A stretch of DNA of 64,000 nucleotides from positions 1 to 64,000 of the forward strand of contig DYJI01000003.1 of NCBI GenBank assembly GCA_020723185.1. The letters run 5' to 3'. This DNA is from Sideroxydans lithotrophicus. GTDB taxonomy: Bacteria > Pseudomonadota > Gammaproteobacteria > Burkholderiales > Gallionellaceae. The notes beneath the pieces were generated by a model. It was not told where the DNA came from. It saw nothing but the letters and a program-made list of their open reading frames with translations, and searched no databases. Each line of letters starts with the position of its first letter. The first letter of the stretch is position 1. The translations under genes and the position numbers were made by a program. Shown one piece after another: positions 1 through 64,000 of the stretch.

Positions 1-50
1 CGCCAATGATAGTGTGGATTACCCATGTGAAAGTAGGTCATCGTCAGACT
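1..50 (+). rRNA. rrf: 5S ribosomal RNA, 3' end (partial)
   Basis: The first 50 bases match the conserved 3' third of bacterial 5S rRNA: the block reading GATAGTGTGG, then CCCATGTGAAAGTAGG and a closing CATCGTCAG. The 5' part lies outside the window, so a complete rRNA operon probably precedes position 1. A strong terminator follows at once, as expected at the end of an rrn operon. The exact 3' end is estimated by analogy with the E. coli molecule. Confidence 0.9.
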
Positions 51-61
51 CCTTATAGAGC

Positions 62-94
62 AAACCCCTCCCGGGCAACCGGTGAGGGGTTTTT
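62..94 (+). terminator. rho-independent terminator of the rRNA operon
   Basis: A nine-base stem (AAACCCCTC pairing with GAGGGGTTT) is extended by an inner CCGG/CCGG stem around a GCAA tetraloop, and the descending arm runs into a T stretch. It lies 11 bases after the 5S end. Confidence 0.85.
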
Positions 95-109
95 GCTTTG
101 TGTCTCCGA

Positions 110-115
110 TATAAT
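110..115 (+). promoter_or_regulatory. candidate -10 box for asmA
   Basis: A perfect TATAAT lies 29 bases before the asmA start, inside the small palindrome CCGATATAATCGG. No convincing -35 hexamer sits at 16-18 bases, partly because the rRNA terminator occupies that space. The call rests on the -10 alone. Confidence 0.4.
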
Positions 116-144
116 CGGCACATCTCTAGAAGCAAGGTGGGCAC

Positions 145-2499
145 ATGAAAAAGATCCTGAAATACGCACTGTGGTCGCTGCTTGGTGTTGTGGTGACAGT
201 CTCTACGGTGCTTGCCTATGTTGCACTCACCTTTGATCCCAATGACTACAAGCCCCAGATAATTCAGGCGGTGCAAGACAGTACCCAGCGCACTTTGAAA
301 CTGGATGGTGATATCAAACTTATGTTTTTTCCCAGCATCGGTGCGCATCTGGGCAAGGTCTCGCTCTCGGAATTCCAGAGTGAGCAGGTGTTTGCCTCGG
401 TGTCTGATGCAAGTGTATCCCTCGCGGTATGGCCGTTGCTTCAGAAGCAGCTGGTAGTGAACCAGGTCGTCGTCAATGGCGTAAGAATCAATGTCACTCG
501 ATACAAGGATGGGAAAACCAATCTGGATGACTTCCTGACTCCCGGGACGCAAGTGCAAGCAGACACTGCTGCACAACCGCAATCGAGTCCGGTGGCCTTT
601 GATATAGCGAGCTTGGACATCGAGGATTGCGAGCTTCATTTCGATGACCAAGTGGCGGGCAACAAACTTGCTGTCACCGATCTCAGCCTGAAGACTGGCC
701 GTTTGACCAATGCGCTGCCTACTCCCGTAGCATTCTCTGCGCAAATCAAGATGACACAACCAAGAGCAGAGGTCTCCGTACGAATGGCGACCACCCTGAA
801 CTTTGATCTTGAGCGAAATAGATACAGTCTCAAAGGACTCGAGTTGAACGCTGAGGGTGATGTGATGGATGTCACGGGTTTGGTAGTGAAGATGGCTGGT
901 GACGCCAGTGTCGACTTGCCGGCCGAGAATTACGCTCTGAAACAGCTGGTTTTGAATGCAAGCGGCAAAAGGGCGGGGGAGTCGTTCCAGGCGCGCCTTG
1001 TGATGCCTGGTATCAGCCTGAAACAGGAGCAATTCTCCGGCGAGAACCTGCATTTCAATGCCGAAATGGATGGCGCGTTAGGCAGGGCAACTACGTCGCT
1101 GGCCCTTCCTTCGTTCAAGGGGGACATGGACAAGTTCAGTTTGCAGGGGCTGTCCTTGCAGGCGGATCTGACACAACCCGAGCAGTCACTCAGTGCCAAG
1201 ATCGACACAGTCCTCATCGGCAGCCTGAAGACCATGCAATTCAATCTGAAAGATATGGATATCGCGCTCAAGGCGAACGGTGACAAGTTGCCGGGTAAAG
1301 TGGTCGAAAGCCATCTAAAGGGAAGTGTGCAGGCAGATATTGAGCGCCAGAATATCCACGCCAAGTTTTCTGGCGGGATTTTGCAGAGTCAGATCAAGGC
1401 CGAGGCGGCGATCAAGAATTTCAAATTACCCGTCATCCGCTACGACATCGAAATCGACAAGCTGGATCTGGATCCCTATCTGCCAGCCAAGACTGCCAAG
1501 GACGCCCCGCAAAAGTCCGCCGTGCCGGAGCAGCCTTTCGATCTGACTGCCTTGAAGGCCTTGGATGTGAATGGCAGTCTGCGTATAGGAGCGCTCAAGG
1601 CGGCGAATGTGAAACTGACAAGATTGCGGGTGGATCTGAAAGCCAAGGATGGTGTCGCGATCGTCGAGCCGCTGTCTGCCGCACTGTATCGGGGGGCGAT
1701 CAATGGCAAACTGCGTGTCGATGCGCATGCTTCCAGCTTCGCTATCACGCAACAGTTGAGTGGTGTGGAGATCGCGCCCCTGATGAAAGATGCGGCCGAC
1801 CTGGAGTTGGCCGAAGGCAAGGGCAATATCTCAGTGGCGGTGACATCGCAAGGGAATACCGTCGGAGCACTGAAGAAGGCGCTGAACGGCTTGGCCTCTG
1901 TCGAACTGGAAGATGGCGCGATCCGGGGGATCAATCTGGGCAAGCTGGTACAGGGGGTACAGAACCTGAGCAAGGACAGCAAAGCCGAGACGCTCGGTGT
2001 CGATAAGGGAGAAAAGACGCCTTTCACCGAATTCAAAGCCAGCCTGAAGATCAAGGATGGCATCGCGCACAACGATGACTTGTCAGTCCGTTCGACCGTG
2101 TTGCGTTTGAGCGGCAGTGGGGATGTGGATATCGGCCGAGACAAAATGGATTATCAGGCCAAGGTCATTCTGGCAAAGACGGATCAGGGGCGTACGGGAA
2201 CATTGCCGGTCAGAGTCTATGGTCCTTTCGATGCACTCCAGATCAAGGTGGACTATGCCGAGCTGTTGGCGGATATCGCCCGCCAGCGGCTGAACGAAGA
2301 GAAGGCCGCGTTGAAGCAGAAGCTCGATGCGCAAAGAGCAGCCGCTCAAGCCAAACTGGAAGCAGAGAGAGACGCAGCCAAGGCAAAGATCGATGCCGAG
2401 AGAGCCGCCGCCAAAGCCAAACTGGATGCGGAAAAGGCCGCTGCGAAAGCGCAAGCAGAAGAAAAACTGAAGCAAGGTTTGAAAGGTCTGCTCAAGTGA
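145..2499 (+). CDS. asmA: AsmA family protein (outer-membrane assembly / lipid-transport type)
   Basis: This 784-residue protein has an N-terminal membrane anchor (about residues 5-28), a short FDPNDYKP segment typical of AsmA proteins, and a long beta-rich periplasmic body. AsmA-like proteins are bridge-like proteins that span the periplasm and are linked to phospholipid transport and outer-membrane homeostasis. That role comes from the family and is not visible here. The last 60 or so residues form an unusual Ala/Lys/Glu-rich helical tail of 11-residue repeats (see the repeat entry). It lies 22 bases upstream of mutY on the same strand, an arrangement common in betaproteobacteria. The ATG is preceded by AAGGTGGGCAC, an acceptable ribosome-binding site. 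Confidence 0.88.
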   Translation: MKKILKYALWSLLGVVVTVSTVLAYVALTFDPNDYKPQIIQAVQDSTQRTLKLDGDIKLMFFPSIGAHLGKVSLSEFQSEQVFASVSDASVSLAVWPLLQKQLVVNQVVVNGVRINVTRYKDGKTNLDDFLTPGTQVQADTAAQPQSSPVAFDIASLDIEDCELHFDDQVAGNKLAVTDLSLKTGRLTNALPTPVAFSAQIKMTQPRAEVSVRMATTLNFDLERNRYSLKGLELNAEGDVMDVTGLVVKMAGDASVDLPAENYALKQLVLNASGKRAGESFQARLVMPGISLKQEQFSGENLHFNAEMDGALGRATTSLALPSFKGDMDKFSLQGLSLQADLTQPEQSLSAKIDTVLIGSLKTMQFNLKDMDIALKANGDKLPGKVVESHLKGSVQADIERQNIHAKFSGGILQSQIKAEAAIKNFKLPVIRYDIEIDKLDLDPYLPAKTAKDAPQKSAVPEQPFDLTALKALDVNGSLRIGALKAANVKLTRLRVDLKAKDGVAIVEPLSAALYRGAINGKLRVDAHASSFAITQQLSGVEIAPLMKDAADLELAEGKGNISVAVTSQGNTVGALKKALNGLASVELEDGAIRGINLGKLVQGVQNLSKDSKAETLGVDKGEKTPFTEFKASLKIKDGIAHNDDLSVRSTVLRLSGSGDVDIGRDKMDYQAKVILAKTDQGRTGTLPVRVYGPFDALQIKVDYAELLADIARQRLNEEKAALKQKLDAQRAAAQAKLEAERDAAKAKIDAERAAAKAKLDAEKAAAKAQAEEKLKQGLKGLLK
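2338..2469 (+). repeat. four tandem 33-base (11-residue) repeats in the asmA 3' end
   Basis: Four consecutive units start at 2338, 2371, 2404 and 2437, in frame with asmA from codon 732. The translated unit is close to AAAKAKLDAER. Eleven-residue periodicity is typical of right-handed or straight coiled coils. The copies have diverged at synonymous sites. Confidence 0.8.
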
Positions 2500-2521
2500 G
2501 CGGTCGTTAGCCATTGTCGCT

Positions 2522-3565
2522 GTGAATTCCTTCGCTAACCGCCTGATACGCTGGCAGAAAGAATGCGGACGTCACGACCTGCCCTGGCAGGGAGAGTCGG
2601 CATACCGTGTCTGGCTGTCGGAGATCATGCTGCAACAGACGCAGGTGACGACCGTCATTCCCTATTACCTGCGGTTCATCGGATCCTTTCCGGATATCGC
2701 TGCACTGGCAGCTGCCACAGAAGAGCAGGTGCTTGCACACTGGAGTGGCCTCGGCTACTACGCGCGCGGACGGAACCTGCACAAAGCAGCCCGCCTCATC
2801 GTCGAAAGATATGATGGATGTTTCCCGCGCGATTTCGAGCATATATTGTCGTTGCCGGGAGTCGGGCGTTCGACTGCCGCTGCGATCTCGGCTCTGGCGT
2901 GGCATGAGCGCCGTGCGATCCTGGATGGCAACGTGAAACGTGTGCTGGCCAGACACGGAGGTATCGATGGCTGGACAGGGGAGCGCAAGGTCGAGGCGAG
3001 ATTGTGGGAACAGGCAGAGAAACTGCTACCCGTGCGCGATGTGGCGATCTATACCCAGGCGCTGATGGATATGGGGGCGACGGTCTGTACCCGTGCACGG
3101 CCACGTTGTGCGCATTGCCCGGTACAGGGGGACTGCGCCGCACTGCACACGGCGCGCGTCGAGCTGCTGCCGACACCCCGTCCGCGTAAAGATACTCCCC
3201 GGCGCAAGGCAAAGTTCCTGTTGCTGCAGTACGGTAGCGAGATCATGCTGGAAAAAAGACCCGCCAACGGTATCTGGGGAGGTTTGTGGAGCACACCGCA
3301 GGTTGATGGGGGGGAAGAGTCGAACTATCTGTTGCGGAACAATATGCGGATATCACGGCGCACAGAGATGGAGGCGTTCACTCACGTTTTTACGCACTTC
3401 AGGCTGGACATCCAGCCGGTGCTGTTGGAGCTGGCTGGCAAGCCTCAGCGAGTCGAGCAGCAAGGATGCGTCTGGCTGGAGCTGAAGGATGCGCTAGGCG
3501 CGGCCATCCCCAGTCCGATACGCCAGATCCTGCTCACCCTCCAGGCAGCCCAACGAGCCGATTGA
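2522..3565 (+). CDS. mutY: A/G-specific adenine DNA glycosylase MutY
   Basis: MutY removes adenine mispaired with 8-oxoguanine or G, starting base-excision repair. The 347-residue product has the helix-hairpin-helix LPGVGRSTA (about 111-119), the catalytic Glu34 in SEIMLQQT and Asp135 in ILDGNVKR. The iron-sulfur loop has the pattern C-x6-C-x2-C-x5-C (Cys189, 196, 199, 205). The C-terminal third is the NUDIX-like domain that recognises 8-oxoG. The start used is a GTG at 2522; no in-frame ATG lies before the conserved N-terminus. The gene follows asmA closely and its stop abuts that of the convergent bepA-like gene. Confidence 0.95.
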   Translation: MNSFANRLIRWQKECGRHDLPWQGESAYRVWLSEIMLQQTQVTTVIPYYLRFIGSFPDIAALAAATEEQVLAHWSGLGYYARGRNLHKAARLIVERYDGCFPRDFEHILSLPGVGRSTAAAISALAWHERRAILDGNVKRVLARHGGIDGWTGERKVEARLWEQAEKLLPVRDVAIYTQALMDMGATVCTRARPRCAHCPVQGDCAALHTARVELLPTPRPRKDTPRRKAKFLLLQYGSEIMLEKRPANGIWGGLWSTPQVDGGEESNYLLRNNMRISRRTEMEAFTHVFTHFRLDIQPVLLELAGKPQRVEQQGCVWLELKDALGAAIPSPIRQILLTLQAAQRAD

Positions 3566-4987
3566 TCACTTCTTCCTGCCGAACGATTCCAGGATCTCGC
3601 GGTATTGGCGCAACTCGGTTTCGATGGTGGATAGCTGGTAATAATCATTGCCGGCCAGCTTGGCCAGTTCAAGCTGTTCTATCGCACCGCGCAGATTGCC
3701 GTGCAGGATCTGAAAGTAGGAAAGAACATGGTGCGCTTCCTGGTGGCGTCCCAGAGCGGTATAGGCCCTTGCCTGCAACTCGTAAAGTGTCGCATCGTTG
3801 CCATCACGGTTGATCTGCTCGTCCAGTAAAGTCAAAGCCTCAGAGTAATGCTGCCGCTGCAACAGCAGCAGTGCGTAGTCGTAGATCAAGGCACGGTGCG
3901 TCGGGTATTCCTTCAGCGTCGCGCGATAGAACTCGAGCACATCTCCATCTTTCTTGTCTAGTTGGCGGATACGCCCGGCCAAAGTCTCGATGGTGGCATT
4001 GCGCGGGGCCTGTTTGTGCAGCACGGCGAATTCCTGGATGGCCCGCTTTTCCTGTCTGTCGCGCAACAGCGCCAGTACCAGCCCATAGCGTTGCGCGACA
4101 GGATCGCCGAAACGCTGTGTAACCAATGCGGAATGGAAATAGCTGACGGCTTCGCGCGGCGGCTTCTGCATGGCATTCAAGCGTGCCCGCATCAGATGGA
4201 AATCCAGGCTGTCCGCGACCAGTTTGAACGGGATGCTCTGTACACGATTGCCGACATCGGCGACGCGCTCTGTCGTGAGCGGATGGGTGCGCAGATAACT
4301 GGGAGTATCCCCCTCGACCAGTTGCGTGGCTTTTTGCAGGCGTTCGAAGAAGCCCGGCATCGCATGCGGATCGAAACCGGATCGTTGCAGCAGGTCGAGA
4401 CCTATGCGATCGGCTTCCTTCTCGTGTTCGCGTGTGAAGTCTAGCTGACGCTGCATGAGTCCGCCCTGTGCGCCGACGATGCCGGCTTGCGCGGCTTGCG
4501 GATTGTCGCGCGCAGCGAGGATGGCGACCGCGATGGCCGCCATCGCAGCCAGCGAGTCGTATTTCCGGCCCGAGATCATGCGTGCCAGATGGTGCTGGGT
4601 CACGTGGGAAATCTCGTGGCTCAATACGGAAGCCAGTTCCGATTCGCTCTGCGACAGCATGATCAGCCCGGTGTTCACACCTATGAAACCGCCTGGCATG
4701 GCAAAGGCATTGATGGCCGCGTCGTCGATGACGAAGAACTCGAACGGCTGGCTGGGCTCGCTGCTGTTGGCGACCAGCCGTTTGCCCAGACGGTTCAGGT
4801 ATTCGGTCACCTCCGGATCGTTCAGATATTGCTCGCTGGCCCTGATCTGGAACATGCTCTGTTCGCCGATCTGTCGTTCCATCTGCGGGGAGATCAGGGT
4901 CTGCGATTCGTCGCCCAGATCGGGCAGTCCCTCCGCGAGCAGATTGAAGGAGAGCGACAGCAGAAGCACGGACATGAGGTTTTTCAT
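3566..4987 (-). CDS. bepA: M48 family metalloprotease with TPR repeats (BepA/YfgC-like)
   Basis: The 473-residue protein starts with a signal peptide (MKNLMSVLLLSL...LLAEG, cleavage near residue 19). It has the zinc-protease motif HEISH (124-128), with a distal EADRIG helix supplying the third ligand, and a C-terminal half of TPR-like helices. BepA acts in the periplasm as a chaperone/protease for outer-membrane beta-barrels including LptD. The family match extends over the full length. The ATG at 4987 was chosen because the frame upstream lacks signal-peptide character. The gene is convergent with mutY and divergent from the kinase gene. Confidence 0.87.
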   Translation of the reverse strand: MKNLMSVLLLSLSFNLLAEGLPDLGDESQTLISPQMERQIGEQSMFQIRASEQYLNDPEVTEYLNRLGKRLVANSSEPSQPFEFFVIDDAAINAFAMPGGFIGVNTGLIMLSQSESELASVLSHEISHVTQHHLARMISGRKYDSLAAMAAIAVAILAARDNPQAAQAGIVGAQGGLMQRQLDFTREHEKEADRIGLDLLQRSGFDPHAMPGFFERLQKATQLVEGDTPSYLRTHPLTTERVADVGNRVQSIPFKLVADSLDFHLMRARLNAMQKPPREAVSYFHSALVTQRFGDPVAQRYGLVLALLRDRQEKRAIQEFAVLHKQAPRNATIETLAGRIRQLDKKDGDVLEFYRATLKEYPTHRALIYDYALLLLQRQHYSEALTLLDEQINRDGNDATLYELQARAYTALGRHQEAHHVLSYFQILHGNLRGAIEQLELAKLAGNDYYQLSTIETELRQYREILESFGRKK

Positions 4988-5080
4988 GGTGGCTATGATA
5001 GCACCGGCCAGAACAGGTTCCCGCGCTGGACAGCAAGACCCCAAAGCCGCAGAATGCGCTCCCATTCGAGCGATATCAGT

Positions 5081-6373
5081 ATGGAATCCTTAGGCAAATA
5101 CCACATCGTCAAAGAACTCGGGCACGGCGCGACCAGCACCGTGTATCTCGCGCTCGACCCGTTCAATGAACAGCAGGTCGCGCTCAAGGTGTTCAATGCC
5201 AATGTGCTCAACAACAGTGCCAGCGGCAAGGCTTTCCGCAAGCTGTTGCTGACCGAGGCCTCGCTCGCGGGCAAGTTATCCCACCCGCATATCGTGAAGA
5301 TATTCGACGCCATCATGGAAGGCGATACGAATTACATGGTGATGGAATATGTCGAAGGCGAGACGCTGGAGCGATTCGCCGAGGTCGACCACCTGCTTCC
5401 GCTGGGCCGCATCGCCGAGATCATCTACAAGTGCTGCAAGGCGCTGGAATATGCCCAGTACCAGGGCGTCATCCACCGCGACATCAAACCGGCCAACATC
5501 CTGCTGTGCGGCGAGAGCGACATCAAGATTTCGGATTTCGGCGCAGCCGTGATCGAGAGCCAGCAGACCACCCAGGTGAGCGGCGTGGGATCGCCCGCCT
5601 ACATGTCCCCGGAGCAGATCAAGGAACAAGCCCTGTCGCACCAGACCGATATCTACTCGCTGGGTGTGACCATGTATCGCTTGTTGACCGGCAAGCTGCC
5701 CTTCGATGCGGCCAACAATTACAGCATGATCTATCAGATCATGAACATCGAGCCGCCACCGCCCAGTACCTTCCGCCCCGAAATACCTGCCGCACTGGAC
5801 GGTATCGTGCTTCGTGCGATGAACAAGGATACAGCCAAACGCTATCGCGCCTGGGACGAGATGGCGCGCGACCTTGTTTCCTTCATCAGCGATAACGTAC
5901 CGCAACAGGAAGGGATACGTGATACCGAGAAGTTCGATACCGTGCGCGCTTTGCCATTCTTCAAACAGTTCAATGATGTGGAACTGTGGGAAGTGTTGCG
6001 GATCAGCGAGTGGCGCAAAGTACCCAAGGGAGAGCAGATCCTGCGCGAGGGTGAGGAAGGCCTGAACTTCTTCATCATCGCCAGCGGTTCTGTGCGCGTG
6101 GTGAAGCAGGGGCGATTGCTCAGTCTGCTGCACAAGGGGGACTGTTTCGGCGAGATGGCGCATCTGAGCGAAAACGGTACCAAGCGGAGCACAGATGTGC
6201 TGGCCAAGACGGATGTGAAGCTGATCGAGATCGATCCGTCGGTGCTGGCGCTGGCCACATCGAACTGTCGCTACCGTTTCGATGAGGCCTTCCTGCGCAT
6301 CATCGTCAAGCGGTTGTCGGTCGCCAATACGCGCATCGCGCGACTGTTGAGCGACCATGACGAAGGACAATGA
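5081..6373 (+). CDS. serine/threonine protein kinase with C-terminal cyclic-nucleotide-binding domain
   Basis: Residues 7-268 form a Hanks-type kinase. Visible elements are the glycine loop GHGATS (14-19), Lys36 in VALKVF, the catalytic HRDIKPAN (132-139), the DFG at 152-154 and SPAYMSPE (171-178). Residues 285-420 form a cNMP-binding fold with the phosphate cassette FGEMAHLSENG and a basic TKRS. All kinase catalytic residues are present. There is no transmembrane segment, so the protein should be cytosolic, unlike PknB-type receptors. Control by cAMP or c-di-GMP is possible but inferred. The rhodanese and TusA genes follow 19 bases later and may share its transcript. Confidence 0.88.
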   Translation: MESLGKYHIVKELGHGATSTVYLALDPFNEQQVALKVFNANVLNNSASGKAFRKLLLTEASLAGKLSHPHIVKIFDAIMEGDTNYMVMEYVEGETLERFAEVDHLLPLGRIAEIIYKCCKALEYAQYQGVIHRDIKPANILLCGESDIKISDFGAAVIESQQTTQVSGVGSPAYMSPEQIKEQALSHQTDIYSLGVTMYRLLTGKLPFDAANNYSMIYQIMNIEPPPPSTFRPEIPAALDGIVLRAMNKDTAKRYRAWDEMARDLVSFISDNVPQQEGIRDTEKFDTVRALPFFKQFNDVELWEVLRISEWRKVPKGEQILREGEEGLNFFIIASGSVRVVKQGRLLSLLHKGDCFGEMAHLSENGTKRSTDVLAKTDVKLIEIDPSVLALATSNCRYRFDEAFLRIIVKRLSVANTRIARLLSDHDEGQ

Positions 6374-6392
6374 ATAATCGGAGTGGACGGGA

Positions 6393-6710
6393 ATGAGCGG
6401 TTTCATGAATATCACCGTTGCAGAATTGCACGAGTTGATGGGCAAGCCAGATGTGCAACTGGTGGATGTGCGTACCGATGCAGAGATCGCGCGCGGGCGC
6501 ATCAAAGGTGCGATCTGCATGCCTCTGCATCTGTTGCCCCTGCGTTTGGGCGAACTGGCAGGTGACAAGACGACAGTGTTCTATTGCCAGATGGGTGGAC
6601 GTTCGGCACAGGCGGCCGCATTCGCTGCAGCACAAGGGGTGACCGGTGCTGCGAATCTGCAAGGCGGCATCCTGGCCTGGGCACAGTCGGGTGGGGAGTT
6701 GGTCGCGTGA
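6393..6710 (+). CDS. rhodanese-like sulfurtransferase
   Basis: The 105-residue single-domain rhodanese carries the LVDVRTDAE motif near the N-terminus and an active-site loop CQMGGRS with Cys65, the persulfide-forming residue. Such proteins move sulfane sulfur between carriers. The stop codon overlaps the start of the TusA-like gene by four bases (GTGA), so the two are translationally coupled and probably work together in sulfur relay. The acceptor pathway (tRNA thiolation, cofactor synthesis or sulfur oxidation) cannot be decided from this window. Confidence 0.9.
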   Translation: MSGFMNITVAELHELMGKPDVQLVDVRTDAEIARGRIKGAICMPLHLLPLRLGELAGDKTTVFYCQMGGRSAQAAAFAAAQGVTGAANLQGGILAWAQSGGELVA

Positions 6711-6946
6711 GTGGAGAGACATTCGACGTGGAGCTGGATGTGCGCAAGCTGGCCTGCCCACTGCCCATTCTGCGCGCAAAGAAAGCCCTGGCGGGCATGG
6801 CGGCGGGGCAGGTGCTGAAAGTGGTGGCGACCGATGGTGGTGCGCCCAGGGATTTCGCTGATTTCTGCAGCAAGACCGGCAACGAACTGCTGTCATCGAC
6901 CGAGCTGGGCGGCGAGTACGTCATTCTGTTGCGTCGTCGCGCCTAG
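6707..6946 (+). CDS. TusA/SirA-family sulfur carrier protein
   Basis: The 79-residue protein contains the family signature CPLPILRAKKAL with Cys17, the residue that carries persulfide sulfur in TusA. It is short and soluble. The GTG start at 6707 overlaps the rhodanese stop, and no ATG start fits the conserved N-terminus. It could be TusA itself or a YedF-like paralogue. The rhodanese coupling favours a sulfur-transfer role. Confidence 0.88.
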   Translation: MSGETFDVELDVRKLACPLPILRAKKALAGMAAGQVLKVVATDGGAPRDFADFCSKTGNELLSSTELGGEYVILLRRRA

Positions 6947-6950
6947 CCGG

Positions 6951-7298
6951 TCATTCGGCAGCTTTCTTCTCTATCTCCTTGGCCAGGAAGTAGGCCATCA
7001 CCGTCCGGATCACCACGATACCCCCTAGCAGCAGCAGGGACTCCTGGCTCGGCACGACGATGGTGCCTATGATGTCGCCGGCGAGGAAGAAATCCAGGCC
7101 CAGCGCCATCTTCTCACCGATGGCGATACGGATGTCGCGCAGGGAAGTGGCGGGTTCGCGGTTGCGGAGGATGTCACGGCCGCGCTGCAGGAGCAGGAGC
7201 AGGCCGTGCAGGCTGCCCCAGGTGACCACGGCCACACCCAGCAACTCGGTGAGTGGCACGATGTAAGCGATGGCACCGACCAGCAGTTCGTGCAGCAT
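6951..7298 (-). CDS. DUF1622-type small membrane protein
   Basis: The 115-residue protein has three predicted hydrophobic helices (about 4-30, 66-84 and 86-107) and a basic cytosolic loop with the segment TSLRDIRIAIGEKMALGLDF, typical of DUF1622 membrane proteins. No function is established for the family. The start at 7298 has a GAGGA-type ribosome-binding site. The gene ends 4 bases from the convergent TusA stop and starts 11 bases after the valS stop on the same strand, so it may be read through from valS. Confidence 0.8.
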   Translation of the reverse strand: MLHELLVGAIAYIVPLTELLGVAVVTWGSLHGLLLLLQRGRDILRNREPATSLRDIRIAIGEKMALGLDFFLAGDIIGTIVVPSQESLLLLGGIVVIRTVMAYFLAKEIEKKAAE

Positions 7299-7308
7299 GG
7301 TGTCCTCC

Positions 7309-10110
7309 TCAATCGAGTTTTGCTCGCTGGGCTTGCAGTTGCACCAGCGTCGCTTCGAAATCCCCCAGACGTTTCTTCTCCTGTTCCACCACCGCTGCCG
7401 GTGCACGCGCCACAAAGCTCTCGTTGCCGAGCTTGGCGTTGGCCTTGGCGATCTCATTGGTGAGGCGTGAAATCTCCTTGTCCAGGCGCTCGCGCTCCGC
7501 CGCGACGTCGATCTCCACCTTCAACATCAGCTTGTAGCTGCCGACGATGGAGACAGGTGCATCGCCTTCCGGCAACTCCGCGACCACCTGCACTTCGCTC
7601 AACTTTCCGAGGCTGCTGATGTAGGGGGCGAGTGCGTTCAATACGGCCGCATCCCCCGCCGCGATCAACGGCACGCGCGCGGCGGGCGACAGGTTCATCT
7701 CGCTGCGCAGGCTGCGGGTGGCGGTGGTCAGTTCCTGCAGCAGCGCGATCTGCGCGCTGGCCGTTGCGTCGATCTTGCCTGCATCCGCCTTGGGATAGGG
7801 CTGCAGCATGATGGTGTCGCCATTTGCATTCGCCATCGGCGCGACCGACTGCCACAACTCTTCGGTGATGAACGGGATGATGGGGTGTGCCAGCCGCAGG
7901 ATGGTCTCCAGCACGCGTACCAGCGTGCGACGGGTGGTGCGTTGTTGTGCTTCGCTGCCGTTCAACTGTACCTTGGCCAGTTCCACATACCAGTCGCAAT
8001 AGGTGTTCCACACCAGTTCATACACGGCACGTGCCGCCATATCGAAACGGTAATCGGCGAAGTGCGTCGCCATCTCGGCTTCGGCCTTCTGCAATTCGCT
8101 GATCATCCATTTGTCGGCGGCGGAGAACTCCAGCGGCAGCGTTTCGTTCAGGCCGACATCCTTGCCTTCGCAGTTCATCAGCACGAAGCGTGTTGCGTTC
8201 CACAGCTTGTTGCAGAAGTTGCGATAGCCTTCGCAACGCTGCATGTCGAATTTGATGTCGCGACCGGGGCTGGCGAGCGAGGCGAATGTGAAACGCAATG
8301 CGTCGGTACCGAAGGCGGTGATGCCCTGCGGGAATTCCTTGCGCGTGCGTTTCTCGATCTTCTCGGCGTCCTTGGGGTTCATCAGACCGGTGGTGCGTTT
8401 CTTGATCAGCGTATCCAGATCGATGCCGTCGATCAGGTCGATCGGGTCGAGCACGTTGCCCTTGGACTTGGACATCTTCTGCCCTTCCGCATCGCGGATC
8501 AGGCCGTGCACATACACGTCCTTGAACGGGATCTTGCCGGTGATGTGCCTGGTCATCATCACCATGCGCGCCACCCAGAAGAAGATGATGTCGAAACCGG
8601 TGACCAGCACCGACGAGGGCAGATACTGCTGCACGAACGGGTTCTGCGCGTCCTTGTCCGCATCACCACTCCAGTCCAGCGTGGAGAACGGCCACAATGC
8701 GGAGGAGAACCAGGTGTCGAGCACGTCGTTGTCGCGGTCGAGCTGCCCTGCGTAACCAGCCTTGTCCGCCAGCTTGCGTGCCTCGGCTTCGTCGCGCGCG
8801 ACGAACACTTCGCCGTTCACGCCGTACCATGCGGGGATCTGGTGTCCCCACCACAACTGGCGTGAGATGCACCAGTCCTGGATGTTGTTCAGCCACTGGT
8901 TGTAGGTGTTCACCCAGTTCTCCGGGTGGAACTTGATCTCGCCCGAGCTCACGCATTCCAGCGCCTGCCCGGTGATGGATTTGCCTTCTTTGCCCGGCTT
9001 GCTCATCGCCACGAACCACTGGTCGGTCAGCATCGGCTCGATCACCACGCCGGTGCGGTCGCCGCGCGGCACCTTGAGCTTGTGCTTGTCGGCCTTGATG
9101 AACAGACCGGCGGCTTCGAGGTCGGCGCAGATCTGCTTGCGCGCTGCAAAGCGGTCCATGCCGCGATACTGTTTGGGCGCGTTGTCGTTGATCTTCGCAT
9201 CCAGTGTGAGGACGGAGATCATCTCCAGTTTGTGGCGCTGGCCTACGGCATAGTCGTTGAAGTCATGCGCAGGCGTGACTTTCACCACGCCGGTGCCGAA
9301 TTCCTTGTCCACATATTCGTCGGCGATGACCGGGATGGTGCGCTCGCACAGCGGCAGCGTGACCTGCTTGCCGATGAGATTTTTGTAGCGCTCGTCTTCT
9401 GGATGCACCATCACCGCCACGTCGCCCAGCATGGTCTCGGGGCGGGTGGTGGCGACGACGAGATGACCGGAACCATCCGCCAGCGGATACTGGATGTGAT
9501 ACATGAAGCCGTCTTCTTCTTCCTGCACCACTTCGAGGTCGGACACGGCGGTGTGCAGTTTCGGGTCCCAGTTCACCAGGCGCTTGCCACGGTAGATCAA
9601 GCCTTCGTTATACAGGCGCACGAAGGTCTCGGTGACGGACCTGGATAGGCCTTCGTCCATGGTGAAGCGCTCACGCGACCAGTCGGGCGAGGTGCCGAGG
9701 CGGCGCATCTGCTTGGTGATGGTGTTGCCGGAATATTCCTTCCACTCCCACACTTTCTCGATGAATTTCTCGCGGCCGAGGTCATGGCGCGAGATGCCTT
9801 GTGCATCGAGTTGTCGCTCCACCACGATCTGCGTGGCGATACCGGCATGGTCGGTGCCCGGCTGCCATAGCGTGTTGTCCCCGCGCATGCGGTGATAGCG
9901 TGTCAGCGCATCCATCAGTGTCTGGTTGAAGCCGTGGCCCATGTGCAGCGTGCCGGTGACATTGGGCGGCGGCAGCAGGATGCAGAAGTTGTCCTGTTTG
10001 TTCGAGTCCAAACCTGCCTTGAAGTGGCCGGCGGATTCCCACGCCGGATACCAGCGTGCTTCGATGTCCTTGGGGTCGAAACTTTTTGCGAGTTCTTTGG
10101 GTCGAGTCAT
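7309..10110 (-). CDS. valS: valyl-tRNA synthetase
   Basis: The 933-residue class I aminoacyl-tRNA synthetase charges tRNA-Val. It shows the HIGH-type motif in [11 protein letters not shown] near residue 55, the KMSKS motif in [10 protein letters not shown], the editing insertion between them, and the C-terminal coiled coil (about 870-930, rich in [10 protein letters not shown]-type heptads) characteristic of ValRS. Length is normal for bacteria. It lies downstream of pepA-holC-DUF2486 on the minus strand, with 91 bases and its own candidate promoter before it. Confidence 0.97.
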
Positions 10111-10158
10111 TGTGGTACGGCTTGATGCCTGTCCTGAGCTGGTCGTGAGGAAGGCGCG

Positions 10159-10167
10159 ATTATATCA
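10159..10167 (-). promoter_or_regulatory. extended -10 promoter element upstream of valS
   Basis: On the minus strand the sequence TGATATAAT is a consensus -10 (TATAAT) with an extended TGn. It lies about 50 bases before the valS start, in the only non-coding gap of the pepA-valS cluster. No clear -35 is present, which extended -10 promoters can tolerate. Confidence 0.5.
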
Positions 10168-10201
10168 AGACGGCGCTGTGACAGCGGTCAGCTTGGCATG
10201 G

Positions 10202-10549
10202 TCATGCGCGGGGAGGGCGCGCGTTGCGGATCAGTTGCGGCAATTCGTCCTTCAGTTCGGCCCAGGTCTGTGCGACAGCCTGGCGTTGGGCTGCTTCCAG
10301 GCGCGGCAGCAAACGCTGCATGAACAGTTCTTCCAGGTGGGATTCAAGTTGCGGGGGGGGCTCGAACGCATCTTCTTCAGGCAGGGATGGCGCACCGGCG
10401 GATGAGTCAGGGGCGAGCGCGAAGGCCGGTGTTTCCATTTCCGGCGCATCCACGATATCTGTCAGCGTGGGCAGGTCATCGCCGCTGACGATCTCGGTCA
10501 GCACCGGTAAATCTGGAGGGGAAACCTGTTCGCTGCCCTCGGTTTTCAT
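10202..10549 (-). CDS. DUF2486-like acidic protein
   Basis: This 115-residue acidic, proline-rich protein has a low-complexity N-terminal half with two similar segments (LPVLTEIV and LPTLTDIV). The C-terminal half is helical and charged, ending LIRNARPPRA. Betaproteobacteria commonly carry such a gene, annotated DUF2486, between holC and valS, and the position matches exactly. Its start overlaps the holC stop by four bases. Function unknown; the tight linkage to holC suggests co-expression only. Confidence 0.75.
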   Translation of the reverse strand: MKTEGSEQVSPPDLPVLTEIVSGDDLPTLTDIVDAPEMETPAFALAPDSSAGAPSLPEEDAFEPPPQLESHLEELFMQRLLPRLEAAQRQAVAQTWAELKDELPQLIRNARPPRA

Positions 10550-10971
10550 GTGCGCAGCTTGCCCAGGTCGGTGTGGTTGAGTTCGTAGCCGCGATCGCGG
10601 TAGAACTTGAAGCGGCTACGGCCGCGCGCGGCCTCCTCGGTATCGTGTCCCACGATCTCGATGACACGTTCGAAACGGCTGAAGAAGGTCGGGCATTCGT
10701 CGTGCAAGCTGATCAGCAGTTCGGAGTGGGGGAAATCCTCGTCGCGACCGATGACGACCGGCATCGTGGCTGCCTCGGCATCCCCGCTGCGGCAATGCGG
10801 CATGAAGGCCGTGGCGGGGTAGTGCCACAACAGACTATCCAGTTTTTCTGCCATACCGTCGTCCGGAACATGCAGCAACACGCGCATGCCGTTCTGCACC
10901 GCTTTGTGGCTCAGCTGGCATGCGGTGCGCAGCTTGTCCTGGCTGCCGGTGTAGAAGTCGATTCTGGTCAC
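10546..10971 (-). CDS. holC: DNA polymerase III chi subunit
   Basis: HolC links the polymerase III clamp loader to single-stranded DNA-binding protein. The 141-residue product begins TRIDFYTGS and contains LLWHYPATAFMPH and the C-terminal YRDRGYELNHTDLGKL block expected of the chi subunit. A GTG start at 10971 overlaps the pepA stop by four bases (GTGA) and gives the standard N-terminus; upstream extensions do not match the family. The pepA-holC-valS order is widely conserved in proteobacteria. Confidence 0.92.
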   Translation of the reverse strand: MTRIDFYTGSQDKLRTACQLSHKAVQNGMRVLLHVPDDGMAEKLDSLLWHYPATAFMPHCRSGDAEAATMPVVIGRDEDFPHSELLISLHDECPTFFSRFERVIEIVGHDTEEAARGRSRFKFYRDRGYELNHTDLGKLRT

Positions 10972-12455
10972 TTGCGCGCAGTGCGGTCGATCAGATACTG
11001 CGTCAGCAACGGCACCGGACGTCCGGTCGCCCCCTTGTCCTTGCCGGACTTGTTGGCGGTGCCGGCGATATCGAGGTGAGCCCAGCGGTAGTCCTTTGTG
11101 AAGCGCGCGAGGAAACAGGCCGCAGTGATCGTGCCACCGGCGCGGCCGCCGATGTTGGCCATGTCGGCGAAGTTGCTGTCCAGTAGCGGCTGGTAGTCTT
11201 CCCACAGCGGCAGTTGCCATACGCGGTCATGCGACTGCTCTCCCGCCGCGATGAGTTCCTTCGCCAGTCTGTCGTCATTGGCGAACATGCCACTGGCGAC
11301 GTTGCCCAGTGCGATCACGCAGGCACCGGTGAGCGTAGCGATGTCGATCACGGTGTCAGGTTTGAATTTCGCGGTGTAAGTCAGTGCGTCGCACAGGATG
11401 AGCCGGCCTTCGGCATCGGTGTTGAGGATCTCGATGGTCTGGCCGGACATGGAGGTGACGATGTCACCCGGCTTGGTGGCGGTGCTGCCGGGCATGTTCT
11501 CGCAAGTCGGGATCACGCCGACCACGTTGATCGGCAGTTCCATCTCGGCGATGGCCTGCAGCGTGCCGAGCACGCTGGCCGCACCGCTCATGTCGTACTT
11601 CATCTCATCCATGTCGGCACCCGGCTTGAGCGAGATGCCACCGGTGTCGAAGGTGATGCCCTTACCGACCAGCGCGATCGGTTTCTGCGACTTGGCTGCC
11701 CCGTTGTATTCCAGCGTGATCAGCTTGGGGGGCTGTGCGCTGCCGCGCGTGACAGAAAGGAAGGAGCCCATGCCGAGCTTCTCCATGTCTTTCTTTTCCA
11801 GTACGGTGGTCTTGATCTTCTTGTGTGCCTTGCCCAGCGCCAGTGCTTTGGCGGCGAGGTAGGTGGGGGTACAGATGTTGCCCGGCAGATTGGCCAGGTC
11901 TTTGGTCAGAGCCATGCCGCGCGTGATGGCGGCGGCTTGTGTGACAGCCTTCTTCAGTTCGGCTGCCGGCTTGTCCAGCGTGATGAAGTTCACCTGTTTC
12001 AGTGTCGCCGGTTTTGATGGTTTGCTCTTCATGCCGTCGGCCCGGTAAGCACCGGCAGCGGCCGCGAGTACGGCTTGCTTGAGTACCCAGCCCGCATCCT
12101 TGCCAGCGCCGTCATCGGTGATGAACAGTGCGGCATCCTTGGCGGATGTAGCGTGCAGCGCTTTGAATGCGGCCCCCAGGATGTCCACACTGCCACGGTT
12201 GTCAAGCTCGGAGGGTTTGCCGAGGCCGACCAGCAGGATGCGTTCGGCGGATGCGCCCGCGAGTTTGTGCAGCAACAGCGTGCTGCCGGATTTTCCGCTC
12301 ATGTCGCCGCGCGCGATGACATCGCTGAGTGCGTGTCCGGTGGCTTTGTCGAGCAGCTGTCCGGCTTTGGATAACTTGCCGCCGTCATACACGCCGACCA
12401 CCACGCAGCCGCTCTTCAGCTTCTCCGGACTACCCTGTTTTATGCTAAATTCCAC
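10968..12455 (-). CDS. pepA: leucyl aminopeptidase (cytosol aminopeptidase)
   Basis: The 495-residue M17 aminopeptidase releases N-terminal residues from peptides. The C-terminal catalytic domain has GKGITFDTGG, KYDMSGAA and the signature NTDAEGRL, which provide the two-metal site. The start is a GTG at 12455 with a strong GAGGAG ribosome-binding site six bases upstream, giving VEFSIKQG. In E. coli PepA also binds DNA in cer recombination and carAB regulation; whether that holds here is unknown. Its start lies only 18 bases from the divergent lptF start. Confidence 0.95.
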   Translation of the reverse strand: MEFSIKQGSPEKLKSGCVVVGVYDGGKLSKAGQLLDKATGHALSDVIARGDMSGKSGSTLLLHKLAGASAERILLVGLGKPSELDNRGSVDILGAAFKALHATSAKDAALFITDDGAGKDAGWVLKQAVLAAAAGAYRADGMKSKPSKPATLKQVNFITLDKPAAELKKAVTQAAAITRGMALTKDLANLPGNICTPTYLAAKALALGKAHKKIKTTVLEKKDMEKLGMGSFLSVTRGSAQPPKLITLEYNGAAKSQKPIALVGKGITFDTGGISLKPGADMDEMKYDMSGAASVLGTLQAIAEMELPINVVGVIPTCENMPGSTATKPGDIVTSMSGQTIEILNTDAEGRLILCDALTYTAKFKPDTVIDIATLTGACVIALGNVASGMFANDDRLAKELIAAGEQSHDRVWQLPLWEDYQPLLDSNFADMANIGGRAGGTITAACFLARFTKDYRWAHLDIAGTANKSGKDKGATGRPVPLLTQYLIDRTARK

Positions 12456-12473
12456 GCGCCTCTCCTCAAATAG

Positions 12474-13634
12474 ATGTCTGAATCGATCCTGATGCCGGAT
12501 TATCCGCAATCACCGCCGCAAAAGTCAAAGCAAGCCCAAGTGCGCCGCGCGCGCGGCATCTTCCATCGGTCTCTTATACGCGAATTCGCCTCTGTCGGCA
12601 TGCTGGTGTTCGCCATTCTGCTCGGGATCGTGGTGTTCACCCAGTTGATCCGCTTCCTCGGTGAGTCGGTGAGCGGGCTGCTGGCGGTGGACGGTGTGAT
12701 GGTGATGCTGGGCTTCAGTGCCATCAACTACCTGCCTGTCCTGCTGTCGATCAGTCTGTTCCTTTCCGTGCTGATCACACTGACACGTTGCTATCGCGAC
12801 AGCGAGATGGTGGTGTGGTTCTCTTCCGGTATCGGCCTGACGCGCTGGATACGGCCGGTACTGGGTTATGCGTTACCCGTGACGACGGTCATCGCGCTGA
12901 TGAGCCTGGTGCTGTCGCCCTGGGCGCTTTCCAAGGCGGATGAATACAAGCGCCGTCTGGATAGCCGGGACGACGTCTCTGTCGCGTCGCCGGGCGCGTT
13001 CCGCGAATCGAAACAGTCCGATCGGGTGTTCTTCCTGGAAGGCGTCGATTCCGAGAACAAGCGGGTAGGCAACATCTTCGTGCGCTCGGTGCAGCACGGC
13101 AAGGAAGGCACCATGGTGGCGAAAGAGGGCTATCAGGAGACGGCCGAGAACGGTGATCGCTTCCTGGTGCTGTTGAACGGTACTCGCTACGAGGGTATCC
13201 CGGGCCAGGCTGATTTCAGGATCGCCGAGTTCGAGCGCTATGCCATGCGCATCGAGCCGGCCGAACTGGTCAAGGAACAGCCCAATTTGAAAGCCTATTC
13301 CACTGTCTATCTGGTGCAACATCCCACGCCGCGCAACCTCTCGGAACTGGAATGGCGCCTCGGCCTGCCGGTCAGTGCATTGATCCTCTCCTTGCTGGCG
13401 ATACCGCTCAGCTATGTGGATAACCGTTCCGGCCGCTCGCTGAATCTGATCACGGCCATCGTGATCTATATGTTCTACAACAACATGATCAGCGTGACCA
13501 ACTCCTGGGTGGCACAGCAGAAGCTCGACGCCGTGACCGGGTTCTGGGGGCTTCATCTGTTGATGGCGGCACTATTGATGCTGTTCTTCTATCACCGTTC
13601 ATCGGTGTTCTCCTGGCGGCGCTGGAAACGATGA
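12474..13634 (+). CDS. lptF: LPS export ABC transporter permease LptF
   Basis: LptF and LptG form the inner-membrane part of the LptB2FG transporter that extracts lipopolysaccharide. The 386-residue protein has three N-terminal membrane helices, a periplasmic beta-jellyroll (about 150-290) and three C-terminal helices, with the conserved start IFHRSLIREF. The ATG at 12474 leaves a 27-residue hydrophilic extension before that motif. ATG 12492 is an alternative, but no start codon exists right at the motif. The stop overlaps lptG by four bases. Confidence 0.92.
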   Translation: MSESILMPDYPQSPPQKSKQAQVRRARGIFHRSLIREFASVGMLVFAILLGIVVFTQLIRFLGESVSGLLAVDGVMVMLGFSAINYLPVLLSISLFLSVLITLTRCYRDSEMVVWFSSGIGLTRWIRPVLGYALPVTTVIALMSLVLSPWALSKADEYKRRLDSRDDVSVASPGAFRESKQSDRVFFLEGVDSENKRVGNIFVRSVQHGKEGTMVAKEGYQETAENGDRFLVLLNGTRYEGIPGQADFRIAEFERYAMRIEPAELVKEQPNLKAYSTVYLVQHPTPRNLSELEWRLGLPVSALILSLLAIPLSYVDNRSGRSLNLITAIVIYMFYNNMISVTNSWVAQQKLDAVTGFWGLHLLMAALLMLFFYHRSSVFSWRRWKR

Positions 13635-14707
13635 GGCTGCTTACACGTTACCTCGCGCGCGAGATCTATTTCAGTGTGGCGCTGGTGTTCGCCGCGCTGC
13701 TCATGCTTTTCGCGCTGCTGGACCTGATCAGTCAGCTGAACGAGATGGGGCGCGGAGATTACAGCCTTGGCTACATGCTGATGTACGTAGCGCTGATATT
13801 GCCCGGTCATGTCTATGAACTGTTTCCGGTCGCGGTATTGATCGGCACGATCTTTGCGCTGGTGCAGATGGCGGCCAATTCCGAGCTGACCGTGTACCGG
13901 GCTTCTGGCGTGTCCCTGAAACAGTTGATCTATGCATTGCTGCGTATCGGTGTGCCGCTGATGCTGCTGTGCCTGCTGTTCGGCGAAGTGATCGCGCCTT
14001 ACAGCGAGCAACTGGCCCAGCAGACCAAACTCAAGGCGCAGAAGGCGCAAGTCAACCTGAGGGAATTCCGTTCCGGCGTGTGGGTCAAGGACGAAGGCAG
14101 TTTCGTCAATATCCGCAACGTGCTGCCGGACACCTCGCTGTTGAATGTCAGCATCTACCAGTTCGACGAGAACTACAGGCTGGTGAGTGTCACTGCGGCA
14201 AAGCGCGCGACATTCGTGAAAGAACGCCTGTGGCAACTGGAAGATATCCAGCGCACGAACTTTTCCGGGCAGAGTGCGACGGCGGAAAGTTTGCCGGATA
14301 TGGCGTGGCATACCGCGCTCAATCCCAATCTGCTGAACGTGTTGCTGGTGTTGCCGGAGCAGATGTCGGCACTGGATCTCTACCAGTACACGCGCCACCT
14401 TTCGGACAACAAGCAAAGCACCGCCCGCTATGACATCGCACTCTGGAACAAGCTGGTATACCCGTTCGCGGTACTGGTGATGATGTTGCTCGCGCTGCCG
14501 TTCTCGTCCTACCAGCGACGCGAAGGCGGCATAGGCGGCAAGATATTCGTCGGCGTCGTGCTCGGATTGAGCTTCCATTTTGCCGGCAGGCTGTTTGCCA
14601 ATCTGGGCGCGCTCAACGAGTGGCCGGCGGCACTGAGTGCCACCGCGATGACCTGGATGTTTTTGGGTTTGGCGCTTGCCATGCTGTGGCGTACCGAGCG
14701 CAGGTGA
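13631..14707 (+). CDS. lptG: LPS export ABC transporter permease LptG
   Basis: The 358-residue partner of LptF starts MRLLTRYLAREIYFSVALVF and has the same architecture: three helices, a periplasmic jellyroll and three helices, ending LALAMLWR. It overlaps lptF by ATGA, so the two subunits are translationally coupled, as expected for a 1:1 complex. The gene is convergent with the DUF3106 gene, with 6 bases between stops. Confidence 0.94.
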   Translation: MRLLTRYLAREIYFSVALVFAALLMLFALLDLISQLNEMGRGDYSLGYMLMYVALILPGHVYELFPVAVLIGTIFALVQMAANSELTVYRASGVSLKQLIYALLRIGVPLMLLCLLFGEVIAPYSEQLAQQTKLKAQKAQVNLREFRSGVWVKDEGSFVNIRNVLPDTSLLNVSIYQFDENYRLVSVTAAKRATFVKERLWQLEDIQRTNFSGQSATAESLPDMAWHTALNPNLLNVLLVLPEQMSALDLYQYTRHLSDNKQSTARYDIALWNKLVYPFAVLVMMLLALPFSSYQRREGGIGGKIFVGVVLGLSFHFAGRLFANLGALNEWPAALSATAMTWMFLGLALAMLWRTERR

Positions 14708-14713
14708 TCGCGC

Positions 14714-15088
14714 TCAGGGTTTGTCGGATTGCGCTTCCTGTTCGCGCACCATCCTCTTGACGGCTTCCCGTTTTTCCTCCGGCACCTTGCTGAAAGCGCT
14801 GAACTTTTCGCGGGCGCGGTGGCGCTGCTCCATCGTCAATCCGGCCCAGTCCTTGATCTGCGCGCGCAGACGCTGCTGTTTTTCCGGAGATAGCTTGGGA
14901 TAGGCGTCGGCCACACCTATGAAACTCTTGTGCTCGCTTTGGGGCAGGTTGTCCCAGGAGTCGGATAGCGGTGCCAATATCTGTTGTTGGGCAGCCGAGA
15001 GTTCGGACCATTTTTCGGCGCAGGCGCTGAACGGGAGCGACAGCAGGGCGAGCGCCGACAGCAGCAGGGCGTGTTTGCGTGTCTTCAT
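14714..15088 (-). CDS. secreted DUF3106 protein
   Basis: The 124-residue protein has a clear signal peptide (residues 1-23, ending SACA, possibly a lipoprotein-type site) followed by an all-helical, highly charged domain with repeated motifs such as LSAAQQQIL, LSPEKQQRL and LTMEQRHRA. This matches DUF3106. The short LTxxQ-like turns resemble periplasmic Spy/CpxP/ZraP stress proteins, but that similarity is an impression. It is the last gene of the sigma-DUF3619-DUF3106 operon, 5 bases after DUF3619. Confidence 0.85.
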   Translation of the reverse strand: MKTRKHALLLSALALLSLPFSACAEKWSELSAAQQQILAPLSDSWDNLPQSEHKSFIGVADAYPKLSPEKQQRLRAQIKDWAGLTMEQRHRAREKFSAFSKVPEEKREAVKRMVREQEAQSDKP

Positions 15089-15093
15089 GCGCT

Positions 15094-15441
15094 TCAGTCC
15101 ACGTACATGTGCAATGGCAGGTCATCCGTCAGGATGGCCAAGTCGATGGAAGCATGTTCGTGCAGAGCCGATTGCTTCCATTGCCAGCCGCCGGCCAGCA
15201 CCGCTGCAAGCAACAGCAACCCCCCTGCCCAGTTAAGGGCGCGATGGTGATGGGAGGCATGCCCGTGATCGGTGACCAGGTGTTGCAGGCGCGACAACAG
15301 AGCCGCAGGGACCCTGGTGCGATGCCGGTTCAGTGCCTGTCGTCGTGCAGCATGCAAACGATCCAGTGTGGCAGGATCGAGTTGCTGGGTCGCACGGTCC
15401 AGCAGGGGGGCGAGGTCATCGAGTTTCAGTTTGATTCCCAT
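15094..15441 (-). CDS. DUF3619 single-pass membrane protein (candidate anti-sigma factor)
   Basis: The 115-residue protein has a basic cytosolic N-terminal region of about 69 residues, one membrane helix (about 70-86) and a short periplasmic tail ending DDLPLHMYVD, the typical end of DUF3619 proteins. The gene overlaps the sigma-factor 3' end by 16 bases. Topology and position are those of an anti-sigma factor, but no anti-sigma motif (zinc HxxxCxxC or ZAS) is present, so the role is inferred. The start at 15441 is the only ATG that gives the family N-terminus. Confidence 0.82.
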   Translation of the reverse strand: MGIKLKLDDLAPLLDRATQQLDPATLDRLHAARRQALNRHRTRVPAALLSRLQHLVTDHGHASHHHRALNWAGGLLLLAAVLAGGWQWKQSALHEHASIDLAILTDDLPLHMYVD

Positions 15442-16007
15442 GACAGGTCTATTCCCTTCGCTTTCAAAATGGCGGCCATCGTATGCGTGGCGCGCGAACA
15501 ATGCGTTTTGACACTCCCCTCGGTGCAGCCCATGGCGGCGGCGGTCTCGGCGGTGTCCAATCGCTCCCAGTAACGCAGTAAAAATGCTTCCCGTTGACGG
15601 GCCGGCAACTGTTGCAGTGCCGCTTCGATGACAGCGAGTATCTCCGATTGCTGCAGGGCCGCCTCCGGTGTGGCGGGGGCGCTGGCGTTGTCGTCGTCCT
15701 GCAACACGTCCAGCGGCTCGAACTCCTCGTCGTCTTGGCGCGAGACGAAGGATGAGAACAGGCTGAAGTGCGCCGTTCGCACTTTTTGCCGCCTGAAGTG
15801 GTCGAGGATGGTGGTTTGCAGGATGCGCTGGAACAGCATCGGGAATTCCGCAGCGGGCTTGTCGCCATAGCGCTCGGAGAGCTTGATCATGGCATCCTGC
15901 ACGATATCCAGCGCCGCATGATCGTCGCGCACGGCATATGCGGCCTGCTTGAAGGCGCGACGTTCGATGCTGGCAAGGAAATCGGAAAGCTGTTCTCGGC
16001 TGGACAC
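15426..16007 (-). CDS. ECF-type RNA polymerase sigma factor
   Basis: The 193-residue protein has region 2 (about 10-80, with AALDIVQDAMIKL and FRRQKVR) and region 4 (about 125-180, with LPARQREAFLLRYWERL and the recognition helix CTEGSVKTHCSRA). There is no sigma-3 domain. A 40-residue acidic linker joins the two. The GTG at 16007 gives VSSREQLSDFL, matching the usual start of this betaproteobacterial group. It heads an operon with the DUF3619 and DUF3106 genes and diverges from ilvB. Target promoters are unknown. Confidence 0.88.
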   Translation of the reverse strand: MSSREQLSDFLASIERRAFKQAAYAVRDDHAALDIVQDAMIKLSERYGDKPAAEFPMLFQRILQTTILDHFRRQKVRTAHFSLFSSFVSRQDDEEFEPLDVLQDDDNASAPATPEAALQQSEILAVIEAALQQLPARQREAFLLRYWERLDTAETAAAMGCTEGSVKTHCSRATHTMAAILKAKGIDLSWESN

Positions 16008-16095
16008 GGATCGGGGGGCAAGTTCGTTGTTCGCCGGATGATAGCAAATTCCTGTTGCAGCAAGGGTTTTCGGGCGGCCAGAGCGTGATTGGGGT

Positions 16096-16124
16096 TGACC
16101 AAAAGGCTGCCAGCCTTTATCTTG
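16096..16124 (+). promoter_or_regulatory. candidate sigma-70 promoter for ilvB-ilvH-ilvC
   Basis: TTGACC and TATCTT are separated by 17 bases and lie 40 bases before the ilvB start. No Leu/Val/Ile-rich leader peptide or attenuator stem was seen in the 156-base gap, so control by classical attenuation is not supported. Confidence 0.5.
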
Positions 16125-16163
16125 CGCGGTCTTTCGATAGTAGCCACATATAGGTTTCAGGCC

Positions 16164-17870
16164 ATGGAATTGACCGGTGCAGAGATAACCATCCGCTGTT
16201 TGCAGGAGGAAGGGGTCGAGTACGTTTTCGGCTACCCCGGCGGAGCGGTGTTGTTCATTTATGACGAGTTGTTCAAGCAGGAGAAGGTCAAGCACGTGCT
16301 GGTGCGCCACGAGCAGGCGGCCGTACATGCGGCGGACGGCTATGCCCGTTCCACCGACAAGGTGGGCGTGGCACTGGTGACCTCCGGCCCCGGCGTGACC
16401 AATGCCGTCACCGGTATCGCCACGGCGTATATGGATTCCATCCCGATGGTGGTGATCAGCGGCCAGGTGCCCACCAGTTTCATCGGCGAAGATGCGTTCC
16501 AGGAGGTCGATGCGGTCGGCATCACGCGCCCCTGCGTGAAGCACAATTTCCTGGTCAAGGATGTCAAGGATCTGGCCGTCACGCTGAAGAAGGCCTTCTA
16601 TCTGGCCAAGAGCGGGCGTCCCGGCCCGGTGCTGGTGGATATCCCCAAGGATGTGTCCAACCACAAGACCGTGTTCGAATATCCGTCCTCGGTCAATATC
16701 CGTTCCTATCATCCGCAGGAGAAGGGTGATGCCAGCCTGATCAAGCGGGCGGCACAGATGCTGCTCGAAGCCAGGCGCCCCATGGTGTATGCGGGCGGCG
16801 GTGTGATCCTGTCCGATGCGGCCAAACAGCTGACCGATTTGGTGCGCCTGATCGACGCACCCTGTACCAACACCCTGATGGGCTTGGGTGGCTACCCGGC
16901 CAGCGATAAACAGTTCGTCGGCATGCTGGGCATGCATGGCACCTACGAAGCAAATATGGGCATGCAGAACTGCGATGTGTTGCTGGCCGTCGGTGCGCGC
17001 TTCGACGACCGCGTGATCGGCAACGTGGCGCATTTCAATTCCGTGCCGCGCAAGATCATCCACATCGACATCGATCCTGCCTCCATCTCCAAGCGCGTCA
17101 AGGTCGACGTGCCGCTGGTTGGCGATGTGGGGAGCGTGCTGACCGATCTGGTCAAGGTGCTGAAGAGCAGCAAGCAGAAACCTGATGCGGCCGCGCACAA
17201 GGACTGGTGGAAGCAGATCGACGAATGGCGCAGTGCCAATTCGCTGGGTTACAAGAATTCAAGCGAGCTCATCAAACCGCAGTTCGTGATCGAGACCTTG
17301 CACAAGATCACGCGTGGCGACGCTTACATCACTTCCGACGTCGGCCAGCACCAGATGTGGGCCGCGCAATACTACAAATTCGACAAGCCGCGTCGCTGGA
17401 TCAACTCGGGCGGACTAGGCACCATGGGCTTCGGCTTGCCGGCTGCGATGGGCGTTCAACTGGCGCATCCAGGTGCCCAGGTGGCTTGCGTGACGGGCGA
17501 AGGCAGCATCCAGATGAACATCCAGGAACTGTCCACCTGCAAGCAGTTCAACCTGCCGATCAAGATCATCGCCTTGAACAACCGCTATCTGGGCATGGTG
17601 CGCCAGTGGCAGGAGTTCTTCCACGGCAACCGTTATTCGCAGTCCTACATGGATGCACTGCCCGACTTCGTCAAAGTGGCGGAGGCATACGGGCACGTCG
17701 GCATCCTGGTGGAGAAACCCTCCGATGTGGAAGGCGCACTGAAGGAAGCCTTCGCCCGCAAGGACGAACTGGTGTTCCTCGATTTCCGTACTGATTCCAC
17801 CGAGAACGTGTACCCGATGGTGCCCGGAGGCAAGGGGTTGTCGGAAGTGATCCTGGCGGAGGACCTGTAA
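16164..17870 (+). CDS. ilvB: acetolactate synthase large (catalytic) subunit
   Basis: This 568-residue thiamine-diphosphate enzyme makes acetolactate or acetohydroxybutyrate, the first shared step of Val/Leu/Ile synthesis. Visible marks are the N-terminal FGYPGGAVLFIYD with the catalytic Glu in RHEQAAVHAADGYAR, the central FAD-associated domain, and GEGSIQMNIQEL...NNRYLGMVRQWQ for cofactor binding. The ATG at 16164 is chosen because the 25 codons upstream fall in the promoter region. The small subunit follows after one base. The paralogue name (IlvB or IlvI) cannot be fixed by sequence alone. Confidence 0.95.
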   Translation: MELTGAEITIRCLQEEGVEYVFGYPGGAVLFIYDELFKQEKVKHVLVRHEQAAVHAADGYARSTDKVGVALVTSGPGVTNAVTGIATAYMDSIPMVVISGQVPTSFIGEDAFQEVDAVGITRPCVKHNFLVKDVKDLAVTLKKAFYLAKSGRPGPVLVDIPKDVSNHKTVFEYPSSVNIRSYHPQEKGDASLIKRAAQMLLEARRPMVYAGGGVILSDAAKQLTDLVRLIDAPCTNTLMGLGGYPASDKQFVGMLGMHGTYEANMGMQNCDVLLAVGARFDDRVIGNVAHFNSVPRKIIHIDIDPASISKRVKVDVPLVGDVGSVLTDLVKVLKSSKQKPDAAAHKDWWKQIDEWRSANSLGYKNSSELIKPQFVIETLHKITRGDAYITSDVGQHQMWAAQYYKFDKPRRWINSGGLGTMGFGLPAAMGVQLAHPGAQVACVTGEGSIQMNIQELSTCKQFNLPIKIIALNNRYLGMVRQWQEFFHGNRYSQSYMDALPDFVKVAEAYGHVGILVEKPSDVEGALKEAFARKDELVFLDFRTDSTENVYPMVPGGKGLSEVILAEDL

Positions 17871-19415
<1,545 letters not shown>

Positions 19416-19429
19416 TTGCAGTAACAGAC

Positions 19430-19459
19430 AGAAGGTGAAGCAGATGCTTCACCTTCTTT
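19430..19459 (+). terminator. rho-independent terminator after ilvC
   Basis: A perfect 12-base stem (AGAAGGTGAAGC / GCTTCACCTTCT) with the loop AGAT runs into a short T stretch, 14 bases after the ilvC stop. Confidence 0.85.
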
Positions 19460-19490
19460 ACATCAGCCCGTCATTTTCCGGCAATCCCAT

Positions 19491-20132
19491 ATGAGCAATT
19501 ATCCCCATCCCATCATCGCCCGCGAGGGTTGGCCCTTCCTGGCGATATCGCTGGTAACCGCACTGGCCGTTTCGGCATGGTGCATCACCTGGGCGATCCC
19601 GCTCTGGGTCATATTCGTGTTCGTGTTGCAGTTCTTCCGTGATCCGGCCCGCGTCATTCCGCAAGAAGCGGGTGCCGTGCTGTCGCCCGCCGACGGTCGT
19701 GTGATCAAGGTCGAACGCGCCACCGATCTGTACGGAGAGCGAGAAGCCATCCTGGTCAGCGTGTTCATGAACGTGTTCAACGTGCATTCCAATCGCAGCC
19801 CGGTCGATGGCGTCATCGAAAAGGTGCAATATTTCCCGGGTAAGTTCGTCAACGCCGATCTGGACAAGGCATCGAGCGAGAACGAGCGAAATGCCATCGT
19901 GCTGAAGACCCCTGCGGGGCAGACGGTCACCTTCGTGCAAGTGGCGGGTCTGATTGCGCGCCGCATCCTGTGCTACGTCAAAGCGGGTGATGCGCTGACA
20001 CGCGGCCAGCGTTACGGCTTCATCCGCTTCGGTTCGCGTGTGGATGTCTACCTGCCGCTCGACGCTACCGTCAAGGTCGCCATCGGTGATAAAGTGCGTG
20101 CCACTGAAACCATTTTGGCCAAACTGGCCTGA
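19491..20132 (+). CDS. psd: phosphatidylserine decarboxylase (short form)
   Basis: The 213-residue proenzyme makes phosphatidylethanolamine. Two N-terminal hydrophobic segments (about 15-50) anchor it in the membrane. The conserved [23 protein letters not shown] and the C-terminal RFGSR are present; cleavage between Gly and Ser in the FGS motif creates the pyruvoyl group. The length fits the short psd class, not the E. coli type. It is followed 10 bases later by pssA, the preceding enzyme of the same pathway. Confidence 0.93.
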
Positions 20133-20142
20133 CTTGACGACC

Positions 20143-20889
20143 ATGATGAACAATCGCAGCAAAATGAATCTGCGTCGGCGCAGCATCTATCTGTTGCCCA
20201 ACCTGTTCACTACAGCTGCGCTGTTCGCCGGCTTCTATGCCATCGTGCAGGCCATGAATGGCCGTTACGAGATCGCGGCAGTGTCCATCTTCATCGCTAT
20301 GGTGCTGGATGGTCTGGATGGGAGGGTCGCCCGTCTCACACACACCCAGAGCGAATTCGGTGCCGAGTACGACAGCTTGTCCGACATGGTGTCGTTCGGC
20401 GTCGCGCCATCCATTCTGATGTACGAATGGGCGTTCCGTGATCTGGGCAAGTGGGGCTGGTTCGCCGCCTTCATCTACTGCGCCGGTGCCGCTCTGAGAT
20501 TGGCTCGCTTCAACACCAACATCGACGTGGTCGACAAGCGCTACTTCCAGGGATTGCCCAGTCCCGCCGCCGCCGCGCTGGTGGCCGGTTTCGTGTGGGT
20601 GATGCTGGATAACAAGTTCACTGGTTACGACCTGCGCTGGTACGCCGCCGCCCTGACCGTTTTCGCCGGCCTGTCCATGGTCAGCAACTGCAAGTACTAC
20701 AGTTTCAAGTCGATCAACATGCGCAAGAGCGTGCCGTTCTTTGTGATCTTCCTGTTCGCACTGTTCTTTATCTTCGTGGCGCAGAACCCGCCGCTGCACC
20801 TGTTCCTGCTGTTCTTCGGCTACTGTCTCTCAGGTTATGTGATGAGCCTGATGGACTGGCGCAGGAAGCCCGTCCCGCCGCAGCTGTAA
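20143..20889 (+). CDS. pssA: CDP-diacylglycerol-serine O-phosphatidyltransferase
   Basis: The 248-residue membrane enzyme makes phosphatidylserine. The CDP-alcohol phosphotransferase motif D-G-x2-D-G-x2-A-R-x8-G-x3-D-x3-D is complete in DGLDGRVARL...FGAEYDSLSD. About seven hydrophobic helices follow the basic N-terminus. Two adjacent ATGs (20143, 20146) could serve; the first is used. With psd it forms a two-step phosphatidylethanolamine operon ending at the terminator at 20907. Confidence 0.94.
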   Translation: MMNNRSKMNLRRRSIYLLPNLFTTAALFAGFYAIVQAMNGRYEIAAVSIFIAMVLDGLDGRVARLTHTQSEFGAEYDSLSDMVSFGVAPSILMYEWAFRDLGKWGWFAAFIYCAGAALRLARFNTNIDVVDKRYFQGLPSPAAAALVAGFVWVMLDNKFTGYDLRWYAAALTVFAGLSMVSNCKYYSFKSINMRKSVPFFVIFLFALFFIFVAQNPPLHLFLLFFGYCLSGYVMSLMDWRRKPVPPQL

Positions 20890-20906
20890 AGTAAACGCCA
20901 GCAAAC

Positions 20907-20938
20907 AAAAAAGGCGCATCGAGAGACGCGCCTTTTTC
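20907..20938 (+). terminator. rho-independent terminator after pssA (possibly bidirectional)
   Basis: AAAAAAGGCGC and GCGCCTTTTT flank a ten-base loop 17 bases after the pssA stop. The A-rich left arm means it could also stop transcription of the convergent CBS-domain gene. Confidence 0.85.
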
Positions 20939-20957
20939 TATTGCGGCCAGGTCTTGC

Positions 20958-21530
20958 TTACTTGGCAGCCTTCTGGCGGCTGAGCTCTGTCAGGCGCAGG
21001 ATCTTGGCGGATGAGAACAGGCCGCGCAGTTGCGGTTGCTTGCCTTCGCCGACTTCCAGCACCGGCATGTGTGTCTTGCCGGCTTTCTGCATGGCGGTCA
21101 GCACATCCTTCACCGTGGCCTTTTCCACATCGTGCATCTCGGCGACCACCCAATCCTTGGTGTGTTCCATGATGTCGCTGACGCGGATGTCCTTGTGGGT
21201 CACGGCACGGTCGGCAAAACCGACGCTTTGCAGGAATTCCATAGGTTTGGAACCCATGATGTCGTAGGCGGTGATGGAGCCCAGCAGCTTGTCAGAACCT
21301 TTTTCCTTGACGAAGGCGATACGCAGTCCGGCGACCTTCATCTCGTGCAGCGCCTGGTCGATGGTCTCGTCAGGGGTGATTTTGAACATGCCGCGCACAT
21401 GGAAATCGGTCATCACGGATGTGGCGGGATCTTTCAGGTCGACCTGCCAAGGCTCGTTGTGCGGCTCCAGGATGTCCTGGACGTGGCTGGTGGTCTTCAG
21501 CTCTGTTGGCTGCGGCGTGCGATGCGGCAT
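20958..21530 (-). CDS. tandem CBS-domain protein
   Basis: The 190-residue soluble protein has two CBS domains (about 36-98 and 116-185), the second with the pattern KATVKDVLTAMQKAGKTHMPVLE. CBS pairs usually bind adenine nucleotides and control a partner. No catalytic or DNA-binding domain is attached. It stands alone between the pssA terminator and the adenosyltransferase gene, with 97 bases upstream, so its partner is not evident. Confidence 0.88.
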   Translation of the reverse strand: MPHRTPQPTELKTTSHVQDILEPHNEPWQVDLKDPATSVMTDFHVRGMFKITPDETIDQALHEMKVAGLRIAFVKEKGSDKLLGSITAYDIMGSKPMEFLQSVGFADRAVTHKDIRVSDIMEHTKDWVVAEMHDVEKATVKDVLTAMQKAGKTHMPVLEVGEGKQPQLRGLFSSAKILRLTELSRQKAAK

Positions 21531-21627
21531 GGAACTCTCTCCTTAGAACAGATGGTTGTTGTCGATACGGGGTTGATTATAGCTGCAAGGCAAGATTCCG
21601 TCAGCGCAAAACCCGACGGCCTGACGG

Positions 21628-22161
21628 TCAGTTACGGTGCCAAAGTTCCTCGGCCCAGCCTGCAGCGCGATTGATCACGCGGCTCAGAATGAACAGCAGG
21701 TCTGACAGGCGGTTGAGATAGTGCAAGCCCTGGATCGGGGCCAGATGGTCCCGTGCCAAAGGGGTGTATTCACGTTCGGCTCGGCGCGCGACGCAGCGGG
21801 CGACATGGCACAGGGCCGCTGCGCGCGTCCCGCCGGGCAGGATGAATTCCTTGAGGGGCGGCAGATCGGCATTGAAGCGCGCGATGGCAGTATCGAGCCT
21901 GAGCAGTTTCGCATCGTCGAATGGTGCGCCGGGTACGGCCAGCACGCCGCCGAGACCGAACAGGTCATGCTGGATAGTCAGCAATTCTTCGCGAACAGCT
22001 TGCGGTAAGGCCTCGCTCAGCAACAGGCCGAGCTGGCTGTTCAACTCATCAACGCTGCCGATGGCCGCGATGCGCGGGGAGTCCTTGGGCAGGCGTGATC
22101 CGTCGGCCAATCCTGTGGTGCCGTCGTCGCCGGTGCGGGTGGTGATCTTGGATAGTCTCAT
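21628..22161 (-). CDS. PduO-type cob(I)alamin adenosyltransferase
   Basis: The 177-residue enzyme transfers the adenosyl group of ATP to cob(I)alamin. The N-terminal ATP loop TRTGDDGTTGLADG, the central GSVDELNSQLG and the helical RCVARRAER and NRLSDLLFILSR segments are the PduO family signatures. It begins inside the stop of the DUF1841 gene (ATGA overlap at 22158). Whether it serves salvage or a B12-dependent enzyme is not shown here. Confidence 0.93.
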   Translation of the reverse strand: MRLSKITTRTGDDGTTGLADGSRLPKDSPRIAAIGSVDELNSQLGLLLSEALPQAVREELLTIQHDLFGLGGVLAVPGAPFDDAKLLRLDTAIARFNADLPPLKEFILPGGTRAAALCHVARCVARRAEREYTPLARDHLAPIQGLHYLNRLSDLLFILSRVINRAAGWAEELWHRN

Positions 22162-22580
22162 TGCTGCTCCAGGCAGGAAAGATAGACCGCAGCATCCGGC
22201 GCGGTCTTGTTGCGCTGCGCCTGCCAGATCATCTCGCCCAGACAATCCATCATCGCGTGCTGCGCCTCGTGTTCGGATTGGTATTTCTGAGTGAGCCGAG
22301 CGAACTGCTCGCGGATGCCATGCGGCTGGCCGATACTGATCTGCTCTTCTATGGTGAGATGCATCATCAGGTGCAGGAATGGGTTCACCACATCGCCATC
22401 GGGCGCGAAGTCCTTGTCCTGATTCCGCTCCGGATCGTCGAACAGCGCGTGATATTCGGGGTGCTTGTCGATGAGCTGGGCGGTCAGGTCTTCGAGCGGG
22501 GACAGCAGCGCACCGGCGCGGCGTTTGCGCCAGGATTCGAACAGGAACAGCCGTGCTTCATCGCGTGTCGGTTGGAACAT
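22158..22580 (-). CDS. DUF1841 protein
   Basis: The 140-residue soluble protein starts [20 protein letters not shown] and contains NPFLHLMMHLTIEEQISIGQP, both hallmarks of DUF1841. The cluster of conserved His residues (HLMMHL, HEAQHAMMD) could bind metal, but no function is known. The gene overlaps nth by one base and the adenosyltransferase by four, so it is part of the nth downstream transcript. Confidence 0.85.
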   Translation of the reverse strand: MFQPTRDEARLFLFESWRKRRAGALLSPLEDLTAQLIDKHPEYHALFDDPERNQDKDFAPDGDVVNPFLHLMMHLTIEEQISIGQPHGIREQFARLTQKYQSEHEAQHAMMDCLGEMIWQAQRNKTAPDAAVYLSCLEQQ

Positions 22581-23212
22581 CAGAACACCTTTTCCTTGAA
22601 TTCACACAAATCCCGGATGCAACACTCGCCGCACTTCGGCTTGCGCGCCACGCACACATAGCGCCCGTGCAGGATCAGCCAGTGGTGCGCGTCCTGCATG
22701 AATTCCTTGGGCACGAACTTCATCAGTTTTTTCTCGACCTCCATCACATCCTTGCCGGGCGCCAGGCCGATGCGGTTGCTGATGCGGAAGATGTGCGTGT
22801 CCACTGCGATGGTGGGCTGACCGAAGGCCGTATTAAGGATCACGTTCGCGGTCTTGCGGCCCACGCCGGGCAGTGCTTCCAGCGCTTCACGCGTCTGCGG
22901 CACTTCGCCGCCGTGTTGTTCGAGCAGGATGCGGCACATCTGGATGATGTGTTTGCTCTTGGTCTGGTACAGGCCGATGCGCTGCACATATTCGCGCAGG
23001 CCGTCTTCGCCGAGCGCGAGGATCTTTGCAGGGGTATTGGCTACGGGGAACAGTTCGCGCGTGGCGATGTTCACGCTTTTGTCGGTGGCCTGCGCGGAGA
23101 GGATCACCGCCACCAGCAATTCGAAAGCGGATTTATGCTCCAGCTCGGTGGTAGGGTGCGGGTTGGCGGCTTGCAGGCGCAGGAATATCTCGCGCCGTTT
23201 GGCTGCGTTCAT
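22580..23212 (-). CDS. nth: endonuclease III (DNA glycosylase/AP lyase)
   Basis: The 210-residue base-excision repair enzyme removes oxidised pyrimidines. It has the helix-hairpin-helix [13 protein letters not shown] with the catalytic Lys, the catalytic Asp in [11 protein letters not shown], and the iron-sulfur loop C-x6-C-x2-C-x5-C at the C-terminus. It overlaps the rnfE stop by four bases, the classical rnf-nth arrangement of proteobacteria. It is a second [4Fe-4S] glycosylase in this window beside MutY. Confidence 0.97.
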
Positions 23213-23904
23213 CCCTGTACCGCCTCGGGCAAGGTCTCCGGTGCGGGCTGGCTGGAGATCTTTTTCGACGCGCGCAGGTCGAGCCAGTTCTTGGCGGCGA
23301 TGATCAGGCCGAGGCCGATGAAGGCACCGGGCGGCAGGATGGCTAGCAGGAAACCGTGATAGTCGGGGATGACCGGGATCACCCAGGCTTTGGCCTGTTC
23401 ACCGAACAGCAGGTCGATGCCGGACAGCAGCGTGCCTTTGCCCACGATCTCGCGCATGCCGCCCAGTACCGCCAGCACGGCGGTCAGCCCGAGGCCCATC
23501 ATCATGCCGTCGAAGGCGGAGGGCAGGACCGGGTTCTTGGATGCGAACGATTCGGCGCGCGCCAGCACGATGCAGTTGGTCACGATCAGCGGCACGAAGA
23601 TGCCGAGCACGATATACAGGCCGTACAGATAGGCGTTCATCAGGTATTGCACCACGGTCACCAGCACCGCGATGATCAGCACGAACACCGGGATGCGGAT
23701 CTCGTTGGGCACATAGCTACGCACCGGGGCGATGGCTGCGTTGCTCAGGATCATCACCAGTGTGGTGGCCAGCCCAAGACTGACCGCGTTGATCACAGTG
23801 CTGCTCACCGCGAGCAGCGGGCACAGACCTAGCAGTTGCACCAGCCCCGGATTCTGTTTCCACAGACCGTTCCAGGCGATGTCCTTCATCTCGGTGAGCG
23901 TCAT
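23209..23904 (-). CDS. rnfE: Rnf electron transport complex subunit E
   Basis: The 231-residue integral membrane protein has six helices and the paired motifs GLCPLLAVS near the N-terminus and [12 protein letters not shown], whose cysteines line the membrane iron site shared with RnfA. The ATG at 23904 lies inside the rnfG stop region (four-base overlap); Met6 could be an alternative start. A hydrophilic tail of about 30 residues ends the protein. Confidence 0.94.
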
Positions 23905-24551
23905 ATGCGGGCTCCTTTCGCGGGCGGCGTATCGGCGATGAACAGTTCGTCGCGATGTGCTTCGAAATATTGCAGGGCGCGGTTCACGGCCTTGACCACG
24001 GCACGCGGCGTCACGGTGGCACCGGCCATGTAGTCGAACATGCCGCCGTCCTTGCGCACCTTCCACATCCCGTCCGGGAACAGGCTGCGCGAGCGGCCGT
24101 CGAAGGTCTTGATCCAGTCGTGCTTGGCGATGTCGATGTAATCACCCAGTCCCGGTGTCTCGTTGTGTTTCACCACGCGCACGCCGCCCAGTGAACCGTC
24201 TTGATGGATCGCCATGATCAGGGAAATCTTGCCGCTGTAGCCGTCCGGCGCGATGGCTTCCAGCACCACGGCCACCGGCTTGCCGTCGCGCCGGGCGATA
24301 TGCGCCTGCGTCGCTTCATCGGTACCCAGCATCTCATCCGCCTCGACCGTGCGGATGTCTTGCATAATGTTGTTGTCGTACGAGCTGGGCGGCAGCAGTT
24401 GCGATACCAGCTTCAGCTTGGCTTTCTCCACCGTGGCGGCGATGGTGTCGCGCGTCAGGTGATAGGTGGACGACAAGGCGGCAGTGCCGATGATGGCGAA
24501 GAACACCAGATTGACGGCGGTCTGTATCGAGGAGCGGGCGATGCGCTTCAT
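23901..24551 (-). CDS. rnfG: Rnf electron transport complex subunit G (flavoprotein)
   Basis: The 216-residue subunit has one N-terminal membrane helix (about 10-28) and a periplasmic FMN-binding domain. The motif AGATVT (176-181) contains the Thr that ApbE links covalently to FMN. Alternate names are RsxG and NqrC-like. It overlaps both rnfD and rnfE by four bases. Confidence 0.93.
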
Positions 24552-25579
24552 CGTTCGCCCCCCTTCTTCTTGCCAAAGATGCGCGGTTGCGTCCAGGCGT
24601 CGATCAGCGGCACGCACATGTTCATCAGGATGGTGGCGAAGGCGACACCGTCCGGGAAGCCGCCGTAGGCACGGATGAGGAAGGTCAGCAGACCGGCCCC
24701 GAAGCCGAATACGATGCGCCCCTTGTTGGTGGTGGGGGAGGTGACCGGGTCGGTCAGGATGAAGAAAGCGCCTATCATCGCCGCACCCGAGAACCAGTGG
24801 AACAGCGGAGGCGCATAGTGCGCGGGATCGACCAGATGGAAGAGGCCGGACAGCGCGAATAAGGTGCCGAGGAAGGCCAGCGGCAACTGCCAGGGGATGA
24901 TGCGCGCGATCAGCAGGTAGAGGCCGCCCAGCGCGAAGCCCGCCGCCACCATCTCGCTGCCCTTGCCGGCCAGCCGGCCGTAGATCGGCAGGTCGCGGAT
25001 GTCGCTCACCGTCATGCCCAGATGCAATTGCGTCTTCATCGTATCCAGCGGCGTCGACATGGTCAGCGCATCCAGTTGCATGCCGGCCGGCAGCACACCG
25101 GAGAAGACATAACGCAGTTGGTCGCCGTAAGACAGGACGCTGAGCCCCATGCCTTGCGGACTCAGCCACTGCGTCATCTCCTGCGGGAAGGAGATGATCA
25201 GCACGGCATAGCCGATCATCGCCGGATTGAATGGATTGCTGCCCAGTCCACCATACAGATGCTTGGCGACCGCGATGGCGAACGCCGTGCCGACCACCGG
25301 CAGCCACCAGGGCGCGAGCGGCGGGATCGACAGCGCGATCAGAACGCCGGTGAGCAGGGCGCTGTAATCAGCCAGAAAGGGGCGCACCGGGCGGTTACGC
25401 AGTTTGAGCATCAGCGCCTCGGTCGCCAGTGCGGCGGTCACCGCCAGCGCGATGGACATCAGGATGGCCGGGCCGAAGTACCACACATACAGTGAGATAC
25501 CGGGAAGCAGCGCATACAGCACGCGACGCATGATGCGGTCGACAGTGAGCGGGCGCGTGATGAAAGGTGAATACAGCAT
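24548..25579 (-). CDS. rnfD: Rnf electron transport complex subunit D
   Basis: The 343-residue NqrB-like membrane protein has about nine helices. The segment ALTMSTPLD holds Thr176 at the place where FMN is attached through phosphodiester in RnfD/NqrB; the usual SGATPL reads MSTPL here. The conserved GGLGSNPFNPAMIG is present. The start ATG at 25579 lies 5 bases after the rnfC stop. Confidence 0.93.
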   Translation of the reverse strand: MLYSPFITRPLTVDRIMRRVLYALLPGISLYVWYFGPAILMSIALAVTAALATEALMLKLRNRPVRPFLADYSALLTGVLIALSIPPLAPWWLPVVGTAFAIAVAKHLYGGLGSNPFNPAMIGYAVLIISFPQEMTQWLSPQGMGLSVLSYGDQLRYVFSGVLPAGMQLDALTMSTPLDTMKTQLHLGMTVSDIRDLPIYGRLAGKGSEMVAAGFALGGLYLLIARIIPWQLPLAFLGTLFALSGLFHLVDPAHYAPPLFHWFSGAAMIGAFFILTDPVTSPTTNKGRIVFGFGAGLLTFLIRAYGGFPDGVAFATILMNMCVPLIDAWTQPRIFGKKKGGER

Positions 25580-25584
25580 GACGG

Positions 25585-27279
25585 TCAGTTCCCTTGGCTG
25601 TTTTTCGGCGGTTCGTCGTCGGCACCGGCATCGGCCGCCAGCTCGTGGATCTTCGCGCGGCGCGCCTCGATGGCGGCTATTTCCGTGCGTTGTTCGGGGG
25701 TGAGTGCCTCGGTGTTTTTTGGCGTGACGGCGGCCGCCTGCGCTTTGGCACGTGCCAGTGCCGCGTCGATGCGCATCTGCTGTGTATCGTCGGCATCCGC
25801 GTTCGGGTTGAGCTGGGTCGCGACGACCGCCGTTGCTGCTGCGGCTTTGGCTTCCGCCGCGGCGCGTTCCTTCTGGGCCAGACGCTCGGCTTTCTCCTGC
25901 TTCTCGCGCTCGATGCGGAACTGGCGGAACTCGTGCCGCTCGCGTGCCAGATCGGCCGCGCGTTTCTCCAGGTCGCGCGCCCGGATCTCGCTTTTCGCAT
26001 AACGGTAATACTGCACCAGCGGGATGCTGCTCGGGCAGACATAGGCGCAGGCGCCGCATTCGATGCAATCGAACAGGTCGAACTCCTGTGCTTTGCCGAA
26101 GTTGTGCGACTGTGCGAACCAGTACAGATCCTGCGGTTGCAGTTCCACCGGGCAGACCTGTGCGCAGCGCGTGCAGCGGATACAGGGCATGGGGGCGGGC
26201 GGCGGCGGGAACAGCGCATCGCTGGCCGCGATCACGCAGTTGCTCGCCTTCACCAGCGGCACGTTCACCGCAGGCAGTTCCACACCCATCATCGGTCCGC
26301 CCATGATGTAACGGTTGGTGTCGGGTTTTGCGACACTCAGCGCGACCAGATCGCTGAACGGCGTGCCGATCAGCGCCTCGTAGTTGCGCGGCTGTTCGAC
26401 GTTGCCGGTTACGGTGACGATGCGTGACACCAGCGGCTCGCCATGCTCGACCGCGCGATGCGCGGCGTAGGCGGTCGCCACGTTGAAACACTGCACGCCG
26501 ACATCGGTGGGCAACTTGCCCGATGGCACCTCGACGCCGGTCAGCACCTTGATCAGATGCTTGGCGCTACCGCCGGGATACAGGGTCGGCACGGCGACCA
26601 CCTTGAACGGGTGGCTGCTCTCGTCGACCGCGCGCTGCATCGCGGCGATGGCATGCGGCTTGTTGTCCTCGATGCCGATCAGCACCGTGTCGGTGCCCAG
26701 CGCATGACGCAGGATCTCGATACCGCGCACGATGCCTTCCGCACGTTCACGCATCAGCATGTCGTCGCAGGTGATATAGGGTTCGCACTCGGCGCCGTTG
26801 ATGACCAAGGTATCGACCACGACCGGGTGGTTCAGCTTCATGTCGCTGGGGAAGACCGCGCCACCCAGCCCTACGATGCCGCAACGGCGCAGATGTTTCT
26901 GTAATTCATCGGAGGATAGCTGGCGATAGCTCAATGTCTGGCGCACGCCCCATTCATCTTTTCCGTCCGGCACCAATGTCGCACACAGGTCCGGCAAGGC
27001 CGAAGGGTGGGCGATCTGTTGCAGTTCGATGGCGGTGATGGTGCCCGAGGTCGGCGCATGGATGGAACTGGAGATCATCCCCACCGGCTCGCCGATGAGC
27101 TGACCTTTCAGCACCCGTTCGCCGACCTGTACCACAGGCTTGGCTGCTTCGCCGGCATGCTGTCGGAACGGCACGAACAGTTGCGGAGGCAGCGGCGCAG
27201 TCATGATCGGCGACTGCGTCGATTCGCTCTTGTGTGTGGGCGGATGGATGCCGCCAAAGAAACGGTGCAGCCTGGTCAT
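25585..27279 (-). CDS. rnfC: Rnf electron transport complex subunit C
   Basis: The 564-residue peripheral subunit accepts electrons from NADH. It has a glycine-rich nucleotide/flavin segment ([13 protein letters not shown]), [14 protein letters not shown], and two [4Fe-4S] motifs, [12 protein letters not shown] and [12 protein letters not shown] (about 370-430). After these comes a roughly 130-residue Ala/Lys/Glu/Arg-rich tail with coiled-coil character, as in other RnfC proteins of this group. It overlaps the rnfB stop by four bases. Confidence 0.95.
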
Positions 27280-27824
27280 GAGGTCCGCCTCAATTCGAAC
27301 ACCGGATAACGCCACTTCCAGTTGGTCAACTGCTCTTCTATGGGCACCATGCTGATGCAATCCACCGGGCAGGGCGGCACGCACAGCTCGCAGCCGGTGC
27401 ATTCCGACGCGATGATGGTGTGCATCTGTTTGGCGGCACCGGCGATGGCATCGACCGGGCAGGCCTGGATGCACAGCGTGCAGCCGATGCAGGTCTGTTC
27501 GTCGATGAAGGCGACTGCCTTCGGTTTGGGTTGCGCGTTCTCGCCGAACGGTTTGAATTCCACGCCCAGCAGCTCGGCCAGCTTGTGGATGCCTTCCTCG
27601 CCGCCGGGCGGGCACAGATTGATGTCGGCTTCACCCTTGGCTATGGCTTCGGCATAGGGTTTGCAGCCGGGGTAACCGCACTGGCCACACTGCGTCTGCG
27701 GCAGCACCGCGTCGATCTTCTCAGCCAGCGGATTGCCCTCGACGCGGAAGCGGATCGAGGCATAGCCGAGGATCATGCCCAGCAGCGCCGCGAGGGCGAT
27801 CATGATCCACAACGCAGTGATCAT
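27276..27824 (-). CDS. rnfB: Rnf electron transport complex subunit B (polyferredoxin)
   Basis: The 182-residue subunit has one N-terminal membrane helix, an Fe-S domain with [15 protein letters not shown] and a distal Cys in NLCPPGG, and two ferredoxin clusters, [12 protein letters not shown] and [12 protein letters not shown]. It relays electrons to the membrane part. It overlaps rnfA and rnfC by four bases each. Confidence 0.95.
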
Positions 27825-28396
27825 TTGACCAGGCCCGAGAAGCCCATGAAGGCGAGACTCATCAATCCTGCGGTGACCATGGCGATGGCCGTGCCGCGGA
27901 AGATGCCGGGCACGTCCGCCCCCTCCAGTCGCTCGCGCATGCCGGCGAACAGCACCATCACCAGCGTGAAGCCCACCGCGCCGCCAAAGCCGAACAACAG
28001 TGATTCGATGAAGTTGTGCTTCTCCTGCACATTGAGCAGCGGGATGCCCAGCACAGCGCAGTTGGTGGTGATCAGCGGCAGATAGATGCCCAGCACCTGA
28101 TACAGCACCGGGCTGGTCTTCTTCACCACCATCTCGGTGAACTGCACGGTGGCGGCGATCACAACGATGAACGACAGCGTGGTGAGATAAGCGAGGTCGG
28201 GCCCCAGCAGATAGTGGTTCACCAGATAGCTGGAGCCGGAGGCGATGGTGAGTACGAACGTGGTGGCCGCGCCCATGCTCAGCGACGTCTCCAGTTTCTT
28301 GGAAACGCCCATGAACGGGCACAGCCCGAGGATCTTGACCATCACGATGTTGTTCACGAACACCGTGCCGATCAGTATCAGCAAATAGTCAGTCAT
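27821..28396 (-). CDS. rnfA: Rnf electron transport complex subunit A
   Basis: The 191-residue six-helix membrane protein is related to RnfE with inverted topology. The motifs [16 protein letters not shown] and [15 protein letters not shown] provide the conserved cysteines. It is the first gene of rnfABCDGE-nth, with a good promoter at 28432-28460. The complex couples NADH:ferredoxin electron flow to ion transport; in this organism it could supply reduced ferredoxin or reset SoxR. Confidence 0.96.
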
Positions 28397-28431
28397 TGCA
28401 AAGAGCGCAGGGCGCGAAAAAACAGGGGCGG

Positions 28432-28460
28432 ATTATGCGCCGGAACGGGGGGCGCTTCAA
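28432..28460 (-). promoter_or_regulatory. candidate promoter of the rnf operon
   Basis: On the minus strand TTGAAG and CATAAT are separated by exactly 17 bases and lie 36 bases before the rnfA start, in the 103-base gap after kup. Confidence 0.5.
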
Positions 28461-28499
28461 CCGCAGCCGGGCTATATGGATATAACTGCGTCAGTCATG

Positions 28500-30368
28500 C
28501 TAAAGCATGACCTTGGTTCCCAGCTCCACCACCTGGTTAGGCGGCAGGTTGAAGAAGCCAGCCGCGCCTTCGGACTGGCGCGTCATCCATGAGAACAGCG
28601 CGCAACGCCACGCGGCCATGCCACCGGGACCGTCAGCTACATTGGAGCGAGCGATGAAGTAGGTGGTACTCATCGCCTCCAGTTCGATACCATGGGCGGT
28701 GAGCCCTTGTAGCGCGACCGGGATGTCCACCTCCTCGCGGAAGCCGTAGCGCAGCGATACGTTGAACATTCCGGTTGCCAGCGGTGTCACCTTGAGCCGC
28801 TGTGACGGATCGACATAGGGGATGTCGGCGGTGACCACATGCAGGAACAGCGTCTGCTCATGCAACACCTTGAAGTGCTTGAGATTGTGGAATAGTGCGC
28901 TGGGCACCACGGCAGGTTCGGCGGTGAGGTAGATGGCGGTACCCGGGACGCGCGGTACATCCGGTTGGGTGCCGCTGATGAAGATGTCCATCGGGATGTC
29001 GAGCTTGCGGCGCTGCATGGCGACCAGACCGCTGCCGCGTTTCCAGGTCGAGAGCAGCACGAATAGCAGCAAGCCGAGCGCCAGCGGCATCCATCCACCA
29101 TGGAACAGCTTGGTCAGATTGGAGCCGAGGAAAGCCAGCTCCAGCAGGGCGAACACGCAGAGCGCGAGCAGCAGCGGCAGACGCACCCGTCCCGGTAGCA
29201 TCAGCGTGACGAACATGGTGAGCAGGGTGGTGATGACCATGGTGCCTGACACCGCGATGCCGTAGGCCGCGGCCAGCGCGCCGGAGGAGCCGAACTCCAG
29301 CACCAGCACGATCACGCCGACCAGCATCATCCAGTTCACGGCGGGGATGTAGATCTGCCCGCGCTGCGCGTCCGAGGTGTGCTGGATGAACAGGCGCGGC
29401 AGGTAGCCCATGCGCATGGCTTGCAGCGTGATGGAATACGCGCCGGAGATGGTCGCCTGCGAAGCGATCACCGTGGCGGCGGTGGCGAGCGCGACCAGCG
29501 GCAGCATGAACCATTCCGGCGACAGCAGGTAGAACGGGTTCTGGATCGCTTCTGCCGAGCGCAGCACCAGCGCCCCCTGGCCGAAGTAGTTGATCAGCAA
29601 TGCCGGGCACACCAGCCCGTACCAGGCGAGACGCACCGGCTTCGCGCCGAAGTGCCCCATATCCGCATATAGCGCCTCGCCCCCAGTCAGCGCCAGGAAC
29701 ACCGCTGACAGTAGCAGGAACATGCCGGCCGGATGCTCGATGGCGAAGTCGATGGCATAGCGCGGGTCGAGCGCACGCAGCACGGTGGGGGTCTCCGCGA
29801 TGCTGATTGCGCCGAGCACCGCCAGTGCGGCGAACCACAGCAGGGTGACAGGGCCGAACAGCTTCCCGACGCTGCCGGTGCCCTGGCGCTGGATGAAGAA
29901 CAGACCGGTGAGCACGCCGACGGTGACCGGCAGGATGAGCTGCTCCAGCGTTGGCGCGGCGACACTCAATCCTTCTACGGCCGATAGCACCGAGATGGCC
30001 GGTGTGATGAGCGCATCGCCGTAGAACAGCGCGGCGGCGAAGATGCCAGCGGTAACGATCAACAGTTTCCAGCGTGATGCGTCACCGGCGGTGCGGTTCG
30101 CCAGCGCGGTCAACGCGAGCACGCCGCCCTCACCGTTGTTGTCGATGCGCAGCATCACCCACACGTATTTGATCGAGATGATGAGTGTCATCGCCCAGAA
30201 CAGTGCGGACAGGGTCGCCAGCACGTTTGCTTCCGTGGGCGCGAGTCCATGCGCGCCAGCGAACGCCTCCTTGAAGGCATACAGCGGGCTGGTACCGATG
30301 TCGCCATACACTACGCCGAGCGCGGCGAGTGTGAGCGCGCCGGTGGCAGTCCTTTGTTTTTGGTCCAT
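28500..30368 (-). CDS. kup: KUP/HAK/KT-family potassium uptake protein
   Basis: The 622-residue protein has about twelve membrane helices in the first 440 residues, beginning LAALGVVYGDIGTSPLYAFKEAF, the family signature, and a C-terminal cytosolic domain. Kup is a proton-coupled potassium importer, important in acidic or hyperosmotic conditions. It starts 11 bases after the kdpE stop on the same strand, so it sits at the end of a kdpD-like/kdpE/kup operon. Confidence 0.95.
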   Translation of the reverse strand: MDQKQRTATGALTLAALGVVYGDIGTSPLYAFKEAFAGAHGLAPTEANVLATLSALFWAMTLIISIKYVWVMLRIDNNGEGGVLALTALANRTAGDASRWKLLIVTAGIFAAALFYGDALITPAISVLSAVEGLSVAAPTLEQLILPVTVGVLTGLFFIQRQGTGSVGKLFGPVTLLWFAALAVLGAISIAETPTVLRALDPRYAIDFAIEHPAGMFLLLSAVFLALTGGEALYADMGHFGAKPVRLAWYGLVCPALLINYFGQGALVLRSAEAIQNPFYLLSPEWFMLPLVALATAATVIASQATISGAYSITLQAMRMGYLPRLFIQHTSDAQRGQIYIPAVNWMMLVGVIVLVLEFGSSGALAAAYGIAVSGTMVITTLLTMFVTLMLPGRVRLPLLLALCVFALLELAFLGSNLTKLFHGGWMPLALGLLLFVLLSTWKRGSGLVAMQRRKLDIPMDIFISGTQPDVPRVPGTAIYLTAEPAVVPSALFHNLKHFKVLHEQTLFLHVVTADIPYVDPSQRLKVTPLATGMFNVSLRYGFREEVDIPVALQGLTAHGIELEAMSTTYFIARSNVADGPGGMAAWRCALFSWMTRQSEGAAGFFNLPPNQVVELGTKVML

Positions 30369-30379
30369 ATCGATCTCCT

Positions 30380-31066
30380 CTATATCTGGAACCGGTAACC
30401 CAGCCCTGTCTCCGTCAGAAAGTGTTCTGGCTGTGCTGGATCGCGTTCAAGTTTCTGGCGCAGCCGGCTCACATAGATGCGCAGGTAATGGTTGCTCTCG
30501 CCGTAAGCCTTGCCCCAGACCGAATGCAGCAGCTGGCGGTATGTGAGCACCTTGCCAGGCTCGGCCAGCATGGCGCAGAGCAGGCAGTATTCGATCGGGG
30601 TCAGGTGCACAAGTGCGCCACTGCGCGTGACCCGCCGTAGCGCGAGGTCGGCCTCTATGTCGCCGAAACGTATGAGTGCGCCGGCCGTCGCGCCTTCCGC
30701 CGGATTGCGGCGCAGCTGCGCGCGTACTCGGGCGAGCAGTTCGCCGGTGGAGAACGGTTTGGTCAGGTAATCATCCGCTCCCGCGTCCAGCGCGCGGATC
30801 TTCTCCCCTTCGGCGGCGCGCGCCGACAGTACCAGCACCGGCAGCCTGAATTGTGTGCGCAGTTCGCGGATGAAGGCGATGCCGTCGCCGTCCGGCAGGC
30901 CGAGGTCGAGGATGAGCAGGTGTACGTTGGCGGCATGCAGCTGTGCCAGCCCCTGCTTCAATGTGCTGGCCTCCAGCACGGGGAAGCCCTCTTCCTCCAG
31001 TGCAACGCGCACCAGGCGACGGATCTGCGTCTCGTCCTCGATGAGCAGGATGCCGGGTTCATTCAT
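30380..31066 (-). CDS. kdpE: OmpR-family response regulator, KdpE-like
   Basis: The 228-residue regulator has a receiver domain (phospho-acceptor Asp54 in LILDLGLPDGDG, conserved Lys in YLTKPF) and a winged-helix DNA-binding domain (about 130-225, with ESNHYLRIYVSRLRQKLE). The best family match is KdpE. Its start overlaps the kinase stop by 8 bases. The ATG at 31066 gives the normal N-terminus; an upstream in-frame start would add a basic extension. Normal targets are kdpFABC, which is absent here. The adjacent kup gene is the obvious candidate target. Confidence 0.9.
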   Translation of the reverse strand: MNEPGILLIEDETQIRRLVRVALEEEGFPVLEASTLKQGLAQLHAANVHLLILDLGLPDGDGIAFIRELRTQFRLPVLVLSARAAEGEKIRALDAGADDYLTKPFSTGELLARVRAQLRRNPAEGATAGALIRFGDIEADLALRRVTRSGALVHLTPIEYCLLCAMLAEPGKVLTYRQLLHSVWGKAYGESNHYLRIYVSRLRQKLERDPAQPEHFLTETGLGYRFQI

Positions 31067-32570
31067 GTTCCGGCTCCGGCTCGATCGCGGGGGGCTCACC
31101 CAGCGGCAGCGTGAAGGTCACACAGGCGCCATCGTCGTTGTCGGCGCGTACCGTGCCGCCGTGCGCCTGGACTATTGCTTTGCAGATCGCCAGCCCCAGT
31201 CCGATGCCCGGCACGTTCGACTCCGCATCGCCGCGTTCGAACAGATCGAACAGCGACACGAGCCTGTCAGCGGGGAACTGCGAGCCGCTGTTGCATACCG
31301 ATACATGCGCGTATTGCCTGTCCGTCCCGGCGGTGATGCGGATGATGGAGCCGGATGGTGCATACTTGGCTGCGTTCTCCAGCAGATTGCACAGCACGCG
31401 TTCCATCAACACTGCGTCGAAGCGCAGCAAAGGCATGTCCGGCGGCAGCCTCACCTCCACCGGATGCAGTGCCAGCACCGGGCCGAGCAGCTTGATGCTG
31501 GAGCCGATCACTTCTTCCACAGGCTGCCATTCGAGTGAAAGCTGGATTTCGCCCGCCCGCAGCTTGGCCATGTCGAGCAGGTTTGAGACCATTCCGTTCA
31601 GACGCATGGTCTGCTGACGCATCGTCTCGGCCATCCCGTGCTGCTCAGGCGGTAGCGGCGACTGTGCCAGCTTGTCGGCCATGCCGTAGAGCACGGTGAG
31701 CGGTGTGCGGATGTCATGCGAGAGCGCGGAGAGGATGCTGCTGCGCAGGCGCTCGTCCGTCATCTGCAGTTGCGCGCGCTGTGCCACTTCTACGAAATGC
31801 TGGCGTTCGACAGAGGCTGCGACCAGGGCGGCGATGGTCTCGAACAAGGGGCGGCGCTCGGCCCGCAACAGATCGTCCCCTTCGGTGCAGATCGCCAGGA
31901 CGCCACGTGTATAAGTGCTGCCCTTCAATGGCAGGAACAGCCATTGCATGGAGCCATCCAGCGTGGCCTGCACGGCATTCTGGTGCCAGGCGCTCTGCGC
32001 GGCGAAATTGGGTTTGCCGTTGAACGGCATGTGTTTCAGCGCCACCGGATGCAGCGCGTCATCCCGGCGTATCAGCAGCATGCCATGGCAGGACTGTGTC
32101 TTGACCAGAAAGATACGCGTCAGCTCATCCACCTGGCTCAGCGATACGGCGCCTGCGAGCTGGCTGGCGAACTGGTACAGGGCATGGGTCTGGCGCTCAC
32201 GCTCGAGGGCGGCGTCCTTTCCCTGCTGCAGCCCCAGTGTCAGGTTGCCGATGATGAGTGCCACGGCCAGCATGACAGTCAGCGTGATGACATACTGCAC
32301 GTCGCCGATGGTGAAAGAGAAGTGCGGGTAGATGAAGAAGAAATCGAGCAGGGCCGAACCGAGCAGGGCGGCTGCGATGGCGGCGTTCCTGCCGGCGCGC
32401 ACGGCGACCACCGCGACGGCGAGCACATACAGCATCGCCGTGTTGGCCGGATCGAGCACGTTGCGTCCCGGCCAGGCCAGCAGGGTCGCGACGCCACAGG
32501 TCGCAGTCACCCATAGCAGGCGTTCAGCCGTGCTACGTGCCGGTGAGTCCAGAAAACGAGAGGGTTTCAT
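31059..32570 (-). CDS. truncated KdpD-like sensor histidine kinase
   Basis: The 503-residue kinase has four closely spaced membrane helices (about 18-113, DUF4118), a GAF-like region (about 135-260), a HisKA domain with His285 in ALSHDIRTPL, and an HATPase with NLLENAAKY and GIGLGLAICKAIV. Full KdpD is about 900 residues with an N-terminal KdpD/Usp half that carries a Walker motif; here that half is completely missing. The start MKPSRFLDSP directly precedes the membrane domain and the upstream DNA shows no remnant, so it looks like a natural short form. It overlaps kdpE by 8 bases. Confidence 0.87.
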   Translation of the reverse strand: MKPSRFLDSPARSTAERLLWVTATCGVATLLAWPGRNVLDPANTAMLYVLAVAVVAVRAGRNAAIAAALLGSALLDFFFIYPHFSFTIGDVQYVITLTVMLAVALIIGNLTLGLQQGKDAALERERQTHALYQFASQLAGAVSLSQVDELTRIFLVKTQSCHGMLLIRRDDALHPVALKHMPFNGKPNFAAQSAWHQNAVQATLDGSMQWLFLPLKGSTYTRGVLAICTEGDDLLRAERRPLFETIAALVAASVERQHFVEVAQRAQLQMTDERLRSSILSALSHDIRTPLTVLYGMADKLAQSPLPPEQHGMAETMRQQTMRLNGMVSNLLDMAKLRAGEIQLSLEWQPVEEVIGSSIKLLGPVLALHPVEVRLPPDMPLLRFDAVLMERVLCNLLENAAKYAPSGSIIRITAGTDRQYAHVSVCNSGSQFPADRLVSLFDLFERGDAESNVPGIGLGLAICKAIVQAHGGTVRADNDDGACVTFTLPLGEPPAIEPEPEHE

Positions 32571-32616
32571 GCGGCCGGATTATTCCAGCCAGTGGATAAA
32601 AAAGCTGTAAAAAAGG

Positions 32617-33642
32617 TCAGCGTGTCCGGCGAATGGCCGCCGCACACTCCGTCACCAGCTCCTGCCCGCGATATACCAGTCCGCTATACACCTGCACCAG
32701 TGCCGCCCCGGCCTGCATCTTCTCCATCGCATCCGCACCTTTGAGGATGCCGCCCACGCCGATGATGGGCAAAGCCCCGTTCAGTTCGGCTGAAAGCTGA
32801 CGGATCAAGGCAGTCGATTTGTCGCGCACTGGAGCGCCGGAGAGGCCGCCGGTTTCGTTACCGTGCGGCAGGTCTTCCACGCCTTCGCGTGAGAGCGTGG
32901 TGTTGGTGGCGATGACGGCGTCGATCTTGTGTTTGATGAGCAGCGCGGCGATCTGTTTGATCTGTTCGCTATCGAGGTCGGGGGCGATCTTGACGGCGAG
33001 CGGTACGTATTTCTTGTGCGTGTCGGCGAGTTTGAGCTGTTCGGCTTTCAGTTGCGCGAGCAGCGCGTCGAGTTCGTCGCCGCCCTGCAATTGGCGCAGG
33101 TTCTTGGTGTTGGGCGAGGAGATGTTGATGGCGACGTAGCTGGCATGTTGATACACCTTGCGCAGGCCGATCAGATAATCGTCCGCCGCCTTTTCGATGG
33201 GGGTGTCGGCGTTCTTGCCGATGTTGATACCGAGGATGCCTTGATACTTCGCGCGCTTCACGTTCTCGATCAGCGCATCCACGCCGCTGTTGTTGAAGCC
33301 CATGCGGTTGATCACGCCCTGCGCTTCGGGGATGCGGAACATGCGCGGTTTGGGATTGCCGGGCTGCGCGCGCGGGGTGACGGTGCCGATCTCGATGAAG
33401 CCGAAGCCGAACGCGGCCAGCGCGTCGATCACTTCACCGTTCTTGTCCAGACCGGCGGCGAGGCCGACCGGATTGGGGAAGGTCAGGCCCATCACGGTGC
33501 GCGGATCATCCGCCGGACGCTTGAACATCAGCGAGGTGAGGCCGAGACACTGTGCGGTCTTCAGACCGTCGATGGTGGCGTGGTGCGCGGTCTCGGCATC
33601 GAGCGCGAACAGGGCGGGGCGGAACAGCTGGAACAGGGACAT
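32617..33642 (-). CDS. pyrD: dihydroorotate dehydrogenase (quinone), class 2
   Basis: The 341-residue FMN enzyme oxidises dihydroorotate to orotate in pyrimidine synthesis and passes electrons to quinone. The N-terminal membrane-association helix ([16 protein letters not shown]), the FMN segment [14 protein letters not shown], the catalytic Ser in [11 protein letters not shown] and GVGGI are present. The ATG at 33642 is preferred to the adjacent GTG at 33645; the start lies 3 bases after the stop of the preceding membrane-protein gene. Confidence 0.95.
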
Positions 33643-33645
33643 CAC

Positions 33646-34524
33646 TTAATCTTTCTTGGAAACGACTGGGATGGGGAAGGATTTGCGTTTGAACACCTTG
33701 CCGCGCGTCTTGCCGCGCCAGTATTCGGCGATCACGTCGCCCAGTTGCAGGCTGAGCAGACCGAACAGGGCGTAGCCGAGTTGCGCGAAGGCGGCATTGG
33801 GCACTTGCACGATCAGCGTGCCGCCGCCGAAACGGAACGCCAGAACGGCGACGTTGCACACGACGATGCCGGACAGCGCGGCACACAGCACGCGCCCCCA
33901 GTCGCCGGTCGCCAGTTCGGCGAAGATGCTGCGTTCATGCCACAGGGCCTGCAAGGCGATCAGCAACAATAGCGGTGCGAGCCACATCAACCAGAACAGA
34001 TACTCCGGCCACGCCGCGCCGCCGAGCAAACCCAGCAGGGTGAGCGGAGCCAGGACATTGACGGTATGGCTGGCCGAAAGCGATGGCATGGCCGGCAGGC
34101 GCGCCAGTCGCTGCAACAGGCCGGGCAGACTGGCGAGCAGGGTGCGCAGCCCCAGCACGGTGGGCAGCAGCAAGGCGAACAAGGCGTTCAATATCAGCAT
34201 GCCGGTGATATCCAGAGCGGCAGGCACCAGCCAGCTTTCCGCATAACGGTTCAGGTAAAGCAGCAACCATCCGCACACTGCGCCCGCCACGCTCAGGGCC
34301 ATCAGGTAGCTGCGCTGCAGCTTGAGCAGGGAACGCTGACGGTTGCCGCCGAATTCGACGGCAATGAACAGTGCCAGCACTGCGCCCAGCGATATCAGCA
34401 ATGGTTGCAGGGATTGCGCCGCCAGTTCGCTGAAGTGCCAAACGACTTCGCTGCCGGACAATAGCGATCCGGCCAAGGGCAGGGCGAGGATCAGCGCTAC
34501 GAACAGCACCAGACGGGTCAGCAT
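33646..34524 (-). CDS. multi-pass membrane protein of unknown function
   Basis: The 292-residue protein has about eight hydrophobic segments separated by short loops, and a basic C-terminus ([19 protein letters not shown]). No recognised domain was seen. It overlaps the bpt stop by 7 bases at its start and ends 3 bases before pyrD, so it is in the bpt-pyrD transcript. The start at 34524 gives [12 protein letters not shown], a normal membrane-insertion start; the upstream extension is basic and unlikely. Confidence 0.75.
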
Positions 34525-35258
34525 GTACGGTCCTCGTGTTCGAGTCGATGCCAGTGTCCGTCGCGCAGACCTTGCAGCGGTTGATAGGCGGCTTTGTAGG
34601 CCATCTTGCGCGAAGCGGCGATCCAGTAGCCGAGGTAGAGATAAGGTAGTTCCAGTTTGCGGCACAATTCGATCTGCCACAGTACGTTGTAAGTGCCATA
34701 GCTGGCTCCGTGCACATCGGGATCGTAGAAGGTGTACACCGCCGACAGGCCGTCCTTAAGCACATCCACGATGCTGACCATGCGCAATACGCCGTTCTCG
34801 CGGAACGCCACCAGCATGCTGTCCACATGGCTCTGTAGCAGAAAATTGCGGTACTGCTCGGGATCGTCGTCCGCCATGCTGCCTTCGGCGTGGCGCGCCT
34901 GCTGGTAACGCCGGTACAGCTCGAAATACTCCGGCTTGTCTTCCAGCGGAAGCAGCTCGACATGCAGGTCGCCGTGTTTCTTCCAGCTGCGGCGCTGCGA
35001 ACGCGTGGCGGCGAATACATCCACCTCGACGCGCACCGGCACACACTGGCGACAGGTATCGCAACGCGGGCGGTAGGTGAAGGTGCCGCTGCGACGGAAG
35101 CCCTGGCGTACCAGTTCGGAATATACCTGCGCGTTGATGAGGAAGGAGGGGGTGGCGACCTGCGAACGTGCTTCCAGTCCCTCCAGATAGCTGCACGGAT
35201 AGGGCGCAGTCAGATAGAGCTGGATGGAGGAGAGCGGGATGTCGTTGAGCAGACTCAT
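34518..35258 (-). CDS. bpt: aspartate/glutamate leucyltransferase
   Basis: Bpt adds leucine from Leu-tRNA to proteins with N-terminal Asp or Glu, marking them for ClpS/ClpAP. The 246-residue protein has the N-terminal [13 protein letters not shown] and [12 protein letters not shown] motifs and the C-terminal YLYLGYWI...MAYKAAYQP expected for bacterial ATE-type transferases. The ATG at 35258 gives the family start [20 protein letters not shown]. With aat nearby, both bacterial N-end-rule transferases are in this segment. Confidence 0.94.
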
Positions 35259-35395
35259 GCGGGATACGGTGTTGGCGCGAGCGGTGTGCAAGTGTACCAA
35301 TTCCGTGCATGCGACGGTAAGCCCAATTTTGCAGGGGTTTGCAGTGTGCGGACAGAAGAGTAGAGTGCTGACAAAAGAAGAAGAGCGGGGAGCGT

Positions 35396-36250
35396 ATGCA
35401 AGACAATAGTCATGAGCCTGCGCAGGCACAGCGACGTTTCTGCATCCTGTGCGTGTGGTTCGGTGCGCTGGCCCATCTGAGCAAAGACTCGCGACGGGTC
35501 GCTTGGGCCGGGGTGTTGCTGGTGCCGCTGTTCTGGTTGCTGGATGGTGCCATAGACGTCTATCTGTTCGGTCTGGGCGAAGCTTTCCATCATGGTCTGT
35601 TCGAGATGGAGCCAGTCGAGTTGTACATGCGACTGCTGGTGTCCGTGCTGTTCGTTTTGTTCGGACTGTATGCCGCGATACTGCTCGATCGCGCCGAGCG
35701 GGCCGGGCATGCGCTGCGCGAGAGCAATGCGGAACTGGAGAGTCTGAAGTCGGAGCTGGAGCATCTGGTTGAAGCTGACCCGTTGACCGGCACCTACAAC
35801 CGGCGCAAGTTCCATGATGTGCTGGATCGTGCAGTAGCCAATGCCGAGCGCCACGACCATCGCTTCGCTTTGCTGATGATCGATGTCGACCACTTCAAAC
35901 TCATCAACGACACACACGGCCATCAGATCGGCGATGAGGTGTTGCGCGGTGTGTGCGAGCGCATCAGCGGGGCCGTGCGCAGCGCGGACCAGTTGTTCCG
36001 TGTCGGCGGCGAAGAGTTCTGCCTGCTGGCGAACGTGGCGGGCGGCGAGGACATCGGGCCGCTCGCCGAGAAACTGCGCAAGGTCGTGGCTGGGCGTCCG
36101 TTCCTTGTGGTGGGGAATATCACGGCCAGTATCGGCATCGCACACTTCAGGGAAGGCGACACGCAGGAAAGCATCTACGCCCGCGCCGACGAGGCGATGT
36201 ATGAAGCCAAGCGCAGGGGGCGTAACTGCGTGGTGTCCAGCGCGGCCTGA
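35396..36250 (+). CDS. membrane diguanylate cyclase (GGDEF domain)
   Basis: The 284-residue protein has two membrane helices (about 37-60 and 78-97), a short coiled coil (about 105-125) and a GGDEF domain (about 127-282). The active site reads GGEEF (204-208), and the inhibitory I-site R195-x2-D198 lies exactly five residues upstream, so it should make c-di-GMP and be feedback-inhibited. No extracytoplasmic sensor domain is present beyond the short loop. It is on the strand opposite to its neighbours bpt and aat. A TTGCAG / TAGAGT pair (35339-35366, 16-base spacing) may be its promoter. Confidence 0.9.
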
Positions 36251-36251
36251 T

Positions 36252-36947
36252 TCACCAGTCCGGGCTTTCGAACCGCCACGGCACGTTCGGCACAGGTTCT
36301 GCGGTCAGCCGCGCCACATCCGCGACGAACGCCTGACGGGGGATCTCGCGCGCACCGAGGGAGGCTAGGTGCGCTGTGTTCATCTGGCAATCGATCATGC
36401 CGAATCCCCATCGCTGAAGTTGCGCGCACAGATGTGCCAGCGCGATCTTGGAAGCATCCGCGCGGCGGCTGAACATCGACTCGCCGTAGAACATCTTGCC
36501 GATGCCGATCCCGTACAGTCCTCCAATCAGTTCGCTATCCATCCAGACTTCCACTGAATGCGCGTAGCCCATGCGATGAAGTTCGCAATAGGCTTGCACC
36601 ATCTCCCCCTGTATCCAGGTGCCGTCCTGTCCGTCGCGCGGCGCGGCGCAGGCGCGCATGACCTGCTCGAAGGCGGTGTCGGTGCGCAGCTGGTACGCGC
36701 CACGGCGCAAGGTCTTGCGCAATGATTTCGAAAGTTTGAACTCGCCCGGGAACAGCACCATGCGTGGGTCAGGGCTCCACCACAGGATGGGGTCCCCTTC
36801 CCCGAACCAGGGGAAGATGCCGTGCCGGTAGGCATCCAGCAAGCGCGCGGGTGCCAGGTCGCCGCCGGCGGCGAGCAGTCCGTTCGGGTTCTTGAGCGCT
36901 TGCGAGACCGGCGGGAACGGGGTGTCATTCTGAAGTAGCAGGATCAT
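36252..36947 (-). CDS. aat: leucyl/phenylalanyl-tRNA-protein transferase
   Basis: The 231-residue enzyme transfers Leu or Phe to N-terminal Lys/Arg of proteins for ClpS-dependent degradation. It has [37 protein letters not shown] and [20 protein letters not shown], all family motifs. The ATG at 36947 gives [13 protein letters not shown]. Its stop is one base from the convergent cyclase stop. Confidence 0.95.
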
Positions 36948-37102
36948 GGTTCGAGCATAGAGCAACTTGCCGGATTTGGCACTGGAGGCGGAGGGATAAG
37001 GGGGCTATCGCCATATATATAGGCCATTTTTTCTATGTGCAGCAGGTCTGAAATGTGCTTATATTGCCACCTGCAAGGGGAGTGCACACAGGGGAGGCGA
37101 CG

Positions 37103-38632
37103 GTGGTTTTGGGGCTATTTGGCAAGAAATCGGATCATCCGCTGGCGGATATGAAGTCCGCGCAGGCGCTGCTGGATGACATTCCCAAGCACGATTCGAT
37201 CAAGGCGCTGCAGGAACTGGCCGACTGGGTCGAGGCCATCAGCGAGCAGGCGGACGGTTTGAAACTCGACCATCACTGGGCGGTGTTGCGGCTGTACGAT
37301 CAGGCCGCGCAGGGGCACGTGCGCAAGTTGCTGCACGATTATTTCACCCTGCAGAAACTGTCGCAGTTCCAGGAGAATCGTCTGTGGACGCTGCTGGATG
37401 CCTACTACACTCAAAGTGACCGCGCGCACTTCGATGTGCTGCAGCGTTATCGCGACAATGCCAAGGGGGCTTCGGCCCTGAAGCCTGACCTGCCTTTGCT
37501 GTGTACGCGCGGCATCGGGGCCATCGGCGGTCTGCTCAAGATGGCTGCTGCACGGTATGCGATGGTCGACCCGGCCTTGTGGCGGCGTCTGGCAGCCTAC
37601 TATCAGTTGGCTGAGACACAGGGTTTCTCCAGCGAAAACGTCACCGTCTATCCCGGCTGCAATCTGAGCACCAACGAGGCCTTTGCCGTGCTGATGCTGT
37701 GGTACGGCTGCAGTGCCGGCAACCTCAATCCTGTGCAGGAGCATATCGCCGAGCGCCTGTTCGCGGCATTGGGCAAGGGGGTGCAGGTGTTCAACGCATA
37801 CAACGGCACGGCCTTGTTCGTGTTCGACATGGCGCAACCGACACCGCCCATGCGCGCCACGGCGGAAGGCACCATCCATCCCGCCCTGCGCTACATCGTA
37901 GCCGACGATATGCGCCAGATGCTGGATAACATGATCAAGACGCTGGACAAGGGCATCCTGCCGGACGGTTTGAATCTGTACGGTGCCAAGTTCGAAGCCG
38001 ACCTGGTGAAGGATATCGCGGCCAAGCTGATGCAGAGCCTGACGCTGCCACCGCCCACGCGCCGCACGCCGCGCCGCAAGATCAATGTCAGTCTCAAGGT
38101 CGCCAACGGTTTCCTCAAGATGCTGGAACACAGTGATGTGGGCTTGAATTTCGGTACCGAGGAGAGCGAGACATGGGACATCGAGGACATCAGTGCCACC
38201 GGCTTCCGCAGCGTGGTGCAATCTTCGCGGGTCGACGGTATCAAGATTGGCTCACTGGTCGGCAGCAAGCCCGAAAGCGTCAGCCACTGGGGGGCAGGTG
38301 TGGTGCGCCGTCTGAGCCGCGACCACGACGGGGCATTGCACATCGGGGTCGAAGTGTTGAGTCCGCGCGTGGTCGGCGTGCCCTTGCAGGATCGTGCAGT
38401 GAGGGGGCCGGAAGGCGGACAACTCGGCCTCTATCTGAACCGGCCGACCGACACCAGCGGCGAGGCGTGGCTGTTGATGAAGCAGGATACTTTCACGCCG
38501 CAGCGCAGTCTGAATATGGAACTGGATGACAAGCAGTACCTTTTGTTGCCGCTGACGCTGGTCGAGCGCGGCGACGACTATGACCTAGCGCGTTACCGCA
38601 TGATGGAACAGGATTCCGCCAGCGAGGTTTAA
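37103..38632 (+). CDS. protein of unknown function with C-terminal PilZ-like domain
   Basis: The 509-residue soluble protein has a helical N-terminal two thirds without a recognised fold and a C-terminal region (about 335-450) resembling PilZ. That region has a basic RRTPRRKINVSLKV stretch followed by DIEDISATGFRSVV, a variant of the D/N-x-S-x2-G motif, so c-di-GMP binding is possible but the match is imperfect. The GTG at 37103 with GGGGAGG upstream is preferred over an upstream GTG at 37055. It ends in a 4-base overlap with the convergent esterase. Confidence 0.65.
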   Translation: MVLGLFGKKSDHPLADMKSAQALLDDIPKHDSIKALQELADWVEAISEQADGLKLDHHWAVLRLYDQAAQGHVRKLLHDYFTLQKLSQFQENRLWTLLDAYYTQSDRAHFDVLQRYRDNAKGASALKPDLPLLCTRGIGAIGGLLKMAAARYAMVDPALWRRLAAYYQLAETQGFSSENVTVYPGCNLSTNEAFAVLMLWYGCSAGNLNPVQEHIAERLFAALGKGVQVFNAYNGTALFVFDMAQPTPPMRATAEGTIHPALRYIVADDMRQMLDNMIKTLDKGILPDGLNLYGAKFEADLVKDIAAKLMQSLTLPPPTRRTPRRKINVSLKVANGFLKMLEHSDVGLNFGTEESETWDIEDISATGFRSVVQSSRVDGIKIGSLVGSKPESVSHWGAGVVRRLSRDHDGALHIGVEVLSPRVVGVPLQDRAVRGPEGGQLGLYLNRPTDTSGEAWLLMKQDTFTPQRSLNMELDDKQYLLLPLTLVERGDDYDLARYRMMEQDSASEV

Positions 38633-39324
38633 GCGGCAACAGTCATGCGCTGGCCGAGCCAGCCGGAGATGTCGTCGATCTCCTCCATGCATACGGAATG
38701 CGGCATGTCGTATTCATGCCAGTCCACTACGCAGCCAGCATCCTGCAGCAATTTCAGAGAGTGCGTCCCCAGCACATAGGGTACCACCGGGTCCTGGCGG
38801 CCATGCGCCATGAACAACGGGGTGTGCAATCCGGCCTGGCTGGCTTCCGCCTGCAGCGTGTCCGCCAAAGGCAGATAAGTGGACAAGGCCAGTATCCCGC
38901 CCAGCCCCGCTCGTCTGCGCAATCCGCATTGCAGCGCGATGGCACCTCCCTGCGAGAATCCCGCGAGAAAAACATTGGTAGCCGGGATGCCGCGCGCAAC
39001 CTCGCGTTCGATGAACGCGTCGATCGCCTGCTGCGAAGCGCGGATGCCCGTCGCATCCTGCATGGAGGTGTCGTCGGTGCGGTTCCAGCTCGACGCATCG
39101 GCGTTGGGGATGTCATACCAGGCCGGCATCACGAAACCGCCGTTGAGCGTGACCGGTATCTGCGGTGCGTGCGGAAAGATATGGCGTACCGCCTGCGGCA
39201 GTTGCAAGGCTTCCGCCACCGGTACGAAATCGTCGCCACTCGCACCCAGGCCGTGCAGCCAGATCATGCTGTAGCGGGGATTGTGTCCGCTGTCGAAAGC
39301 GATGTGGCGTAACAGGGTACTCAT
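38629..39324 (-). CDS. carboxylesterase / phospholipase of the alpha/beta-hydrolase family
   Basis: The 231-residue hydrolase has WLHGLGASGDDF (oxyanion loop), GFSQGG with Ser124, Asp178 in HGRQDPVVP and His209 in MPHS, a complete triad of the carboxylesterase-2 family (EstB, lysophospholipase-like). No signal peptide. Its ATG overlaps the stop of a small frame created by a duplication of the darP 3' end, so it is coupled to the darP transcript. The natural substrate is unknown. Confidence 0.9.
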   Translation of the reverse strand: MSTLLRHIAFDSGHNPRYSMIWLHGLGASGDDFVPVAEALQLPQAVRHIFPHAPQIPVTLNGGFVMPAWYDIPNADASSWNRTDDTSMQDATGIRASQQAIDAFIEREVARGIPATNVFLAGFSQGGAIALQCGLRRRAGLGGILALSTYLPLADTLQAEASQAGLHTPLFMAHGRQDPVVPYVLGTHSLKLLQDAGCVVDWHEYDMPHSVCMEEIDDISGWLGQRMTVAA

Positions 39325-39380
39325 GGTTGAGGGATGATCTCGCGCAACAACTGGAATATCTCGCAGTAGGCTTTGGGTGG
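39321..39380 (-). repeat. duplicated darP 3' end, copy 1
   Basis: The 60 bases match 39458-39517 with two substitutions (offset 137 bases). This copy sits directly before the esterase start and no longer belongs to darP. Confidence 0.95.
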
Positions 39381-39461
39381 GGCGACCCGGACACGGCAGG
39401 GCGTAGCCCTCAGGTGCGGGTAGGGGCGCCAGCCGCCCGAACGATGCTTGTCGAGTTTCAT
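39321..39461 (-). CDS. 46-residue frame between darP and the esterase gene (possible new small gene)
   Basis: The ATG at 39461 overlaps the darP stop (ATGA) and the TGA at 39321 overlaps the esterase start (ATGA). The first 27 or so residues are basic and Arg/Pro-rich with no recognised match; the last 17 repeat the DarP C-terminus (KAYCEIFQLLREIIPQP, one change). The frame exists because of the duplication. It could be a translated coupling bridge rather than a functional protein. No codon-bias or conservation evidence is available. Confidence 0.35.
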   Translation of the reverse strand: MKLDKHRSGGWRPYPHLRATPCRVRVAPPKAYCEIFQLLREIIPQP

Positions 39462-39517
39462 GGTTGAGGGATGATCTCGCGCAACAACTGGAATATCTCG
39501 CGGTAGGCTTTGGGCGG
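39458..39517 (-). repeat. duplicated darP 3' end, copy 2 (the one inside darP)
   Basis: This is the genuine 3' end of darP. It is matched by 39321-39380 at 58 of 60 positions, and the 77 bases between the copies have no duplicate here. Confidence 0.95.
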
Positions 39518-39973
39518 CTTGTTCAGCTCTTTTTCTTTGAGCGCGTTGCGGATCAGCGTGCGTAGCCGCTGCACATCCGCTTCCGGATGTTCGCTCAGGA
39601 ATTCGGTCAGCGCGTCCGGCTCCTCCAGCATGCGGTCGCGCCAGGCTTCCACCTGATGCAGCCACGCCGTATGCTGGCGCGAATTGCCGCTCCAGATCTC
39701 CATCTTGGCCAGGATGGGGGCGGTGTCCACGTCGCGCATCAGTTTTCCGATGTACTGCAGCTGGCGTTTCTGCGCACCGAACTTGCTGATGCGCTTGTAT
39801 TCCACCAAGGCCTCGAACAGGCTCTCCGGCAGGTCGAGTTCGCGCCACTTCTCCTTGGAAAGTTCGGTCAGCTCCTTGCCCAGATCGCGCAGGTCGTGCA
39901 TCTGTTTCTTGATCTTGGTCTTGCTGGGCGGGAGTTCTTCCAGTGACTCGTCGTGGGTGTCGTGCGGTTTCAT
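39458..39973 (-). CDS. darP: ribosome-associated protein DarP (YjgA/DUF615)
   Basis: The 171-residue, highly charged helical protein has KSKEKWRELDLPESLFEAL-like spacing, KFGAQKRQLQYIGKLMR and QHTAWLHQVEAWRDRM, all DUF615 marks. DarP assists late assembly of the 50S subunit. It is divergent from pmbA with 71 bases between starts, a pairing (yjgA-pmbA) conserved across proteobacteria. Its 3' end is locally duplicated downstream. Confidence 0.92.
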   Translation of the reverse strand: MKPHDTHDESLEELPPSKTKIKKQMHDLRDLGKELTELSKEKWRELDLPESLFEALVEYKRISKFGAQKRQLQYIGKLMRDVDTAPILAKMEIWSGNSRQHTAWLHQVEAWRDRMLEEPDALTEFLSEHPEADVQRLRTLIRNALKEKELNKPPKAYREIFQLLREIIPQP

Positions 39974-40044
39974 CGTGGGTGTCGTTCCAGGTCGGTATGT
40001 TGTTATGATAGCGCCCCTGCTGCTTGCTCCCGACTGAAAATTTT

Positions 40045-41391
40045 ATGCGCGTCCCCGTAAATTCCGCCCGCCCGTCACTGGATGACCTGCGCCAACTGGC
40101 AGCCGATATCGTCGCCTACGCCCGCAAGAAAGGCGCATCGGACTGTGTGGCCGAAGTGTCGGAAGGCGACGGGCACGCCGTCAGTGTGCGCCAAGGCGAG
40201 ATAGAGACCATCGAGTACAACCGCGACAAAGGGTTGAGCGTGACGGTGTATCTCGGTCAGCGGCGCGGCAATGCCAGCACCTCGGATTTCTCCACGCCGG
40301 CGGTACACGACACGGTGGATGCCGCGCTCAATATCGCGCGCTTCACCGCCGAGGACGATTGCGCGGGGCTGCCCGATGCCGACCAGCTGGCTTTCGAATA
40401 TCAGGACCTTGACCTGTTCCATCCTTGGGGCATCGATGTCGATCAGGCGGTAGAGCTGGCGCGCGAATGCGAGCAGGCCGCCTTCACGGCGGACAGGCGC
40501 ATCGTCAATTCCGAGGGTGCCAGCATCAATGCCAACCAGGGCTGTTTCGTACAGGCCAACAGCCGCGGCTTCAGCGGCGGCTATGCGTCGTCGCGGCACA
40601 GCGTGAGCTGCTCGGTGATCGCCGGAAAAGGCGACGGCATGCAGCGCGACTACTGGTACAGCGTGGCGCGCAACGCGGCCGAGATCCTCAAGGTGGAAGA
40701 GGTCGGGCGCATCGCCGCCGAACGCACCGTGCGCCGCCTGAAGGCGCGCAGATTGTCCACCATGCAATGTCCGGTGCTGTTCGAGGCGCCGGTGGCCGCC
40801 AGCCTGTTCGGCCACTTCGTGCAGGCGGTGAGCGGCGGTGCGCTCTATCGAAAATCATCCTTCCTGCTCGACCATCTGGGCAAGCCGGTGTTCTCCGATA
40901 TCGTGCGCATCGATGACGTGCCGGACATCGAGCGCGGCCTCGCCAGCAGCCCGTTCGACAACGAGGGGGTGCGCACGCGTCGCCGCACCATCGTCGAAGA
41001 CGGTGTGCTGAACGGTTATTTTCTGGGCAGCTACAGTGCGCGCAAGCTTGGCATGCAGACCACCGGCAATGCGGGCGGCACGCACAATCTGCTCATCCAT
41101 CCTGGGGAGCAGGACTTTGCCGGGCTGCTGCGTACCATGCAACGCGGGCTGGTGGTGACCGAGTTGCTGGGGCATGGCGTCAATCCGGTGACGGGCGATT
41201 ACTCACGCGGCGCGGCGGGTTTCTGGGTGGAGGACGGCGAGATACGCTACCCGGTGGAAGAGATCACCATCGCGGGTAACCTGAAGGAGATGTATCGCGA
41301 TATCGTCGCCATCGGCAACGATGTGCTGGTGCAGGGCTCGCGCCAGTGCGGTTCGGTGTTGCTCGGACGCATGTCGGTCGCGGGGCAGTGA
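40045..41391 (+). CDS. pmbA: metalloprotease-related protein PmbA/TldE
   Basis: The 448-residue protein is the TldE half of the TldD/TldE protease pair, which processes modified peptides and antitoxins. It has GLSVTVYLGQRRGNASTSD, NSEGASINA and the C-terminal TGNAGGTHNLLI and GVNPVTGDYSRGAAGFWVEDG. TldE lacks the catalytic HExxxH, which sits in TldD, not in this window. The ATG at 40045 was chosen over an upstream TTG. A TATGAT (40004-40009) could be its -10 box. Confidence 0.94.
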   Translation: MRVPVNSARPSLDDLRQLAADIVAYARKKGASDCVAEVSEGDGHAVSVRQGEIETIEYNRDKGLSVTVYLGQRRGNASTSDFSTPAVHDTVDAALNIARFTAEDDCAGLPDADQLAFEYQDLDLFHPWGIDVDQAVELARECEQAAFTADRRIVNSEGASINANQGCFVQANSRGFSGGYASSRHSVSCSVIAGKGDGMQRDYWYSVARNAAEILKVEEVGRIAAERTVRRLKARRLSTMQCPVLFEAPVAASLFGHFVQAVSGGALYRKSSFLLDHLGKPVFSDIVRIDDVPDIERGLASSPFDNEGVRTRRRTIVEDGVLNGYFLGSYSARKLGMQTTGNAGGTHNLLIHPGEQDFAGLLRTMQRGLVVTELLGHGVNPVTGDYSRGAAGFWVEDGEIRYPVEEITIAGNLKEMYRDIVAIGNDVLVQGSRQCGSVLLGRMSVAGQ

Positions 41392-41411
41392 ACATCATGG
41401 AGGGGAGCGCA

Positions 41412-42689
41412 ATGAAAAAGGTTCTGTTGGGCGCATGCGCGCTGTTCTGGCTGCAATTCGCGTGGGCGGAAGCGCCGATGCCGGGGCCGGACGATGTGAC
41501 CATCGAGGTGCGCAGCGGCGATACGCTGGGCGATCTGGCGCGCGCGCAACTCGATCTGCCCATGCGCTGGCGTGATGTGGCGAACTACAACCTGTTGCCC
41601 GATCCGAACCTGATCGAACCCGGCCAGCAATTGCGTATCAAGCGCGTCTGGTTGAAGGCTCGTGCGGGCAGCATGAAAGTCGAGGCGGTGACGGGCGAGG
41701 CAACGGCGAATGGCAAAGTGCTGAAAGCGGGGGACACGATCCCCTCCGGTGCGCGTGTGGTGACCGCGCAGGGCGGTGCCTTGCACCTGCGCATGCCCGA
41801 CACTTCGCTCGTGAACATGCTGGAGCGCAGTGAGATCAAGGTGGAGAGGCTGGAACAGCGTGGCGACGGCGTGCTTGCAGCGTTGTTGCGCCTGGTGACC
41901 GGACAGATCGATACGTTCAAGGCCAAGCATGAGGACGGCATGGCCGATCTCGCCGTTGCAGGGAGCAATGCCACCATTGGTATCCGCGGCACGCACTTCC
42001 GTGTGCGGCAGGACGGCGTGGTCACGTTCACCGAAGTGGAAGAAGGCTCTGTCTCTTTCGATGCCACCCAGACGCCGCTGGTGCTGGCGCTGAATGCACG
42101 CGAAGGTTCGGTGGCCAACGGGCGTGACGCGGCGCAGGTGATCCCGCTGCTGCCCGAGCCGGTCTATCCGGAACTGCCGGCCGTGTTCGACATGCCCTAT
42201 ATCGAATGGACGATGGGGGAATTGCCTGGCGCGCAGCGCTATGTTGGCGAACTGGCGCAGAACGAGGCTTTCTCCGACCGACTGGTCTCGGTGCGCAGCG
42301 ACGGGAAGGTCGTAAGACTGAACGAACTGCCGAACGGCCGTTACTGGTTGAAACTGCGCGCGGTGGATCGCCACGGTCTGCAGGGCATGGAGGGCAAGGT
42401 CAGTTTCGAGGTCAATGTGCCCCCGCGCAAGTTCGCCATGACCAAGGTCTATGTGACCGGCAAGCAACTGCAACTGCGCTGGGTCGGGCGCAAGCAGAGC
42501 GTGAGCTATCAGGTGCAGGTCGCGCCGCGCCAGGATTTCCAGCATCTGCTGCTGGACGCGAAGACGGCGGACAACTGGATCGACATGCCGCGCCCGCAGC
42601 CCGGCCGCTATTTCCTGCGCGTGCGCCAGATATTCGCCGGCGGGCAGGCAGGTGCTTGGGATGTGCCGATGATGTTCGACGCCCCCTGA
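41412..42689 (+). CDS. secreted LysM and FecR domain protein
   Basis: The 425-residue protein has a signal peptide (1-20, ending FAWA), a LysM-type domain (about 30-80, with VRSGDTLGDLARAQL...NLIEPGQQL), a FecR domain (about 90-215, with SNATIGIRGTHFRV), and a C-terminal half with two beta-rich modules (GRYWLKLRAVD and GRYFLRVRQI). LysM suggests peptidoglycan binding. No sigma or anti-sigma gene is adjacent, unlike true FecR. It follows pmbA by 20 bases and ends at a terminator. Confidence 0.87.
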   Translation: MKKVLLGACALFWLQFAWAEAPMPGPDDVTIEVRSGDTLGDLARAQLDLPMRWRDVANYNLLPDPNLIEPGQQLRIKRVWLKARAGSMKVEAVTGEATANGKVLKAGDTIPSGARVVTAQGGALHLRMPDTSLVNMLERSEIKVERLEQRGDGVLAALLRLVTGQIDTFKAKHEDGMADLAVAGSNATIGIRGTHFRVRQDGVVTFTEVEEGSVSFDATQTPLVLALNAREGSVANGRDAAQVIPLLPEPVYPELPAVFDMPYIEWTMGELPGAQRYVGELAQNEAFSDRLVSVRSDGKVVRLNELPNGRYWLKLRAVDRHGLQGMEGKVSFEVNVPPRKFAMTKVYVTGKQLQLRWVGRKQSVSYQVQVAPRQDFQHLLLDAKTADNWIDMPRPQPGRYFLRVRQIFAGGQAGAWDVPMMFDAP

Positions 42690-42710
42690 GCCGCCGATGC
42701 ACCCCAGCAG

Positions 42711-42735
42711 ACGCCGCCCTGATGGGCGGCGTTTT
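42711..42735 (+). terminator. rho-independent terminator after the LysM-FecR gene
   Basis: ACGCCGCCC and GGGCGGCGT form a nine-base stem with a TGAT loop followed by TTTT, 21 bases after the stop codon. Confidence 0.9.
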
Positions 42736-42797
42736 GGTTTCCGGGCGTGATAAAATGCGCGCCTTTCTCAAACTCCCTTAATTTTGGAAGGCTATCC

Positions 42798-44045
42798 ATG
42801 TTCTCGCGCAAAAACACCCTCGCCGTCGTCGATCCCGATCTGTGGGATGCGATCCAGAAAGAAACCGCCCGTCAGGAAGAGCACATCGAGCTGATCGCGT
42901 CGGAAAACTACACCAGCCCGGCGGTGATGGAAGCGCAGGGCAGTCAGCTAACCAACAAGTACGCCGAGGGCTATCCCGCCAAGCGCTACTACGGCGGTTG
43001 CGAGTACGTGGACATCGCCGAGCAACTGGCGATCGACCGCGCCAAGGCGCTGTTCGGTGCCGAATACGCCAATGTGCAACCGCACTCCGGCTCGCAGGCC
43101 AACCAGGGCGTGTACGTCTCGGTGCTCAAACCCGGCGACACCATCCTCGGCATGAGCCTGGCGCACGGCGGCCACCTCACCCACGGTGCCACCGTGAACA
43201 TCAGCGGCAAGCTGTACAAGGCAGTGCAGTACGGCCTGAACGACAAGGAAGAGATCGATTACGACGAAGTGCAGCGTCTGGCCAACGAGCACAAGCCGAA
43301 GATGATCGTGGCCGGTGCTTCCGCTTACGCTCTGGTCATCGACTGGAAGCGTTTCCGCCAGATTGCCGATTCCGTCGGCGCCTACCTGTTCGTGGACATG
43401 GCGCACTACGCCGGCCTGATCGCGGCGGGTTGCTACCCCAGCCCGGTCGGCATCGCCGACTTCGTCACCACCACCACCCACAAGACCCTGCGCGGTCCGC
43501 GCGGCGGCCTGATCCTGGCCAAGGCGGAACACGAGAAGGCGCTGAACTCGGCCATCTTCCCGCAGTTGCAGGGCGGTCCGCTGATGCACGTGATCGCCGC
43601 CAAGGCGGTGGCGTTCAAGGAAGCTGCGAGCAAGGAGTTCAAGACATACCAGATGCAGGTGATCGACAACGCGCGCGTGATGGCCAAGGTGCTGACCGAA
43701 CGCGGCGTGCGCATCGTGTCCGGCCGCACCGACAGTCATGTGTTCCTGGTCGACCTGCGCGCCAAGCAGCTGACCGGCAAGGCCGCCGAAGAGGCGCTGG
43801 GTCGTGCGCACATCACCGTCAACAAGAACGCCATCCCGAACGATCCCGAGAAGCCGTTCGTGACTTCAGGCATCCGCATCGGTTCGCCGGCGATGACCAC
43901 GCGCGGCTTCAAGGAGCTGGAAGCCGAGAAGCTGGCCAACCTGATCGCCGACGTGCTGGACGCGCCCAACGACGAAGCGGTGATCGCGCGCGTGGCGGGC
44001 GAGGTGAAGAAGCTGACTTCGGCTTTCCCGGTCTACGGCGCGTAA
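42798..44045 (+). CDS. glyA: serine hydroxymethyltransferase
   Basis: The 415-residue PLP enzyme interconverts serine and glycine with tetrahydrofolate. It starts [16 protein letters not shown] and has [20 protein letters not shown], the PLP-lysine segment [14 protein letters not shown] and the C-terminal [15 protein letters not shown]. The ATG at 42798 follows GGAAGG. A TAAAAT at 42751 may be part of its promoter. nrdR follows 20 bases later, a conserved glyA-nrdR-ribD order. Confidence 0.97.
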
Positions 44046-44065
44046 ACCGGGTAGGCGGGTAAACG

Positions 44066-44542
44066 ATGAAATGCCCGTTCTGTAAACACCCCGAGACGCA
44101 GGTCGTCGATACGCGCTTGAGCGAGGAGGGCGACAGCATCCGCCGCCGTCGCCGCTGCCTGTCGTGCGACAAGCGTTTCACCACGCACGAGATGGTGGAG
44201 CTGCGCATGCCGCAGGTGGTGAAGCAGAACGGCATGCGTAGCGAGTTCGATGATGAACGCCTGCGTAACAGTTTCACACGGGCCTTGCACAAGCGGCCGG
44301 TGCCGACCGATCTGGTGGAAGCGGCGATCGAGCATGTCACGCAGAAGATATTCGCCTTCGGCGAGCGCGAGATCCCGTCGCGCCAGATCGGCGAGCTGGT
44401 GATGAAGGAGCTGCTCAAGCTGGACAAGGTGGCCTACATCCGTTTCGCCTCGGTGTACAAGAGTTTCCAGGATGTGGATGACTTCACCGATGCGGTGGAT
44501 GCCATGCGCAAACCCTCGCAACGTCGGCGCAAGACCGACTGA
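44066..44542 (+). CDS. nrdR: transcriptional repressor NrdR
   Basis: The 158-residue regulator represses ribonucleotide reductase genes at NrdR boxes. It has the zinc ribbon Cys3, Cys6, Cys31, Cys34 and an ATP-cone (about 45-140, with [20 protein letters not shown]). Length is standard. It leads into ribD with 4 bases between them. Confidence 0.96.
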
Positions 44543-44546
44543 AGTG

Positions 44547-45632
44547 ATGCAGGCGACCGACAGCCACTGGATGGCGCGGGCGCTGCAACTGGCGGCGCAG
44601 GGGCTGGACACGACCACGCCCAATCCGCGCGTCGGCTGCGTGCTGGTCAAGGGTGACGGGATCGTCGGTGAAGGTTGGCACAGACGCGCCGGCGAGCCGC
44701 ATGCCGAAGTGCATGCCTTGCGGGCAGCCGGGACTGAAGCACGCGGTGCCACCGTTTATGTGACACTGGAGCCGTGCAGCCACCACGGGCGTACACCGCC
44801 CTGTGCGGATGCCCTGATCGATGCGGGTGTGGCGCGCGTGGTGTGTGCCATGCAGGACCCCAACCCGCAAGTGGCCGGGCAAGGCATCGCCCGTCTGGGT
44901 GCAGCCGGTATCGCAGTCGAATGCGGGCTGATGGAAGCGGCGGCGCGCGAACTGAACATCGGTTTCGTCTCGCGCATGACGCGCGGCAGGTCCTGGGTGC
45001 GCAGCAAGATCGCCGCCAGCCTGGACGGTCGTACCGCGCTGGCGAACGGTACCAGCCAGTGGATCACCGGCGCGGCGGCAAGACAGGATGTGCAGCATTG
45101 GCGGGCACGTTCCTGTGCGGTGCTGACCGGGATCGGCACGGTGCTGGCGGACGATCCGCAGTTGAACGTGCGTATCGATACGGAACGGCAACCGTTGCGT
45201 GTGGTGCTGGATAGCACGCTGCGCATGCCGCCTTCGGCGCGCATGTTGCAAAGCGGCGGTGCTCTCATCTGCACGGCATCGCAGGATGCGGGCAAGCGCG
45301 CCGCATTGGAACGGCAAGGGGCGGAAGTGTTGCTGCTGGCCGATGCGGCAGGGCGGGTCGATCTGGCAGCCGTGCTGCATGAACTGGCACGACGCGGCAT
45401 CAATGAAGTGTTGGTGGAGGCTGGACGCGAGTTGAACGGCGCATTGCTGCAGGCAGGACTGGTGGATGAACTGCTGCTGTATCTGGCACCGCAAATGTTG
45501 GGCGATGCCGCACGCGGCATGGCGGACCTGGGCGAACTGTTGCGGCTGGAACAACGCGTGGAACTGGCTTGGCGCGACGTGCGCCGGGTCGGGGACGATC
45601 TACGAATCACAGCGGAGGTGAAGCATGTTTAG
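44547..45632 (+). CDS. ribD: bifunctional riboflavin deaminase/reductase RibD
   Basis: The 361-residue enzyme has an N-terminal deaminase (zinc motifs HAEVHAL and PCSHHGRTPPC) and a C-terminal reductase (SLDGRTALANGTSQWITG, and NEVLVEAGRELNGALLQAGLVDEL). It carries out steps two and three of riboflavin synthesis. ATG 44547 is used; a GTG three bases upstream is possible. It overlaps ribE by 8 bases. Confidence 0.95.
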   Translation: MQATDSHWMARALQLAAQGLDTTTPNPRVGCVLVKGDGIVGEGWHRRAGEPHAEVHALRAAGTEARGATVYVTLEPCSHHGRTPPCADALIDAGVARVVCAMQDPNPQVAGQGIARLGAAGIAVECGLMEAAARELNIGFVSRMTRGRSWVRSKIAASLDGRTALANGTSQWITGAAARQDVQHWRARSCAVLTGIGTVLADDPQLNVRIDTERQPLRVVLDSTLRMPPSARMLQSGGALICTASQDAGKRAALERQGAEVLLLADAAGRVDLAAVLHELARRGINEVLVEAGRELNGALLQAGLVDELLLYLAPQMLGDAARGMADLGELLRLEQRVELAWRDVRRVGDDLRITAEVKHV

Positions 45633-46230
45633 CGGGATCATTGCAGACGCAGGGATGATAAAGAAGGTGGCTGACCGCGAAGGCGGACTGCGCCTGACGG
45701 TGGCGACCGAGCTGCTGGGGATGGACGATGTGGCGCTGGGCGACAGCATCGCGGTGAACGGCGTGTGTCTGACCGTGGTCGGGATCGACGGCAACGATTT
45801 CACCGTCGATGTCTCGCGCGAGACGCTGGATTGCACCACCGGTCTGGAGCAGCAGGGGGCGCACGTCAATCTGGAAAAAGCGATGCGCCTGTCCGATCGC
45901 ATCGGCGGCCATCTGGTCAGCGGCCATGTGGACGGTGTGGGCGAGGTGGTGGCGTTCAACGACATCGGCGAGAGCTGGCGTCTGGTGGTGCGCGCGCCGC
46001 AGGCATTGTCCAAGTACATCGCGGTGAAAGGCTCCATCACCATCAACGGCGTGAGCCTGACCGTGAACCATGTGTCGGGCAACGAGTTCGAGGTGAACCT
46101 GATCCCGCACACGCTGGAAGTGACGACATTGAACGAGCTGGAAAAAGGTAAGCGCGTGAATCTGGAGATCGATCTGATCGCGCGCTATGTGGAACGCATG
46201 ATGCAGGCAGAGAAAGAACAGAACCCATGA
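45625..46230 (+). CDS. ribE: riboflavin synthase alpha subunit
   Basis: The 201-residue enzyme makes riboflavin from two lumazine molecules. It has two lumazine-binding repeats, each starting like MFSGIIADAG and GHVDGVGEVV, with SIAVNGVCLTVVG and SITINGVSLTVNHV. Length is standard. It overlaps ribB by four bases. Confidence 0.96.
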   Translation: MFSGIIADAGMIKKVADREGGLRLTVATELLGMDDVALGDSIAVNGVCLTVVGIDGNDFTVDVSRETLDCTTGLEQQGAHVNLEKAMRLSDRIGGHLVSGHVDGVGEVVAFNDIGESWRLVVRAPQALSKYIAVKGSITINGVSLTVNHVSGNEFEVNLIPHTLEVTTLNELEKGKRVNLEIDLIARYVERMMQAEKEQNP

Positions 46231-47330
46231 CAGATGTTGCACCGATCCACGAGATCATCGAAGAGATACGTGCCGGCCGCATGGTCGTGCTGGTGGACGA
46301 GGAAGACCGCGAGAACGAGGGCGATCTGGTGTTCGCTGCCGAGTTCGCCACGCCGGAGATGGTCAACTTCATGGCCAAGCACGGGCGCGGTCTGATCTGC
46401 CTGACGCTGACGCAACAGCATTGCAAGCAGCTCGACCTGCCGCTGATGGTGCGCGAGAACGGACTGCCGCTGGCGACCAACTTCACCTTGAGCATCGAAG
46501 CGGCGACCGGTGTCACCACCGGCATCTCCGCCGCCGACCGTGCGCGCACCATCCTTGCTGCCGCGAACAAGGATGCCAAGCCGCAAGACATCGTGCAGCC
46601 CGGCCACATCTTCCCGCTGATGGCGCGCGACGGCGGCGTGCTGGTGCGTGCCGGCCACACCGAGGCCGGTTGCGACCTGGCGCAGCTGGCCGGGTTGACG
46701 CCCGCTTCGGTGATCTGCGAGATCCTGAAAGAGGACGGCGAGATGGCGCGTCTGCCCGACCTGATCCCGTTCGCCAAGCAGCACGGCCTGAAGATCGGCA
46801 CCATCGCCGACCTGATCGAATACCGCGCGCACAACGAGACGCTGGTGCAGCGCGCGGGCAAACGCACGGTGCAGACCGCCTACGGCGAATTCGAGCTGTA
46901 TGCCTACACCGACAAGAGCACGCAGCGCACGCATCTGGCGCTGGCCAAGGGCGATATCCAGCCGGAGTTCGAAACGCTGGTGCGCGTGCATGAACCATTG
47001 TCGGTGATGGACTTCATGGAGCAGGCCAGCTACGAGAAGAGCACCAGCGTGCACGAGGCGTTGAAGAAGATCAGTCAGGCTTCCAGCGGAGTGCTGGTGC
47101 TGATGCACCAGGACGAGACCTCGCAGACGCTGTTGCACCGCGCGCTGGAGAACCATGCCGAGCATCCGGCGAGCAAGTGGGATCCCAAGAGTTACGGCAT
47201 CGGCGCGCAGATCCTGCGCGACATCGGCGTGGGCAAGATGTGTCTGATCGGCACGGCACGCAAGATGCCGAGCATGGCGGGCTTCGGCCTGGAGATAGTG
47301 GGTTATTGTTCTTCCAAGGAAGCGAAATGA
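46227..47330 (+). CDS. ribB: 3,4-dihydroxy-2-butanone 4-phosphate synthase with degenerate GTP cyclohydrolase II domain (RibBX)
   Basis: Residues 1-205 are a complete RibB domain ([33 protein letters not shown]). Residues 210-367 resemble GTP cyclohydrolase II in fold and end ([18 protein letters not shown]). They lack the three zinc cysteines ([12 protein letters not shown] in place of RVHSEC...C-x-C) and the QEGRGIG catalytic loop. The second half is therefore expected to be inactive, as in the RibBX proteins known from betaproteobacteria. A separate ribA should exist elsewhere. Confidence 0.92.
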
Positions 47331-47779
47331 GAGAGATAAAAAAGAACCTGGACGGCACAGGCATGCGCATCGGCATCGTGCAGAGCCGTTTCAATGATGT
47401 CGTGTGCGACGGTTTGCTGGCGGCTTGTCATGCGCAACTGCTCAAGAGCGGCGTGGCGGACGACGACATCGTGCTGGCCACCGTGCCGGGCGCGCTGGAG
47501 ATCCCGCTGGTACTGTGGCAGATGGCCGAGAGCCACGACTACGACGCGCTGATTGCGCTGGGCGCGGTGATCCGCGGCGACACCTATCACTTCGAGATCG
47601 TGTCCAACGAATCCGCACGTGGTGTGGGCGAAGTGCAGCTGGCGACAGGTATGCCCATCGCCAACGCCATCCTCACCACCGACACCGATGAGCAGGCTGA
47701 AGTGCGCATGAGTGTCAAAGGCGCGGAAGCCGCATTGGTCGCCATCGAGATGGTCAATCTTGCACGGGAACTGGCATGA
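47327..47779 (+). CDS. ribH: 6,7-dimethyl-8-ribityllumazine synthase
   Basis: The 150-residue beta subunit has [37 protein letters not shown] and ARGVGEVQL, all active-site segments of lumazine synthase. It overlaps the ribB stop (ATGA) and the nusB start. With RibD, RibE and RibB it gives a nearly complete riboflavin pathway. Confidence 0.96.
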
Positions 47780-48222
47780 CCGACACCAAGAAAGTCGCCG
47801 TCAGCCCGCGCCACCGCGCGCGTGAACTGGCGCTGCAGGGTATCTATGAATGGAAGATCTCAGGCAGCAGCGCGACACAGATCGGCCGCAGCACGGGCGA
47901 CGACAAGAGCCTCGGCCGCTATGACAGCGAGCTGTACCAGCAACTGTTGCGCGGTGCCATCGCCCAGCACGAAGCGCTGGATGCACAGATCACCCCGCAG
48001 CTCGATCGCGCGCTGGACGAGTTGAGCCCTGTCGAATATTCGGTGCTGTTGCTCGGCGCTTACGAATTGTTCCATCAGCCTGAAGTGCCTTATCGCGTGG
48101 TCATCAACGAAGCCGTCGAGCTGGCCAAGACCTTTGGCGGCAGCGACGGCCACAAGTTCGTCAATGGCGTGCTGGACAAGCTGGCGGCGCAGGCGCGAGC
48201 GATCGAAGTCTCGGCCAAGTAA
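47776..48222 (+). CDS. nusB: transcription antitermination factor NusB
   Basis: The 148-residue all-helical protein starts with a hydrophilic leader, then [18 protein letters not shown], and has the C-terminal [29 protein letters not shown] block. NusB with NusE binds boxA of rRNA leaders. The ribH-nusB-thiL order is widely conserved. Confidence 0.95.
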
Positions 48223-48237
48223 GGGCAAGCCGTCCTG

Positions 48238-49197
48238 ATGTCAGAATTCGATCTCATCAGGCGTTACTTCACGCGCCCCACCCCGAACACGAATCTGGGC
48301 GTGGGCGACGATGCAGCACTGATGACTGTCAGCCCGGGCATGGAGTTGGCAGTCTCCACCGACATGCTGGTCGGTGGCACCCATTTCTATCTCGATACCG
48401 ATCCCCGGCAACTGGGCCACAAGACGCTGGCGGTGAATCTGTCCGATCTGGCGGCGATGGGCGCGCAACCGCGCTGGGCGACGCTGTCGCTGTCGTTGCC
48501 GCAGGCGCACGACGACTGGCTGCAGGCATTCAGCGAGGGGTTCTTTGCGCTGGCCAACGCGCACGGCGTCGAATTGGTGGGCGGCGACACCACGCGCGGA
48601 CCACTCAACCTGTGCGTGACCATCATGGGCGAAGTACCGCAGGGGCAGGCTCTGCGACGTTCCGGCGCGCAGGTCGGCGACGACATCTGGGTGTCGGGTG
48701 TGCTGGGCGAGGCCGCGCTGGGGTTGGCGCAGTTGCAGGATCGGGTGCAGCTACCGGAGAGCGAACGCCAGACTTGTCTCGCCGCCTTGCAGCAGCCGCA
48801 ACCTCGTGTGGCACTGGGGCTGGCGCTACGCGATTTTGCGCACAGTGCCATCGACATATCGGACGGACTGCTGGCCGATCTGAAACACATCCTCGACAGT
48901 TCCGGGGTCGCCGCCGAACTCCGCTACGAGCGCTTGCCGAAATGCTCTTTTCTCACTGCCTCAGGCGTGGAGATGGCCGTGCTGGCGCAGGATTGCGTGC
49001 TCTCCGGCGGCGACGACTACGAACTGTGTTTCACCGCACCACTTGCGCGGCGCGAACAGATCATGGCCTTGGCCGCCCCTTTGCACCTGCCGCTGACACG
49101 CGTCGGCAAGATCGTCTCCGGGCAGGGTTGCAAATTGCGCGCTGCAGACGGCAGTGTGATGAAGGTCGAAAAGGAGGGGTATGACCACTTCGCATGA
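48238..49197 (+). CDS. thiL: thiamine-monophosphate kinase
   Basis: The 319-residue enzyme phosphorylates thiamine phosphate to the diphosphate cofactor. It has GVGDDAALM, STDMLVGGTHF, NLSDLAAMGA, VGGDTTRG and AIDISDGLLADL, all ThiL motifs. It is 15 bases after nusB and overlaps pgpA by 17 bases. Confidence 0.96.
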   Translation: MSEFDLIRRYFTRPTPNTNLGVGDDAALMTVSPGMELAVSTDMLVGGTHFYLDTDPRQLGHKTLAVNLSDLAAMGAQPRWATLSLSLPQAHDDWLQAFSEGFFALANAHGVELVGGDTTRGPLNLCVTIMGEVPQGQALRRSGAQVGDDIWVSGVLGEAALGLAQLQDRVQLPESERQTCLAALQQPQPRVALGLALRDFAHSAIDISDGLLADLKHILDSSGVAAELRYERLPKCSFLTASGVEMAVLAQDCVLSGGDDYELCFTAPLARREQIMALAAPLHLPLTRVGKIVSGQGCKLRAADGSVMKVEKEGYDHFA

Positions 49198-49687
49198 GGT
49201 ACTGAAGGTCAAACCGGACTGGCGCTTCCTGCTCAGCCATCCGGCGCACATGCTCTCCTTCGGGCTGGGGCTGGGGCTGGTGCCGCGCTCGCCCGGCACC
49301 GCTGGCACCCTGCTCGCTTTCCCATTCTTCTGGTACCTGTCGCCGCGCCTGTCCGATGCCATGTTCCTGTTCGTGCTGATCTGGATGTTCGCCATCGGTG
49401 TGTGGGTGTGCGACATCACCGGCAAGGCGCTGGGCGACGCCGATTACGGCGGCATCGTGTGGGACGAGGTGGTGGCCTTCCTGCTGGTGCTGTTCTTCAC
49501 GCCGGACGGCCTGATCTGGCAGTTGCTGGCGTTCTCGTTGTTCCGTTTCTTCGACATCGTCAAACCGCAGCCCATCCGCCATTTCGACAGCCACTGGCAC
49601 GGTGGTCTCGGTGTGATGTTCGACGACCTGCTGGCAGCGGGCTACGCGCTGTTCTGTCTGGCGATCATCAAAAGCATCCTGATATGA
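49181..49687 (+). CDS. pgpA: phosphatidylglycerophosphatase A
   Basis: The 168-residue membrane enzyme dephosphorylates phosphatidylglycerol phosphate. It has FGLGLGLVPRSPGTAGTLLA, GDADYGGIVWDEVVAF and FRFFDIVKPQPIRHFD, the family signatures, with four hydrophobic helices. The nusB-thiL-pgpA order is standard. The stop overlaps the nuclease start (ATGA). Confidence 0.95.
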   Translation: MTTSHEVLKVKPDWRFLLSHPAHMLSFGLGLGLVPRSPGTAGTLLAFPFFWYLSPRLSDAMFLFVLIWMFAIGVWVCDITGKALGDADYGGIVWDEVVAFLLVLFFTPDGLIWQLLAFSLFRFFDIVKPQPIRHFDSHWHGGLGVMFDDLLAAGYALFCLAIIKSILI

Positions 49688-50340
49688 GGTGGTGGGGCGT
49701 TCTATTGTGTTGCCTGGGCTGGGCGGCACAAGCCGAGACGTTCGATGCGTATGTGATCGCCGTGATCGACGGCGACACCGTGCTGGCGCTGCACGGCCAG
49801 CAGAAGATCAAGCTGCGGCTGGCCGATATCGATGCGCCCGAGAAGGCACAGGCGTTCGGCCGGGAATCCCGCGAACATCTGAAGTCGCGCGTGCTCAAGA
49901 AAGTGGTGCAGGTGGAGAGCCGGGCCATCGACCAGTACGGGCGCACCATCGCCACACTCAAACTGGACGGTGTGGATCTGAATCAGGAGCAAGTGCGTCA
50001 GGGCATGGCCTGGGAATATTCCTTCCATCACGCCGACAGATCGTTCATCGCACTGCAAAATGAGGCGCAGCAGGCCAAGCGTGGTCTGTGGGCGCAAACC
50101 AGTCCGCAAGCGCCGTGGCAGTGGCGCAAGCAGCATCCTGCCTACTACCGGCAGTCTGCATCGGTTATCAGTCCGCCGGTGTTAGAACCCTATGATCTGG
50201 CCTGCGGCAAGAAGCGACACTGCGCGCAGATGAGCGCCTGCGACGAAGCGCACTTCTACCTGACACGTTGCGGCGAGACATCACTGGATGCGGACGGTGA
50301 CGGCATCCCGTGTCCGAAGTTGTGTGTGGAGCAGCCATGA
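49684..50340 (+). CDS. secreted thermonuclease-like protein with Excalibur domain
   Basis: The 218-residue protein has a signal peptide (about 1-17), a staphylococcal-nuclease domain (about 20-135, with VIDGDTVLA, LRLADIDAPEKAQAFG, YGRTIATL and AKRGLW), and a C-terminal Cys-rich Excalibur calcium-binding motif (DADGDGIPC). It is likely a calcium-dependent exonuclease acting outside the cytoplasm. It overlaps both pgpA and hrpA by four bases. Confidence 0.9.
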   Translation: MRWWGVLLCCLGWAAQAETFDAYVIAVIDGDTVLALHGQQKIKLRLADIDAPEKAQAFGRESREHLKSRVLKKVVQVESRAIDQYGRTIATLKLDGVDLNQEQVRQGMAWEYSFHHADRSFIALQNEAQQAKRGLWAQTSPQAPWQWRKQHPAYYRQSASVISPPVLEPYDLACGKKRHCAQMSACDEAHFYLTRCGETSLDADGDGIPCPKLCVEQP

Positions 50341-53300
50341 AACCACTGTCCGCCATCGCCCAGCGCCGCCTCGCGCGCATCCAGCAGCTCACCGCCATCG
50401 AATATCCGGCCGACCTGCCGGTGGTGGCGCGGCGCGAGGAACTGGCGCAGGCCATCGAAAAACATCAGGTCATCATCGTGTGCGGCGAGACCGGCTCCGG
50501 CAAGACCACGCAGTTGCCCAAGTTATGTTTGAGCATCGGGCGCGGTGTGCAGGGCGTCATCGGCCACACGCAACCCAGAAGAGTGGCGGCACGTTCTGTG
50601 GCGGCGCGCATCGCGCAGGAACTGAAGAGCGAACTCGGCGGACTGGTCGGTTACAAGGTGCGCTTCAACGATCAGGTATCACCGGATTCCGCAATCAAGC
50701 TGATGACCGACGGCATCCTGCTGGCCGAGATCCACAGCGACCCGCTGCTCAAACATTACGACACGCTGATCATCGATGAAGCGCATGAGCGTTCTCTGAA
50801 CATCGACTTCCTGCTTGGTTACTTCAAGCAACTGTTGCCAAGACGGCCAGACCTCAAGCTCATTATCACCTCGGCCACGCTGGATGCTGAGCGTTTCTCC
50901 AGACATTTCTCGGGTGCGCCGGTGTTGCAGGTCTCCGGCCGCACCTACCCGGTCGAGATACGCTACCGTCCACCGCAGCAGGATGAAGAGGGCGAGATGC
51001 AGGATGTGCCGCAGGCGATCTGTTCCGCACTCGATGAACTTTCCATCGGCGGCCTGCGCGGCGACGTGCTGGTGTTCCTGCCCGGCGAGCGCGAGATACG
51101 CGAAGCGGCCGAGGCCTTGCGCAAGCACCAGCACAAAGGCATCGAGATCTTGCCGCTGTTCTCGCGCCTGTCCACGGCCGAGCAGGATCGCGTGTTCAAG
51201 GTCGGCAACCAGCGCCGCGTGGTGCTGGCCACCAACGTGGCAGAGACCTCGCTCACCGTGCCCAACATCGGCTACGTGATCGACACCGGCGTGGCGCGCA
51301 TCAACCGTTACAGCATCCGCCAGAAGGTGGAGCAGTTGCATATCGAGAAGATCGCCCGCTCGGCCGCCAACCAGCGTGCCGGCCGATGCGGTCGTGTGAT
51401 GAGCGGCATCTGCATCCGCCTGTATGACGAAGAAGAGTTCGCGCAACGACCCGAGTTCTCCGACCCGGAGATATTCCGCGTTTCATTGGCGACCGTGATC
51501 CTGCGCATGAGCGCGCTGGGGCTGGGCGATGTGGCGGAGTTCCCCTTCATCGAACCGCCCGGTTCGCGCGCCATCACCGACGGTTACCAGTTGTTGCATG
51601 AACTGAACGCCATCGACGAGCAACGGCAGTTGACCAAGCTCGGCCACGAACTGGCCAGACTGCCGCTCGATCCCAAGATCGCGCGCCTGCTGCTGGCGGG
51701 CAAGCAATACCAGTGTCTGACCGAGATCGTCATCATCGCCAGTGCCTTGTCGCTGCAGGACCCACGCGACCGGCCGGCGGAACGGCGCGAGGCGGCCGAT
51801 GCGGCGCACCAGCGCTTCAACGACGAGCGCTCGGATTTCCTCGCCTATCTCAAGTTGTGGGACTGGTTCAAGAAGGGCGTGCAGCACAAGAAGAGCAACA
51901 AGTCTTGGGCGAACGAATGTCGCAGTCATTTCCTGTCGCCGCTGCGCCTGCGTGAATGGCACGAGCTGCACCAGCAACTGCATGCGCAGATGGCAGAGAT
52001 GAACATGCGCTTCAACGAGCAGCCCGCCAGCTACGAGCAGATCCACAAGGCGCTGCTCACCGGCCTGATCGGAAACGTCGGCACGCGCGCGGTGAACGAG
52101 CCGCACTACCTGGGAGCGCGCGAGACGAAGTTCTTCATCGCGCCCAACTCGGTGCTGGCGAAGAAGGGTGCGAAGTGGGTGCTGGCGGCGGAGCTGATGG
52201 AGACCACGCGCCTGTATGCGCGCTGCGTGGCACGTATCGAACCGGAATGGCTGGAGGAGGTCGGCGCGCATCTGTTGAAGCGCAGCTACTTCGATCCACA
52301 CTGGGAGAAAAAAGCTGCACAGGTGGCGGCGTGGGAACGCAGCACACTGTTCGGCCTGCTCATCAACCCTAAGAAGCGCGTGCACTACGGCCCCATGAAC
52401 CCGGAAGAGTCGCGCGCCGTGTTCATCCGCACTGCGCTGGTGGAAGGCGAGTTCAACACGCAGGCGCCGTTCTTTGTGCACAACCAGAAGCTCATCGCCG
52501 ACATCGAGGCGCTGGAACACAAATCTCGCCGCCCCGACGTGCTGGTGGACGACGAGCTCATCTATGCCTTCTATGATGCGCGGATCCCGGCCGGCATGCA
52601 CAACGGGGCGGATTTCGAGAAGTGGCGCAAGGAAGCCGAGCGCGAGCATCCTAAATTGCTGTTCCTGAAAAAGGACGACCTGATGCGGCACGAGGCGGCC
52701 GGAATCACCACCGAGCAATTCCCGCCGCAGTTGCAGATGAACAACGTCAGCTACGCGCTGGCCTACAACTTCGCTCCGGGCAAGAACGACGACGGCGTCA
52801 CGCTGACCGTGCCGCAGGCGCTCATCAATCAGGTGCAACCCGCGCGCTGCGAATGGCTGGTGCCGGGCATCCTGGCGGAGAAGGTGGCGCAACTGGTGAA
52901 ATCCCTGCCGCAGCGATTGCGCCGCCATTGCGTGCCGGTACCGGAGTTCGCCGCCTCATTCTGCGCAGAGGTGAAGTCGTCCGACACGCCGCTGCTGCAG
53001 GCCATCGCCAGATACTTGCGGGAACAGAAGCAGGTCGATGTTCCGCTGGATGCCTTCCGGCTGGAGCAACTGCCGCCCCACCTGCTGATGAACTTCCGCG
53101 TGATCGACGAACACGGGAGGCAGTTGGGCATGGGGCGCAATTTCATGCAGCTGCGCGGTGAGTGGGCTCCCAAGACGGCGCAGATCGCCAGCGCGCCGGT
53201 GAAGCAGGCGCAGGCCGTGGTTGCTACCAGCAAGGAGCGCTACACGGCATGGACTTTCGGCGACTTCGCCGAGACCTCAAAAGTCCCCCGCGCCGGCCAA

Positions 53301-54074
53301 CAGGTAACGGTGTTCAATGCATTACATGACGAAGGCGATGCGGTGACGCTGCAAGCCTTCGATACTGCAGACGAAGCGCAGGCTGTGCATCGCGCCGGTC
53401 TGCGCCGCCTGTTCATGCTGGCGCTTAAGGAGCAGGTGAAGTTCCTCGAGAAGAACCTGCCCGACCTGCAGAAGATGGCGATGTTGTTCCTGCCCTTCGG
53501 TAGCCAGCAGGAATTACAGCAACAGATACTCAGCGTCACCTTCGACCGCTGCTGCCTGAACGACCCGCTGCCGGACAGCGAAAAGTCATTCAATGCACGC
53601 TGCAAGGATGCCAAGTCGCGCCTCAATCTGGTCGGTCAGGAGATCGCGCGGCTGGTTGGCACGGTGCTGACCGAACATCAGGCAGTGCAAAAAGCATTGC
53701 CTGGCTTCAAGGCGCATGGTCAGGCCACGCAGGACATCCGCCAGCAACTCGACGGCTTGCTCGGCAAAGACTGGATCGCCCGCACGCCCTATGAGCGCAT
53801 GCAACACATGCCGCGCTACCTGAAAGCCATCAACGTGCGGCTGGAAAAGCTGCGCAGCAACCCGCCACGCGACGCCACCAATCTCGCCCAGTTGTTGCCG
53901 CTGCAGCAGCAATGGCAGCGCCGCCTGCAGGCGCAGCAAGGCACGCGCGACGAGCGACTGGAAGACTTCGGCTGGATGATGCAGGAACTGCGCGTGTCGC
54001 TGTTCGCACAGGAGCTGAAGACGCCGGTGATCGTGTCGGCCAAGCGGCTGCAGAAGATACTCGAAAGTCTCTGA
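50337..54074 (+). CDS. hrpA: ATP-dependent RNA helicase HrpA
   Basis: The 1245-residue DEAH-box helicase has Walker A GETGSGKTTQ, DEAH in IIDEAHERS, SAT in ITSATLDAERF, and motif VI QRAGRCGR, followed by the HA2 and OB domains and the long DUF3418 C-terminal domain typical of HrpA. HrpA acts on mRNA processing and collided ribosomes in E. coli. Length is close to normal (about 1300). Confidence 0.95.
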   Translation: MKPLSAIAQRRLARIQQLTAIEYPADLPVVARREELAQAIEKHQVIIVCGETGSGKTTQLPKLCLSIGRGVQGVIGHTQPRRVAARSVAARIAQELKSELGGLVGYKVRFNDQVSPDSAIKLMTDGILLAEIHSDPLLKHYDTLIIDEAHERSLNIDFLLGYFKQLLPRRPDLKLIITSATLDAERFSRHFSGAPVLQVSGRTYPVEIRYRPPQQDEEGEMQDVPQAICSALDELSIGGLRGDVLVFLPGEREIREAAEALRKHQHKGIEILPLFSRLSTAEQDRVFKVGNQRRVVLATNVAETSLTVPNIGYVIDTGVARINRYSIRQKVEQLHIEKIARSAANQRAGRCGRVMSGICIRLYDEEEFAQRPEFSDPEIFRVSLATVILRMSALGLGDVAEFPFIEPPGSRAITDGYQLLHELNAIDEQRQLTKLGHELARLPLDPKIARLLLAGKQYQCLTEIVIIASALSLQDPRDRPAERREAADAAHQRFNDERSDFLAYLKLWDWFKKGVQHKKSNKSWANECRSHFLSPLRLREWHELHQQLHAQMAEMNMRFNEQPASYEQIHKALLTGLIGNVGTRAVNEPHYLGARETKFFIAPNSVLAKKGAKWVLAAELMETTRLYARCVARIEPEWLEEVGAHLLKRSYFDPHWEKKAAQVAAWERSTLFGLLINPKKRVHYGPMNPEESRAVFIRTALVEGEFNTQAPFFVHNQKLIADIEALEHKSRRPDVLVDDELIYAFYDARIPAGMHNGADFEKWRKEAEREHPKLLFLKKDDLMRHEAAGITTEQFPPQLQMNNVSYALAYNFAPGKNDDGVTLTVPQALINQVQPARCEWLVPGILAEKVAQLVKSLPQRLRRHCVPVPEFAASFCAEVKSSDTPLLQAIARYLREQKQVDVPLDAFRLEQLPPHLLMNFRVIDEHGRQLGMGRNFMQLRGEWAPKTAQIASAPVKQAQAVVATSKERYTAWTFGDFAETSKVPRAGQQVTVFNALHDEGDAVTLQAFDTADEAQAVHRAGLRRLFMLALKEQVKFLEKNLPDLQKMAMLFLPFGSQQELQQQILSVTFDRCCLNDPLPDSEKSFNARCKDAKSRLNLVGQEIARLVGTVLTEHQAVQKALPGFKAHGQATQDIRQQLDGLLGKDWIARTPYERMQHMPRYLKAINVRLEKLRSNPPRDATNLAQLLPLQQQWQRRLQAQQGTRDERLEDFGWMMQELRVSLFAQELKTPVIVSAKRLQKILESL

Positions 54075-54083
54075 TCGGTTTTA

Positions 54084-54107
54084 CTCCCTCTCCAAACGGG
54101 GGAGGGG
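54084..54107 (+). repeat. C/G-rich inverted repeat after hrpA
   Basis: CTCCCTCTCC and GGGGGAGGGG can form a stem with a one-base bulge and an AAAC loop, ten bases after the hrpA stop. No T run follows on either strand, so it is a dispersed-type palindrome or a weak terminator. Confidence 0.4.
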
Positions 54108-54220
54108 TGGGAGAAAGGGAAAACTGAAACGTAGCCGGAGACGAATATCTATATATTCTGCGTGCTTGTTCAGTGCGATGTTTTCCAGCAAGATTCGGCA
54201 ACTTTACCCGGAAGCGAACA

Positions 54221-57139
54221 ATGACCCCGCGCGAATTCATAGCGAAGTGGCAAGGCAGCACACTCAACGAACGACAGAGTTATCAGGCGCATTTCGCCGA
54301 CTTGTGCGCGCTGGTTGGTGCCGAGACACCCACCCCAGCCAGTGCGGATAACTACTGTTACGAACGCGGTGTCAGCAAGACCGGCAGCAAGCATGGCTGG
54401 GCGGACGTGTGGAAGCGCGGCCACTTCGCCATCGAATACAAAGCGCCGGACCGCAATCTCGATGCCGCGCTCAAGCAACTGATGACTTACGCGCTGGCGC
54501 TGGACAATCCGCCGCTGCTGGTGGTGTGTGACACGCAGATCATCCAGATACACACCCACTTCACCAACGCGCCCAGCGAAGTGCACACCATCGCGCTGCA
54601 GGACATCAGCGAACCCGCCAACCTCGACAAGCTGCGCTGGCTGTTCACCGACCCCGACAAGTTCCACCCCAAGCGCACCATCTCGCAGATCACCGAAGAA
54701 GCGGCGGGCAAGTTCTCCGACCTCGCGCAATCTCTGAATGCGCGCGGTCATGCACCGCAGGCCGTGGCGCACTTCCTCAACCAATGCCTGTTCTGCCTGT
54801 TCGCCGAAGACGCTGGCCTGCTGCCCGGCAAGCTGTTCGAGCGCCTGCTCGACAAGAGCCAAACCGACCCGGCCAAACTCTCCAGCCGCTTCGAAGAACT
54901 GTTCCGCGCCATGCGTAAAGGTGGCGACTTCGCGCTGGAAGACATCGCATATTTCAACGGTGGACTGTTCGAGCAGGTCGAAGCGCTGCCGTTGGAAGCA
55001 CAGGAGATACAGACCCTGATCGAAGCCTCGCGCCTCGACTGGAGCGGTATCGAGCCTTCCATCTTCGGCACGCTGTTCGAGCGCGGCCTTGACCCGAAGA
55101 AACGCAGCCAGCTCGGCGCGCATTACACCGACCAGCGCTCCATCCTGCGCATCATCGATCCCGTCATCGTCGAACCGCTCACGCAGGAATGGAATGCGGC
55201 TAAGGTGCAGATAGAAAAGCATCTCGCCAAAAGCAAGAAGCACAACGACAAAGCAGAGCGCGAAGCGCAGGCTGTTTTCTACACCTATCTGGAACGGCTC
55301 AAGAACTTCAAGGTGCTCGACCCTGCCTGCGGCAGCGGCAACTTTCTCTACCTCGCCCTGCGCGCGCTGAAAGACCTGGAACACAAAGCCAACCTCGAAG
55401 CCGAACAACTCGGCCTGCATCGTCAGGTCAGCATCGAAGTCTCGCCCGCCAACATCCATGGCATCGAACTCAACGTGTATGCCGCCGAACTTGCGCGCGT
55501 CACCGTGTGGATCGGCGAGATACAGTGGATGCTCAAGAACGGCTACCCCATCCGCCGCGATCCCATCCTGCAACCTCTCAACCATATCGAGAACCGCGAC
55601 GCGCTGATGGAGATGGCGATGCCGCTGGATGCGCCGCCTTCGCCGGATGCTGTGATCGAAGCCGGTTGGCCTACTGTCGATGCCATCGTCGGCAACCCGC
55701 CCTTCCTGGGTGGTTCAAAGATGCGCGGCGAACTGGGCAATCAATACACCGACAGCCTACGCAAGCTCTACGAAGGCCGTGTGCCGGGTGGGGCAGACCT
55801 TGTCACCTACTGGTTCGAGAAAGCGCGGGCGCAAATCGAAGCCGGCAAGTGCCAGCGAGCTGGATTGGTCACAACAAATTCGATACGAGGTGGTGCGAAT
55901 CGCAAGGTGTTGGATAGGGTCCTGGAAACGGCACAGATATTCGATGCTTGGGGCGACGAAGAATGGATCAATGAAGGAGCAGCGGTGCGAGTCTCGCTCG
56001 TGTGCTTTGAAAACAAGAAATCAAGGTATTGTTTGCGTTTGAATGGACGGGATGTAAACATCATTCACGCTGATTTGACAGGTGTAATCGAATGGACTGT
56101 AAACAGCTCCGTTAATAGTCCTTTTAGAGAGTTTGTCGGTAACTACAACGATTTAACTCGGGCTAAATCACTACAGGAAAATATGGGTGTCTGCTTCATG
56201 GGAGCTTCGAAGAAAGCCCCATTTGATATTGACGGCGAGCTTGCGCGGCAATGGCTAAGGTTGCCAAACCCGAACGGCAAACCGAACAGCGAGGTCGTGC
56301 GGCCGCTGTGCAACGCAATGAATATAACTCGTCGGCCATCGGATACATGGATCGTGGATTTCGGTACGAAAATGAGCGAGCAAGACGCTGCGTTGTTTGA
56401 AGCGCCATTTGCTTATGTAGTTGAGCACGTCAAACCGGTTAGTGAAAATAATCGAGATCGAGTGGTAGCACGTAACTGGTGGCGACACGCACGGCCACGA
56501 GTGGAGATGCGTACCGCTCTTGAGCCACTTAAGCGTTTTATTGCTACCCCTGCAGTTTCTAAACATCGACTTTTCGTATTTTTGGATTCAGCTGTATTGC
56601 CAGATCAGGCAACTTTAGCCATCGCTCGTGCTGACGAAGTGACATTCGGTGTCCTTCATTCTCGGATGCATGAACTGTGGGCATTGCGTATGTGTACTTG
56701 GATGGGAGTAGGGAACGATCCTCGCTATACCCCAACCACTACCTTTGAGACATTCCCATTTCCTGAAGGCTTGACACCCAATCTCGCTCCATCCGATTAC
56801 GCAAATGCCGCTGTTGCCGACATCGTCCTCGCTGTACAGAAGCTGAACGAACTCCGTAACAACTGGCTCAACCCGCCCGAATGGAAAGACTGGGTGTGCA
56901 CACCCGAGGAAGAGAAAGCCGGTTTCCCCGCGCGCCCCGTCGCCAAGCCCGGCCACGAGGCCGACCTCAAGAAACGCACCCTCACCAACCTCTACAACGC
57001 CCGCCCCGCCTGGCTGGACAACGCGCACAAGACGCTGGACGCCGCAGTCGCCAAGGCCTACGGCTGGAACGACTACACGGCGGAGATGGCTGATGAGGAG
57101 ATTTTGCGGCGGTTGCTGGCGTTGAATCTGCAGCGTTAG
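54221..57139 (+). CDS. MmeI-like type IIL restriction-modification enzyme (fused nuclease, methyltransferase and specificity domain)
   Basis: The 972-residue protein has an N-terminal PD-ExK nuclease with D62-x9-E72-x-K74 (spacing as in MmeI) and a helical connector (about 150-290). An amino-methyltransferase follows, with motif I DPACGSGNF (367-375) and motif IV NPPF (492-495), then a target-recognition region (about 610-870) and a conserved C-terminal domain. Such enzymes methylate one strand of an asymmetric site and cut at a distance. The ATG at 54221 gives TPREFIAKWQGSTLNERQSYQ, the usual MmeI-family start. Codons about 545-870 are clearly A+T-richer than the rest. No separate methylase or specificity gene is adjacent. 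Confidence 0.92.
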   Translation: MTPREFIAKWQGSTLNERQSYQAHFADLCALVGAETPTPASADNYCYERGVSKTGSKHGWADVWKRGHFAIEYKAPDRNLDAALKQLMTYALALDNPPLLVVCDTQIIQIHTHFTNAPSEVHTIALQDISEPANLDKLRWLFTDPDKFHPKRTISQITEEAAGKFSDLAQSLNARGHAPQAVAHFLNQCLFCLFAEDAGLLPGKLFERLLDKSQTDPAKLSSRFEELFRAMRKGGDFALEDIAYFNGGLFEQVEALPLEAQEIQTLIEASRLDWSGIEPSIFGTLFERGLDPKKRSQLGAHYTDQRSILRIIDPVIVEPLTQEWNAAKVQIEKHLAKSKKHNDKAEREAQAVFYTYLERLKNFKVLDPACGSGNFLYLALRALKDLEHKANLEAEQLGLHRQVSIEVSPANIHGIELNVYAAELARVTVWIGEIQWMLKNGYPIRRDPILQPLNHIENRDALMEMAMPLDAPPSPDAVIEAGWPTVDAIVGNPPFLGGSKMRGELGNQYTDSLRKLYEGRVPGGADLVTYWFEKARAQIEAGKCQRAGLVTTNSIRGGANRKVLDRVLETAQIFDAWGDEEWINEGAAVRVSLVCFENKKSRYCLRLNGRDVNIIHADLTGVIEWTVNSSVNSPFREFVGNYNDLTRAKSLQENMGVCFMGASKKAPFDIDGELARQWLRLPNPNGKPNSEVVRPLCNAMNITRRPSDTWIVDFGTKMSEQDAALFEAPFAYVVEHVKPVSENNRDRVVARNWWRHARPRVEMRTALEPLKRFIATPAVSKHRLFVFLDSAVLPDQATLAIARADEVTFGVLHSRMHELWALRMCTWMGVGNDPRYTPTTTFETFPFPEGLTPNLAPSDYANAAVADIVLAVQKLNELRNNWLNPPEWKDWVCTPEEEKAGFPARPVAKPGHEADLKKRTLTNLYNARPAWLDNAHKTLDAAVAKAYGWNDYTAEMADEEILRRLLALNLQR

Positions 57140-57146
57140 GTGCCGC

Positions 57147-57806
57147 ATGTCAGTAAAGCAGAGCATTGCGAGGTTTATCAAGAAAGCTATTTGGTTTTTT
57201 CCTGCTAGACGTTTTCGAAAGAATACGGCTAAAGCGATTGCTCATATCGAGGAAATCCTCCCGGTTATTGAAAGGCAGTGGTATCAGGCCAATGAACTTG
57301 AACTTGCGAAATACTTAACGCTTTACAACTCGATGTCATTTCTACTATTACTTCACTATGATTTGGCGGTGTTGGCATATGACCATGCAGCCGAAGCGGA
57401 TGAGCGGAAGCAAAATTTATATGCACGTCAGCTTTGCTTACTTATGCACGAAGCGCTGGACGATATACCAAAGGTGTTTGGTGGCTCATTTCGTAATGTG
57501 GCAGCTTCTTTGCCTAATGGCGATGATTACCTTCAGAGGATTTCTGAAGTGTTGAAAATATTGAGCTGCATTCGGAAAGAAAATCACACTCAGATTGCTG
57601 AGATTAGGAATTTCGTTGCAGCTCATCGAGATCATGATTCACTGAGGCAACTTGAAATCATGCGAAAGATTGACAGCCTATGGCTTATGGCAGTCTCGGG
57701 GCAATTTATTGAGTTTTTAGGAAAGATGGCGAATGCAATTACGCCACTATTGCTGGAAATGGGTAAGCCAGCAGTTATCATAAAACACATTGCCAACAGA
57801 GGTTGA
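57147..57806 (+). CDS. unknown protein with HEPN-type R-x5-H motif
   Basis: The 219-residue protein is mostly helical and A+T-rich in codon use compared with neighbours. Near the C-terminus it has AEIRNFVAAHRDHD with R154-N155 and H160, the R-Nx(4-6)-H pattern of HEPN ribonucleases such as AbiU2-like toxins. No membrane helix is certain, although two hydrophobic helices (about 62-78 and 178-205) exist. It starts 7 bases after the restriction gene and is probably co-transcribed. The HEPN assignment rests on one motif and helical content. Confidence 0.6.
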   Translation: MSVKQSIARFIKKAIWFFPARRFRKNTAKAIAHIEEILPVIERQWYQANELELAKYLTLYNSMSFLLLLHYDLAVLAYDHAAEADERKQNLYARQLCLLMHEALDDIPKVFGGSFRNVAASLPNGDDYLQRISEVLKILSCIRKENHTQIAEIRNFVAAHRDHDSLRQLEIMRKIDSLWLMAVSGQFIEFLGKMANAITPLLLEMGKPAVIIKHIANRG

Positions 57807-57814
57807 TTGTCAGA

Positions 57815-57874
57815 GCGCCGGTTGTTTTCAGGTTTTCTATACGGCGCAATGCGCTTCGCATATTGACGCCCTAC
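57815..57874 (+). repeat. REP-like palindromic element, copy A (5'-truncated)
   Basis: It shares its core GCGCCGG.TGTTTTCAG and 34 of the last 35 bases (57841-57875, ending ATTGACGCCCTACA) with copy B at 58098-58175. The left arm GTAGGGCGCATTAAGCG is missing. It begins 8 bases after the HEPN-like gene's stop. Confidence 0.85.
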
Positions 57875-57978
57875 AAGGGCCACCTTACGCGGATTGAGAT
57901 TAAGACATAATCCGGCCTGTTTTTGTCCTGATGAAATGCGGAGACTTTCACCACTCCAATAATTGATGAGGTGGTGTG

Positions 57979-58101
57979 ATGTTGATGATGAACGAGTGGT
58001 TCTACAGGGCGCTGGAACTGCTGACTTACAACCCGGTATTGCAGTTGCTGGTTGCGGGTGTTTTGCTGATTTATTTTGTTAGGGCAGTGCGCTGGTGGTA
58101 G
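57979..58101 (+). CDS. 40-residue single-pass membrane microprotein
   Basis: The frame starts at an ATG after GAGGTGGTGTG and encodes 40 residues: a polar start MLMMNEWFYRALELLTYNP, a hydrophobic helix (about 20-34, VLQLLVAGVLLIYFV) and a basic-aromatic end RAVRWW. The tryptophan/arginine flanks are typical of a real membrane anchor. ATGs at 57985 and 57988 are alternative starts. Its TAG stop lies inside the first bases of palindromic element B. No homologue is recalled; coding status is inferred from composition and ribosome-binding site. Confidence 0.5.
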   Translation: MLMMNEWFYRALELLTYNPVLQLLVAGVLLIYFVRAVRWW

Positions 58102-58175
58102 GGCGCATTAAGCGCGTAATGCGCCGGATGTTTTCAGCCATACGGCGCAATGCGCTTCGCTTATTGACGCCCTAC
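58098..58175 (+). repeat. REP-like palindromic element, copy B (complete)
   Basis: The 78 bases run from GTAGGGCGCATTAAGCG to TTATTGACGCCCTAC. The two arms are imperfect inverted repeats (GTAGGGCG...TGCGCCG against CGGCGCAATGCG...CGCCCTAC) around a TGTTTTCAGCC centre. Comparable GTAGGGCG-type elements are dispersed in many proteobacterial genomes. Confidence 0.88.
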
Positions 58176-58202
58176 AGTGGAGGCGTTCCATTTGGAGGGG
58201 TT

Positions 58203-59039
58203 ATGGAATCTGCGATACAGCAAGCATTGGACGGTATCGAATCCGATCATAACGTCCGCATCCTTTACGCCTGCGAATCCGGCAGTCGCGGCTGGGGCTT
58301 CGCTTCGGCGGATAGCGATTGGGATGTGCGCTTCATCTACTGCCATCCGCGCGACTGGTATCTGTCGGTGGAGGAGGGACGCGATGTGATCGAGTTGCCC
58401 ATCGATGATCTGCTGGATGTGAACGGCTGGGATTTGCGCAAGGCGCTGCGTTTGATGAAGAAGTCGAACCCGGTGCTGCTGGAGTGGCTGTCTTCGCCCA
58501 TTGTGTATCGGGAGGATGAGGCATCTGTTTCCGCGTTGCGCGCACTGGCTCGCGATTTCTACCAGCCGACAGCCTGCCTGCATCACTATCTGCACATGGC
58601 GAAGGGCAACTTCCGCGAATATCTGCAAGGTGAGACGGTGTGGCTGAAGAAGTATTTTTATGTGCTGCGACCGGTGCTGGCTTGTTTGTGGATCGAGCGC
58701 GGCCTGGGAGTGGTGCCTATGGTGTTCGATGAGCTGGTCGAAGGTGTGGTGGATGAAGCTGAGTTGAAGGCTGCCATTGCGCATTTGATCGAACTGAAAA
58801 GGTCGGCAGCAGAACTTGAAAACGGGCCGCGCATGCCTGCCGTCCACGAATTTCTGGTGCGGGAGATCGCACGGCTGGAGTCAGTGGCCTCAGCGATGCC
58901 GAAACGGCCTGTTTCTGCAGACTTGCTCGATGAGATGAATCGTTGTTTCAGGCGTGTGCTGATGGATACGATGGACGCAGGCGATATCGAGTTCGATCCG
59001 CCAAGGTCGCGTGATCTGGCGCGTCCGGCTTATTTTTGA
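58203..59039 (+). CDS. RlaP-like nucleotidyltransferase
   Basis: The 278-residue protein has a Pol-beta-type active site ESGSRGWGFASADSDWDVRF (G-S-x3-G-x5-S-D-x-D) and the downstream YLHMAKGNFREYL and WLKKYFYVLRPVLACLWIE blocks of the RlaP/PF10127 family, linked to RNA repair clusters in other bacteria. The ATG at 58203 follows GGAGGGG. It stands alone downstream of element B. The substrate is unknown. Confidence 0.85.
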   Translation: MESAIQQALDGIESDHNVRILYACESGSRGWGFASADSDWDVRFIYCHPRDWYLSVEEGRDVIELPIDDLLDVNGWDLRKALRLMKKSNPVLLEWLSSPIVYREDEASVSALRALARDFYQPTACLHHYLHMAKGNFREYLQGETVWLKKYFYVLRPVLACLWIERGLGVVPMVFDELVEGVVDEAELKAAIAHLIELKRSAAELENGPRMPAVHEFLVREIARLESVASAMPKRPVSADLLDEMNRCFRRVLMDTMDAGDIEFDPPRSRDLARPAYF

Positions 59040-59192
59040 AATATTGCGGGGCTGCCTAGCCTCTCACACCGGCCCTCTCCTGTAGCAAGAGCGGGGCGTG
59101 CTTTCCCTTGTGCTGCAAGTATAGTCAGAGTGATGTTCGTAGTGCTGAACGGGTAGAATGTGCGCCGGGTAACGGTGCTGGAAAGTCTGAAG

Positions 59193-60683
59193 ATGTCGAA
59201 CAAGAAAGTGGATGTGTTGCTGGTCGGGGCGGGGGTGATGAGCGCAACGCTGGGCAAGTTGCTGGCGCAGCTCGATCCTTCGCTCAAGATCATGATGGTG
59301 GAGCGCTTGTCCAAGGTGGCGAACGAGAGTTCGCACGGACTGAACAACGCGGGCACCGGGCACGCCGGCTATTGCGAGCTGAACTACACGCCGCAGCAGG
59401 CGGACGGCAGCGTCAGCATCAGGCGCGCGCTGGAGATCAATGCGGCATACGAGGTGTCGTTGCAGTTCTGGTCTTATCTGGTCGACCAGGGTTTGTTGCC
59501 GACGCCGGAGAAGTTCATCAATCCCGTGTATCACCAGAGTTTCGTGCGCGGCAAGGCGGATGTCGAATTCCTGCGCAAGCGCTATGCAGCGCTGCACACG
59601 CACCACTTGTTCGAGGAGATGGAGTTCAGCGACGATCCGGCGGTGCTGCGCGAGTGGATGCCGCTGGTGATGCAGGGGCGCGACGACAAGGAGCCGGTGG
59701 CGGCGACGCAGGTGAAGCATGGAACCGATGTGGATTTCGGCTTCCTCACGCGCAAGCTGGTGAAGGCGCTGCTCAAGCTGCCCAACTTCGAGCTGAAGCT
59801 GAACAACACCATCACCGGTCTCAAGCAGCAAGACGACGGGCGCTGGCATGTGCGCGTGAAGGATACGCACGACGAAAAGACGCGCACCGTCGAGGCGGGC
59901 TTCGTGTTCCTCGGCGCGGGCGGCGGCGCGCTGCCGCTGCTGCAGAAATCCGGCATCCCTGAGGCCAGGGGCTACGGCGGTTTCCCGGTCAGCGGCCAGT
60001 GGCTGATCTGCCACGACCCGAAGATCGTGCGCCAGCATACGACCAAGGTGTATGGCAAGGCGGCGGTGGGCGCGCCGCCGATGTCGGTGCCGCATCTGGA
60101 TGCGCGCATCCTGGGCGGTGAATCGGTGTTGCTGTTCGGGCCGTTCGCCAGCATCACCACCAAGTTCCTCAAGGAAGGTTCGATCTTTGACCTGTTCGGT
60201 TCGCTCAAGTCGGGCAACTTCAAACCCATGCTGTCGGTGGCGCGCGACAACTTGCCGCTGATGCGCTACCTGATCGGCGAGGCGCTGAAATCGCACAAGG
60301 ATCGCGTCGAGGCCTTGCGCGATTTCTTCGGCAATGCGCGCGAGAACGGCTGGGAGCTGGCCTCGGCCGGGCAGCGCGTGCAGATCATCAAGAACTGCGA
60401 CAAGAAAGGCGGCAGGCTGGAGTTCGGCACCGAGATCGTGACGGCCAAGGACGGCACGCTGGCCACCTTGTTGGGGGCTTCGCCCGGTGCCTCGACCTCG
60501 GTGCAGGCCATGATCGAAGTGATCGAGCGTTGTTTCAAAGCGCGCATGAAGAGCGCAGAATGGCAATGCAAGATGCGCGAGATGATCCCGTCCTATGGTG
60601 TTTCGCTGGATGACGATGTGCCGCTGCTGCATGCAGTGCGCAAGCGCACGCTGGAGACTTTGCGGCTGGAGCGCATGGGTTAG
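59193..60683 (+). CDS. mqo: malate:quinone oxidoreductase
   Basis: The 496-residue FAD enzyme oxidises malate and reduces quinone at the membrane. The FAD loop VLLVGAGVMSATLG, ESSHGLNNAGTGHAGYCELNY and the C-terminal GASPGASTSVQAM match Mqo. The ATG at 59193 gives the normal start SNKKVDVLLVG. It is followed by maeB, so two malate-using enzymes are adjacent. Confidence 0.95.
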   Translation: MSNKKVDVLLVGAGVMSATLGKLLAQLDPSLKIMMVERLSKVANESSHGLNNAGTGHAGYCELNYTPQQADGSVSIRRALEINAAYEVSLQFWSYLVDQGLLPTPEKFINPVYHQSFVRGKADVEFLRKRYAALHTHHLFEEMEFSDDPAVLREWMPLVMQGRDDKEPVAATQVKHGTDVDFGFLTRKLVKALLKLPNFELKLNNTITGLKQQDDGRWHVRVKDTHDEKTRTVEAGFVFLGAGGGALPLLQKSGIPEARGYGGFPVSGQWLICHDPKIVRQHTTKVYGKAAVGAPPMSVPHLDARILGGESVLLFGPFASITTKFLKEGSIFDLFGSLKSGNFKPMLSVARDNLPLMRYLIGEALKSHKDRVEALRDFFGNARENGWELASAGQRVQIIKNCDKKGGRLEFGTEIVTAKDGTLATLLGASPGASTSVQAMIEVIERCFKARMKSAEWQCKMREMIPSYGVSLDDDVPLLHAVRKRTLETLRLERMG

Positions 60684-60734
60684 TACGGCGGGGGCGGGAC
60701 GACCCCGGTGAGGTGCCTGAATAGCGAGGTCAGT

Positions 60735-63011
60735 ATGGATGAGCAGATACGCGAAGCCGCATTGAAATACCATCGCCAGTCTCCGGCGGGCAAGATCACC
60801 GTGCAAGCCAGCAAGCCCTTGCATACGGCGCGCGATCTGGCGCTGGCCTATTCGCCCGGTGTGGCGGCGGCCTGCGAAGAGATCGTGCGCGACCCGGCCG
60901 AGGTGCGCAGCCTCACCGCGCGCGGCAACCTGGTGGCGGTCATCAGCAACGGTACGGCTGTGCTGGGGCTGGGCAACATCGGGCCGCTGGCCTCCAAGCC
61001 GGTGATGGAAGGCAAGGGCGTGCTGTTCAAGAAGTTCGCCGGTATAGATGTGTTCGATATCGAGATCGCCGAGAACGACCCGGACAAGCTGGTCGACATC
61101 ATCGCCGCGCTGGAACCCACCTTCGGCGGCATCAATCTGGAAGACATCAAGGCGCCCGAGTGTTTCTACATCGAGCGCAAGTTGCGCGAGCGCATGCACA
61201 TCCCGGTATTCCACGACGACCAGCACGGCACGGCCATCATCGTCGGCGCAGCGCTGCTGAACGGCCTGGCGGTGGTGGGCAAGAAGATCGAGGAGGTGAA
61301 GCTGGTGGCGAGCGGCGCGGGTGCGGCGGCGCTGGCCTGTCTGGACATGCTGGTCAGCCTGGGCGTGAAGATGGAGAACATCATCGTCACCGATATCAAG
61401 GGCGTGGTGTATCAGGGGCGCATCGAGGAGATGGACGACAACAAGGCACGTTATGCGCGCGACATCCCGCAGCGCAAACTGGCCGAAGTCATCGCCGGGG
61501 CGGATGTGTTCCTCGGGCTGTCGGCGGGCGGTGTGCTCAAGCCGGAGATGGTGCAGCAGATGGCGGTGCGACCGCTGATCTTCGCGCTGGCCAATCCGAC
61601 CCCGGAGATATTGCCTGCGCTGGCGCTGGAGGCGCGTCCGGACGCGATCCTGGCGACCGGCCGCTCCGACTATCCGAACCAGGTCAACAATGTGCTGTGC
61701 TTCCCCTACATTTTCCGGGGCGCGCTGGATGTGGGTGCGACGGCCATCAATGAGGCGATGAAACTGGCTGCGGTGCATGCCATCGCCGAGCTGGCACGGG
61801 CCGAACAGTCAGACGAAGTGGCGGCGGTGTACGGCGACGAGAATCTGTGTTTCGGTGAGCATTACCTGATCCCCAAGCCGTTCGATCCGCGCCTGATCTA
61901 CAAGGTCGCGCCGGCGGTGGCGCAGGCGGCGATGGAGAGCGGCGTGGCGACGCGCCCCATCGCGGATATGCGCGCCTATATCGAACATCTGTCGGGGTTC
62001 GTCTATCACTCGACCCTGTTGATGAAGCCGGTGTTCGATCTGGCGAAGAAGACCAGGCATCGCCTGGCATATGCCGAAGGCGAGGACGAGCGCGTGCTGC
62101 ATGCGGTGCAGACCGTGGTGGACGAGGGGCTGGCACAGCCGATACTGGTCGGCAGGCCGGACGTGATCGCCGCGCGCATCGAGCGGCTGGGGTTGCGCAT
62201 CCGCGCCGGACAGGATTTCGAGCTGGTCGATCCGAACGACGATCCGCGCTACCGCGAATACTGGACGGAATACCACCGTCTGCGCGCGCGCGACGGTGTG
62301 ACGCCCGAGGTCGCCAAGCGCGAGATGCACCGGCGCAGCACGCTGATCGCCGCCATGCTGGTGCATATGGGGGCGGCGGATGCCATGCTGTGCGGCACGG
62401 TGGACCAGCCGCTCTACCATCTGCGTTTCATCGACGAGGTGATCGGCCATCGCCCCGGCAGCAGCGTGTATGGCGCGATGAACATCCTGCTGTTGCCCAA
62501 GCACACGCTGTTCATCTGCGATACGCACGTGAACCTGGATCCGACCGCCGAGCAACTGGCGGAGTTGACCATGCTGGCGGCGGAAGAGGTGAGTTACTTC
62601 GGACTGACGCCCAGGGTGGCGCTGCTTTCGCATTCCAATTTCGGCAGCCACGACGATGCCTCGGCGCGCAAGATGGCGCACACGCGCACCTTGCTGGCGA
62701 AGTTGGCACCGGAACTGGAGGTGGAGGGCGAGATGCACGGCGATACGGCCCTGTCGGAAAAGATACGCGCGCAGCTGTTCCCCGAGGCGAAACTGAAGGG
62801 ACAGGCCAATCTGCTGGTGATGCCCAATCTGGATGCGGCCAATATCGCCTACAATCTGCTCAAGATGACTGCGGGCGACGGCATCACCATCGGCAGCATC
62901 TTGTTGGGTGCTGACAAATCCGCACATATCCTCACGGCGACTGCGACCACGCGCCGTATCGTGAACATGAGTGCGCTGACTGTCGCCGGCGTGAAAACCA
63001 GGAGTGAATGA
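60735..63011 (+). CDS. maeB: NADP-dependent malic enzyme with phosphotransacetylase-like C-terminal domain
   Basis: The 758-residue protein has a malic-enzyme domain (1-430, with [50 protein letters not shown]) and a PTA-like domain (about 435-758) that in MaeB is regulatory and binds acetyl-CoA. It decarboxylates malate to pyruvate with NADPH formation. The stop overlaps the following small gene by four bases. Confidence 0.95.
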
Positions 63012-63247
63012 TGGACAAACAGGAAGTTGAACTGCTGAGCAAAGAGGTCGAATTGTTGATGGCCGAACGTACCCGTCTGTTGCGCGTGGTGGGCGCGGCG
63101 GCGGTGCTGGTGGCGAATGCGGATGCGATGCGCTTGCAGCCGCAGGCGGTAGATGCTGCCGAAGTGCTATCCGAGATGCTCAACGCGCTTCCCGAGGAGA
63201 CTTTGCAGGACGCACTGGAATCCGTTAAGGCGCATTCGGCGGCTTGA
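63008..63247 (+). CDS. small protein of unknown function
   Basis: The 79-residue protein starts with a charged amphipathic helix (KQEVELLSKEVELLMAERTR), then a short apolar stretch (RVVGAAAVLVANADAM) and an acidic helical end. Its ATG overlaps the maeB stop, so it is translated with maeB, and the patatin gene follows 4 bases later. No family was recognised. Confidence 0.7.
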   Translation: MMDKQEVELLSKEVELLMAERTRLLRVVGAAAVLVANADAMRLQPQAVDAAEVLSEMLNALPEETLQDALESVKAHSAA

Positions 63248-63251
63248 ATCC

Positions 63252-64000
63252 ATGCAAAAGGAGACGATCGGGCTGATCCTCACCGGCGGCGGCGCTCGCG
63301 CGGCCTACCAGGTCGGCGTGCTGAAGGCCGTTGCCGAATTCCTGCCATACCGGGCGCGGGTGCCCTTCAAAGTGATCAGCGGCACTTCGGCGGGCGCGCT
63401 CAACGCCATCACGCTGGCGGTGAACGCGCGCCATTTCCGCAAGGGGGTGCGCTACCTGCTGAACATCTGGAACAATGCCCAGGTGACCGACATCTACCGC
63501 GCGGATGTGCTCGGGGTTCTGAACAACAGTCTGCGCTGGGTGTTCGGTCTGTTGCTGAGCGTGCTGGGCAGCAACTGGCTCAATCGCGTGTCGTTGCTGG
63601 ACAACAGCCCGCTGCGCACTTTCCTGGAGCGGGCTTTGCCGTGCGATCTTATCCAGCGGCATATCGACGACGGGCTGGTGCATGCGGTGAGTGTCACCGC
63701 TTCGGGCTATGGTTCCGGCCATTCGGTGACGTTCTATCAGGGGGCACCGGATATCGAGCCGTGGAAGCGTACCCGGCGTGTCGGAGTGCCGACCCAGCTC
63801 GATATCCAGCACCTGATGGCGTCTTCCGCCATCCCTTTCATGTTCCCGGCCGTGCATGTGAACCGTGAGTTCTTCGGCGACGGTTCGATGCGCCAGATCG
63901 CACCGATCAGTTCCGCGCTGCATCTGGGGGCCGAGCGTGTGCTGGTGGTAGGTGTCGGCCACAGCGCGATCACGGATGACGAGAAGCGTCCCAAGATCGA
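63252..64000 (+). CDS. patatin-like phospholipase (5' part; runs off the window)
   Basis: About 249 residues are visible. They have the patatin oxyanion loop LTGGGARAAYQVGVLKA, the nucleophile elbow ISGTSAGALNA with the catalytic Ser, and EFFGDGSMRQIAPISSAL, which supplies the catalytic Asp. No signal peptide. The ATG at 63252 is the only start before the first motif. The 3' end and total length are unknown. Confidence 0.92.
   Translation, partial: MQKETIGLILTGGGARAAYQVGVLKAVAEFLPYRARVPFKVISGTSAGALNAITLAVNARHFRKGVRYLLNIWNNAQVTDIYRADVLGVLNNSLRWVFGLLLSVLGSNWLNRVSLLDNSPLRTFLERALPCDLIQRHIDDGLVHAVSVTASGYGSGHSVTFYQGAPDIEPWKRTRRVGVPTQLDIQHLMASSAIPFMFPAVHVNREFFGDGSMRQIAPISSALHLGAERVLVVGVGHSAITDDEKRPKI

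Follow-up and report, generated by a model that had tools for sequence, protein, structure and literature searches.

The window, by which we mean the whole analysed stretch of 64,000 nucleotides, carries the genes for a sigma factor, a DUF3619 protein and a DUF3106 protein, which form a single minus-strand operon in this Sideroxydans-like betaproteobacterium (Table 1). Pfam searches of the sigma protein returned sigma-70 region 2 (1.6e-5) and region 4 (7e-17) and no match to region 3, so that it meets the layout of the ECF (group IV) sigma factors, and with 264.2 bits it lies above the cut-off of 173 for NF006550. Four relatives of this sigma factor were found at 89-92% identity, two of them from Sideroxydans. 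The two downstream proteins match PF12279 (1.6e-17) and PF11304 (3e-23), respectively, and the sigma and DUF3619 genes overlap by 16 nt. On one side, next to the sigma gene, the operon is flanked by a divergent gene that its translation identifies as acetolactate synthase (ilvB), and on the other by an LptF/LptG-family gene convergent with the DUF3106 gene.

Table 1. Features of the sigma-DUF3619-DUF3106 operon and its surroundings, in window coordinates.
Feature	Position	Strand	Remarks
Sigma gene	16007-15426	minus	ECF-type, GTG start, 193 aa, NCBIfam NF006550/PRK09047 family
DUF3619 gene	15441-15094	minus	115 aa, PF12279; inferred membrane anti-sigma (AabA homologue)
DUF3106 gene	15088-14714	minus	124 aa, PF11304, signal-like N-terminus; inferred periplasmic co-inhibitor (AabB homologue)
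DUF3619 transmembrane segment	15190-15240	minus	residues 68-84, from hydropathy
DUF3619 periplasmic tail	15097-15168	minus	residues 92-115; conserved D100, D106, L108, P109, D115
Putative intragenic promoter GTCAAC-N17-CGTT	15572-15598	minus	-35 at 15598-15593, -10 at 15575-15572
Extended -10-like element TTTGCTATCAT	16038-16048	minus	upstream of sigma gene; found by eye and conserved in alignment

The DUF3619 protein of the window contains a single hydrophobic segment (residues 68-84). Its homologues show the same in 230 of 258 cases from Betaproteobacteria and in 83 of 85 from Gammaproteobacteria. The DUF3106 protein begins with a signal-like hydrophobic segment at residues 7-23. With mechanically chosen start codons such a segment was seen in 141 of the 257 DUF3106 proteins from Betaproteobacteria and in 77 of the 85 from Gammaproteobacteria, and 108 of the 257 showed no hydrophobic N-terminal segment. 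The first-pass annotation of the window had described an operon of these three genes with an overlap, one membrane helix and a signal-like segment, and all of this held, including the coordinates.

Five sets of loci were collected with three different queries, and the fetched loci were searched with our own profiles. The order sigma, DUF3619, DUF3106 on the same strand was found in 148 of 150 loci picked by DUF3619, in all 80 picked by the sigma factor, in 57/70 and 28/29 loci of two sets picked by DUF3106, and in 28/29 loci of the window's own family picked by DUF3619. Even among the 70 loci chosen by DUF3106 alone, 67 had an NF006550-type sigma factor within the fetched stretch. A sigma/DUF3619 overlap of 4 nt is present in 290 of 345 trios. 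These 345 include two copies of the window itself (L001 and L262), which were omitted from the counts of motif location, codons, antisense motifs and tree changes; 338 trios were kept for the covariation and codon tables. Loci without the full trio, among them L125 (no sigma found), L136 and L360, were dropped. The trio is thus conserved across Beta- and Gammaproteobacteria, and the genomes behind L002-L151 alone represent 35 families by our own count, with the window's family in addition. One contig labelled Mycobacteriaceae (L219, CAJCHO010000030.1) carries a trio of Burkholderiales type and is probably mis-binned.

Within the order of the window (Burkholderiales), 215 of 300 genomes have PF12279, as do 59 of 60 within its family. 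PF11304 was present in 78 of the 276 class genomes and in 78 of 119 genomes from one other order. Twenty of the 85 PF12279-negative genomes of the order were looked at for an NF006550 sigma factor: 18 lack one above the cut-off as well, and the remaining two have a sigma gene with the internal motif described below, followed by a small membrane protein not caught by the Pfam search. The PF12279 model therefore undercounts the DUF3619 family. DUF3619-like proteins missed by PF12279 follow the sigma gene at L440 and L441, where a membrane protein that by eye looks like the RDD family lies nearby. Neither DUF3619 nor DUF3106 was mentioned in the open-access literature that we searched.

An experimental precedent for the trio, which the first-pass annotation had missed together with the promoter-like sequence inside the sigma gene, is the SigAb-AabA-AabB system of Acinetobacter baumannii, for whose AabA and AabB anti-sigma activity was reported in 2025 (Bacon et al. 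2025, PMC12153292). According to that study, SigAb activity in A. baumannii is lowered by overexpression of AabA, AabB or both, and in E. coli by AabA with AabB, by AabB alone or by the cytoplasmic domain of AabA; an AlphaFold model of AabA-SigAb resembles CnrY-CnrH, and SigAb responds to copper (PMC12153292). Its promoter PsigAb was defined by mutagenesis as GTCAAC-N17-CGTT, and SigAb was called Acinetobacter-specific on the basis of a search for orthologs and of a tree that included RpoE-like sequences (PMC12153292).

A search of plasmid records led to an A. baumannii locus (L363) with the same trio, the third gene of which is annotated as DUF3106. Since the published PsigAb elements stand before its sigma gene (GTCAAC-N17-CGTT at a distance of 86 nt, with a TTTT run in the spacer), we read this locus as the sigAb operon and take it to be sigAb-aabA-aabB. 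After the operon, at 4841-7522 of the same record, lie convergent genes for a CSLREA-domain protein and rhombotarget A. On NF006550, which has a cut-off of 173, SigAb reaches 236.7 bits and three sigma factors of gammaproteobacterial trios reach 221.7-235.1 bits. AabB matches PF11304 at 2.2e-9 and is hence a DUF3106 protein. The 276 class genomes gave 79 SigAb-like hits with E up to 1.2e-18, of which 72 have a DUF3106 match at most 1.5 kb downstream.

The link for the middle protein rests on family profiles. As a single sequence AabA gave no significant match to the DUF3619 profile. A profile of the AabA family, made from 31 sequences (Moraxellaceae loci and L363), matched the gammaproteobacterial DUF3619-like profile over 101 columns with an hhalign probability of 96.6% (single-comparison E 6.8e-10), which fell to 90.0% when the bridging sequences L407 and L408 were taken out. 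The gammaproteobacterial profile in turn matched betaproteobacterial DUF3619 at 98.95%, a comparison in which it contained one copy of the window protein, and two of three gammaproteobacterial middle proteins score above the PF12279 cut-off, with the third marginally below. One intermediate sequence (L303), excluded from all three profiles on which it was scored, matched the betaproteobacterial, gammaproteobacterial and AabA profiles at 3.4e-8, 1.4e-11 and 4.2e-14 (Z=1000). By these family profiles DUF3619 is a divergent relative of AabA, even though the direct single-sequence match is not significant, and the trio is homologous to sigAb-aabA-aabB. The two systems share the NF006550 sigma factor, gene order, overlaps, the DUF3106 protein as third gene and the promoter sequence. 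Because the trio and its NF006550 sigma factor are conserved in Beta- and Gammaproteobacteria, the published Acinetobacter-specificity does not hold: the family is spread over both groups. The homology also lends support to an earlier suggestion for the window, namely that the three genes encode a sigma factor, a membrane anti-sigma factor and a periplasmic partner, which for this genome remains an inference.

The position of the promoter sequence is where the two systems differ: in the SigAb system it lies upstream of the sigma gene (positive autoregulation), whereas in the window it lies within it. Of 85 gammaproteobacterial loci, 59 have the SigAb motif within 300 nt upstream of the operon, with a spacer of 16 in 51 and of 17 in 8 cases, and it was present in 52 of the 74 loci with at least 200 nt of upstream sequence. 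Within 250 nt it occurs in 56/83 gammaproteobacterial loci (56/84 if the window copy L262 is included) versus none in shuffles. All 30 Moraxellaceae loci carry it, in 28 cases with the aabA match following after about 680-725 nt, and in 26 of the 85 gammaproteobacterial loci the exact motif was not found upstream. Only 2 of 258 betaproteobacterial loci have an upstream copy, and none was found upstream of the sigma gene of the window.

Inside the sigma coding sequence, GTCAAC-N17-CGTT was identified in 257 of 258 betaproteobacterial and in 0 of 85 gammaproteobacterial loci, at a distance of 126-237 nt (median 154) from the DUF3619 gene in the betaproteobacterial loci and beginning 157 nt before the DUF3619 start codon in the window. 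Two betaproteobacterial loci (L006 and L100) have the motif at both places. Antisense and reversed versions of the motif were found in none of the 258 betaproteobacterial sigma genes. The 150 loci picked by DUF3619 were the best-scoring ones listed out of 215, which makes 257/258 a favourable sample. A motif search of the window's genome gave 7 matches, one of them the copy inside the sigma gene, and the stretch around this copy recurs in all four other genomes of the genus that were searched. As 7 matches are fewer than the 26 obtained with the reversed-pattern control, we do not claim a regulon. One of the 7, outside the window (G000:C2:32542-32568, at L409), reads GTCAACCG...GCGTT and lies about 140 nt before a small gene that by eye resembles cytochrome c (CxxCH); it is a candidate target of the sigma factor, but as one of only 7 matches it may be chance.

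Sequence, spacing, strand and position of the intragenic motif all fit a promoter that the cognate sigma factor would use for DUF3619 and DUF3106 alone, and on this ground we infer that it serves the two inhibitor genes as a sigma-dependent promoter; transcript, binding or mutant data were not available for any betaproteobacterium. In the open-access literature searched we noticed nothing on an intragenic promoter of an NF006550-family sigma factor, and neither GTCAAC nor TCAAC appears in the main text of a study of start sites in Cupriavidus metallidurans (PMC9045368).

Within region 4 (RQREAFLLR), it is the codons of R137, Q138 and R145 that contain the motif bases. The 17-nt spacing is fixed by the protein, i.e. 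by the positions of R137 and R145, and therefore only the codon choice is informative. In Betaproteobacteria, R137 is encoded by CGT in 256 of 256 cases, Q138 by CAA in 99.6% and R145 by CGT again in 256 of 256, compared with 11-17% CGT and 31-47% CAA elsewhere in the betaproteobacterial sigma gene. These are the only three of 87 conserved codon columns above 97%, and the top codon of the neighbouring residues E140, A141, F142, L143 and Y146 has a share of 48-70%. In Gammaproteobacteria (64 loci) the same residues are common and their codons are at background (CGC 45-47%, CGT 6-14%, CAA 31%). On a tree built from the three proteins we counted 0, 1 and 0 codon changes at R137, Q138 and R145 versus a median of 58 over 66 conserved columns; other arginine codons on the same tree changed 52-92 times, and the three codons changed 38, 22 and 38 times in Gammaproteobacteria. 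Other ECF sigma factors offered only 2 usable sites as a codon control.

A 33-nt pattern covering the site was also searched for at the level of genomes, with matches counted per genome and their positions unchecked. It was found in 212 of 300 Burkholderiales genomes compared with 8 of 300 for the reversed control. When the lists were crossed by hand, these were 206 of the 215 genomes that bear PF12279, leaving 9 of the 215 without the pattern, and 6 of the 85 that lack PF12279; in two of these six (G072 and G218) the match is unlike the sigma motif and looks like chance. The nine are G060, G067, G102, G142, G174, G179, G200, G203 and G231; a single codon is CAG in G179 (L112), and G200 is the genome of L125, the locus without a sigma gene. 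Codon bias does not explain the invariant codons of R137, Q138 and R145. Near the 3' end of the betaproteobacterial sigma genes we also observed a bias towards GGA at G185 and CTA at L188 (window 15455-15444), which would fit a ribosome site together with the overlapping ATGA start of DUF3619.

An alternative is that the trio is indeed a sigma/anti-sigma system and the invariant codons serve an RNA structure, translation pausing or a pause of RNA polymerase. In its favour, the site lies in coding sequence, no start site has been mapped and conserved synonymous sites can have many causes. Against it, the invariant bases coincide exactly with the -35 and -10 elements of the SigAb promoter, at its spacing, and with nothing else. 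The site occurs, moreover, in the group that almost always lacks the upstream copy, and in none of the 85 gammaproteobacterial loci. We regard this alternative as unlikely and retain the promoter reading.

Upstream of the sigma gene the window contains the extended -10-like element TTTGCTATCAT. The corresponding pattern TGNTANNAT was found upstream in 40 of 47 Gallionellaceae loci versus 5.2 in shuffles, and in 140 of 210 other Burkholderiales loci versus 8.4 in shuffles. We infer from sequence alone that the element is a housekeeping (sigma-70) promoter of the whole operon. GTCAAC likewise precedes the sigma gene in 40 of the 47 Gallionellaceae loci. Its reading as a relic of the SigAb promoter was rejected; with CGTT behind it in 0 of 47 loci, the complement of the ilvB -35 element is the better explanation. 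In the window the divergent ilvB gene has, by eye, a sigma-70-like promoter TTGACC-N17-TATCTT at 16095-16123, and GTCAA, the complement of its -35, mimics the SigAb -35 on the opposite strand.

Invariant residues of DUF3619 (64 sequences) are L14, L29, R33 and A36 in the cytoplasmic part and D100 and P109 in the periplasmic tail. In a covariation analysis of 338 trios, in which the tail makes up 24% of the DUF3619 columns, the share of the tail among the pairs with DUF3106 was 13 in the top 20, 24 in the top 50 (12.1 expected) and 41 in the top 100; the same tail columns reached 14 of the top 50 with the sigma factor. D100-R93 and D107-K101 (DUF3619-DUF3106) rank second and seventh and would be consistent with salt bridges. 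The enrichment was reached in 0 of 8 random re-pairings and in 0 of 12 within 28 coarse clusters, and in 1 to 9 of 12 when the clusters were finer (68 or 133). Random re-pairing within Betaproteobacteria alone already yields about 16 of the top 50 for the tail, and the enrichment is absent in 82 gammaproteobacterial sequences taken alone. That the DUF3619 tail is the docking site of DUF3106 is an inference from conservation and covariation.

Covariation of sigma with DUF3619 (338 pairs) was dropped as evidence: the cytoplasmic part was not enriched over the membrane segment and tail, which serve as the internal control, although W147-L14 was the top pair overall. Structure models added little. 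The AF2 model of DUF3619 is poor (pLDDT 62.7; helices 7-19, 23-42 and 67-104 at low confidence) and no fold match was found. The DUF3106 model is good (pLDDT 84.7), and its comparison with the PDB gave no convincing match (best Foldseek E 0.62, best VIA Z 3.7). A sequence search found no solved homologue.

One may object that DUF3619 is merely a membrane anchor or a positive partner of the sigma factor, and DUF3106 an unrelated periplasmic chaperone in the same operon. The missing enrichment between sigma and DUF3619 speaks for this view, as does the dependence of the AabA link on family profiles. On the other side, the homologues AabA and AabB lower SigAb activity in A. baumannii and in E. 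coli reporter strains, and loci chosen by DUF3106 alone carry a sigma factor of the family in 67 of 70 cases. We therefore consider the objection improbable and continue with the reading as inhibitors.

A second objection concerns metal. The first-pass annotation had drawn a parallel to CnrH-CnrY-CnrX of C. metallidurans, in which CnrX is a metal sensor (PMC4598750), and had pointed to LTxxQ-like turns in DUF3106. The parallel held in part: both systems have an ECF sigma factor, a small anti-sigma factor with a short cytoplasmic part that holds the sigma (in DUF3619 by inference) and a periplasmic partner, and the published AabA-SigAb model is CnrY-like, yet the gene order is cnrYXH, CnrX is a metal sensor and no sequence kinship was shown. 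For the two cytoplasmic helices with which a CnrY-type anti-sigma factor embraces sigma regions 2 and 4, the DUF3619 model offers only the low-confidence helices 7-19 and 23-42. The LTxxQ-like letters are present, but the window DUF3106 matched neither LTXXQ (PF07813) nor Metal_resist, the family to which CnrX belongs, at E up to 1. With CpxP and Spy the DUF3106 profile gave E values of 0.0096 and 0.038 (Z=1000) and hhalign probabilities of 0.9-2.2%, so that no profile kinship was found. A CnrYXH-like circuit with DUF3106 as a metal-binding sensor would be in line with the copper response of SigAb and with the CnrY-CnrH-like model. Against it speak the invariant residues of DUF3106 (59 sequences), which are W, L and R without any His, Cys or Met, the missing Metal_resist match of the window protein and the other gene order, and it appears unlikely to us.

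RpoE-RseA-RseB of E. coli likewise combines a sigma factor, a membrane anti-sigma factor and a periplasmic protein in a single operon, but its sigma factor belongs to another model: the window sigma scores 38.9 bits on TIGR02939, under the cut-off of 236.15, and E. coli RpoE showed no NF006550 match among its 25 best. Profile comparison found no match between DUF3619 and RseA or between DUF3106 and RseB. The circuit logic inferred for the trio is shared by SigH-RshA of Corynebacterium glutamicum, where housekeeping promoters drive sigH and a separate sigma-dependent promoter drives the anti-sigma gene only (PMC3489674). The SigH-RshA proteins are not known to be related to those of the trio, and that system was studied in one species, while the invariant codons that would form the putative promoter of the trio extend over an order-level group. 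An ECF sigma factor and its anti-sigma factor are also tied to cell-envelope stress in SbrI-SbrR of Pseudomonas aeruginosa (PMC10418997), a possible relative.

Taken together, we think it likely that the trio is a betaproteobacterial switch of the SigAb-AabA-AabB type with an intragenic sigma-dependent promoter for its inhibitors. Computation shows the gene order, the homology, the motif and the codon invariance; anti-sigma function in this organism, docking by the tail, promoter activity and the signal are inferred. In such a switch DUF3619, a single-pass protein, would keep the sigma factor inactive through its cytoplasmic N-terminal part, and secreted DUF3106 would bind the periplasmic tail and keep DUF3619 in the holding state. 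An envelope signal, possibly a metal, would disturb this hold, upon which the freed sigma factor would transcribe its targets. The inhibition by AabB alone in A. baumannii is left unexplained by this simple model.

What the freed sigma factor does to its own operon would depend on the place of the promoter. From an upstream promoter, as in most sampled Gammaproteobacteria, it would activate the whole operon and thereby exert positive and negative feedback together, which has been shown for A. baumannii (PMC12153292). In Betaproteobacteria the promoter is nearly always missing upstream and present inside the sigma gene, and active sigma would therefore raise only DUF3619 and DUF3106, a shut-off by negative feedback, with the sigma gene itself being driven by a housekeeping promoter. 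Because most sampled Gammaproteobacteria keep the upstream copy, a single relocation near the base of the Betaproteobacteria is the simplest account. We consider it probable that the promoter moved from upstream into the sigma gene near the root of this group, turning positive autoregulation into control of the inhibitors only, and that the new arrangement was then kept almost unchanged across the sampled families; the direction of the move is inferred.

For DUF3619 and DUF3106, families of unknown function in many Proteobacteria, this suggests a role that is backed by experiments on their homologues, and a system so far regarded as confined to Acinetobacter is extended to two large groups. 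The locus further offers an unusually clean case of overlapping codes, with a protein motif and a putative promoter in the same codons. If our reading is true, the sign of the feedback in a stress circuit would have been changed by moving one promoter.
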